A stretch of DNA of 43,707 bases, taken from NCBI GenBank assembly GCA_020532515.1, contig JAJBAY010000007.1:1-43707 (forward strand). Direction: 5' to 3'. A program made the position numbers and the translations under genes. This stretch comes from Candidatus Cloacimonadota bacterium. GTDB taxonomy: Bacteria; Cloacimonadota; Cloacimonadia; Cloacimonadales; Cloacimonadaceae. Shown in pieces: positions 1-43,707 of this stretch; the first letter of the stretch is position 1; every line of letters begins with the position of its first letter. The notes beneath the pieces are model-generated. The model worked only from the letters and a program-made list of their open reading frames with translations. It was not told the DNA's origin and did no database searches.

Positions 1-78
1 GACAAAGCATTTGACAAAATTGCCCCCTTTATCAGCTTGGGCATATCGGGATTTTTCCCAGTGGGAGATTTACATTGA
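1..78 (+). CDS. C-terminal tail of an upstream gene (partial)
   Basis: Frame 1 is open from the first base to a TGA at 76-78 and gives a 25-residue tail ending FFPVGDLH. The TGA overlaps the TTG start of the thymidine kinase (TTGA at 75-78), the same kind of 4-base overlap seen at many junctions in this window, which supports a real gene end. The fragment is too short for me to recognise the product. Confidence 0.5.
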
Positions 79-635
79 ATATTATAAACCAGAAGACGGG
101 ATGGATTGAAGTGATCTGTGGCAGCATGTTCAGCGGCAAGACTGAAGAGCTGATTCGCAGGATCCGCAGAGCTGAATATGCCAGGCAAAAAGTGATAGTC
201 TTCAAGCCTATTATAGATGACCGTTATGACAAAAACAACATTGTTTCGCATTCAAATATGCAGGCTCCCTCGATACCGATCGACGAAGTATCCGAAATCT
301 ATACCCATCTGCGCGAAGATACTCAGATCATCGCCATAGACGAGGCGCAGTTTTTTGACGAATCCATAGTGGGCATTTGCAATGACCTGGCGGATCAGGG
401 CTATCGGGTGATAGTTGCCGGTCTGGATCAGGATTACAAGGGCAATCCTTTTGGCAGCATCCCGCAGCTTTTAGCTATCGCAGAATACGTGACCAAGAAT
501 CTGGCTATATGTATGAAATGCGGCAATCCCGCAAACCGTACCCAGCGCACCGTCCATCAAAATGGACAGATCCTGGTAGGCTCCACGGAATCTTATGAAG
601 CCCGTTGCCGAAACTGCCATGAGGTTCTGGATTGA
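75..635 (+). CDS. tdk: Thymidine kinase (type II)
   Basis: Phosphorylates thymidine to dTMP with ATP in the cytoplasmic pyrimidine salvage pathway. The 186-residue protein has the P-loop GSMFSGKT at 16-23, the DEAQFF motif at 89-94 with the expected catalytic Glu90, and a C-terminal zinc-binding set C146/C149 and C178/C181, all typical of bacterial type II thymidine kinases; length is normal. The start is TTG at 75, preceded by GGGAGA at 62-67; no ATG lies upstream of the P-loop. It overlaps the preceding stop by 4 bases, and its own stop overlaps the next ATG (TGATG), so it sits inside an operon with the yggT-like, DivIVA-like and purine phosphorylase genes. PNP and tdk in one run suggest shared nucleoside salvage. 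Confidence 0.95.
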
Positions 636-898
636 TGGCCAATCCCATGAGCTCGATCCTGCTACGCTCTATCATAAACCTCATTGCTATATATGGCTAC
701 GTCATCCTGGCCCGGGTGATCGCCTCTTGGGTTATCCAGGATCCGAACAGCCAGATATTCCGCTTTTTATACGCAGTTACAGAGCCCATTTTGGGCCCCA
801 TTCGGAACATAATGCCAAACATGGGACTTGATTTTTCGCCCATCGTGGCTTATCTTCTCTTAAATATCCTGCGCAAGATCTTAATCAGCATTTTATAA
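635..898 (+). CDS. YggT family membrane protein
   Basis: An 87-residue very hydrophobic protein with two membrane segments and the central stretch RVIASWVIQDPN followed by TEPILGPIRNIMP, the pattern of the YggT family (short two-helix inner-membrane proteins of poorly defined function, sometimes linked to osmotic tolerance or division). I chose ATG 635 over TTG 632 because it overlaps the tdk stop as TGATG. The DivIVA-like gene follows 14 bases downstream; yggT next to divIVA is a recurrent arrangement in bacteria, which supports both calls. The role here is not established. Confidence 0.85.
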   Translation: MANPMSSILLRSIINLIAIYGYVILARVIASWVIQDPNSQIFRFLYAVTEPILGPIRNIMPNMGLDFSPIVAYLLLNILRKILISIL

Positions 899-912
899 AT
901 TAGGAGGAACGC

Positions 913-1482
913 ATGCCTTTATTCCCCTTGGACATAAGACATCAAGAGTTTTCCGGACAGATGTTCGGGTACAGCAAAAAAGAGGTTCGTGCCTTTTTGG
1001 AGCAAATGGCAGATGAGCTGGAAGACCGGCTCAAGTTTCAGGAACGCGAGATTGCAAGACGCGAACAGCAGCAGTATGAGGTGAAACAGGAAGCGGTTTC
1101 GGCATCCTCTGCAGTGGAAGACCTCAAACGCAGGGAAGAGCTCATTAGCCGCACGCTCGTCTTTGCCGAAAAGACGAAGGCAGATATCATCGCAAACGCC
1201 CGCAAGGAAGCGGAAAACATCATCCACGAATCCGAATTGAAGGCCAAACGCGCCATCAATGAGGCCAAGCATCACCTCAGCATGCTGGAGCACCAATATC
1301 TGTCTATCAAAGAGCAAAAGCGGCAATTTCTCATGCAATTCAGGGTGGAATTGCAGAGTTTTCAGGATCGCATCAGCAAAGACCCCTTGCTCAGCAAAGA
1401 CAGCGAGCAACTGATGGATGGCGAATTTAAACAGATAAAAGAAGAAATAGTGCACAAAGCACCGGAGACAGACAACAGATGA
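913..1482 (+). CDS. DivIVA-domain coiled-coil protein
   Basis: The 189-residue protein starts with PLFPLDIRHQEFSGQMFGY, then KKEVRAFLEQMADELE. This is the N-terminal DivIVA membrane-binding/dimerisation domain (about residues 4-45), followed by a long charged coiled coil (about 45-145). DivIVA proteins gather at curved membrane (poles, septa) and recruit partners; in Gram-negative bacteria the exact partner is usually unknown. It has a strong ribosome-binding site, TAGGAGGA at 901-908, 4 bases before the ATG. Its stop overlaps the purine phosphorylase start (ATGA at 1479-1482). Nothing in the sequence is odd. The family call is solid; the cell-biological role is inference. Confidence 0.88.
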   Translation: MPLFPLDIRHQEFSGQMFGYSKKEVRAFLEQMADELEDRLKFQEREIARREQQQYEVKQEAVSASSAVEDLKRREELISRTLVFAEKTKADIIANARKEAENIIHESELKAKRAINEAKHHLSMLEHQYLSIKEQKRQFLMQFRVELQSFQDRISKDPLLSKDSEQLMDGEFKQIKEEIVHKAPETDNR

Positions 1483-2288
1483 CATATATAGAAACTGCAA
1501 ATTGGCTGAAAGAACGCCTGCCTCGGATGCCCCAGATCGGGATCATTCTGGGTACCGGACTCAGCGATCTGGCTGATGAATTTGAGATTTTGAAGACCAT
1601 CCCCTACCAGGATATCCCCGGCTTTGTGAAAAGCACCGCGCCTTCGCACAAAGGCAATCTGATCCTGGCCAATATATCCGGAAAAGCCGTGCTGCTCATG
1701 CAGGGGCGCTTTCATTTTTATGAGGGGCACCCCATGACCAAGGTGGTTTTCCCCACCCGCGTAATGGCAGCTTTGGGCATCAAGACTTTGATCGTGACCA
1801 ATGCCGCGGGCAGCCTGCGCAAAGAGCTTCCCCCTGGCAGCATCGTCCGCATTACCGACCACATCAATTTCATGGGTATAAATCCCTTGGTAGGTGAGAA
1901 CTTTGAGGCTTTGGGAGAGCGTTTCCCTTCCATGAATGAGCTTTATGATCCAGAGTATGGCAAGATCTGTGATGACTATGCCAAAAAGAGCAAGATAAAG
2001 ACCTTTACCGGCGTCTATTTGGCGGTGAGCGGTCCCAGCCTGGAAACCAAGGCAGAATGCGCAGCTTTCGCCTCCTGGGGTGCAGATCTGGCAGGTATGT
2101 CCACCGTGCCGGAGGTAATCGTGGCACGCCATGCTGGCATCAGGGTCCTGGCTTATTCGATCGTGACCAATTATAGCAACCTCTTCCACTCACTCGCGCA
2201 CTCTCAGGAAGAGATCAGACACCATGCCGGGGTCGCTTCCGGAAAATTAAAGCAAGTCCTTACAGAGTTCATAGCCAGACTTGCATAG
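1479..2288 (+). CDS. punA: Purine nucleoside phosphorylase (trimeric, 6-oxopurine type)
   Basis: Cleaves inosine/guanosine (and deoxy forms) with phosphate to free base and (deoxy)ribose-1-phosphate, in purine salvage. The 269-residue protein shows the trimeric PNP motifs: phosphate loop GTGLSD (25-30), SHKG (56-59), GRFHFYEGH (76-84), TNAAGS (107-112), GPSLET with base-contacting Glu189, GMSTVPE (206-212) and TN at 230-231, whose Asn favours 6-oxopurines in this family. It overlaps the DivIVA-like gene by 4 bases, so translation is probably coupled. guaB at 11382 is the other purine-path gene in the window. The symbol is by family similarity; a strict split from xapA-type enzymes is not possible by eye. 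Confidence 0.93.
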   Translation: MTYIETANWLKERLPRMPQIGIILGTGLSDLADEFEILKTIPYQDIPGFVKSTAPSHKGNLILANISGKAVLLMQGRFHFYEGHPMTKVVFPTRVMAALGIKTLIVTNAAGSLRKELPPGSIVRITDHINFMGINPLVGENFEALGERFPSMNELYDPEYGKICDDYAKKSKIKTFTGVYLAVSGPSLETKAECAAFASWGADLAGMSTVPEVIVARHAGIRVLAYSIVTNYSNLFHSLAHSQEEIRHHAGVASGKLKQVLTEFIARLA

Positions 2289-2295
2289 TTTTTTA

Positions 2296-2324
2296 TTGAC
2301 ATAAGAGGCTACTTTTTATTACAT
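2296..2324 (+). promoter_or_regulatory. Candidate sigma70-type promoter for the dksA-like/lspA run
   Basis: TTGACA at 2296-2301 is followed after 17 bases by TTACAT (2319-2324), with TATTAC at 2317-2322 as an alternative -10. It lies in the only gap (2289-2365) in this otherwise overlapping gene run, about 40 bases before the next start. The -35 is perfect and the -10 is weak. Confidence 0.45.
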
Positions 2325-2365
2325 GGAATGTCAGTGATAAAAAGAGATGAGATTAGGAGATAAAT

Positions 2366-2767
2366 ATGGCTGAAAAGAAACTTTCCGCTGAAAAGCTGAA
2401 GTTCTTTGAAGATCTGATTCGTGCAGAGCTCAAAGAAAGCATGGCCTATATAGAGAGCATCACCAAAGAACAGAGTGTGGGATCGCGTGAAAGCAGTGGA
2501 GATCTTTCATCTTATGCTTATCATCAGGCCGATCAAGGATCCGACACACAATCCATGGAACATTCTGTGATGATGATGGAAACCGAGCGCGAGAAGATTC
2601 GCAATCTGAATGATGCCATGCGCCGTCTGCATGACGGACGTTTTGGCTTTTGCGAGATGTGTGGGGAAGAGATTCTTTCCGCACGCTTGCAGATGATCCC
2701 TTATGCTACTCTCTGCATAGATTGCAAAGAGAAGATGGAGACCAAAAAGCGCAAACAAAGGCGCTGA
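2366..2767 (+). CDS. DksA/TraR-family C4 zinc-finger protein
   Basis: A 133-residue protein with an N-terminal helical/coiled-coil region (about 5-90) and a C-terminal C4 zinc finger, Cys96/Cys99 and Cys117/Cys120 (CEMCGEEI ... LCIDC), the signature of DksA/TraR proteins, which bind RNA polymerase through the secondary channel and tune promoters, often with ppGpp. The helical hairpin carries YHQADQGSD, similar to the DNHPAD-type tip of YteA/TraR-like members rather than the exact DxxDxA tip of E. coli DksA, so I do not assign the dksA symbol. Ribosome-binding site TTAGGAG at 2353-2359. lspA follows after 3 bases; this pairing with lspA is common in bacteria. Confidence 0.88.
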   Translation: MAEKKLSAEKLKFFEDLIRAELKESMAYIESITKEQSVGSRESSGDLSSYAYHQADQGSDTQSMEHSVMMMETEREKIRNLNDAMRRLHDGRFGFCEMCGEEILSARLQMIPYATLCIDCKEKMETKKRKQRR

Positions 2768-2770
2768 TTT

Positions 2771-3334
2771 ATGAAGACTAAACTCAAGCTTGCCCCGGCT
2801 TACCTGATCATGATGATCGTACTTTTGGCTGATCAAATCACCAAACTGATTGTACGCATGAATATTGAGCTATTTGATAGCGTGCCCGTGCTGGCAAATA
2901 TCTTTGGCGACACTTTCCTTTTTACCCATGTAAATAACACTGGAGCGGCCTTCAGCCTGGGATTTTCCAGCGATGTGGCAAACCGCGTGTTTTTTATCGC
3001 CACTACCTGCCTGGCTCTGATCTTTATCGTCTATCTGCTGCATCAAAGCACCCACCGTATCCAGGTGGTGGCTTTTGGTTTAGTGATGGGCGGCGCGCTG
3101 GGAAACCTGATCGATCGCATTATCTTGGGTGGAGTTACAGATTTTATCAATGTGGACTTTCCCGATTTCATCATGCATCGCTTTCCAATCTTCAATATAG
3201 CTGATAGCTGCATCTTTATCGCTGTCTGTCTTTTGATCATAGATCTATTTTTTATCAAAACTGCTCCAGTAGCCAAAGCTGAACCAGAGGCACAGGGGCA
3301 AAATCTGCAAGATATATATACCAAGGAGATATAA
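2771..3334 (+). CDS. lspA: Lipoprotein signal peptidase (signal peptidase II)
   Basis: Inner-membrane aspartyl protease that removes signal peptides from prolipoproteins. The 187-residue protein has four hydrophobic segments and the family motifs ADQITK (20-25), NNTGAAFS (55-62), GGALGNLIDR (107-116), GVTDFI with catalytic Asp124 and FNIADS with catalytic Asp145. The tail after about 165 (KTAPVAKAEPEAQ...) is a short charged extension. Its TAA is directly followed by the ATG of the next gene. A substrate in this window is the lipoprotein at 13751. Confidence 0.95.
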   Translation: MKTKLKLAPAYLIMMIVLLADQITKLIVRMNIELFDSVPVLANIFGDTFLFTHVNNTGAAFSLGFSSDVANRVFFIATTCLALIFIVYLLHQSTHRIQVVAFGLVMGGALGNLIDRIILGGVTDFINVDFPDFIMHRFPIFNIADSCIFIAVCLLIIDLFFIKTAPVAKAEPEAQGQNLQDIYTKEI

Positions 3335-4747
3335 ATGAAAAGAATCCTTATCATTATTTTAGCCCTTACATTGTCCGCCGGACTGATGGCTCAGCTTACG
3401 TGCTATCAGATCCAATATACGGACAATCCCAACGGCAATTCGCCATATAATGGACAATCCGTTACCGTTCAAGGTATCGTGACTGCCAGAAGACCTAATG
3501 CTGCTTTTTACATTGGTGACGCCGGGGGAGGCCCTTGGAGCGGACTTTACGTGTTTCATGCTAATACCAGCAATCTGGTGGAAGTGGGTGACATGGTGAA
3601 GCTCACCGGAACCGTGACAGAATATAACGGCCTCACCGAGCTTACAAACGTAACCGCAAGTGAGGTATTGTCTGGTAACAATCCTGTCCCTATCACTTCT
3701 ATTTCCACAGCCGATCTACCCCTTGGCGGGAGCGTTGGTGAGCCATACGAAGGTGTCATGGTGCGCTTCAACAACGTTCAGATCAAAAGCACCATGGATA
3801 ACTACGGCGTGTATAAGATAGCGGACAGCAGCAATGTGCAGACCAGTGTTGATGATACTCTTTATCCTCCTCAAGCCTCGCAAATCGTGGTGGGCGAATG
3901 GTGGAGCCAGATTCAAGGCGTGGTAGATTATTTCTCCGGCGCCGGTGGCTACAGACTCCTGCCCCGCAACGCCAATGATATGATCAAAGTGGACGACGTG
4001 AGCCATGCCAGCGTCAGAATCGGCAGCGAATCCAACGCGATCATGAATCAGATCAATACCCTGAATGTCTATACCAGCAAGCTGAAAAGTGAGTGGGGTA
4101 TCCGCGAATATGAAATGAAATTCCGCATAGATTCCAGCCAGGTCTTGTATCAGGGCTTTGAAATCTCCGGAAGCCTGAGTATGTTCAATCCCATCCAGAC
4201 TATTTCTGCAAATGGTGACACCATTACCCTGCATTATGGCGGGCAGGATAGCCTGGTCTCGGAAACAGATGATGGCGTCTTGATCAAGCTCAAATTCGAG
4301 CCTAAGGTTTATGGTGATTTGGTGATCCATCTGGATAAATTCCGTTATGATAATGTAAATATCAATTCTTTGTTCGATGGCAAGCTGATGGTCAAGATCA
4401 CCAACAACGTAGCTTATCTGAGCATAGGAAACGAATCAAACAATAAAAACATCTTTGATCCCTCAATGAATGAAAAGATAAATATAGAATTCGGGACCAA
4501 AACTGGCTTTTTGGCCCGGGCCTTGATTCGCATATACGACGCTCAAGGTAGATTGGTGGCCACTCCTGTACATCAGAATTTCACGTCCCCAACCGGCATT
4601 GAACGCACCAGCTGGAATGGACGTGACAGCAATATGAAGCTGCTGCCTCCAGGTCTGTATTACTGCCATGCCGAAGTGAGCAATCGCGAGACCGGTACAA
4701 GATCTAACACTGTGCAACCCATCGTGATCAAATCACGTCTGAAATAG
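3335..4747 (+). CDS. Secreted protein: OB-fold, cohesin-like region and FlgD/T9SS-type tail
   Basis: A 470-residue exported protein with a clear signal peptide (MKRILIIILALTLSAGLMAQ). Residues about 25-215 look like the OB-fold domains seen in exported nucleases and DUF5689-like proteins (QSVTVQGIVTARRPNAAFYI; GDMVKLTGTVTEYNG). Residues about 225-345 resemble a cohesin-type beta sandwich (EMKFRIDSSQVLYQGFEI; DGVLIKLKFEP). The last ~85 residues are a FlgD-Ig-like sorting/anchoring tail (IRIYDAQGRLV ... WNGRDSN ... LPPGLYY). No catalytic centre is visible. The gene abuts lspA and is 10 bases before the PorV-like gene, which fits an envelope/secretion context. Domain calls are by pattern; the cohesin-like one is the least certain. 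Confidence 0.75.
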   Translation: MKRILIIILALTLSAGLMAQLTCYQIQYTDNPNGNSPYNGQSVTVQGIVTARRPNAAFYIGDAGGGPWSGLYVFHANTSNLVEVGDMVKLTGTVTEYNGLTELTNVTASEVLSGNNPVPITSISTADLPLGGSVGEPYEGVMVRFNNVQIKSTMDNYGVYKIADSSNVQTSVDDTLYPPQASQIVVGEWWSQIQGVVDYFSGAGGYRLLPRNANDMIKVDDVSHASVRIGSESNAIMNQINTLNVYTSKLKSEWGIREYEMKFRIDSSQVLYQGFEISGSLSMFNPIQTISANGDTITLHYGGQDSLVSETDDGVLIKLKFEPKVYGDLVIHLDKFRYDNVNINSLFDGKLMVKITNNVAYLSIGNESNNKNIFDPSMNEKINIEFGTKTGFLARALIRIYDAQGRLVATPVHQNFTSPTGIERTSWNGRDSNMKLLPPGLYYCHAEVSNRETGTRSNTVQPIVIKSRLK

Positions 4748-4757
4748 GGAGTAAAAA

Positions 4758-5600
4758 ATGAAGAAAATAATATTACTTAGCCTGATCCTGATTCCCTGCG
4801 CTCTGCTCTTGGGAGTATATGATGATTACCAAAGCTCCGCTCGCGCTCGCGGTATGGGTGGCGCTTTTGTGGGCGTCGCAAACGACGTGAACACCATCTT
4901 CTTCAATCCTGCCGGATTGGCCGATCTGGGCTATGAAGCCAAAGTCGGTTTTGCCCAATTAAATGGCGAGAAATTCTCTGAGTATAAAACCTTGGCTTTG
5001 GGTGCAAAATTGCCCAAATGGTTTGGAACTCTGGGCGTCGGAGTCCGCATGCTGGACGTGGACTTTGAAGACACCACGCTTTTGGGAGAGCAAATCTTTA
5101 GCCTATCCCATGCCATCACTCTCCAGGAAGATATCCATTCCACCATTAATTTCGGCTATAATGTGAATTACTACAATCTCGGCTTTGACGACGACGATAG
5201 TGACGATGCCTTTGGCTTTGATCTGGGTGTTACTGCACTGCTGCATACCCGCACCAAGCTCGGTTTTGCCATCACCAATCTGGGTAAAGCCAAGATGGGA
5301 TTTGAGAATCAGATCAAGCTGCCCAGCACCATGGCTATGGGACTTTCCTACATGCCTTATGATGGCGTAACCACTTCCCTCGAAGTCAAAAAGGACTTTG
5401 CCGAAAGCACCGAGTTTATGGGCGGCGTGGAAGCAAGGCTCTTTGAGCCCCTGTATCTACGTTTTGGCGTGCATCAAAACCCAGCCACCTACAGCGCTGG
5501 TGCCACCTTTGTTGTTGAAGGCATCAGCCTGGATTATGCCTTTACTTACCATTCTGTACTCAATCCAACCCACTACCTGAATCTGGGTTACAAGTTTTAG
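4758..5600 (+). CDS. PorV/UPF0164-like outer-membrane beta-barrel protein
   Basis: A 280-residue protein with signal peptide (MKKIILLSLILIPCALLLG) followed by SSARARGMGGAFVGVANDVN and FFNPAGLADLG. This N-terminal box, RxxGMGGAxxAxxxDxxxxxxNPAGL, is typical of the PorV/PorQ/UPF0164 family of FadL-like barrels. The rest alternates short amphipathic strands and ends LNLGYKF, with a terminal aromatic as in outer-membrane barrels. In Bacteroidota, PorV shuttles type IX secretion cargo; the preceding gene here has a T9SS-like tail, so a link is possible but inferred. An acidic loop DDDDSDDAFGFD lies at about 142-153. Confidence 0.78.
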   Translation: MKKIILLSLILIPCALLLGVYDDYQSSARARGMGGAFVGVANDVNTIFFNPAGLADLGYEAKVGFAQLNGEKFSEYKTLALGAKLPKWFGTLGVGVRMLDVDFEDTTLLGEQIFSLSHAITLQEDIHSTINFGYNVNYYNLGFDDDDSDDAFGFDLGVTALLHTRTKLGFAITNLGKAKMGFENQIKLPSTMAMGLSYMPYDGVTTSLEVKKDFAESTEFMGGVEARLFEPLYLRFGVHQNPATYSAGATFVVEGISLDYAFTYHSVLNPTHYLNLGYKF

Positions 5601-5615
5601 AGAGGATTTATAGCA

Positions 5616-5891
5616 ATGGCTGGTTTAAGTCGTTTCATGCCCGCTTTTATCCCTTTGATGTTCGAAGTCTTCAGACACTTCAAAAGAGATCTGAGTCACA
5701 ACGATAGCATCAGGAAAACCGACAAATCTGTTGAAAAGATGGCAACCATAGAACACATGCTGGTGCGTCTGGAACGTAAGATCCAGCATAACCGGGAAAC
5801 TTATATAAAGATAGCGAATAGAGTAACGCTCTGGCTGATCATAAATTCCGCGTTACTCGTCACGATCTTGATCAAGCTATTCTTTTTTTAA
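5616..5891 (+). CDS. Small protein with C-terminal membrane anchor
   Basis: A 91-residue product not recognised as a family. Residues 1-20 are mildly hydrophobic, 20-65 are charged and likely helical (RHFKRDLSHNDSIRKTDKSV), and 68-91 form one membrane segment (LWLIINSALLVTILIKLFFF). Ribosome-binding site AGAGGA at 5601-5606 precedes ATG 5616. It lies 15 bases after the PorV-like gene and probably shares its transcript. The layout suggests a tail-anchored membrane protein; function unknown. Confidence 0.6.
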   Translation: MAGLSRFMPAFIPLMFEVFRHFKRDLSHNDSIRKTDKSVEKMATIEHMLVRLERKIQHNRETYIKIANRVTLWLIINSALLVTILIKLFFF

Positions 5892-5930
5892 AGCGATTTG
5901 ACGTTTTAAGGTTTTAACGTTTTAACGATG

Positions 5931-5951
5931 GGGCGGACTCTGGTTCCGCCC
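5931..5951 (+). terminator. GC hairpin, possible terminator
   Basis: GGGCGGA (5931-5937) pairs with TCCGCCC (5945-5951) across a 7-base loop, followed by TTTGCTTT. It is the first structure after the operon ending at 5891. Its sequence resembles the hairpin at 6079-6097, so it may instead be a repeat-family member. Confidence 0.4.
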
Positions 5952-6070
5952 TTTGCTTTAGCTTGGCAATTGGTCGGCAATTTGGTAGCTTTTATAGAAC
6001 GCAGATCGGGCGGATTATACGGATTGATTGATTAGATTGATTGGATTAAAGATTTTGGGAGCTCAAGTTT

Positions 6071-6097
6071 ATCGTAGTGGCGGACTCCTGTTCCGCC
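6071..6097. repeat. ATCGTAG-led hairpin element, copy 1
   Basis: ATCGTAG (6071-6077) precedes the hairpin GGCGGA (6079-6084) / TCCGCC (6092-6097) with a 7-base loop. A sister with the same lead and a different stem is at 30251-30277. Confidence 0.45.
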
Positions 6098-6132
6098 TAC
6101 TAATCCCCGCTTCCCCGGCCCATCTGCCTTCA

Positions 6133-6212
6133 ACTTGCTTTTATCATGTCTTCGACTCGAGATGACTCGAATTCTCAAGTCAACTCGAGTCAAAGATGAA
6201 TCGAAAGCAAGT
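6133..6212. repeat. Palindromic TCGACTCGAG repeat element, copy 1
   Basis: An 80-base imperfect hairpin. Outer arms are ACTTGCTTT (6133-6141) and AAAGCAAGT (6204-6212). Inner arms include GACTCGAG (6154-6161) opposite CTCGAGTC (6184-6191), with TCTT opposite AAGA and TCAT opposite ATGA further out. A related copy in opposite orientation is at 30654-30733. Confidence 0.65.
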
Positions 6213-6414
6213 CCAAGGACAAAGCAAGCCGGCAAATGCATCTACAAACGAAACCAGCCCCGAAACCTCCATCACTTAAGAGCGTCTTCAATCCAATAAA
6301 TCCAATCAATCCGCCCGATCTGCGTTCTATAATCAAGTTCAGAAACCCCACTTTTGTTTTTTGACTTGACACCTACAGCCTCCCAATTTGTTTTACTCAG
6401 TAAAAGGGGAGATC

Positions 6415-9400
6415 ATGATACGCAAATACCAAGCTTTACTCAGGACATACCGAAATAGGATAAATATTGGCATAGCTTTAAGAGCTATCGTCGGCAGCGC
6501 TCTGCTCTTTGGCTGTGGCGTGCATCTGTATTTTATCCTCTGGCTGATCCTGGGCGCCTATTCTCCCGCTTTGATTTATGCCAATATTGCGATTCGTGCA
6601 GCTTTGGCACTCACCATCATCTTTATTATCTGGATGGCGTATCGTGATCTCTGGGGCTTTGGCAGGTTGACCCGCTATCTGGATGCCCGACACGGTCTTG
6701 CGGATGATCTATACCAAAACACTTGGGAGCTCTGGCAAGAAAAGGGAGAAAATCCCATCACCACAGCTCTCCTGAGCTCTGCGACCAAGCGCTTGGATGA
6801 AAATACTTACAAAGTCCCCAAGGTCTTTGGTGGACGCAATATCATCTTGATTATACTGGTGGGTCTGGCTTTTGGCAGTTTCTGGTATTTTCAAAAAGCG
6901 GATTTTAGCATAGCTTTTCGGCAGTTTTATACCAACAAAGCCCCCAAGATCATTTATAAAGAAGATATCATCCTCAGCCCGGGCAATATTACTATCGGCA
7001 AGAATCAACAAGTTTTGATTAAGATCGATGCTCCTGACCCACGGCTAAAGCACCGGCTGTATTTCCGCACTGGTGAATCCTGGCGCGAGCTTGGCCTTTC
7101 CCAGAATAGCTATCTCTTTTCCAGGCTGGAGGGTAGCATTGAATACTATGCGGAAAATGAAATCACCAAAAGCCCGATCTACAAGATCAAAGTATTGGAC
7201 GAGCCCATTGTCCGCAGGTGGCAGGTGACTTACGACTATCCGGCTTACACGGGAATTCCAGATTTTTCGGATAGCCTCAGCTATGGCAATATCGAGGCTT
7301 ATCAGGGCACTAAAGTAACCCTCAAAATTCAGGGCAATATTCCTCTGAAGAGGGCCAGCATGGTCTTTTCTGATGCCAGCCGCAAAGACCTTTCACCAAT
7401 GGATGCCACGAACTTTATCACTCAACTCACCTTGACGAATCCCGATCAATGGTATCTGGAAATCGAAGATGAATTGGGACGCAAATCCCGGCCCGAGGAA
7501 AAGCAGATTCGCATCTTGCCGGATGACCCACCCCAGATTCGGATTATCTTCCCTGGCGAGGATCTGACCCTGAACCAAAACCTGATGCTGCCTCTTATCA
7601 TCAGTGCAAACGATGATTTTGGCCTGGCCAATTTTAGCCTGCACTATCAAATCAACGCTAAAGAGCCCGTAGCCGTAAACATTCAAAACGTGATTCCCAG
7701 TAAACTTTATAACACAGACTATCTGTGGAATATGAATCCTCTGGACCTCTTTCCCGGTGACGTGGTAACATATTGGGTGGAAATCTACGACAACGCACCC
7801 ACGCCTCAAAAAGGCGTCAGTACGCGCTATCGTGCCCGCTTCCCCTCGATCGAAGAAATCTATGCCGAGATCGAAAGTCAGGAAAACATTCGTAAAGACG
7901 AGCTCAGCACTGCTCTGAAGGAAAGCGAGAAGATTCAAGAGCGTTTTGAACAAAAAAGACGCGAATTGCTCAAAGACCCCACTTTGGAGTGGGAAGATAA
8001 AAAGCAATTGGAAGACATTCTGCAAAATCAACAGGACCTCGCCGAACAGGTGGAAAATATCGCCGATAGCTTCCAGGATCTGATCGATAAAATGCAGGCC
8101 AATAGCACCCTCTCTCAAGATACCTTGCAAAAGATGATGAAGATACAGGAGCTGATGCAGGAGATTGCCAACGAGGATCTCTTGAAAGCCATGCGCGACA
8201 TGGAAAAGGCAATGCAGAATGTGAGTCCGGAAGATCTGCGCAAGGCTATGGAAAACTTCAAGTTCTCCATGGAGGACTTTGCCAAAAAGATAGAGCAGAC
8301 CCTGGCGCTTTTGGAAAGCATCAAAAATGAGCAGGCGGTGCAAAAAGCCCTGCAGATTTCCGAAGAAATGGAGAAGATGCAAAAAGCTTTGAGCGAGAAA
8401 ACCGCAGATAAAGCGCAAGACAATCAAAAACTGGCTGATGAACAAGGGCAGATTTCAGATAAATACGAGAACCTGCAAAAGGAACTGGAAGCCTTGAAAA
8501 AGCAATTGGCCAGCGATCCTAAGGCCAGTAAGATGTTGGAAGAATTGCTGAAAGACATGAAGCAAAGCAAGGCTGATCAGGATATGAAAGACTCTCAGCA
8601 AGCCCTGGAATCTAATAAACGGTCTCAGTCCCAGCAGTCCCAAGGCGAAGCTCTGGAAAAGCTGCGTCGCTTTACTCTGAAACTTGCCGCCATGAAGGAA
8701 TCCATGAGCTCTGGCTCCCAAGGCGAGATGATGCAGGCCATAGGGCAGGCCATCCGCGAGCTTTTGATTTTCTCCAAAGAACACGAAGATACGAAATCGC
8801 GCTATGAAAACGATCCTTACCCGCTGGTGCCAGAACTGATAGCGGCTTATGAAGGCCTGCAAATATCACTGAATCAACTCTTTCGCAAACCGCAAGTGAG
8901 CATGGTGCTACCCCCTAAGTTTTACATCGATTTGACCAGCACAAATAAGGCCTACCGGGATATCTTTGGCGTGCTGGGACAGGCCTATACTCCCAATATT
9001 CGCAAAGAATTGGACGCGGTGCAGCAAGGCCTGAATCTCATGGCTTATGACCTCATGCTGGCACAGCAGAATGCTTCTTCCGGAGGTGGGGGAGGCGGTG
9101 GCATGGAATCTTTGATGCAAATGCTGGGGCAAATGGGGCAAGAGCAGATGGCGATCAACATGCTTACCGAACAGCTGATGATGCAAATGCAGGCCCAAGG
9201 CGGTAAGATGAGTCCTGCAATGCAGGATCAAATTCAAAAGCTGGCTTCGGATCAGGAGCGTCTGGCAGAAAACCTCAAACGTGCCCTGCAGCAGGATCCT
9301 GAAGCCCAAAAACAAGGTAACGCCATTAAACAGATCATTGAAGAAGCAGAATCGGTAGCCCGTAATCTGCGGCAAAACCGCTTTGATCCTGCCATCATGA

Positions 9401-9645
9401 AACAGCAGGAGAATATCCTCAGCCGGCTCTTGGATGCCCAGAGATCGATCACAAAGCGGGATACCAGTGAGCGTAGAAAGGCTGAGAGCAGCACTGGCTT
9501 ACCATCTGCAGATCAGATTAAGGCGGTGGATTATGATGCCCTCAGGCGCGCCATGATGCTGGATGATGGCTTTAAGAACTATCCCCGGGAATATCAGCAG
9601 CTCATCATGGAATACCTCAAAATCTTACAGGAAGGAGGCCAGTAA
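6415..9645 (+). CDS. Large DUF4175-like membrane protein with coiled coil
   Basis: A 1076-residue protein. ATG 6415 is chosen because AGGGGAG lies just upstream (6405-6411); the frame is open to TTG 6388. Residues 15-80 contain two membrane segments and about 140-160 a third (NIILIILVGLAFGSFWYF), then a periplasmic beta-rich part (about 185-480) with a repeated VTYDYPAYTG-like pattern. A very long Gln/Glu/Lys/Met-rich coiled coil follows (about 482-730), then a Gly run (about 891-898) and Met/Gln-rich helices. Membrane head plus large charged helical tail matches DUF4175-type proteins of the FCB group and proteobacteria, whose function is unsettled. It overlaps the TPR gene by one base (TAATG), so the two products likely work together at the inner membrane. 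Confidence 0.75.
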   Translation: MIRKYQALLRTYRNRINIGIALRAIVGSALLFGCGVHLYFILWLILGAYSPALIYANIAIRAALALTIIFIIWMAYRDLWGFGRLTRYLDARHGLADDLYQNTWELWQEKGENPITTALLSSATKRLDENTYKVPKVFGGRNIILIILVGLAFGSFWYFQKADFSIAFRQFYTNKAPKIIYKEDIILSPGNITIGKNQQVLIKIDAPDPRLKHRLYFRTGESWRELGLSQNSYLFSRLEGSIEYYAENEITKSPIYKIKVLDEPIVRRWQVTYDYPAYTGIPDFSDSLSYGNIEAYQGTKVTLKIQGNIPLKRASMVFSDASRKDLSPMDATNFITQLTLTNPDQWYLEIEDELGRKSRPEEKQIRILPDDPPQIRIIFPGEDLTLNQNLMLPLIISANDDFGLANFSLHYQINAKEPVAVNIQNVIPSKLYNTDYLWNMNPLDLFPGDVVTYWVEIYDNAPTPQKGVSTRYRARFPSIEEIYAEIESQENIRKDELSTALKESEKIQERFEQKRRELLKDPTLEWEDKKQLEDILQNQQDLAEQVENIADSFQDLIDKMQANSTLSQDTLQKMMKIQELMQEIANEDLLKAMRDMEKAMQNVSPEDLRKAMENFKFSMEDFAKKIEQTLALLESIKNEQAVQKALQISEEMEKMQKALSEKTADKAQDNQKLADEQGQISDKYENLQKELEALKKQLASDPKASKMLEELLKDMKQSKADQDMKDSQQALESNKRSQSQQSQGEALEKLRRFTLKLAAMKESMSSGSQGEMMQAIGQAIRELLIFSKEHEDTKSRYENDPYPLVPELIAAYEGLQISLNQLFRKPQVSMVLPPKFYIDLTSTNKAYRDIFGVLGQAYTPNIRKELDAVQQGLNLMAYDLMLAQQNASSGGGGGGGMESLMQMLGQMGQEQMAINMLTEQLMMQMQAQGGKMSPAMQDQIQKLASDQERLAENLKRALQQDPEAQKQGNAIKQIIEEAESVARNLRQNRFDPAIMKQQENILSRLLDAQRSITKRDTSERRKAESSTGLPSADQIKAVDYDALRRAMMLDDGFKNYPREYQQLIMEYLKILQEGGQ

Positions 9646-11366
9646 TGCGCAAAGTGCTACTGACTCTGCTTTTAATGCTGCTGCTCCTGCCCTTGCTGGC
9701 GCAGTACGACGAACGCCAAATCCTGGTGCAGGAAGCGAATCAACACCTTGTTCGCCGTGAATATAGCCAGGCTGAAACGGTATTTTTGCAGATCCTGGAA
9801 AAATATCCGGACGATCTGAATTCGATCTTACAGCTCATGCAGATCTATCTCAATCTCTCCGCCTCCGACAAGGCCGAGGCTTTGCTGAATAAGTATCAGA
9901 GAACGCTGAACCAGCAGGTCTATACCGAACAGAGGATTCAGCTTTATATCTTGCAAGGACAGCTTGCACAGGCCTATCAGATGTCTGAAGCCTATCTGCA
10001 GCTCGGCCCTCCAAACCAGAATAAATACAGGCTTATCGCTTCCTATTTTGAGCGGCGGGCACACTTTGAATACTCGATTCAAATCTATCAAAAGGCCAGA
10101 ACTGAGATAGATGCAAACCTCTTTATGCTGGAGATTGCCAATGCCAGTATGCAGCTTCAGCGCTATCCTGAAGCGCTGAAGGAATACCTGTCCTTCATGT
10201 CAAATAGCCAAAATGTGAATCTTTTTGTCAAAAACCAGATCAAGAGCATCGTCGAGCAGGACAGCAGCTTGATAACCCTTATCCGGCAGGCCGCAAAAAA
10301 CTCTGAGTCGGATATCATCCTGGAGCTTTTGGCCTCTTCCTTGCTGGCAGTGAAACAGGATTCTCAGGCCATGGAAATCTATAAGCGCTTGCCCGCTACC
10401 TATATGCGTGGGTTTGCCAAAGATCAATTGAAGCTGCAAAACTATGTCTTGGCCAGAGCAGCAACCAGGCATCTTGCCGAAACCAGTTCCCAGCCCTTAC
10501 AGAGGCTCGGTTTCCAATTTGAGATCGCGCAAATCTTCTATCAGGAAGCGCTGTATGACTCTTGCGCCACGGTGTTGGATGAACTTTTAGACGATCCTTT
10601 TTGGAAGGTAAGTCTGATGAATAAACGCAACAACCTCAACGTCTCTATCCTCAGGCTCAAAGCGGATAACGATCTGGCCAGGGGCGTGAATCTGGTTCAG
10701 GTCCGGCAGCTTTTGCAAGATACCAAGCAGTATTCGACCCAGGCCTTGGTGAATCAGGAATTGGATCTGGATCTGGCTCGCCTGTCTATCCTGAGCTTTG
10801 ATTATCGTGGGGCTGAGGCAGCTTTGCAAAGGGTGCAGGTTCCGCAGCTCCTGGAAAAACGTGACTATCTCTATTTTCTCTCTGCCTTTATGCAGATTCA
10901 GAGCACTCATGCGGATTCTCTGATGCATGAATATATGCTGAAGCATCCGGGTGGAGATTTTGCCAATGACATCATCTATCTGAATATGCTCAGCATAGGC
11001 TTGGATGATGCCCAGAAGGGCAGTTTCGCGCAGAGCATCAGAGAACTGCAACTCTTTAAGAAAGCGGGAATCGATAGCCTCAAGATTCTCTTTGATGCCA
11101 CCGGCGATGAAGAGCTGCTGCTGCTGGCGATCGAATGGGCGATAGGCCTGAACGATAATCAGCGTGCGGCAAAGCTTTTGGAACATGTGTTTACCGATGC
11201 ACTCGCTGCCGAATATGCCCAATATCTGGGCTTGGCCTTGATCTCAGATCGCAAGGCAGAGATAGACCTGGCCAAAGAGTTTCTCAAAAGCAAACCCAAC
11301 AGTATTTTCTCACCCCGATTCCGCCAGGTGATCTCTCGCCAGGCAATGTCACAAGTGAATATTTAA
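9645..11366 (+). CDS. Exported TPR-repeat protein
   Basis: A 573-residue protein with signal peptide (MRKVLLTLLLMLLLLPLLAQ) and tandem TPR-like helix pairs through most of its length (for example REYSQAETVFLQILEKYPDD, with the classic A/Y/P spacing, at about 37-56; RYPEALKEYLSFM; EIAQIFYQEALYDSCATVL). TPR proteins act as protein-binding scaffolds; this one is likely periplasmic. It starts inside the stop codon of the DUF4175-like gene, with GAAGGAGGC just upstream, so translation is coupled. No enzyme motif is visible. Confidence 0.82.
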   Translation: MRKVLLTLLLMLLLLPLLAQYDERQILVQEANQHLVRREYSQAETVFLQILEKYPDDLNSILQLMQIYLNLSASDKAEALLNKYQRTLNQQVYTEQRIQLYILQGQLAQAYQMSEAYLQLGPPNQNKYRLIASYFERRAHFEYSIQIYQKARTEIDANLFMLEIANASMQLQRYPEALKEYLSFMSNSQNVNLFVKNQIKSIVEQDSSLITLIRQAAKNSESDIILELLASSLLAVKQDSQAMEIYKRLPATYMRGFAKDQLKLQNYVLARAATRHLAETSSQPLQRLGFQFEIAQIFYQEALYDSCATVLDELLDDPFWKVSLMNKRNNLNVSILRLKADNDLARGVNLVQVRQLLQDTKQYSTQALVNQELDLDLARLSILSFDYRGAEAALQRVQVPQLLEKRDYLYFLSAFMQIQSTHADSLMHEYMLKHPGGDFANDIIYLNMLSIGLDDAQKGSFAQSIRELQLFKKAGIDSLKILFDATGDEELLLLAIEWAIGLNDNQRAAKLLEHVFTDALAAEYAQYLGLALISDRKAEIDLAKEFLKSKPNSIFSPRFRQVISRQAMSQVNI

Positions 11367-13719
<2,353 letters not shown>

Positions 13720-13750
13720 TTCAATATAATATAGAAATACAGGAGATAAA

Positions 13751-14719
13751 ATGAAACAGATCATCTTAGCAATCAGCTTACTACTTTTGCTCACCATCTT
13801 TGGTTGCGGCAAATCCCAAGGCAATTTAGAAAAGGTCAGTGTGACCCTGGATTGGACGCCAAACACAAACCACACCGGGCTTTATGTGGCCCAGGAACTT
13901 GGATTTTTCACCGAGGAAGGCCTTGAGGTGATGATTCTTCAGCCCGGGCAGAGTATTACGGATCAGATAGTAGCCACAGGCAAGAGCCATTTTGGCGTGA
14001 GCTATCAGGAAAACGTGATCCGGGCCCGCAGCGAAGGCATCCCTTTGGTTAGTATCGCTGCTGTGATCCAGCACAATACTTCCGGTTTTGCTTCCTTGAA
14101 AGAGGCGAATATCAAGTCCGTAAAGGATTTTGAAGGCAAGCGCTACGGCAGCTGGGACAGCCCGTCCGAGCTCGCCATCCTGAAGAATGTCATGGATAAA
14201 GCCGGTGCAGATTTCAACAAGGTAAAGGTAATCTCGGGCATCTATGACTTCTTTTCCACCATCGGCAAAGACGCTGATTTTGAGTGGATATATTACGGTT
14301 GGGATGGTGTGATCGCAGCTCAGCGCGGTGTGGAGATCAATTACATCCCGCTAAAAGACCTGAATCCCGTCTTTGATTACTACACCCCTGTCTTGATCAG
14401 CAGTGAGGACTATCTGAAGGACAATGCCCAGACTACCAAAAAGTTCCTCAAAGCCGTGAAAAAGGGCTATGAATACTGCATAGCAGAGCCTGAAAAAGCT
14501 GCGGATATCTTGATCAAACACGTTCCCGAGCTAAATAGCGAGCAGGTGAAAGCCAGCTTGAGCTATCTCGCTGATCAGTATCAGGCCGAAGCTGCCTATT
14601 GGGGCATGCAACAGTCTGAGGTCTGGCAGAGCTTTACGAATTGGATGAGTGATGAAAAACTGATCTCAAAACCCATAAGCATAGACCAGGCCTTTACAAA
14701 CGAGTATTTGCAGCCCTGA
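13751..14719 (+). CDS. ABC transporter substrate-binding lipoprotein (NMT1/ThiY-SsuA type)
   Basis: A 322-residue lipoprotein: signal MKQIILAISLLLLLTIFGC with lipobox IFGC (Cys19). The mature part begins VSVTLDWTPNTNHTGLYVAQ, then LGFFTEEGLEV and GVSYQENVIRARSEGIPLV, the pattern of the NMT1/THI5-like periplasmic binding family, which binds thiamine pyrimidine precursors or sulfonates/nitrates. The D-W-x-P-N-x-x-H-x-G-L-Y run is most like ThiY-type proteins, so a pyrimidine precursor is my best guess for the ligand. Its stop overlaps the ATPase start (TGATG). The matching permease is absent here; a fitting orphan permease lies at 41455-42237. Confidence 0.88.
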   Translation: MKQIILAISLLLLLTIFGCGKSQGNLEKVSVTLDWTPNTNHTGLYVAQELGFFTEEGLEVMILQPGQSITDQIVATGKSHFGVSYQENVIRARSEGIPLVSIAAVIQHNTSGFASLKEANIKSVKDFEGKRYGSWDSPSELAILKNVMDKAGADFNKVKVISGIYDFFSTIGKDADFEWIYYGWDGVIAAQRGVEINYIPLKDLNPVFDYYTPVLISSEDYLKDNAQTTKKFLKAVKKGYEYCIAEPEKAADILIKHVPELNSEQVKASLSYLADQYQAEAAYWGMQQSEVWQSFTNWMSDEKLISKPISIDQAFTNEYLQP

Positions 14720-15438
14720 TGAGCATCCTTTCTGCCACCGGTTTGAAGAAGTCCTATCTCTTCAAGGGCGCCATCTCCACAGTGCTGAACGACATCAATC
14801 TGAGCCTTGAGCAAGGCGAATTTGTCAGCATTGTGGGCGCCAGCGGCTGTGGCAAGACCACCTTATTGGAGCTTTTTGCCGGAATCACTCTGCCGGATAG
14901 TGGCAGCATCTATTATCAGGGAGAGGAGATTACGGGCAGAGCTGGCTATCTGGGCTATATGCCTCAAAACGATCTACTTTTTCCCTGGCTCAAGGTGATC
15001 GACAACGTCCTCTTGCCCTGCCGCATCAAAGGCCTGGATATCAAAGCTGAAAGGCAGAAAGCCTTGCAATTGCTTCCCGTTTTTGGCCTGGAAAGCTATG
15101 CTGAATATCTGCCCTGGCAGCTTTCCGGTGGCCTCAGACAAAGAGTGGCTCTGGCTCGAACTTGCATGACGGGCTCCAAAGTCTGGCTTTTGGATGAGCC
15201 ATTGGCGAATCTGGATGCTTTGACCCGCAGTTCCTTGCAGGATTGGATCGGCGAGGTGGTGCAGAGACTACAGCTTACCGTGCTCTTGGTAACTCATGAT
15301 ATCGATGAAGCCATCAAATTGTCGGACCGGGTGGAAGTGATGAAAGCAGGACTTTTCCAAGGTGGCTTACAGATTCCCAAAGCTACGGATGAAGCCCAGC
15401 TAAAACAGCTAAAAACCCAGATCAGTAAGCTACTATAG
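14719..15438 (+). CDS. ABC transporter ATPase (SsuB/TauB/ThiZ type)
   Basis: A 239-residue cytoplasmic ATPase with Walker A GASGCGKT (40-47), Q-loop MPQND (Gln83), signature LSGGLRQR (135-142), Walker B VWLLDEP (155-161), D-loop ANLDALTR and switch His193. FPWLKVIDNVLLPCRIKG after the Q-loop is typical of the nitrate/sulfonate/taurine family, matching the binding protein with which it overlaps. It is the last gene before a terminator, so no permease is co-transcribed. Confidence 0.93.
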   Translation: MSILSATGLKKSYLFKGAISTVLNDINLSLEQGEFVSIVGASGCGKTTLLELFAGITLPDSGSIYYQGEEITGRAGYLGYMPQNDLLFPWLKVIDNVLLPCRIKGLDIKAERQKALQLLPVFGLESYAEYLPWQLSGGLRQRVALARTCMTGSKVWLLDEPLANLDALTRSSLQDWIGEVVQRLQLTVLLVTHDIDEAIKLSDRVEVMKAGLFQGGLQIPKATDEAQLKQLKTQISKLL

Positions 15439-15459
15439 CAACTATACCTGGACATTAAA

Positions 15460-15491
15460 AAAGCCGTTGCACCATCAGATGCAACGGCTTT
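15460..15491. terminator. Bidirectional hairpin terminator between convergent genes
   Basis: AAAGCCGTTGCA (15460-15471) pairs perfectly with TGCAACGGCTTT (15480-15491) across an 8-base loop. A-rich sequence on the left and T-rich on the right suit termination of both the ATPase transcript and the opposing porin-like transcript. Confidence 0.85.
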
Positions 15492-15504
15492 GTCTTATAG
15501 TCTT

Positions 15505-16596
15505 TTAAAACTCTAATTTTAAAGATGTACCAATTGCATAGTTTTTGGTACTGTCATCATCGTCACGAACACCAAAAGCACCATAGACCTGCATATTCAG
15601 TAGATCGCGAATCAAGCCAACTTCCATTCCCGCATTTACTTCCATGCCCAGATCGGTGAGAAAGCCTGCTGCACCAAAGACGCTGAGTCTTTCATGAAGC
15701 GGAACTTTGACGTTTCCAACCAGGCTGGCAAAGAGCTCTGAGTTTTCTTGATATGGAGTGTCCCAATATAGTTGGAGGCCATCATGATGCTTGCCTATAC
15801 CATAAATGTAAAGCCCATTTTGATACCAGGGGCTGATGGTGGTAAGGCCGTTTTCGGTGGCTACCAGGAGGTCTGCGCCCAGTTCAAAGGTATTCATATT
15901 CAGCTTCGCTTTCAATGCTCCACCAAGACCTGACTCATTGTCATCTTTATACATCTGAAGATCTATGAAAGCTGTTGCATCCAAGCTCAAGGCATCTTTT
16001 TCCATGCTGAGATAAGGCATAAGGGTTAAATTTCGGTAGTCCGCCTTCTCATAGTTCCCAAACATCAGATAAGCACCAATTTTCATCTCTGAATCCATCA
16101 AGGCATGCAGTATGAACTCATCGCTATCATCCTGCTTGGTCTTATCATGTTCTCTCATTTTCATCCAGATGAATTCGGTATTCAGCTTGTCACCAAAGGT
16201 TTTCTGGAGCTTAAGTCCGGAAAAGTAATCATCCATTACCAGGCCCATAGGGTCTGCCCAATACATCTGACCCACACTGATTCTGGCAGCCATGGCATCA
16301 ATGAGATAATCCAGATAAACTTCTGTGACGCGGATGCTTTCGCCAGTGCTGATGCCACCACCGTCATTGCCCCACACGGTATCGCCAATTTCCACGGCAA
16401 GCCGGAAATTCAGGTTCTTGTGAAATTGAGAATCAAGGCCGAGATTCAGCTTGTTATCAACGTGGCCACCATCTTTTTCGAAATCATCATTATAAATGGC
16501 AGCGCGGGTTCTGTTTTCTCCGCTGAGGTCAAATTCTATTGCTGATAATCCCGCGATCAGCATGAGTGGGATAAGTAGAAGGATTAGTTTTTTCAT
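15505..16596 (-). CDS. Porin-like outer-membrane protein
   Basis: A 363-residue protein with signal peptide (MKKLILLLIPLMLIAGLSA) followed by FDLSGENRTRAAIYND and many alternating amphipathic strands (LNLGLDSQFHKNLNFRLAVE; SLDATAFIDLQMY), ending IGTSLKLEF with terminal Phe, as in outer-membrane barrels. It looks like a beta-barrel porin or alginate-export-like protein; the substrate is unknown. GGAGTC (reverse complement of 16604-16609) serves as ribosome-binding site, and an AT-rich stretch (about 16615-16640) may hold its promoter. It is separated from the dehydrogenase by 77 bases and is probably its own unit. Confidence 0.72.
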   Translation of the reverse strand: MKKLILLLIPLMLIAGLSAIEFDLSGENRTRAAIYNDDFEKDGGHVDNKLNLGLDSQFHKNLNFRLAVEIGDTVWGNDGGGISTGESIRVTEVYLDYLIDAMAARISVGQMYWADPMGLVMDDYFSGLKLQKTFGDKLNTEFIWMKMREHDKTKQDDSDEFILHALMDSEMKIGAYLMFGNYEKADYRNLTLMPYLSMEKDALSLDATAFIDLQMYKDDNESGLGGALKAKLNMNTFELGADLLVATENGLTTISPWYQNGLYIYGIGKHHDGLQLYWDTPYQENSELFASLVGNVKVPLHERLSVFGAAGFLTDLGMEVNAGMEVGLIRDLLNMQVYGAFGVRDDDDSTKNYAIGTSLKLEF

Positions 16597-16673
16597 TATT
16601 TAGACTCCTATTTTTTCTATATTCAGTTATATATAATAGTTTAAACAAATTTCCTGATTAAGCAAGCGCAAGC

Positions 16674-17762
16674 TTAGATGTCGATATTATTCAGGCCAAG
16701 TTCTTTTTGCATCACGCGTATATCCTTGGCCAGATTTGGGACAATATGGATGCCTTTCTGTTTTACTTGCAGCTCGTTCTCATATTCCTTTTCACCGGCT
16801 ACCCAGATGCGATCCCGTCCTGGAAAGAGTTCTGAAGCCTGCAATTGCTTGCAGATATCTGTGCTGATTCTTTTGAAATCTTCCAGTTCGGTAAAGAAAT
16901 CGATATTGATGGCCAGGAAGAAATGTCCCAGGCGATAAGGCGCTGGTTTACCATCCTGGTCCTGTCCCCAGAGGCCATTCAGATAGCTGCCATTTTGCAG
17001 GGCAGCGGAAAGGATTTCCACCATCATACCCAGGCCGTAACCTTTGTGGCTTCCGGTTACTTCTTCGGTGCCACCCAAAGGCAGCATGCTGGCGCTTTGA
17101 TCCACCAGATCTTTCAAGAGCTTTTGCGTATCTGTCTGAGGTTCACCTTGGCGATTGATAGCCCAATAGGGCGGGGTGGGCTTTTCTTCCCGGGCATATT
17201 GCTCTACCTTGCCACGCTGCGAGATGGAGGTGGCGGCATCATAGATAAAGGGATAGGGAAGGTTTGTCGGTGCACCGAAACAGATGGGATTGGTCCCCAG
17301 CATCGGAGCTACGCCATTGGTAGGGCAGATCGAGGGGCGGGCATTGGTAAAAGTAAGCCCGATCATATCTTGCTTTGTAGCCATATCGGCATAGTAACCG
17401 CAGATCCCGTAATGGGTGGAATTGCGCACGGCTACAGAGCCCAGGCCGTAAAGCTTTGCCTTATCGATGGCCTCTTGCATGGCTTTGTGTGCGATCACAT
17501 GTCCCATTCCGTGATTGCCATCCCACACTGCTGTGGCATAGCGGTCTTTGATGATGTCGATCTTGGTCTCAGGGCTTTGTATGCCCAGTTTGATGCGATC
17601 ATAATACATCTTCAGCCGGCCAATGCCATGGGATTCGATCCCTCGCAGGTCGCTTGCGATCAGCACATCAGCGCAGATTTTGGCATCCTCTAAGGGGACG
17701 CCGATCTTATTAAAGACCGCAATCATAAATTCGTGCATTTGCTGTACAGGTAGATACATCAT
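16674..17762 (-). CDS. LDH2-family NAD(P)-dependent dehydrogenase (malate/L-lactate type)
   Basis: A 362-residue enzyme of the malate/L-lactate/ureidoglycolate dehydrogenase family (AllD, YlbC, ComC), which reduces 2-oxo acids with its own non-Rossmann fold. Motifs: SDLRGIESHGIGRL (37-50; His45), VAVRNSTHYGICGYYA (His117 active-site region), TNARPSICPTNG, GTNPICFGAP and GSHKGYGLGMMVEILSAAL. Substrate cannot be fixed by eye. It overlaps the upstream decarboxylase by 4 bases, so the two share one transcript; a joint path from an amino acid or keto acid is possible but unproven. Confidence 0.88.
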   Translation of the reverse strand: MMYLPVQQMHEFMIAVFNKIGVPLEDAKICADVLIASDLRGIESHGIGRLKMYYDRIKLGIQSPETKIDIIKDRYATAVWDGNHGMGHVIAHKAMQEAIDKAKLYGLGSVAVRNSTHYGICGYYADMATKQDMIGLTFTNARPSICPTNGVAPMLGTNPICFGAPTNLPYPFIYDAATSISQRGKVEQYAREEKPTPPYWAINRQGEPQTDTQKLLKDLVDQSASMLPLGGTEEVTGSHKGYGLGMMVEILSAALQNGSYLNGLWGQDQDGKPAPYRLGHFFLAINIDFFTELEDFKRISTDICKQLQASELFPGRDRIWVAGEKEYENELQVKQKGIHIVPNLAKDIRVMQKELGLNNIDI

Positions 17763-18949
17763 GAGTTTACTCCTTCGTTAAAGATTACTGCGTGCAGAGG
17801 CGGGAAACCATTGAAACAGATTGAGGAATAGCTTCGGGTATAGGCTCCCGTGGTAAAGATATATACCCTATCACCAGCTTGGGTGTTTTCGGGCATGTGG
17901 TACCTATAGTTTTCATAGAGAACGTCCATACTGTCACAAGTCGGCCCGGCCAGGATGATCTCATCTCCCAAGCCTTCGCCTTCAAAATAAATAGGGAATT
18001 TGATGGATTCGTCGATAGTCTCGATCAAACCGCCAAATTTCCCGATATCCAAATAGACCCATTGATACATGTTATTCTTGGATTTACGGCTGATATTAAT
18101 CACTTCTGCCACGATAATGCCGGCATCAGCGGTCAGAGACCTGCCGGGTTCCAGGATGATGTGAGGCATTTTATTACCGAAATCCTCTTCGATGAAGCGC
18201 ATGATCTCAGTGGCGTATTCCTCCACGGAAAAGGTGGGATCCACATAGCTGGCGGGAAATCCACCGCCCAGATTCAGCACTTGCAGTTCGATGCCATCTT
18301 CTGCCACAGCGTCGTAGAGATATTTGCATCTGGCGATGGCGTCATCCCATTGGCCGATATCGCGCTGCTGTGAGCCCACATGAAAGGAGAGCCCGTAAGG
18401 CTCCAGACCCAAATCCCGCGCTTGCAGGATGAGGTTATAGATGATGTCGGCATGGGCACCAAATTTCCGGGAAAGAGGCCAGTCCGCACCTGTCCCTTCC
18501 GTCAAGATCCTGAAAAACACTCTGGCTTGTGGCGCTGCCTCGGCTATATTGAGCAGGTCGGACTCGCTATCGGTAGAGAAAAGCCGCACGCCTTTGTCAT
18601 ACAAGTAAGCAATGTCGCTTTTCTTTTTTATGGTATTGCCAAAGCTGATTCTTTTGGGCCCAACGCCCAAGCTCAGCATCAAATCCAACTCATAACGGGA
18701 GGCAATATCAAAGTGTGCCCCCTTGTCTTTGAGCAATCTCAGGATTTCCGGCATGGGATTTGCCTTCACGGCATAATAAAGATCCGCGTTAGGGAAATTT
18801 GCGCTCAATTCATCATATTTACGCTCGATCAAGCTGGTATCCATCACCAGGAGCGGAGTGGGCATGTCCTGAACAAATTTCTTGATCTGAGCAAATCTTG
18901 AAGGCTCTATATAGCGTTCAAGAGGAAAAGAATAAGGTTCTCTATACAT
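17759..18949 (-). CDS. PLP-dependent ornithine/lysine decarboxylase (fold type III)
   Basis: A 396-residue alanine-racemase-fold decarboxylase. PLP-binding Lys62 is in YYAVKANP; other marks are FDIASRYELDLML, ISFGNTIKKKSDIAYL, FHVGSQQRD, the phosphate-binding LNLGGGFPASY, EPGRSL and GPTCDSMDVLYENY with the active-site Cys-Asp. CDSxD with this length fits eukaryote-type ornithine decarboxylase or the dual lysine/ornithine enzymes of bacteria rather than diaminopimelate decarboxylase. It would make putrescine or cadaverine. ATG 18949 is chosen because AGAGG lies just upstream; a GTG at 18979 has none. A -10-like TGACATAAT lies about 50 bases upstream on the minus strand. Confidence 0.88.
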   Translation of the reverse strand: MYREPYSFPLERYIEPSRFAQIKKFVQDMPTPLLVMDTSLIERKYDELSANFPNADLYYAVKANPMPEILRLLKDKGAHFDIASRYELDLMLSLGVGPKRISFGNTIKKKSDIAYLYDKGVRLFSTDSESDLLNIAEAAPQARVFFRILTEGTGADWPLSRKFGAHADIIYNLILQARDLGLEPYGLSFHVGSQQRDIGQWDDAIARCKYLYDAVAEDGIELQVLNLGGGFPASYVDPTFSVEEYATEIMRFIEEDFGNKMPHIILEPGRSLTADAGIIVAEVINISRKSKNNMYQWVYLDIGKFGGLIETIDESIKFPIYFEGEGLGDEIILAGPTCDSMDVLYENYRYHMPENTQAGDRVYIFTTGAYTRSYSSICFNGFPPLHAVIFNEGVNS

Positions 18950-19110
18950 GGCGTTTCCTCTGTAACAAGTATTGGGCACAGATTCTCAGAGGGCTCTATT
19001 ATGTCAAATGAATATCGCTACAGGCATTCCCGCTTTTTTTAATCGAACCCGATTTTGATTCTTTCTTCAGCCTCTCTATCACGTGACTTGCACTAGTCTT
19101 TCTGTATAGC

Positions 19111-19177
19111 TTGCCGTAGAGATGACGTGGAGATAAGAGGATATTTTCCTACTATCTCCACGTCATCTCTACGGCAA
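19111..19177. repeat. Long perfect inverted repeat (25-bp arms)
   Basis: TTGCCGTAGAGATGACGTGG... (19111-19135) has an exact reverse complement at 19153-19177 across a 17-base centre that itself pairs AGGA/TCCT, giving a near-continuous hairpin of more than 30 bp. No T-run follows on either side, so a simple terminator is unlikely. A solo mobile repeat (MITE-like) or a structured RNA is possible. Confidence 0.7.
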
Positions 19178-19266
19178 TAAATGGGAGAGGGTAGTCTGGG
19201 CAGAAATCGAGAACAGGCCAAAATTGGATTTTGTAAAAATAAATAGCTGTAAAGCAAAGGTTTCTC

Positions 19267-19295
19267 TTGACACCTTTCAGGGGGATGTATATTTT
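19267..19295 (+). promoter_or_regulatory. Candidate promoter of the secreted-protein cluster
   Basis: TTGACA (19267-19272), 17 bases, then TATTTT (19290-19295); TATATT at 19288 overlaps it. It lies 50-80 bases before the small ORF at 19349 and about 190 before the first large gene. There is no other good promoter before the terminator at 30219, so it may drive the whole cluster. Confidence 0.55.
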
Positions 19296-19348
19296 AGTTT
19301 TAGAGCTTAAATGTTCGTGCCTCTACGCATCAGCATCAAGGAGCTAAA

Positions 19349-19489
19349 ATGACTTACGACGAGACCTGTCCTATCTTTTCTCGAATGAAGAGCCCTGCAA
19401 TTGTTATACAGCAATTTCTGCAGCAGATACTCGTCAGCCTTATTTTGCCAACCAATCTCAAGAATCCCCCAAGGGAGGAGAGACCATGA
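19349..19489 (+). CDS. Possible 46-residue leader ORF
   Basis: ATG 19349 is preceded by AAGGAG (19338-19343) and runs 46 codons to a TGA at 19487-19489 that overlaps the start of the next gene (ATGA). The product (MTYDETCPIFSRMKSPAIVI...) is not recognised; its middle (about 16-34) is hydrophobic. Ribosome-binding site, promoter spacing and the 4-base overlap suggest real translation, perhaps a coupling leader, but the sequence has no family support. Confidence 0.4.
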   Translation: MTYDETCPIFSRMKSPAIVIQQFLQQILVSLILPTNLKNPPREERP

Positions 19490-22400
19490 AACGTTTATTA
19501 ATCGTGGTGCTGTTCATCTTAAGCCTACAGCTATGCTTTGCTGTCAGGATTGCTCAGGATGAGTTTTTTGGAAGAGAGATGCCCACAAAGAGTTCTCTCA
19601 AGCTGGTGAAAAGTGAAGCAGATCCTCACAATCAGCTCCGTTTATCTGATCTTTATCCTGAACAAGCTGCTGCAAATCCCAGAGAAGAGGGAGATCCTCC
19701 CACAAACCTCACTGCCACAGTACAAGACAACGATGTACAGCTCAGTTGGCATTCTCCCGAGGGACCGCCTCCGGCCTTGCTGGAAGAAAGTTTCGAGGGC
19801 TATCAGGATTTTAGCCGCACATTTGCTCCCTGGGTAGTGCAGGACCTGGATCTCTCTACCACTTATGGCTATACGGAAGTCAATTGGCCTGGCTCCAGCC
19901 TTCCTATGGCTTACATGATCTTCAATCCAGCTACCACCACTCCGCCGATTCCCAATTTTAACGCCCACAGCGGCAATAAGTTTGCTGCCAGCTTTGCCGC
20001 TGTCACTCCTCCCAACAACGACTGGATGATTTCGCCCCAGATCGAGGTTCAGGCCGGTTGTCATCTGTATTTCTGGGCCAAAACCTTTCTTGGCGATTAC
20101 GGACTGGAGCGCTTCAAGGTGGGAGTTTCCACAGGCAGCAGCAGTCCTGCAGATTTTACCATCATCAGTGGTGCAAATTATGTTGAGGCTCCCGAAGCCT
20201 GGACGCTGTATAGCTATGATCTCTCTGCTTATGCCGGTCAGAATATCCGCTTTGGCATCCAGTGTTTATCAAACGATGCATTTATCTTCTGTGTGGACGA
20301 TGTTTGGGTAAGCGAAACTCCACCTGAGAGCTATCACAGCCGTGACCTGCTGGGTTACAAGGTCTATCGTGATGGCGTAATGATCGCCACTATCAGCAAT
20401 CCTGCCACCGTCTCCTACGTGGATACTGATTTGCCCAATGGAGATTATCTCTATGGTGTAACTGCCGTTTACAGCGGAGGAGAATCCCCAGCCGCCACAA
20501 TAAACATAAATGTGAACTATTTCCTGACTACGGTAATATTTGAAGACGGCTTTGAAAGCTACCCGGATTTTGCCACTGTGATGAGTCCCTGGACCTTGAT
20601 AGATAATGATCACGGTCCTACCTATATTCTTACGCAATACACTTATCCCGGCATGACTACAGCTATGGCTTACATGGCGTTCAATCCCTCTGCTACCACG
20701 CCTCCCATAGCATACTATATGCCCGCCTACGCAGGAGATAAGATGGCTGCCTGCTATTCCGCCTGGAATGGTCCCAACGATGATTGGCTGGTTACTCCCA
20801 GAATCAATCTGGGAGAAAACAGCAGCTTTAGATTCTATGCCAGAAGCCATAGTTCGGATCATTTGGGCCGTCTGGAGCGTTTCCGCGTGGGCGTAAGTAC
20901 CCTGGACCACATTGATCCACAGGGTTTCACCTATCTTACAGGTCCGAATAGCAATGATTACGTACAGCCTCCCCCAAACTGGACACAGTACTCTTACGAT
21001 CTTTCTGCTTACGATAATCAGAGCGTGTATATCGTTATCCGCTGTATATCTGATGATACCTGGGCCTTGTACGTGGATGATTTCAGCGTACACAGTTCGC
21101 AAGGAGGCTATGATGAAGATCCCTTTGGCGGACCTGTGATCTTGCCCAGTAGCATGAGTGTGGCGGCTGCGGTTACGGTAAATGGCCAGCAAGCCAGCAG
21201 TGGTGACGTAGTGGCGGCCTTTGTGAATGTGAATGGTGCTCCACAGCTGCGTGGAAAGGGGATCATAAATACACAATACGGAATTCCGGGTTGCACGCTA
21301 CAAGTGTACACCGCCATCAGCGATGAAATAGTGTATTTCAAGCTCTGGCAAAGGAGCACTGAAGAGCTATTTAATTCTGCTGGCACCCTAAGCTCTATGA
21401 TAGGCGGCAGCGCAGGCAGTTGGCCAAACGATCCTATCTACATAGATACATATACCTCAGCCTCACAAAACATTCTGCTCAGACCGGGCTGGAATCTTGT
21501 TTCTCTGGCTGTGGCTCCTGCGGATTGCTCTTTGCAGAATCTTCTCTATCCTTTCGCAAATAGTGTGCTTCAGGTGAAGGGCATCCAGGGCGTATATGTT
21601 CCTGGAAATCCATACTCCAGTCTTACAGCTATTCAGCCAGGAGAGGCTTACCTCATTCAGGTGACTGCCCTCTGTGAATGGTCTGTATCTGGAATCCGGA
21701 TTCCTTACAATACTCCGATATCCCTGGTTGAGGGCTGGAACCTCTCTGCCTATTTTCCCGAAAATGAAATGCCGGTAGCTGAGGCGCTGATGGGCATCTC
21801 TGCCTGGCTACTTCAAGTGAAGGGCAAAGATGGCGTATATATCCCCGGGAATCCCTATTCCACGCTGAACACCATGTACCCCGGTAAAGGATATTGGATC
21901 AATATCAGTGGTGACCACCAGCTCATCTATCCCAATTCTGCCAAAGGTTTGCTTGCAGACACTCAAGTAAAATCTACGGTAGAGGTAGAGGAGCTCCCTC
22001 TCAGCATGGTGCTTTTGGCAAGATGCGACTCTGCTGAGGCCGGAGATATCCTCATCGCCAGGGTGGAGGGTGAATTGCGTGGAGCCCAGGAACTTGTAGC
22101 CCCGGAAGGATTCCCTGCAGCGCTGCTGCAAATCTATCTCAATGAGGCTGAAGAAGAGATCAGCTTGTGGCTCAGAAAGCCTGATGGCACCGAGCTTCCC
22201 ATTGCGGAAAAATTGAACGGCAGAGCGGGCCAAGATCTGGGCAACTATCCTTCTTTCGTATCACTCCAGCCTCTGGCCGAGCCTGGCGATGCTCCCGGAC
22301 TGCCTACCAGGCTTGTCTCCTGCTATCCCAATCCCTTCAATCCCAGCACCACGATCTCCTTTACTATAGCCGAAGATAATACCCCCGTAAGCGTGAGGGT

Positions 22401-22581
22401 TTACAATCTGCGCGGACAGCTGATCTCCAAGCTCGCAGAGTCTGAATATCCCAAGGGTGCTCATCAGATAGTCTTTGATGCTACAGGCCACCAGGGCAGC
22501 AGCCTGAGCTCGGGAGTTTACCTGGTCCAGCTAAAGGCAGGAAGCTATCATCAGACTGCCAAAGTGATGTTATCAAAATGA
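19486..22581 (+). CDS. Large secreted mosaic protein 1 (anchor-J x2, FnIII, FlgD tail)
   Basis: A 1031-residue exported protein with a signal peptide at 1-20. From about 65 a fibronectin III domain starts (PTNLTATVQDNDVQLSWHSP) but is interrupted by a choice-of-anchor-J-like lectin fold (about 99-275, ESFEGYQDFSRTFAPW ... NNDWMISPQI) and resumes at about 284-345 (LLGYKVYRDGVMIATI). A second anchor-J copy is at 352-538. Then come an LRGK module (541-658), two GWN repeats (662-818, GWNLVSLAV and GWNLSAYFP), a divergent LRG module (825-928) and a FlgD/T9SS-type tail (942-1031, YPNPFNPSTTISF). GGGAGGAGAG precedes the start. No catalytic site is visible; likely an adhesive or structural surface protein. 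Confidence 0.85.
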   Translation: MKRLLIVVLFILSLQLCFAVRIAQDEFFGREMPTKSSLKLVKSEADPHNQLRLSDLYPEQAAANPREEGDPPTNLTATVQDNDVQLSWHSPEGPPPALLEESFEGYQDFSRTFAPWVVQDLDLSTTYGYTEVNWPGSSLPMAYMIFNPATTTPPIPNFNAHSGNKFAASFAAVTPPNNDWMISPQIEVQAGCHLYFWAKTFLGDYGLERFKVGVSTGSSSPADFTIISGANYVEAPEAWTLYSYDLSAYAGQNIRFGIQCLSNDAFIFCVDDVWVSETPPESYHSRDLLGYKVYRDGVMIATISNPATVSYVDTDLPNGDYLYGVTAVYSGGESPAATININVNYFLTTVIFEDGFESYPDFATVMSPWTLIDNDHGPTYILTQYTYPGMTTAMAYMAFNPSATTPPIAYYMPAYAGDKMAACYSAWNGPNDDWLVTPRINLGENSSFRFYARSHSSDHLGRLERFRVGVSTLDHIDPQGFTYLTGPNSNDYVQPPPNWTQYSYDLSAYDNQSVYIVIRCISDDTWALYVDDFSVHSSQGGYDEDPFGGPVILPSSMSVAAAVTVNGQQASSGDVVAAFVNVNGAPQLRGKGIINTQYGIPGCTLQVYTAISDEIVYFKLWQRSTEELFNSAGTLSSMIGGSAGSWPNDPIYIDTYTSASQNILLRPGWNLVSLAVAPADCSLQNLLYPFANSVLQVKGIQGVYVPGNPYSSLTAIQPGEAYLIQVTALCEWSVSGIRIPYNTPISLVEGWNLSAYFPENEMPVAEALMGISAWLLQVKGKDGVYIPGNPYSTLNTMYPGKGYWINISGDHQLIYPNSAKGLLADTQVKSTVEVEELPLSMVLLARCDSAEAGDILIARVEGELRGAQELVAPEGFPAALLQIYLNEAEEEISLWLRKPDGTELPIAEKLNGRAGQDLGNYPSFVSLQPLAEPGDAPGLPTRLVSCYPNPFNPSTTISFTIAEDNTPVSVRVYNLRGQLISKLAESEYPKGAHQIVFDATGHQGSSLSSGVYLVQLKAGSYHQTAKVMLSK

Positions 22582-22688
22582 TCATAATAAAAGAGTTCCG
22601 GTGTCTGCAGGGAAGCATGTGTCTTAAGCTATATCCCTCTGTGCTGCAAAGATATCAAATTAATGTATCAGCTCTTTCTGGAGGAAAG

Positions 22689-25600
22689 ATGAAAAAGCTT
22701 CTTTTGCTTAGCCTCTGCTTCTGTCTGCTTATCGGCTTTGCCTTTGCCAAACCGATGTCTTTCGATAATGGCAGAAAGCCGTTGGACAGTCCTATGTCCC
22801 GGCCTCATTTGCGGCAGAACAGGACAGCTCCTGACTACAGTTTTACCCGCGCTCCCATCTCTCTGCTGACCAGCTATTACGATTATATGATAGGGAGCTA
22901 TAACTCATTGCCCCTTCGTGTGATTCCGGATGCGGCAGGCGGCGGATATTTTCTCACTTATCATGGCAAGCGTACTGTCACTGGCATGCGCCGGGCTTTC
23001 TTTGCACATCTAGATGCAAACGGAAGCTTGCAGACCGGCAGTGAGATCAGCACTGAGTATCGCGGCGAAGGATATCCCGCCCTGGACGTGGATCCGGTAT
23101 CAGGAAAACCCCTGTACGCCTGGCATGCCAATGCCGATACCGATCCCGAATATGAAGTAGAGTTCACTTCCGATGCCTTTATAATTGGAATTCCCGGTCT
23201 CTTCAATGAGATCCAGGTGCCCATTGACAACCCCTTGGTAATTCTGATAGCAGGAGCTGTGGCTTCTTCAAACAATGAATTCATCTGGCCCAGCCTCCAA
23301 ATCGGACCATCCCCTATACTGGGCAAGCGCAGAGCATATATTGCCGCGCGAAACTCTGTATCACACCATTCCAACTCAAATCCCAGTGAGAACATCCTCC
23401 TCGCTTTTGCCGATTTTAATGAGGCTATGATTGAGGGAGGAACCCCGCTGGTCTGGAGCTACAGCTCTATTCCCGAAATGGATGTATGGAACCACGGTCA
23501 AGGTGATTACCGCCGTCCCTTTTACTCTCTCACCACAGACAACCTGGGCAATGTCTATTATGCTGGATATCATACTGCTTACATCAATAACTATGTCCCA
23601 ATTGATGAGCCTGATCTGGATGTCTTTATGTGCCCAAATTACGGTCAAGGCACCTGGACCCGCGTTAGCGATTATAGCCACATCCCTACCTGGAACCCTC
23701 CTGCCATCCCTGGCGGCAGTGTTTTCTTTACGGATAATGACGGTGTGCCTTATACTTCTGAAGAAATCCACTGGGGTCTGGTCAATTCCAGCCACTTGAA
23801 TGCAGTTAGCTCTGGCGATGGCAAGATCATCTTCCCTGCACTTTTCAGTATCAATGATGATGCAGGTAGCTACTTTCGAGATTTTCATACTGTAAAAGCC
23901 GTGATCTATGATACTCTGGAAGGTGAATATACCATCAAGGATATCTATCCCCAGAAGAATCCGGAGGACAACTTTAATGAAACGTTCACTCCCTGGGACA
24001 GGCAACCGCCTTGGGGCGAGCCAGAATATTCTCAGGGTGATGATGGTGAGTTTTATCTGGATCTTGAAAAGCATTATCCTTTCCCACATTGGGACGATGA
24101 ACTGCACAGTGATGCTATGATGTTTCACTACAACAATCTCAAGGTGTCAAAAGTAAATGCCCAGGGGATGATGGCTGCCGTATGGCAAGATAGCCAACGT
24201 GCCAGATGGGCAAATAAATACGACAATCCTGATTTTGCCGCCTTTGCCGATGTCCCGGAGATTTACATCTCTGTATCGCAAGACCGCGGCCAAAACTGGA
24301 GCGAGCCTATCGTGCTGAACAAAGCGGAAATCCCTGAATTTGCTGGAATCAAACCCATGTGGGTCTATCCTGCAGATTTGGTTAAGTACGTGGGCATGCA
24401 AGGCGCAAACAAGGTAGGCCGTCTCGGGCTGATGTTTTACGATGATTTCACCTGGGGCTCCAATGCCATCAATCCGCCCTCGCACCCTGTGAATGATGGT
24501 GGACGGGTGATGTTTACCGAGCTTCAGATCGTATTTCCAAACCCCATAGTTCCCGGTCATGATCCCTTTGACCAGCCTCTGGTGCTCAGCAGCAGCATGA
24601 CCCTGATGGCAGGGGTATTAATAGACGGTGAGGCTGCTGCAGTTGGGGACATCCTGGCTGCGTTTGTGGATGTAGATGGACAGCCCCAGCTCCGCGGCAA
24701 AGAAACTCTGCAGCTCAATTCCGGCATCGCCGGCTGCCTGATGCAGATCTATACCGAACAAAACGCTGAAGATATTTACTTCCTGCTCTGGGATGCCAGC
24801 GCAGATCAGGTGCTTTCCGTAAACGAAAGCCTGGACAGCGTAGTGAATGGAACTGTGGGCAGTTGGCCGGATAATGTGTTCTGGCTGCATGCTGTAGGCA
24901 ATTCTACATTAAATATCAGTCTGCAAAAGGGATGGAATATGTTCTCTTTGAACCTGCACCCCTTTGATACTTCCATTTCGGACATATTTAGCGATATTCG
25001 CGCCAATGTGTTGCTCGTGAAATCCCCCGATGGGGTTTACCTGCCTGATAATCCCTACAACGGCTTAAACAACCTCGTGGATGGCAGAGGCTATTGCGCC
25101 AAAATGTCTGCACCTGCCACCCTGATAGTGGAAGGTGCCCCAATAGCTGAAAGCTCTCCTATACCATTACAAGAGGGTTGGAACCTGGTGGGCTACCTTC
25201 CGCAGAACGCTCTGGAAGTATCCCCTGCGATAGCCTCCATTGCCAGCTCTCTCATTCAGATCAAAGGCGTGGAAGGCGTGTATGAACCTGGCAATCCCTA
25301 TAACAGCCTCAGCACCCTCAGCCCCGGCAGGTCATATTGGATGAAGCTGGGTAGCGATATAAACCTGATCTATCCTGCCGGAAGCAGATTTGCCGGTAAA
25401 ACTGCCAAAGCTCAGCCCATACCCGATGGCCTGGTTATAAAGTCCAATAGCCAAAGCATTTTGCTCGGCTTTGGGCCTGGCGTCCAAGCCGGTGATACAG
25501 TAATGGCCTTCGCAGATGGCGAATTGCGAGGATGCGCAAAAGTGCAGGAAGCAGGTGGTCATATGGGTGCCCTGCTGCAGATCTTTAGCGACAGCGCCGG

Positions 25601-26033
25601 TGAGCAGGTGGAGTTCAAACTCAAAAGCTCTGCTTCTGGCAATATTATCCTGCTGGAGCCCGGCCTCCAAACTGCCCCCGGCACCATCCTGGGAGACTAT
25701 GCCAAAGGCGAGTATTTCATGCTGCAAGAAGGCCAGCCCGATCTACCTGAGCTGATCACCAGCCTGGGAGCGGTCTATCCCAATCCCTTCACAAAAACTA
25801 CCAGCATCGCTCTCACAGTGGGCAAGGCTGAAGAAAACATCAAAGTGGAAATCTATAACCTTCGTGGCCAAAAGGTGAAAACCTTGATCCAGGACAAGCT
25901 GAGTCCCTTATCTATGAATCTGATCTGGGATGGGCAGGACGATAGCGGCCGCCAGATGGCCTCTGGCATCTATTTCTGCCGGCTAAGCCACGCCAAAGGC
26001 AGTCAAACCGTGAAGCTCATGCTTCTAAAGTGA
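22689..26033 (+). CDS. Large secreted mosaic protein 2 (propeller-like region, FlgD tail)
   Basis: An 1114-residue exported protein. ATG 22689 is chosen since CTGGAGGAAAG precedes it and a signal peptide (MKKLLLLSLCFCLLIGFAFA) follows, although the frame is open to 22578. Residues about 45-617 form a region resembling sialidase-type propellers (TSYYDYMIGSYNSLPLR; SVSQDRGQNWSEPIVL resembles an Asp-box) and closely match the gene at 28147. An LRGK module (622-737), two GWN repeats (739-897), a divergent LRG module (910-1013) and a FlgD-like tail (1026-1114, YPNPFTKTTSIAL) follow in the same order as in protein 1. Fold by pattern only; catalytic residues not identified. Confidence 0.82.
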   Translation: MKKLLLLSLCFCLLIGFAFAKPMSFDNGRKPLDSPMSRPHLRQNRTAPDYSFTRAPISLLTSYYDYMIGSYNSLPLRVIPDAAGGGYFLTYHGKRTVTGMRRAFFAHLDANGSLQTGSEISTEYRGEGYPALDVDPVSGKPLYAWHANADTDPEYEVEFTSDAFIIGIPGLFNEIQVPIDNPLVILIAGAVASSNNEFIWPSLQIGPSPILGKRRAYIAARNSVSHHSNSNPSENILLAFADFNEAMIEGGTPLVWSYSSIPEMDVWNHGQGDYRRPFYSLTTDNLGNVYYAGYHTAYINNYVPIDEPDLDVFMCPNYGQGTWTRVSDYSHIPTWNPPAIPGGSVFFTDNDGVPYTSEEIHWGLVNSSHLNAVSSGDGKIIFPALFSINDDAGSYFRDFHTVKAVIYDTLEGEYTIKDIYPQKNPEDNFNETFTPWDRQPPWGEPEYSQGDDGEFYLDLEKHYPFPHWDDELHSDAMMFHYNNLKVSKVNAQGMMAAVWQDSQRARWANKYDNPDFAAFADVPEIYISVSQDRGQNWSEPIVLNKAEIPEFAGIKPMWVYPADLVKYVGMQGANKVGRLGLMFYDDFTWGSNAINPPSHPVNDGGRVMFTELQIVFPNPIVPGHDPFDQPLVLSSSMTLMAGVLIDGEAAAVGDILAAFVDVDGQPQLRGKETLQLNSGIAGCLMQIYTEQNAEDIYFLLWDASADQVLSVNESLDSVVNGTVGSWPDNVFWLHAVGNSTLNISLQKGWNMFSLNLHPFDTSISDIFSDIRANVLLVKSPDGVYLPDNPYNGLNNLVDGRGYCAKMSAPATLIVEGAPIAESSPIPLQEGWNLVGYLPQNALEVSPAIASIASSLIQIKGVEGVYEPGNPYNSLSTLSPGRSYWMKLGSDINLIYPAGSRFAGKTAKAQPIPDGLVIKSNSQSILLGFGPGVQAGDTVMAFADGELRGCAKVQEAGGHMGALLQIFSDSAGEQVEFKLKSSASGNIILLEPGLQTAPGTILGDYAKGEYFMLQEGQPDLPELITSLGAVYPNPFTKTTSIALTVGKAEENIKVEIYNLRGQKVKTLIQDKLSPLSMNLIWDGQDDSGRQMASGIYFCRLSHAKGSQTVKLMLLK

Positions 26034-26051
26034 TAGAGGAGAGATGATCTC

Positions 26052-28115
26052 ATGAAAAAGAAATATATAATCCTACTGATCCTGGTGGCTATCAGCGCTA
26101 TGGCCTTTGGTACAGACCCTTGGGGTGACCCGGAAATTCTCTATAGTAGTATGACCGTGATGGCCCAAGTGAACATCAATGGCTCTCCCGCTGCTGCTGG
26201 CGATGTTCTGGGAGCTTTTGTAAACGTTCAGGGAGCGCATCAATTGCGCGGCAAAGCGATTGTGTTGGTAGTGGATGGCGTAGCAGGCTGTTTGCTGCAG
26301 ATCTTCACAGAAACAGATGCAGAAGAGCTCCACTTTAGGGTCTGGGACGAAAGCCTTGGTGCCCAATTCGGTGCAGATCAGATTCTGCTCTCTGAGGTGA
26401 ATGCCATTGTGGGCGAATATCCGGATAACTTGTACCAGATCAATGCCAACCATCAGCTCTTGACCGGGGACCCTTGGGAACAGCCCATGGTCCTGCCTGG
26501 AAGCATGACCCTGATGGCTCAGGTGAGCATCAATGATGCTCCTGCTACCGTGAATGATATCCTGGCAGCTTTTGTTACGGTGAATTCTGTAGAGCAATTG
26601 CGAGGTAAAGCGCCGATATCTGTGATAGGTGATGTTCCGGGTTGCCTGCTCCAGATTTTTACAGTAAGTGCCGATGAGGAGATTCGCTTCAAAGTCTGGG
26701 ATTATAGCGCACAACAAATCCGTATCTGTAGCAATATCCTGCTCTCAAAGCCTGATGGCGAGGTCGGCTCCTATCCAGATAATATGTACTTTATCAATCC
26801 CGACGGAGATTATCAGCAAATTGCCCAGCCCAAGATTAGCCCCGCGGGTGGAGAATATGCCATTTCTCCGCAAATCTCTATCACTTGCGCTCAGCTCGGG
26901 GCTATCTTGCGCTACACCACAGATGGCAGCAGTCCCACTATCTCTTCTACCCTATATACCGCGCCCTTTGCTTTGCCAGAGGCTGCGACCACAAATGTAA
27001 GGGCTAAGGCCTTTTTGGACGGATGGTACCCCAGCCTGATTCAATCTGCCACCTTTCAGATCAACGGCCCTGTGGCTACTCCTGTATTCTCACCCGAACC
27101 CGGAACCTATAGCTCTTCGCGCTCTGTGAGCATTACTTGCGCCACCCCTTCGGCTCAGATTCGCTATACCACAAACGGCTCCGACCCTGGCGAAACTTCA
27201 CCCCTTTATCAATATCCCATCAATCTTCCGGCTAATAGCTCTACCACTGTCAAAGCCCGGGCATTTAAACCAAATTGGGGACCCAGCAGCATTGCCACAG
27301 GCTCTTATGTGATCACGGGAACTGTGGTCAGGCCTACCTTCTCACCTTTGGGAGGGGCGTATCTGGATCCTGTGACGGTAAGCCTGCATACTATCACCAC
27401 CGGAGCCCAAATCCGTTATACTACAGATGGCTCGGAGCCCAGCTCTGCTTCCACCCTGTATAGTGCCCCCCTTCAGATTAGCAGCACCTGCACTCTGAAA
27501 GCAAAAGCCTTTTTGGATGCATGGCTACCTAGCGATACTGCCATGGCGGTCTATACCATTGGCGAAAATGTAGCAGTTCCCACCTTTTCACCAGAGGCCG
27601 GCACATATCATACAGATAATCTGTATGTCCAGCTAATCTGCGCCACGCCCTCAGCTCAAATCTATTATACTCTGGATGGCACGATCCCCACTCAGAGCTC
27701 AACTCTGTACAACGCACCCATTGTTATCTCAGGGACTACCCTGGTGAGTGCTCGCGGGTATTATTTGGATTATACCCCCAGTGCTGTCGCTACAGCCCAG
27801 TACACCTATGCGGTAAGCAATCCCACAGACTATCAAACCCCAGAACTTTGCGGTATCAAAGCTGCCTACCCAAATCCTTTCCAAGATCGGCTCACCATTT
27901 CCTTGCAAGTAAAAGACTCTTCTCAGGATTATAAGTTCAAGATCTATAACGTCAAAGGCGCCTGCGTCTATACCAACACTGGCACCGCCAAAGGAAGCTT
28001 TGAGCTTTTCTGGGATGGCCGGGATGCACAAGGCACGAGGCTGCCCAGTGGAATATACCTGCTCAATCTAGTTACACAGGATCAGAAGGCTACTCGCCGG
28101 GTGATCCTGTACTAA
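26052..28115 (+). CDS. Secreted mosaic protein 3 (LRGK modules x2, chitobiase-C repeats x4, FlgD tail)
   Basis: A 687-residue protein with signal peptide 1-20. Two complete LRGK modules stand in tandem (21-135 and 139-251; DPWGDPEILYSSMTVMAQV and DPWEQPMVLPGSMTLMAQV). Four repeats of about 82 residues follow (257-590), each with the pattern P.FSP..G.Y......V.I......AQIRYTTDGS.P......Y..P, matching the chitobiase/beta-hexosaminidase C-terminal domain often found as a spacer on surface proteins. The tail (597-687, YPNPFQDRLTISLQV ... RRVILY) is nearly the same as that of the next gene. No enzyme domain. Start 18 bases after gene 2, with AGAGGAGAG upstream. Confidence 0.85.
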   Translation: MKKKYIILLILVAISAMAFGTDPWGDPEILYSSMTVMAQVNINGSPAAAGDVLGAFVNVQGAHQLRGKAIVLVVDGVAGCLLQIFTETDAEELHFRVWDESLGAQFGADQILLSEVNAIVGEYPDNLYQINANHQLLTGDPWEQPMVLPGSMTLMAQVSINDAPATVNDILAAFVTVNSVEQLRGKAPISVIGDVPGCLLQIFTVSADEEIRFKVWDYSAQQIRICSNILLSKPDGEVGSYPDNMYFINPDGDYQQIAQPKISPAGGEYAISPQISITCAQLGAILRYTTDGSSPTISSTLYTAPFALPEAATTNVRAKAFLDGWYPSLIQSATFQINGPVATPVFSPEPGTYSSSRSVSITCATPSAQIRYTTNGSDPGETSPLYQYPINLPANSSTTVKARAFKPNWGPSSIATGSYVITGTVVRPTFSPLGGAYLDPVTVSLHTITTGAQIRYTTDGSEPSSASTLYSAPLQISSTCTLKAKAFLDAWLPSDTAMAVYTIGENVAVPTFSPEAGTYHTDNLYVQLICATPSAQIYYTLDGTIPTQSSTLYNAPIVISGTTLVSARGYYLDYTPSAVATAQYTYAVSNPTDYQTPELCGIKAAYPNPFQDRLTISLQVKDSSQDYKFKIYNVKGACVYTNTGTAKGSFELFWDGRDAQGTRLPSGIYLLNLVTQDQKATRRVILY

Positions 28116-28146
28116 AACAAAACCTCAGATATTATCTGGAGGAAAG

Positions 28147-30201
28147 ATGAAAAAGCTCTTGTTACTCAGCCTTTGCTGCATGATCGGGCTGGCTTTTGCT
28201 GAAGTCCCTGATTATTACTTTACGCATGCTCCTGATGCTCTGATGACCAGCTATTACGATTACATGATTGGGAGCTACAATTCGCTGCCTCTGCGCACAA
28301 TTCCGGATGCTGCAGGTGGCGGCTATCATCTCACATTTCATGCCAAAACTACCCCAACCGGTGTCCGCAGCGTGTTTCGTGCCCATGTAAACGTAGCAGG
28401 TGCCGTGACTCATTGCACTAAAATCAGCAATACCTTGCTTCCGGAAGGATATCCTGCCGTGGCTGTAGATCCGGTGAGCGGTATCCCCATGTATGCCTGG
28501 CATGCAAACGTGTATGGGGATAGCAGCCCGAAGGTCATGTTTGCATACATTCCTTTAATCAATGGCTTTCCCGACCCCATGTTCGCACCGCAGATCATTA
28601 TTGATAACCCCGTCGCGGTTTCCCCCACAAACGACAATGCATTTATCTGGCCCCAAATTCAGATAGGCCCTTCGCCAAATCCCGATATGAGAAGGGTGTA
28701 TGTGGCTGCCAGCAATTCAATAAGCCATGCCGCAGGCGGAATGCAGAGCCCAAACTTTATGATCGCTTATGCCGATTTTGATACCAATATGCTGACTATG
28801 GGCTATGCCTTATCCTGGAGCTATACCACTGTGCCGGAATTGGATCAGTGGAATACTGATACCCAGGCCTGGCGGCGTCCATTTCTCGCTTTTAACCTTG
28901 ATAGTTCAGGCAATATCTATCTTGCGGGATATCATACCGCCTCCTATTCTAACGGTGATCTTATAGACGAACCTGACCTGGATATATTCATGTGTCCGGA
29001 TTACGGTCAAGGCACCTGGACCAGTTTGACAGATCCCAGCCACATTCCTACCTGGTATCCTGAAGTCTATGAACCCTATGCCCTTACAGAAGGTTTACCT
29101 TTTCCAGAGGATGAGCTGTACTGGGCTATCATGAATTCCAGCCATTTGAATGCGGTTAGCATCGGCGCTGGCAAGATTATCTTCCCCGCCCTTTTCACGA
29201 TTTGCTCAGATGCCGGTGCCTACTATCCTGCTTTTCATACCGTAAAAGCTGTGATCTATGACAGCGCGGAGGACGAATTCGCCATCAAAGAGATCTATCC
29301 CCAGAATGATCCACGAGACGACTATAATGCAGTATTTACCCCTTGGGACTGGCAGCCGCCTTGGGGTGACCCCGAATGGGTATTGGGCGATGATGGAGAA
29401 TATTATCTGGATCTGGCAACACATTTTCCCTTTGCGCACTGGGACGCTTCCTTGCATGACGGTGCGATGATGAACCACTACAATAATCTCAAGGTCTCTG
29501 AAGTCAATGAACAGGGCATGATGGTGGCTGTGTGGCAGAATTCTCAGCGTGCCATGCTTTTAGCTAAATCTGCTGCCCAAAATCCTGACTTGGATGGTTT
29601 TCCAGAAATAATGATCTCTGTATCTCCCAATAGTGGCGATAACTGGAGCGAGCCCATCCGGCTCAACGGTATAGATAATCCAGCCCTGGACGGTATCACG
29701 CCCATGTGGGTCTATCCCGCAGATCTGGTAAAATACATGGGCATGCAAGGCGTAAACAAGATAGGCCGCATCGGGCTGATGTTTTACGATGATTACACTT
29801 GGGGGGCTAATGCTGTCTCTCCACCCGCCCATCCTGTGAATGATGGGGGCAGGGTGATGTTTACCGAACTGCAGATCGTATTTCCAGATTTTCCCATTGG
29901 GATAGACGATCCTACCTATGAAGTTCCGGCAGTTTGTGGCATTTCTGCAGCCTACCCCAATCCCTTCCGAGATCAGCTCAGCATTTCTCTGCAAGTAAAA
30001 GACTCCAATGAGGATTATAAGTTCAATATCTACAACGTCAAAGGGCAATTGGTTCATAGCAGTTCCGGCATCGCAAAAGGCAGTTTTGACCTGAACTGGG
30101 ATGGTCGGGATGCCAAAGGCACGAGGCTTCCTTCCGGAATATACCTGCTTTCCCTTTCCACAAAAGGACAACAAGCTACACGTAAAGTAATCCTATACTA
30201 A
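28147..30201 (+). CDS. Secreted protein 4 (propeller-like paralogue, FlgD tail)
   Basis: A 684-residue protein with signal peptide 1-18 (MKKLLLLSLCCMIGLAFA). Residues about 19-590 match the N-terminal region of the 22689 gene throughout (TSYYDYMIGSYNSLPLR, AHLNAVS-like SSHLNAVS, GLMFYDDYTWGANAVSPP, NDGGRVMFTELQIVFP), and the tail (593-684) matches that of the 26052 gene. It therefore looks like a recombinant of its two neighbours without LRGK or GWN modules. CTGGAGGAAAG before its ATG is identical to that of gene 2. It is last in the cluster and followed by a strong terminator. Confidence 0.85.
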   Translation: MKKLLLLSLCCMIGLAFAEVPDYYFTHAPDALMTSYYDYMIGSYNSLPLRTIPDAAGGGYHLTFHAKTTPTGVRSVFRAHVNVAGAVTHCTKISNTLLPEGYPAVAVDPVSGIPMYAWHANVYGDSSPKVMFAYIPLINGFPDPMFAPQIIIDNPVAVSPTNDNAFIWPQIQIGPSPNPDMRRVYVAASNSISHAAGGMQSPNFMIAYADFDTNMLTMGYALSWSYTTVPELDQWNTDTQAWRRPFLAFNLDSSGNIYLAGYHTASYSNGDLIDEPDLDIFMCPDYGQGTWTSLTDPSHIPTWYPEVYEPYALTEGLPFPEDELYWAIMNSSHLNAVSIGAGKIIFPALFTICSDAGAYYPAFHTVKAVIYDSAEDEFAIKEIYPQNDPRDDYNAVFTPWDWQPPWGDPEWVLGDDGEYYLDLATHFPFAHWDASLHDGAMMNHYNNLKVSEVNEQGMMVAVWQNSQRAMLLAKSAAQNPDLDGFPEIMISVSPNSGDNWSEPIRLNGIDNPALDGITPMWVYPADLVKYMGMQGVNKIGRIGLMFYDDYTWGANAVSPPAHPVNDGGRVMFTELQIVFPDFPIGIDDPTYEVPAVCGISAAYPNPFRDQLSISLQVKDSNEDYKFNIYNVKGQLVHSSSGIAKGSFDLNWDGRDAKGTRLPSGIYLLSLSTKGQQATRKVILY

Positions 30202-30218
30202 ACTTAAAATGATTCAAG

Positions 30219-30250
30219 AAAAGGGGAGAATATATGACTCCCCTTTTTTT
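30219..30250 (+). terminator. Rho-independent terminator of the secreted-protein cluster
   Basis: AAAAGGGGAG (30219-30228) pairs perfectly with CTCCCCTTTT (30238-30247) across a 9-base loop and runs into a T-tract (to 30250), 18 bases after the last stop codon. Confidence 0.92.
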
Positions 30251-30277
30251 ATCGTAGCGCAGAACGCCGTTTCTGCG
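30251..30277. repeat. ATCGTAG-led hairpin element, copy 2
   Basis: ATCGTAG (30251-30257) followed by hairpin CGCAGAA (30258-30264) / TTCTGCG (30271-30277), loop of 6. The lead is the same as at 6071-6077 while the stem sequence differs but pairs again, as expected for compensated structure or for a family of small palindromes. Confidence 0.45.
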
Positions 30278-30485
30278 AAACCTCTATTAGCTTTGCTTCA
30301 ACGCACCACGCAACTGTTTTGACTTTCCCCACTTCTGTTTTGTCTTTCATTTTTAATCTTGCCACCCTGCTTCAGATTTCCTTTTGTCTTTTCCCATCCA
30401 AGCAGGCTACAAGCTATTTCTTATCCAAAAATGAGAGTTACACAGGGGACACAAACTGCGATAGCAGTCTATCCGATCAGCGTTG

Positions 30486-30608
30486 CTTTTGTTTAAACTC
30501 AAAAACGACCCAGGTGAGTTCAGAACACTCTGGCTGAAAACGAGGGTGGAGGACAAGCATTGCCAGCAGGCCACAGCAGAGAAGGTCGTTTTAGAGTCAA
30601 AACAAAAG
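30486..30608. repeat. Imperfect inverted repeat around a 73-base core
   Basis: Arm 30486-30510 (CTTTTGTTTAAACTCAAAAA...) and arm 30584-30608 (GGTCGTTTTAGAGTCAAAAC...) match in 22 of 25 positions as inverted copies. The core shows no ORF. Could be a solo mobile repeat or a structured RNA. Confidence 0.5.
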
Positions 30609-30653
30609 GCTTAGGCGTCAGCTTATCTAGGACGGCACACCCTCAATATTTGC

Positions 30654-30733
30654 ACTTGTCTTTAACGGACTTTCGACTCGAGTTGACTTGAGGCTTCGAG
30701 TCAACTCGAGTCGAAGACCCGATAAAAGCAAGT
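30654..30733. repeat. Palindromic TCGACTCGAG repeat element, copy 2
   Basis: An 80-base hairpin with a perfect 17-bp inner stem (30672-30688 / 30699-30715, TTCGACTCGAGTTGACT and its complement), a 10-base loop and outer arms ACTTGTCTTT (30654-30663) / AAAGCAAGT (30725-30733). In reverse orientation it aligns along its whole length with 6133-6212. Confidence 0.7.
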
Positions 30734-30848
30734 CAAGGTATCAGGGAAGGCCTGGCCTTTCTCCCTTGTTTAGCTTGTTCAGGAGTAGCTGATGGTAAAT
30801 GAATAAGGGCATTTCTACCCCAGAGCTAATTAGAAGGAGACTTCATAT

Positions 30849-32027
30849 CTATACTTCTAACAATCTCTTGCCACTTGCTCTAATAGCTATGGCACCCAAA
30901 GGGGCCGTAATTATAATGGATAATACAGCCAAAGAAAGTATCAAATCTCCAGACGCTACGCCCATTGATAGTGGAACTGCTCCGATTGCTGCTTGGACGG
31001 TAGCCTTCGGTATATTCGCGAATATACAAAATAACTTTTCCTTCTTGTTTAATTCAGTTTTTATAAGAGACAATATCACCCCTATACTTCTGGCTATGAG
31101 ACCTATGAAAATTAAGAGTATTCCTTTGAGACCTGCATCAAGAGCTAAAGCTACATTTACCTGAGCTCCCACTAATACAAACAACAAGATCTCGGCAAAT
31201 ACCCAGATTTTGCTTAGTTTTGAAGCCATTTCCTCTCCGGCTTCAGGCATCCTTTCAAATATTATAAACCCTATTGCCATTACTCCCAAAAGTCCTGCTA
31301 TTTCGATTTTGGATTTAATCAATGTTTCAACTGTCGTGAGTAGAATTGCCGATCCCAGCACATAAAGAATCTTCTCAGTGGCTCTGACCTTGTATCTTCT
31401 AAATATTTTAATAAATACCAGGCCTATTATCACTCCGGCTATCACACCCAAAATAATAGAAAGTGGTATGCTAAATACCTTTACTCCTATATTTATAGAT
31501 GCTCCACTGTACATTCCCATAAATATAGAAAAGACAGTGATTGCGAATACATCATCAATAGAAGATGAAGCCAGGATTAAAGCGGGGATATGCTTTTTTG
31601 TTCCAAGCTCGGTGTCCATGAATGCAAGCATTGAAGGCACTATTACTGCAGGAGATACAGCCGCTATTATGAATCCTAATATGCCTCCTTGAATAAAAGT
31701 AAAATTGAATAATTTCATGGATAGATATGCGATTGTAAGCCCTTCCAATAATCCGGGGATAAAGCTTAAGTTAAGAGCTGGTATGCCTACTTTTTCAAGA
31801 TCCTTTTTATTGATTCCCAATCCTGCCCGCAGAAGAATAACTATTAAAGCTATCTTTCTGAGATCTGATGATGCTATTAAAATCACATCACTCAGTAAAT
31901 CTAATCCATAAGGGCCTATTAAAACTCCAACTAATATCATGCCCAGTAAACCCGGGAGCTTGATCTTTTCAAACAATCTGTTTGCGAAGAGCCCAAGCAA
32001 TATGATGATTGCTAAACTGATTGCCAT
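30849..32027 (-). CDS. Cation:proton antiporter (CPA2/NhaP-like)
   Basis: A 392-residue polytopic membrane protein with about 11-12 hydrophobic segments. The N-terminal LPGLLGMILVGVLIGPYGLD is the conserved first-helix motif of CPA2/Kef-type Na+(K+)/H+ exchangers; LRAGLGINKKDL and DDVFAITVFSIFMG (the Asp-Asp in a mid-membrane helix) agree. It lacks the RCK/TrkA C-terminal domain of KefB/C-type proteins, so it is a short transport-only form. AAGGAATG serves as ribosome-binding site. The gene is visibly AT-richer than the core genes (20 G+C of 60 in bases 31261-31320, against 31 of 60 in 40561-40620), suggesting acquisition. A possible attenuator lies directly upstream. Confidence 0.88.
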   Translation of the reverse strand: MAISLAIIILLGLFANRLFEKIKLPGLLGMILVGVLIGPYGLDLLSDVILIASSDLRKIALIVILLRAGLGINKKDLEKVGIPALNLSFIPGLLEGLTIAYLSMKLFNFTFIQGGILGFIIAAVSPAVIVPSMLAFMDTELGTKKHIPALILASSSIDDVFAITVFSIFMGMYSGASINIGVKVFSIPLSIILGVIAGVIIGLVFIKIFRRYKVRATEKILYVLGSAILLTTVETLIKSKIEIAGLLGVMAIGFIIFERMPEAGEEMASKLSKIWVFAEILLFVLVGAQVNVALALDAGLKGILLIFIGLIARSIGVILSLIKTELNKKEKLFCIFANIPKATVQAAIGAVPLSMGVASGDLILSLAVLSIIITAPLGAIAIRASGKRLLEV

Positions 32028-32040
32028 ATATTCATTCCTT

Positions 32041-32128
32041 AAAAAATAAACTCCTACAAAAGGAGGTTTTCAAATCTCTTTTTGTAGGAGTTATTAGCTT
32101 GGCGCGGTTAAGGTCAACTCCATGACCT
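32041..32128 (-). promoter_or_regulatory. Possible attenuator in the antiporter leader
   Basis: On the minus strand the arm AACTCCTACAAAA (32092-32080) pairs with TTTTGTAGGAGTT (32061-32049), followed by TATTTTTT (32048-32041): a good terminator only about 14 bases before the antiporter start. Just upstream is a hairpin AGGTCA/TGACCT (32128-32111) whose loop carries TGGAGT; GGAGTT at 32121-32116 could pair with AACTCC at 32092-32087 and block the terminator. This is the layout of an attenuator or riboswitch platform; I do not recognise a known aptamer. It may equally be the terminator of an unrelated upstream transcript. Confidence 0.45.
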
Positions 32129-32394
32129 GCAATACTCTTATGGTATCACATCGTAGATCAAATTATGTGTTTTAAAACTTTTACTGTGACGTCTCAACGG
32201 ATGGTATAAATCCCAACCGATACTATGATGCTTATTTGAGAACAGCTTATGCACTCAGTTCTTGCAACTTGACTTTGGTCAAACAAGCTAGTACATGGTT
32301 TTATGTCTTTGTCTTTAGGTCAAGATCTTTTTTGAAATAGCTGTTGTTTGCGCAGGACAAAACCCTGTGGAGACAAAGAAGGTCAGTACTTTAA

Positions 32395-32523
32395 ATGTCA
32401 AAGAATGAACTTGACATATATGGCTACGGTATCAGCTTGGGAAGCATAATGATAGAGAAGGATATCCAATGTTTATGCAAAACTACCGTCGTGAGCAAAG
32501 AGATATTGTTGACTGGGAATTGA
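32395..32523 (+). other. Possible short ORF before the HEPN-like gene
   Basis: ATG 32395 to TGA 32521-32523 gives 42 residues (MSKNELDIYGYGISLGSIMI...) with weak AAGAAGG upstream. A second frame at 32469-32552 (27 residues, containing NYRREQRDIVDWELNLSNQE) looks more protein-like at its end. Both could be pieces of one decayed small gene, such as a partner of the HEPN-like protein. Evidence is weak. Confidence 0.2.
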
Positions 32524-32570
32524 ATCTTTCCAATCAGGAAAATTACGATTGAGCTTTGAAGGAGTCATAA

Positions 32571-33155
32571 ATGAATTTAGAGATTTATAAGCCTGGAACG
32601 GAATATTGGTTTAATGCTAAAATTCCCAGAGGGACAGCGTTATGGACATTGTTATCTGATGGGTACAAAATGGCAGCAGATATACTGGTAAAACACGTAG
32701 AAGATACGCATTCAAATCAAGATTACTTAGTTCACCCAATCAACTTTTTGCTTAGGCATAGCATCGAATTGTATTTAAAGCAGATAATATATTTTGGAAC
32801 TGAGCTACTATCTCATAGTGAAAGGCAACCAAAAGGTCACAATGTATTAAATCTATGGAAAGAAGCAAGAATAATTTTGGAAGAAAGATGGCCTGATGGT
32901 GATAGAAATGTGTTAGAGAAGCATGAGAAAGTACTAAGCGAAATAAATGCAATGGACCCTTCTTCTCAGACTTTCAGATACCATATTGATTCAAAGCTGA
33001 AATCTTATCTTTTACCAGATGGTTGTACCCTGATAAGTATTAAGAACATGGCTATCATTATTTCTGAAACTGGAGAGTTTTTAGAGAACTGTGCATATGG
33101 ATTGCAATGCGAGTTGGATGAAGTTATGTCTAATTATGAGTACATCACAGAGTGA
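32571..33155 (+). CDS. HEPN-like domain protein
   Basis: A 194-residue largely helical protein. INFLLRHSIELYLKQIIYFG (about 59-78) followed by KGHNVLNLWKEARIILE is the usual layout of HEPN-type helical bundles, in which a helix with R-H-x-I-E-x-x-L-K is followed by an H-N/D-L helix. Many HEPN proteins are RNases or toxins; the strict catalytic R-x(4)-H motif is not evident here, so activity is doubtful. GAAGGAG precedes ATG 32571. It is AT-rich and sits within the inverted-repeat-bounded segment, so it is accessory. It could also be a nucleotidyltransferase-associated HEPN without its partner. Confidence 0.6.
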   Translation: MNLEIYKPGTEYWFNAKIPRGTALWTLLSDGYKMAADILVKHVEDTHSNQDYLVHPINFLLRHSIELYLKQIIYFGTELLSHSERQPKGHNVLNLWKEARIILEERWPDGDRNVLEKHEKVLSEINAMDPSSQTFRYHIDSKLKSYLLPDGCTLISIKNMAIIISETGEFLENCAYGLQCELDEVMSNYEYITE

Positions 33156-33435
33156 TTATTCAAAATGCCACTTATACATGAAAGGGGGTTTTATCGTTTA
33201 GCATTGTTGAAAATGACAATAACCCTGTATTTACACCAACCTTTGAGACGTCACTGAGATATTGTCAAGAACTATCTTTAAAAAAAGTACTCCAAATATC
33301 AAAAGCAATCCTGCGATTATGTCAAAGGATCTCACTTGTTACATCAATGTTTAGAGCCTTTTCGATATTTTGCTTGACAGTATGTCAATTCTTTTTACAG
33401 TTGCGTTGTAAACTAAAGATTCAGGAGCAGGAAAT
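33156..33435. other. Spacer before the large regulator
   Basis: Contains the right terminal repeat (33229-33254) and a regulatory palindrome at 33374-33388. A minus-strand frame (33335-33231) of 34 hydrophobic codons starts at a GTG without a ribosome-binding site and runs into the terminal repeat; probably not a gene. Confidence 0.5.
33374..33388. promoter_or_regulatory. TTGACA-GTA-TGTCAA palindrome before the large regulator
   Basis: A perfect 6-bp inverted repeat with a 3-base centre. Its left half is a perfect -35 hexamer, though no convincing -10 follows at 16-18 bases. It lies 47 bases before the start of the regulator and could be an operator, perhaps for autoregulation. Confidence 0.35.
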
Positions 33436-36400
33436 ATGCCTGAGAAGCTTTATCATAAGATGCATGAGTTTGTAACCGAGCGTTTCGATTTGAACCGTGT
33501 TTTGGAGCCACTAAAGGATAATACGTGCAGCCATTTGCTGGAGATCACCGGCAAATCCGGCTCGGGGAAATCCTATCTGATAAAACCGATCATTTCCGCC
33601 CTGGAGAAGCATTACAAACGGATAGTCTATTTTACCCCGCATCCGCTTTATTTCAATCATCTCCCGGAATTGATCGAGATTATCACAGGTTTGGACGAAA
33701 ACGAGCAGATGAAGATCTATGAGACTCATTACGAGAAGTTTTATACAGGCAAAAAGTATGATTTCTTCTATTATCTCACCGAATTGCTCTTGCAAAAGAA
33801 GCTGCTGGAGCCGATGGTATTGGTGATAGATGATAGCGATGTTCTGGATGCCTATTCCAGGGACTTTTTGCAATATCTGGTGCAATATGCCCAGGACGCT
33901 GCCATTCAGATTGTGGCTCTTTCGCAGAGCCATCTCTTTCCTTTCTCCCAGGTAGAATATCTACCGGCTTTGGGCGCTGAAGATTTGCAGAAGCTCCTCA
34001 GCAGCATATTCCCCAGCACGCGCTTGAGCTACATCTCAGAAGGCGAAATTCTGCACAAGATTTCCGATGGGAATCTGATGATCCTGGAGAGCATTTTTGC
34101 GGAAATGGGGGAGACTCAGCCCAAGGGTGGCTTTGACCTTAGTCCTTATTTGGAAAAGACTTACGATCCTGAAATCATCTATTTTCAGAATCTGGATGCT
34201 ATCACCGGAGCTCAGAGCGAATTTCTTACTGCCATGTATATCATGGATGGTTTGGATGTGGAGCTGATCGCTGAAGCTTTGGGCCGCAAGGGCATCAAAA
34301 TGGATAGGAAAGCTCTGGTGGACAAAGGTCTGCTGGCAGAAGTGGAAGAACGCTGCGTAGTACAAAAAAAGCGTGCCTTCAGCCAGTGGTTGCATGCTGA
34401 TCCCCAGAGACTTAGCAAGCAATTGGTCAGCAAAATTCTTAGTTTCTTGAAAAAGAAAGAATTGGGGAGCCAGATCCGCTTGCGTCTGCATATTCATGGA
34501 GGTACATTTAGCGCCGAACTCTTTGCAGCCATGGCCCATCTCTTTGAGATTGTGAGTGATGCCGAGAGCAATCTGAAGATCAACGAATACCTGGTCTCGA
34601 TCAGCACAAAACCTGAAAACAAGCTGCTTTACACGCAGAAGATGGCTGCCTGTTATGCCAATCTGGCGCAAAAGGATAAGGCAGTAGATTACTACCGGGA
34701 ATGTCTGCACATCTGCACGGAGAATAACCTTCCTGCGGAAGAGACGGTTTACCATCTCTCGAAGAATCTATTTGCGGTGAATTCCAGCAGTTTTGCCCTG
34801 GAGATTATCAAAAAGTACTCTCCCGCCACCATAGACAGCTATTGGAAATCGCGCATCTTGTTGCTGAGAGCCGATATCCAGACCGAAAGTGAAGATTTTA
34901 ACGAAGCCTTTGAGACTCTGGATACTGTTATGCAATCCCTGAGCGAACTCGATGATCAGCATCAGCGCTATCTCATTCAAGCCGAAGCCAAGAAGATCCG
35001 GGGTAAAATCCACTATTATATCAATGAATGGGATCAGGCCGAGGAAGCTTTCCGGGAATCTGAAACCATGTATAAGCTGGCGGATGATCACTCCGGCTTG
35101 GCCGCGATCTATAACAACCTTGGGGTGCTGTATATGTTCCAGGGCGAATGGGAGCAGAGTGAGAACTACTTTCTGCAGAGTCTGGCGCTGGAAAAAGAGG
35201 ATTACAACCTCAACGGCATCTCGGTGTGCTTCAACAATCTGGGTGGCCTCATGGACGACAAAGGCGATGCTACCCGCTCGTTGTACTATCTGGAAGAAGC
35301 GCTGAAGATCCAGCGGCTGCTCTCGGAGCCCTATAACATTACCAATATATACAATAACATCGGCGTTACCATGATGGATCATGGGGATTATGCCCGCGCG
35401 GAAGATGCGCTGAAGAAATCCCTGGAAACTGCCATTGAATTCAATTTCTTCCGCAATACCATCGCCTCACTGAACAACCTGGGTGCGCTCAGCTTCAAAA
35501 TGGGAGATTGGAAAGGCTCTATAGAATATTATGAAAAAGCGATCAAGCTCTCTCAAGAAAACAACTTTAGTGAGGGCCTGCTGCGCAGTTTTAACAATCT
35601 GGGCGAGGTATATGAGAAAAGCGGTGAATTGAACCTGGCTTATGATCTGTATTTCAAAGGCGTGGAGCTGCTGCCCTCGGTGAGCGATGATTATATCAAG
35701 GCGGAACTGCACGGCAATCTGGGATCTGTGCTTACCAAGCTGCACAAATTCAAGGAAGCCTATCGCTATCTGATGGAGAGTTTTGACTTCTTCAAGGCTT
35801 TGGGTGCGCGGGATAAGATCGTGGAGGGTTGCCAAAATCAGGCTTATTACTTTATCATGACCCACAATGCCGAGAGCGCAGACTATTACATCAATGAAGC
35901 GCTGAAGCTGGCCACAGAGCAGCAAAACGACTTTGAAATCGGCTGGACCTACTATCTCAAGGCACTTCTGGAACGCAAAAACCTGGAGAATGCCAAAAAC
36001 TATCTGGAAGAAGCGATCAAGAACTTTGTGGCTTCCGGCAATAACTATGAGCTTTCCCTGGTGAATTATGAATTGGCGGGTGTGCTGCTGGATTTAGAGG
36101 ATTGGGAGCAAGCTCTGCAGATCCTGAAGAACAACAAAAAAGTGATACAGCAATACGGCTCGATCAAGCTTCTGGAGCAGAACGACATCCTCATGCAGAG
36201 AATCTCGCGCGAATACTCCTCACAGATGCAAGAGGTGAAGTTCGAGGAGAATCTGCTCAATCAATTCTATGAGATCACCCAAAAGCTGAATACCATCACG
36301 GATCTGGATCTCATCATCGAACAGTCCCTGTCCAGCCTTATCGAAATCTCGGAGGCGGATGGCGGCATCCTCTGCCTGCACAATAGTTCCAATCTGCCCG

Positions 36401-37713
36401 ATACCTGGGAATATAAGCTCTTCAAAAACTTCTCTGCGGAATCTCCCGATTATGACATGATGATGAATCTCTGCGCTGAAGTGCATCAGGATAATGAGCT
36501 GAAAAACTATAAACAACCGCATTTTGCGGCCAAATATAACAACATCCTGCTGCTACCTCTCTCCATCCGCAAAAACAATATGGGGGTGGTGGCCCTCTTC
36601 TGCAAAAGGGGCTCCCACTATTTCAGCGAGCGCATCATCAACCTACTGAATGCTCTGTCAAATCAGATCATCGTGATCATCGAAAACATCCGCAGCGCAA
36701 ATCTGGAAAAGAGCCATGCCACGATTCGCGAGCAACTGCACAAGGGCAATCTCTATGCCAATATCATCGGCAAAAGCCCGGAGATGATGAAGATATTTGA
36801 GATCATCGAAAAGGTGAAGGATACCCCCACCACAGTGCTTTTGGAAGGCGATAGTGGAACGGGTAAGGAACTGCTGGCCAGAGCCTTGCACTATGGTAGC
36901 AATCGCGATAACAAAGCCTTTGTAGCTCAATATTGCGGAGCCCTGCCGGAATCGCTCTTGGAAAGTGAACTCTTTGGCCACGTCAAAGGCAGCTTTACCG
37001 GTGCGGCTTATGACAAAAAAGGACTCTTTGAGATCGCCGATGGCGGAACCTTCTTCCTGGATGAAATCTCGGATATCAGCCAATCCACCCAAGCCAAGCT
37101 CCTGCGTTTCCTGCAGGAAGGCGAAGTCAAGCGAGTGGGCGCTACCAAGACCGAGAAAGTGAATGTGCGCGTGGTCTGCGCCACCAATGTCCCGCTCTTG
37201 GATAAGGTGCATAAGGGCGACTTCCGTCTGGACCTGTACTACCGCCTCAATGTGATCCGCATCCTGGTCCCGCCTCTCAAAAACCGCCCCGGAGATGTAC
37301 CGCTTCTGGCCATCCATTTCCTGGATAAATACAATAAACGCATTGGGAAAAACGTGCTGGGCTTTAGTGCTGAAGCTATGAAAACACTGGAGAATTACGA
37401 ATTCCCCGGTAATGTGCGCCAGCTGGAAAATGAGATTGAGCGCGCTGTAACCCTGGTGGATGATAATACCTTTATCGTCCCAGAGGACTTTTCCGATGAA
37501 GTACACGGCCATCAGGAGCAGACTCGCACCATCGACCTGCTGAGCAGCAAACTGAACCTGAAAGAAGCCGTGGAAGAGCTGGAACGCAAGATGATAGCTG
37601 CCACGATGGATAAATACGATTGGAATCAAACTCAGGCGGCGCGGGAACTGGGACTATCCCGGCAAGGACTGATCAAGAAATTGCAGCGCTATAACCTCTT
37701 TAAGGACGAGTAA
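33436..37713 (+). CDS. Giant signalling regulator: NTPase, TPR, GAF, sigma54 AAA+, Fis HTH
   Basis: A 1425-residue protein. N-terminal STAND/AAA-like NTPase: Walker A GKSGSGKS (39-46) and LVIDDSD for Walker B. TPR-like repeats at about 395-930 (several with NNLGVLYMFQGEWEQSENYF-type helices). A GAF-like domain at about 950-1095 (LDLIIEQSLSSLIEISEADG). Sigma54-interaction AAA+ with Walker A GDSGTGKE (1138-1145), loop GSFTGA (1185-1190), FFLDEISDISQ and the R-finger region RLDLYYRLNVIRILVPPL. A Fis-type helix-turn-helix ends the protein (NQTQAARELGLSRQGLIKKL). GSFTGA replaces the common GAFTGA, a seen variant. It probably senses a ligand via the NTPase-TPR part and opens sigma54 promoters. Its stop overlaps the dinG start (TAATG). 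Confidence 0.9.
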   Translation: MPEKLYHKMHEFVTERFDLNRVLEPLKDNTCSHLLEITGKSGSGKSYLIKPIISALEKHYKRIVYFTPHPLYFNHLPELIEIITGLDENEQMKIYETHYEKFYTGKKYDFFYYLTELLLQKKLLEPMVLVIDDSDVLDAYSRDFLQYLVQYAQDAAIQIVALSQSHLFPFSQVEYLPALGAEDLQKLLSSIFPSTRLSYISEGEILHKISDGNLMILESIFAEMGETQPKGGFDLSPYLEKTYDPEIIYFQNLDAITGAQSEFLTAMYIMDGLDVELIAEALGRKGIKMDRKALVDKGLLAEVEERCVVQKKRAFSQWLHADPQRLSKQLVSKILSFLKKKELGSQIRLRLHIHGGTFSAELFAAMAHLFEIVSDAESNLKINEYLVSISTKPENKLLYTQKMAACYANLAQKDKAVDYYRECLHICTENNLPAEETVYHLSKNLFAVNSSSFALEIIKKYSPATIDSYWKSRILLLRADIQTESEDFNEAFETLDTVMQSLSELDDQHQRYLIQAEAKKIRGKIHYYINEWDQAEEAFRESETMYKLADDHSGLAAIYNNLGVLYMFQGEWEQSENYFLQSLALEKEDYNLNGISVCFNNLGGLMDDKGDATRSLYYLEEALKIQRLLSEPYNITNIYNNIGVTMMDHGDYARAEDALKKSLETAIEFNFFRNTIASLNNLGALSFKMGDWKGSIEYYEKAIKLSQENNFSEGLLRSFNNLGEVYEKSGELNLAYDLYFKGVELLPSVSDDYIKAELHGNLGSVLTKLHKFKEAYRYLMESFDFFKALGARDKIVEGCQNQAYYFIMTHNAESADYYINEALKLATEQQNDFEIGWTYYLKALLERKNLENAKNYLEEAIKNFVASGNNYELSLVNYELAGVLLDLEDWEQALQILKNNKKVIQQYGSIKLLEQNDILMQRISREYSSQMQEVKFEENLLNQFYEITQKLNTITDLDLIIEQSLSSLIEISEADGGILCLHNSSNLPDTWEYKLFKNFSAESPDYDMMMNLCAEVHQDNELKNYKQPHFAAKYNNILLLPLSIRKNNMGVVALFCKRGSHYFSERIINLLNALSNQIIVIIENIRSANLEKSHATIREQLHKGNLYANIIGKSPEMMKIFEIIEKVKDTPTTVLLEGDSGTGKELLARALHYGSNRDNKAFVAQYCGALPESLLESELFGHVKGSFTGAAYDKKGLFEIADGGTFFLDEISDISQSTQAKLLRFLQEGEVKRVGATKTEKVNVRVVCATNVPLLDKVHKGDFRLDLYYRLNVIRILVPPLKNRPGDVPLLAIHFLDKYNKRIGKNVLGFSAEAMKTLENYEFPGNVRQLENEIERAVTLVDDNTFIVPEDFSDEVHGHQEQTRTIDLLSSKLNLKEAVEELERKMIAATMDKYDWNQTQAARELGLSRQGLIKKLQRYNLFKDE

Positions 37714-40535
37714 TGATATTTTCAGACACACTGAATTTTGTAGCCATAGACATTGAAACCACGGGGCTGATGCAGCAGCGGGACGAGATCATCGAAATCG
37801 CTGCGGTGAGATTTGCAAATGGCAAGGCGGCAGAGAGATTTGTGAGCTTGGTCAAACCGCGGGGCAAGGTGCCCAAATTCATCCAGCACCTCACTCACAT
37901 CACACCTGCGGATCTCAAAGACGCACCTGATATCAAGGATGTGCTGCTGAGACTCAAAGACTTCGTGGGCAAAGACACTTTGGTGGGGCATAACATAGGC
38001 TTTGACACCGGCTTTATCAATCACAATTTTGCCCTGATCGGCGAATTTCCCTTGATGAATAACACCTGGGATACGGTAGAACTTTCCCGCATCTATCTGC
38101 CTTTTGTGGCAAATCACAAACTGGGTACGATGGTGCAGCGTTTTGGCATCCCTCTGGAAAACGCCCATCGGGCTGATGCTGATGCCGCAGCTTCCGGAGA
38201 ACTCTTAATTGCTCTGGCAGAGCACATCACAAAGCATTATAGCATGGTGGTGAATGCGCGGATACTGTCTTATTTAACGATGGCGCAGATGCAGAGCACT
38301 GGATTTTTGGAAGAGCTTATCCGCTTTCAACGTCAACATGCGATCTCTGCACCGCCTTCAGCCAAGCTGGAAAGTCCCTATTACAATGTGATTGACAATC
38401 TTCTGCCTGCGGCTCAAAATCCAAAGTTAGACGCGGTATTCTCCGAAGACGGGCTGTTTGCCCAGCGCTTTCCCAATTTTGAATTCCGCGCGGGACAGCT
38501 CCAGATGGCAGAGGCTGTATCCGAAGCCTTTACCCGGGAAAAGCATCTGGTGGTGGAAGCGGGTACCGGCGTGGGCAAGTCTTTTGCCTATCTGGTTCCT
38601 TCCCTGGAATTTGCGCATCGCAATAAAGACCGAGTGGTAGTTTCTACAAATACCAAGAACCTGCAAGAACAGCTTTTTTACAAAGACCTGCCGCAGCTGG
38701 CGAAGATCCTTCCCGTTCCCTTTAAGGCAGTACTGATCAAGGGTCGGGAGAATTACATCTGTGAACGCCGCTGGGAAGAGCTGCTCTCTCAAAGCGGCAA
38801 AGAGCTCACCACTTGGGATGCAGAGGCGCTGCTCTATCTTTACATCTGGAAGCTGCATACCAAGACCGGGGATATCTCGGAAAATTCCAGCTTCGACCGC
38901 TCTCGCTTCAGCATCAGTTGGCGTAAAGTCTGCTCAGACCGCTATCTCTGCGGTGGGCGCAAATGCCCGAATTCCCGCAGTTGCCATGTGATGAGTCTGC
39001 GCAGAGAGATCGAAAATGCCTCAGTGGTGGTGGCAAATCACGCCCTCCTTTTAGCCGATATGCGCATGGAAAACAGCACCTTGGGAGAGTACAAATATCT
39101 GGTCATAGATGAAGCGCACAACCTCATGGCTTCTGCCTCCAAGCATCTTGGCTCCAGCCTCTCCTATGCGGATGTCTCCATTTTATACAATCAAATCGCC
39201 AGTTCCTCACGCCGACGTAAAAACGACTTTATCAGCAATCTGCAAAAAGCCTTGGAGAAAAGCGCTCTCAGCGAGCAGAAAAAGGAGCAATGCAACGCTC
39301 TCGCTCTGCGTCTGGAGCAGCTCATCTCAGACAGCCGCAATTCAGTGACGGATATCTTCAATCTGGCCGGTGCCAAATGTGATGCCGCGGATAGTTACAA
39401 CAAACTCCGCATCAAGGCTGTGGCAGAGATACCGGAAATCTTCGAGCTTTTGAAGAGTTTCAGCCTGGCTTTTAAGGAGATCGTCAAGGCAGCAGTAGCT
39501 TTGGAGAATGTAATCAGCTCTCTGGAAGCCAAGCAGATGCCGGCCTATGATCAGCATCTGGAAGGGATTTCCGCTTATGTGATGCGTCTCTCTGAGATGG
39601 AGGGCGTCCTGCTGAGTATTTTGAATCCGGACTTGAACAATTTCGCCTTATGGATCGAAAATCCCAACCGGCCAGACCGCAATACACCTTCTTCCATCCT
39701 GAATTACGCGCCTATCGAAGTGAATTCCTTCCTGACCAAGATGCTCTATGAGAAGATTCCGTCCATCGTCTTTACTTCCGCCACTTTGGCGCTCAGGGGT
39801 TCATTCAAGTATATTTTGGCGCAATCAGGATTGGATCTAATGAAAGACAAGCAGGTGGTTTGCCGCATTGTGGATTCGCCTTTTGACTACGATACTCAAT
39901 CCAAACTACTCATCACCAGCTTTTTGCCGGAGCCCAAGGATAGATTCTTCCATTCCCAAGCCATCGCCTGCCTGAAGCAAGTACTTGCTACCACCGATGT
40001 AGGTACCATGGCGCTCTTTACGGCCTATCGAGATCTGGATGCCGCCTACGATCAGGTCTCTGATGATATGTTTTATGCCAAGCGACCCTTCTTTGCTCAA
40101 GGCAAGGGGGGCAGTCGCAGCGGCATGCTGGAAGAGTTCAAAAAGTCCAAAAACGCCGTGCTCCTGGGCACCTCCTCCTTTTGGGAAGGGGTGGATGTGC
40201 AGGGCGAATCGCTCTCACTGCTCATCCTGTACAAGATTCCCTTCCAAGTGCCCTCAGAACCTTTGGTAGAGGCCTATATCGACAAACTGGAGCGGGAGCA
40301 AAAAGACTCCTTTATGCATTATATGTTGCCCAATGCCCTGCTGAAACTGCGTCAGGGCTTTGGCCGTCTCATCCGCTCCAAGACAGATCGCGGCATCGTG
40401 CTCATCATGGACAGCCGCGTGAGTAAAAAACGCTATGGCAGCTACTTCAAAGAGATTCTGCCCGGCAAACATCTGGAGCTAAAAGATGAACTCCAACTCA
40501 TCAATGAAATAACGAGGTTCTTTTCACAGATATGA
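37713..40535 (+). CDS. dinG: DnaQ-like exonuclease fused to DinG-type helicase
   Basis: A 940-residue fusion. Residues 1-165: DEDDh 3'-5' exonuclease (FVAIDIETTGL, IIEIAAVRF, LVGHNIGFDTGFI, HRADADAAASGEL). Residues about 250-940: XPD/DinG superfamily 2 helicase with Walker A EAGTGVGKS (around 281-289), an FeS cluster set Cys407/413/418/424, DEAH at 466-469, LLGTSSFWEGVDV and RQGFGRLIRS. This exonuclease-helicase form is common in Firmicutes and some other phyla; it unwinds R-loops or damaged DNA structures in E. coli DinG. The start overlaps the regulator's stop by one base and the end overlaps murB by 4, so it is within an operon. All key residues seem intact. Confidence 0.94.
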   Translation: MIFSDTLNFVAIDIETTGLMQQRDEIIEIAAVRFANGKAAERFVSLVKPRGKVPKFIQHLTHITPADLKDAPDIKDVLLRLKDFVGKDTLVGHNIGFDTGFINHNFALIGEFPLMNNTWDTVELSRIYLPFVANHKLGTMVQRFGIPLENAHRADADAAASGELLIALAEHITKHYSMVVNARILSYLTMAQMQSTGFLEELIRFQRQHAISAPPSAKLESPYYNVIDNLLPAAQNPKLDAVFSEDGLFAQRFPNFEFRAGQLQMAEAVSEAFTREKHLVVEAGTGVGKSFAYLVPSLEFAHRNKDRVVVSTNTKNLQEQLFYKDLPQLAKILPVPFKAVLIKGRENYICERRWEELLSQSGKELTTWDAEALLYLYIWKLHTKTGDISENSSFDRSRFSISWRKVCSDRYLCGGRKCPNSRSCHVMSLRREIENASVVVANHALLLADMRMENSTLGEYKYLVIDEAHNLMASASKHLGSSLSYADVSILYNQIASSSRRRKNDFISNLQKALEKSALSEQKKEQCNALALRLEQLISDSRNSVTDIFNLAGAKCDAADSYNKLRIKAVAEIPEIFELLKSFSLAFKEIVKAAVALENVISSLEAKQMPAYDQHLEGISAYVMRLSEMEGVLLSILNPDLNNFALWIENPNRPDRNTPSSILNYAPIEVNSFLTKMLYEKIPSIVFTSATLALRGSFKYILAQSGLDLMKDKQVVCRIVDSPFDYDTQSKLLITSFLPEPKDRFFHSQAIACLKQVLATTDVGTMALFTAYRDLDAAYDQVSDDMFYAKRPFFAQGKGGSRSGMLEEFKKSKNAVLLGTSSFWEGVDVQGESLSLLILYKIPFQVPSEPLVEAYIDKLEREQKDSFMHYMLPNALLKLRQGFGRLIRSKTDRGIVLIMDSRVSKKRYGSYFKEILPGKHLELKDELQLINEITRFFSQI

Positions 40536-41461
40536 AACGCGATTTTCAAGACCACTTTCCGCAACTTTATGAAAGCGGGCACCTGCTCTTTGATCAGCCT
40601 TTGGCAGGGCGTAGCAGTTTCAAGATCGGAGGTCCTGCCGATGTACTGGCGCTTCCGCATACACAAAAAGATCTGATCGCGCTGCTTACTTACGCTTTGC
40701 AGAAGCAGATTCCTTATTTCATCCTGGGCAAAGGGACGAACCTGCTAATTTCAGATAAAGGCATCCGCGGCCTGGTGATAGGCATGGAAGGCTTTCGGAA
40801 GATCACCCGGGATGAGAACTACCTCTCCGCTTTTGCAGGCGTAAAGCTCAGACAATTATGTGAGTTTGCCCAAAAAGAAGGCCTGGCCGGGCTGGAATTT
40901 GCCCATGGCATCCCAGGCTCTGTGGGTGGCGCTGTATTTATGAATGCCGGAGCCTATGGCGGCGAAATCAAAGACGTCCTGTATTGCAGCAAATGCCTGA
41001 TCCCGGATCTGGAGCACCTCACCAGCTTCGATCCCATCTTGCATCTGAGAGCGGAGCAGCACGACTTTTCCTACCGCATGAGCGCTCTGCAGACCCGTGG
41101 CCTCATTCACCTGAGTTCTGTTTTCCGGCTTACTGAAGATGATCCCGCTGCCATCCAAGCCCGCATGAAAGAGATTGAGCGGAAGCGCCTGGACAAGCAG
41201 CCTATGGACAAACCCAGTGGGGGTTCGGTCTTCAAACGCCCAGAGGGGCATTTCACCGGTAAACTGGTTGAGGATTGCGGCCTCAAGGGTTATAGGATCG
41301 GTGATGCGGCTATTTCAGACAAGCACTGTGGCTTTATCGTTAATCTGGGACAGGCCAGCGCTCAGAATGTATTAGAGCTCATTGAATTTATCTGTAAAAC
41401 CGTGTATGACCGCTATCAGGTTAGCCTGGAAACCGAGATCAGGCTGGTAGGGGAGTGGTGA
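40532..41461 (+). CDS. murB: UDP-N-acetylenolpyruvoylglucosamine reductase
   Basis: NADPH/FAD enzyme that makes UDP-MurNAc in peptidoglycan synthesis. The 309-residue protein is full length: FAD-binding GKGTNLLI (67-74), GIPGSVGGA (126-134), catalytic Arg182 (FSYR), Ser232 in GGSVFKRPEG, GLKGYRIGDAAISDKHCGFIVN and the C-terminal Glu302 in LETEIRL. The short C-terminal domain (GSVFK...LKGYRIG without the extra loop) fits the type II enzyme. It starts inside the dinG stop (ATGA) and its stop overlaps the permease start. Confidence 0.96.
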   Translation: MKRDFQDHFPQLYESGHLLFDQPLAGRSSFKIGGPADVLALPHTQKDLIALLTYALQKQIPYFILGKGTNLLISDKGIRGLVIGMEGFRKITRDENYLSAFAGVKLRQLCEFAQKEGLAGLEFAHGIPGSVGGAVFMNAGAYGGEIKDVLYCSKCLIPDLEHLTSFDPILHLRAEQHDFSYRMSALQTRGLIHLSSVFRLTEDDPAAIQARMKEIERKRLDKQPMDKPSGGSVFKRPEGHFTGKLVEDCGLKGYRIGDAAISDKHCGFIVNLGQASAQNVLELIEFICKTVYDRYQVSLETEIRLVGEW

Positions 41462-42237
41462 AAAACAAGCTGCTGCCTCTGGGGCTGTTTGTAGTCTTGA
41501 TCCTGCTCTGGCAGTGGTTTAGCGCCCGGGGAGTAGTCGCTTTTTGGATCGTACCCTCACCTCTGGATGTGCTGAAGGTCTTTCCCCAAAAGAGCGATCT
41601 CATCTGGCATCATATTCAGCCCACTCTGCTGGCAGCCATTACAGGTCTTCTCATCAGCATCATGATCGGCTCTCTCACCGCGATTCTAATGGATGCCTCG
41701 AAGCTCTTCAAACAGCTCATCTATCCCTATCTGGTGATCTCGCAGACAGTTCCGGTGATCGCGGTCGCACCTCTGATCATTATCTGGTTTGGCTATGGAG
41801 TATCCGCCAAGATCTTTATGGTGATTCTCATGTGCTTTTTCCCCATTACTTTGGGCTTGTTTGAAGGTTTTCAAGGGGTGCCAGTGGAACAGATCAGGCT
41901 CATGAAAGCCATGGGTGCTTCATCTTACAAGTGTTTTCGCTATTTGAAACTGCCAGCCAGTCTGCCGGGATTTTTCACCGGACTGAAGCTCGCTGCCACC
42001 TATAGCGTGATGGGCGCCGTGATCGGTGAATGGCTGGGGGGATCTGCCGGACTGGGCATCTATATGACGCGTGCCACGAAGTCTTTCCAGACTGCCGATG
42101 TCTTTGCCGTGATCTTGGTGATCATCGTGCTTTCCCTGGCTCTGTTTGGGCTGGTAGCTGCTTTGGACCGCTTTTTCCTGAGCTGGCGCTATCGTCATCA
42201 GGATGAATACATCGAGCCTAAAAAGTTACCTCAATAA
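41455..42237 (+). CDS. ABC transporter permease (SsuC/TauC/ThiX type)
   Basis: A 260-residue inner-membrane permease with six hydrophobic segments. The EAA-type loop lies at about 144-172 (EQIRLMKAMGASSYKCF, then LKLPASLPGFFTGLKLAA) and is followed by GAVIGEWLGGSAGLGIYM, typical of the nitrate/sulfonate/taurine family and of ThiX-like permeases. Start is GTG 41455 or GTG 41458; the latter gives a 4-base overlap with murB, and no ATG is available. No binding protein or ATPase neighbours it; the matching pair is at 13751-15438. A hairpin terminator follows the gene. Confidence 0.9.
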   Translation: MVKNKLLPLGLFVVLILLWQWFSARGVVAFWIVPSPLDVLKVFPQKSDLIWHHIQPTLLAAITGLLISIMIGSLTAILMDASKLFKQLIYPYLVISQTVPVIAVAPLIIIWFGYGVSAKIFMVILMCFFPITLGLFEGFQGVPVEQIRLMKAMGASSYKCFRYLKLPASLPGFFTGLKLAATYSVMGAVIGEWLGGSAGLGIYMTRATKSFQTADVFAVILVIIVLSLALFGLVAALDRFFLSWRYRHQDEYIEPKKLPQ

Positions 42238-42256
42238 GCCAAAGCATAATTTTAAA

Positions 42257-42283
42257 AGAGCCCGGGTGTTTAGCCCGGGCTTG
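42257..42283. terminator. Hairpin terminator between convergent genes
   Basis: AGCCCGGG (42259-42266) pairs with CCCGGGCT (42274-42281) across a 7-base loop, 21 bases after the permease stop; AAAA flanks the left and TTGTT the right, so it may serve both strands. Confidence 0.75.
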
Positions 42284-42303
42284 TTGCAAACATGAAGGTT
42301 ACT

Positions 42304-43581
42304 TTATTTAACACGTATTACCTTGCTCACGGCAGAGGCTTTATCCTGCTTCGCTCTGATGAAGTAAATTCCATTGGCACTATCTCTTCCTTGAGAGTCC
42401 TTACCATCCCAGATGACCTTATCGGAGTCCGTAAATTCTCTGACTAATTGTCCACGGCTATTGTAGATGCTGATCTGAGGAGTTCCCACGGATTTCGCTG
42501 AAGTGCTGATGTTTAGACTTTCGGTGAAGGGCATAGGCCAGGCCTTGATCTGCAGGGCAGGACTTACGCCTTGCACGAGATCTTCACTGGAAGTAAAGCT
42601 TCCCCAGAAGTATTCGATCTTGGTGTCATTTTCCCAAGTGCCAGCAATGCCATACTGCATAATGGTATATTCCATATTGCCATTTGCATCATAATTAAAG
42701 AAGGTCTTATCTTGAGTGACCCATTGATTTGTAAGCCATTCATCTTCGTCCTGGCGGATTCTGCGCAATGATCCATCATATTCCCATACAGTCCGGTAAT
42801 CCGGAATCCATATTTCGCCATTCCAAAAATAACTGGTGCTGGAATTTATCAATATGGGAATATTCCATTCCATGAGAAGGAAGGTCGAACTATAGGCATT
42901 GGCAAGATATTCTATGAAATCAGCCCCAGTGGAATTATCTTGGGGGTGATAGCTGGTCTCATTTTTTGTGTCGAAAGTCCAGTTTACATTGTCCATGGAA
43001 ATATAAGAGAGCTCTCCCGTAATTCTGCCCGAGCCATCGTAAGTGAATGTGCTATGAAAGTACTGGTCACCTCCATCTTCATTTTCCCAGGAGAATACCT
43101 CAAAGGTATTATTGGGACCATATACATATTCATACCACATATCGTGGTTCCAGGTCTCGAAGTCCATGAAGTCTATAATGTACATATCTTGACGGACAAC
43201 GCGGTTTTGCGCATCATAAACAGATTCAAAACGCGCGAAAGGGATAGTTTGAGTGCCAAAGTTCAGATCCATAATGAAACTTGTAACCAATCCAGCAGCG
43301 TTGTACTCGTAATAGCTATGCGACATTGGGTCTCCCCAGCCGTTCTCTTCCCAGCTATGCATAACTATAGATTCCACTCGGGAAGGACCGCTATCAGAGT
43401 AATTAACGATGGTTTTGATAGATGGAATCCAAGCCCCTTCCTCATACTCATTACTGATATGATGTGTCAGTCTAAAATCGCGACTGGGGGATTTTGGAAA
43501 GTTCACGCCAAGCCGCTGAATCCTGTCCAGCAAGCCTGCCTGTGCAAATAGGGGTAGGCAAATGACAATAAGTATTACGTA
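42304..43581 (-). pseudogene. Secreted YD-repeat-like protein with FlgD tail, 5' end cut by an IS21 insertion
   Basis: Reading on the minus strand, the frame is open from the IS junction (about 43581). It first encodes the back half of a signal peptide (VILIVICLPLFAQAG, codons 43578-43534) but contains no ATG/GTG/TTG before it; the first usable start is TTG 43533, which would lose the signal. The mature part has YD/RHS-like repeats (YYEYNAAGLVTSF; FTYDGSGRITGEL; FFNYDANGNMEYTI) and a FlgD/T9SS-type tail (PMPFTESLNIST ... ISIYNSRGQLV ... WDGKDSQGRDSANGIYF). The body is intact over 409 codons, so damage is recent and limited to the start. Expression or export is probably lost. In sense it belongs with the exported surface proteins of this window. 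Confidence 0.75.
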
Positions 43582-43707
43582 TGTCGATGGCAGTTAAAAG
43601 TGCACCAGTTTCGGAAGTTTAGATTGCACCAGTTTGTGTAATAATAAACTTAGCCTTTTGATAGAGATATCAGGAGGTGAAATGAAAGGAGCCGATGTGT
43701 ACAATGC
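43582..43707 (+). mobile_element. Left end of an IS21-family insertion sequence (partial)
   Basis: From TGTCGATGG at 43582 the sequence carries two copies of TGCACCAGTTT (43601-43611 and 43625-43635), the kind of repeated binding site found inside IS21-family ends, followed by a strong ribosome-binding site and a transposase-like start. The exact left border is inferred from the TG start and from the break in the neighbouring reading frame. The rest lies outside the window. Confidence 0.7.
43682..43707 (+). CDS. Start of an IS21-type transposase gene (istA-like, partial)
   Basis: GGAGGTGA at 43673-43680 precedes ATG 43682, which opens MKGADVYNA before the window ends. DVYxxV/I is the common opening of IstA-like proteins (…xELYxxVRRA…), but nine residues are too few for a firm call; the IS-like repeats just upstream support it. 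Confidence 0.5.

Follow-up and report, generated by a model that had tools for sequence, protein, structure and literature searches.

A predicted type IX secretion cargo gene interrupted near its start by an IS21-family element in a Candidatus Cloacimonadota-like genome

How does a gene for a secreted protein come to lack its own start? The window analysed here is the entire contig C19 (43,707 bp) of G000, a metagenome-assembled Candidatus Cloacimonadota-like draft genome (2.33 Mb, 150 contigs, 4% contamination). Close to its right edge, on the minus strand, lies the 3' remnant of a gene for a secreted protein (42304..43581), which extends from codon 5 to the stop codon (425 aa) with neither an internal stop codon nor a frameshift. 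Read from 43581 to 42304, the frame translates as YVILIVICLPLFAQAGLLDRIQ... up to the stop and opens partway through a signal peptide, the rest of which (YVILIVICLPLFAQAG) is encoded at 43534..43581. No ATG, GTG or TTG is found in frame upstream of the remnant as far as an in-frame TAA (43594-43596, minus strand), which closes the gene frame upstream; the first ordinary start codon of the frame is TTG 43533, downstream of the signal peptide. This agrees with the first-pass annotation of the window, which had described the back half of a signal peptide reaching 43581 with no start codon and had proposed that a recent IS21 insertion displaced the first codons.

An IS21-family end at the contig break

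The remnant abuts a sequence that begins with TG (TGTCGATGGCAGTT...) and fills the last 126 bp of the contig (43582..43707, plus strand), the left end of an IS21-family element. It contains two terminal repeats, L1 (43589..43611) and L2 (43613..43635), 24 bp apart, each bearing TGCACCAGTTT (at 43601-43611 and 43625-43635, respectively), and then the start of istA (43682..43707, MKGADVYN...), preceded by the RBS AGGAGG (43672-43677); the two repeats and the istA-like start from 43582 had both been recognized in the first reading of the sequence. The same left end recurs at 9 further contig ends of G000 with 96-100% identity, and the junction sequence at 43582 is therefore not a chance resemblance. 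The second end with similar repeats, which had been predicted, was found at 13 contig ends as a related, inverted sequence (TGTCAATGG...). All 10 left ends and 13 right ends of G000 are located at contig ends; no contig runs through the element, which is thus a repeat, present in multiple copies, at which the assembly broke.

Published work on IS21 (Spinola-Amilibia et al. 2023, PMC10122671) describes a target duplication, of 5 bp in the member studied, and terminal repeats that come in pairs at the ends. As in IS21 and IS5376, the element described here has TG...CA ends (left TGTCGATGG..., right ...CCATTGACA) with two repeats each, whose spacing of 24 bp is similar to the published 23 bp; the left and right ends are identical at 43 of 53 positions. 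IS21 elements encode IstA (DDE transposase) and IstB (AAA+ ATPase) in this order; here only the istA start and the istB tail are seen, in the expected order and direction. The tail is encoded at positions 2-70 of a second contig, C26, as the 22 residues SEKFSDGAFPLRSKAPSENFKG followed by a stop codon. Both gene ends were aligned with a sibling element, L076, carried by contig C81 of another genome of the genus (G001) and complete apart from its outer left end: MKGADVYN aligns with the start of the sibling IstA (MKGVPVYQQV) and the tail with the C-terminus of the sibling IstB. In L076, istA (507 aa; NF033546, 2.8e-58) overlaps istB (270 aa; NF038214, 4.8e-75), and the right-end layout is the same as that of the window's element. 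The start of istA on C19 and the end of istB on C26, both read in one direction, are what a single IS21 element between the two contigs requires. On either side, the contigs reach some 125 bp into the element, and its two ends together with the sibling element suggest that the C19/C26 copy has an istA-istB body.

A search of G000 by IstB family showed that the element body is absent from the draft genome; the only match, a 455-aa frame on C2, was set aside as probably DnaA, a name based on that length. The exact IS end had no match in the viral collection, and no literature joining Cloacimonadota and IS21 was found. Unlike the described IS21 and IS5376, the element is thus far known from its two ends, and its end sequence was found in no more than a few genomes, all of this lineage. 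In G000 the right end exists in two versions, TTTTCACTC and TTTTCGCTC (L011, L016 and L017 versus L014, L018, L020 and L023), which implies two or more sub-lineages of the element. Contig C149 (10 kb; L094) has a right end at both sides and must therefore lie between two copies in opposite orientation; C32 (L090) bears a short tandem repeat encoding (GLE)n near its right end, close to an IS left end.

Target duplication and pairing of contigs

The five bases flanking each left end were compared with those flanking each right end (130 pairs). Exact 5-bp matches were obtained for 8 pairs, covering 7 right ends and including one contig, C126, that matches two left ends, so that some 5-bp matches may be coincidences; none was longer than 5 bp. 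Offset controls (n=1848) gave a mean of 0.16 matches and a maximum of 3, and the duplication is thus 5 bp long, without a clear target consensus, as in the IS21 family. By this approach C19, where ATTACGTA immediately precedes the IS, pairs with C26, where the IS is directly followed by ACGTAGATACGTTTCATGTTACACCTC. The shared bases are ACGTA, with the left copy at 43577..43581 and the right copy directly after the IS right end on C26; a short target duplication had been predicted near 43570-43581.

Other genes were found at these junctions. The same IS has also split a gene between C24 (L088) and C52 (L103), which share the duplication CATTT. This second gene encodes a 147-aa membrane protein and is broken close to its start, at codon 13; the protein reads MRVLANIIWHFPF up to the break and FGFLSALG... 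beyond it. No homologue of this gene is present in the sister species G007, and an empty site was not obtained there. The first 620 bp of C104 (L098) carry a fragment (164 aa) of a gene with a T9SS sorting tail, which begins immediately at an IS right end; no 5' part of this gene was found. We considered a preference of the element for T9SS-cargo genes and rejected it: a TIGR04183 tail is encoded at 2 (C19/C26 and C104) of at most 16 distinct sites, which is about chance because the 93 T9SS-tail genes of G000 represent roughly 10% of the genome by our estimate.

The reconstructed gene and its uninterrupted relative

C26 carries the missing start: an RBS (GAGGTG), then ATG AAA CGT ATC TAC GT, then the junction. 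Joining C19 and C26 with a single ACGTA gives, on the minus strand, GAGGTGTAAC ATG AAA CGT ATC TAC GTA ATA CTT..., and the resulting open reading frame of 429 aa, beginning with MKRIYVILIVICLPLFAQAG, is complete with RBS and full signal peptide, the n-region of which (MKRI) sits on C26. The ATG codons had been expected beyond the element and are there; the description of the start as removed does not hold, since it was displaced by the insertion and is unchanged on the far side.

An empty site, also foreseen in the first reading, is provided by the one relative carrying an orthologue, G007. At positions 2317-3606 of its contig C3, an uninterrupted gene encodes a protein of the same length (429 aa, MKRMYIIFIVICLPLFAQAG...), sharing 67% amino-acid and 76% DNA identity with the joined gene and a conserved AACGAGGTGTACCATGAAACGTAT around the start; dN/dS between the two genes is about 0.29. 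Beyond the 3' end of the gene, G007 has the same neighbours as the window (permease, murB and helicase, named from reading of the translations), and upstream it has a tandem paralogue, as at C26:375-1670, where the paralogue is intact (60% identity). The same neighbours on both sides independently support the placement of C19 next to C26. A 150-contig draft with 4% contamination, in which every IS copy breaks contigs, could in principle yield an assembly or binning chimera, or a recombination between IS copies, bringing together gene halves from different loci; however, this reading is scarcely credible, being contradicted by the matching target duplication, by the complete frame obtained on joining and by the matching gene order that a single contig of the sister species shows to either side of the gene.

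At the C-terminus of the product, a T9SS type A sorting domain (42316..42540, minus strand) matched TIGR04183 with 35.9 bits (cut-off 23) and Por_Secre_tail PF18962 with 33.5 bits (cut-off 27); at the N-terminus, a Sec signal peptide, judged by eye, is present both on joining and in the sister species. These features are shared with T9SS type A cargo proteins (TIGR04183), whereas the middle region here consists of weakly YD/RHS-like short repeats. G000 encodes 93 T9SS sorting tails and a SprA homologue, which fits a published remark on the possible occurrence of T9SSs in Cloacimonadota (PMC11285876). On these sequence features the gene product is a predicted T9SS type A cargo, which would be secreted via the T9SS. 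Elsewhere in the window (22324-30192, plus strand), four T9SS sorting-tail genes form a cluster, with tails at 22324, 25773, 27864 and 29950.

Consequences of the insertion

The IS ends, the duplication, both gene halves and the empty site of the sister species were observed directly, and although the element body lies outside the bin and no G000 read or contig spans it, we consider it almost certain that a recent, loss-of-function insertion of an IS21-family element accounts for the start-less gene. Every proposed test that was run supported this earlier proposal. The element (istA-istB) would have transposed into codons 5/6 of the T9SS-cargo gene, duplicating the 5-bp target ACGTA, with istA directed away from the 3' part of the gene. 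The promoter, the RBS and MKRIY are left on the far side, where the frame now continues into IS sequence and gives a dead peptide of 27 aa (MKRIYVVNGILKCTTFGSLNCTTIFNL), and the 3' part persists as an open frame devoid of a start codon, from which no exportable protein is expected. As the remnant has lost promoter, RBS, start codon and signal-peptide start, a null allele with complete loss of the secreted protein is the most likely outcome. The intact 60%-identical tandem paralogue on C26 may buffer this loss, which would perhaps explain why it is tolerated.

A different effect on the gene would be a reversible or partial switch, through IS-driven expression from an unusual start or through population-level on/off of one of the two tandem surface proteins, which we regard as very improbable. 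It is also very improbable that the remnant is expressed with secretion kept, from a transcript leaving the IS and using the rare start CTG 43591-43593 (LPSTYVILIVICLPLFAQAG...). No stop codon interrupts the frame between CTG 43593 and its end, the hydrophobic core is retained, and promoters acting on neighbouring genes can be carried by insertion sequences as a class (PMC10122671); however, a simple-consensus search of positions 43450 to 43707 on the minus strand found no promoter-like site directed outward, no RBS was seen ahead of the CTG and the positively charged n-region is lost from the remnant.

The insertion is recent. The frame without stops or frameshift and the dN/dS of about 0.29 indicate that purifying selection acted on the gene for the greater part of its history, so the interruption is recent, as also follows from the near-identical IS left ends combined with the stop-free frame. 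In G007, three contigs (C28, C57 and C80; L056-L058) carry the IS left end with 100% identity over 123-126 bp. Compared to the 76% DNA identity of the interrupted gene, this suggests that the element has recently moved between species.

The insertion is an ordinary one, a routine IS knock-out. For the draft genome, it means that IS ends at the contig breaks of a metagenome assembly can be paired via the target duplication, as 7 right ends were here, and that two large contigs, C19 (44 kb) and C26 (39 kb), can be linked, which explains the start-less gene of a predicted T9SS cargo.
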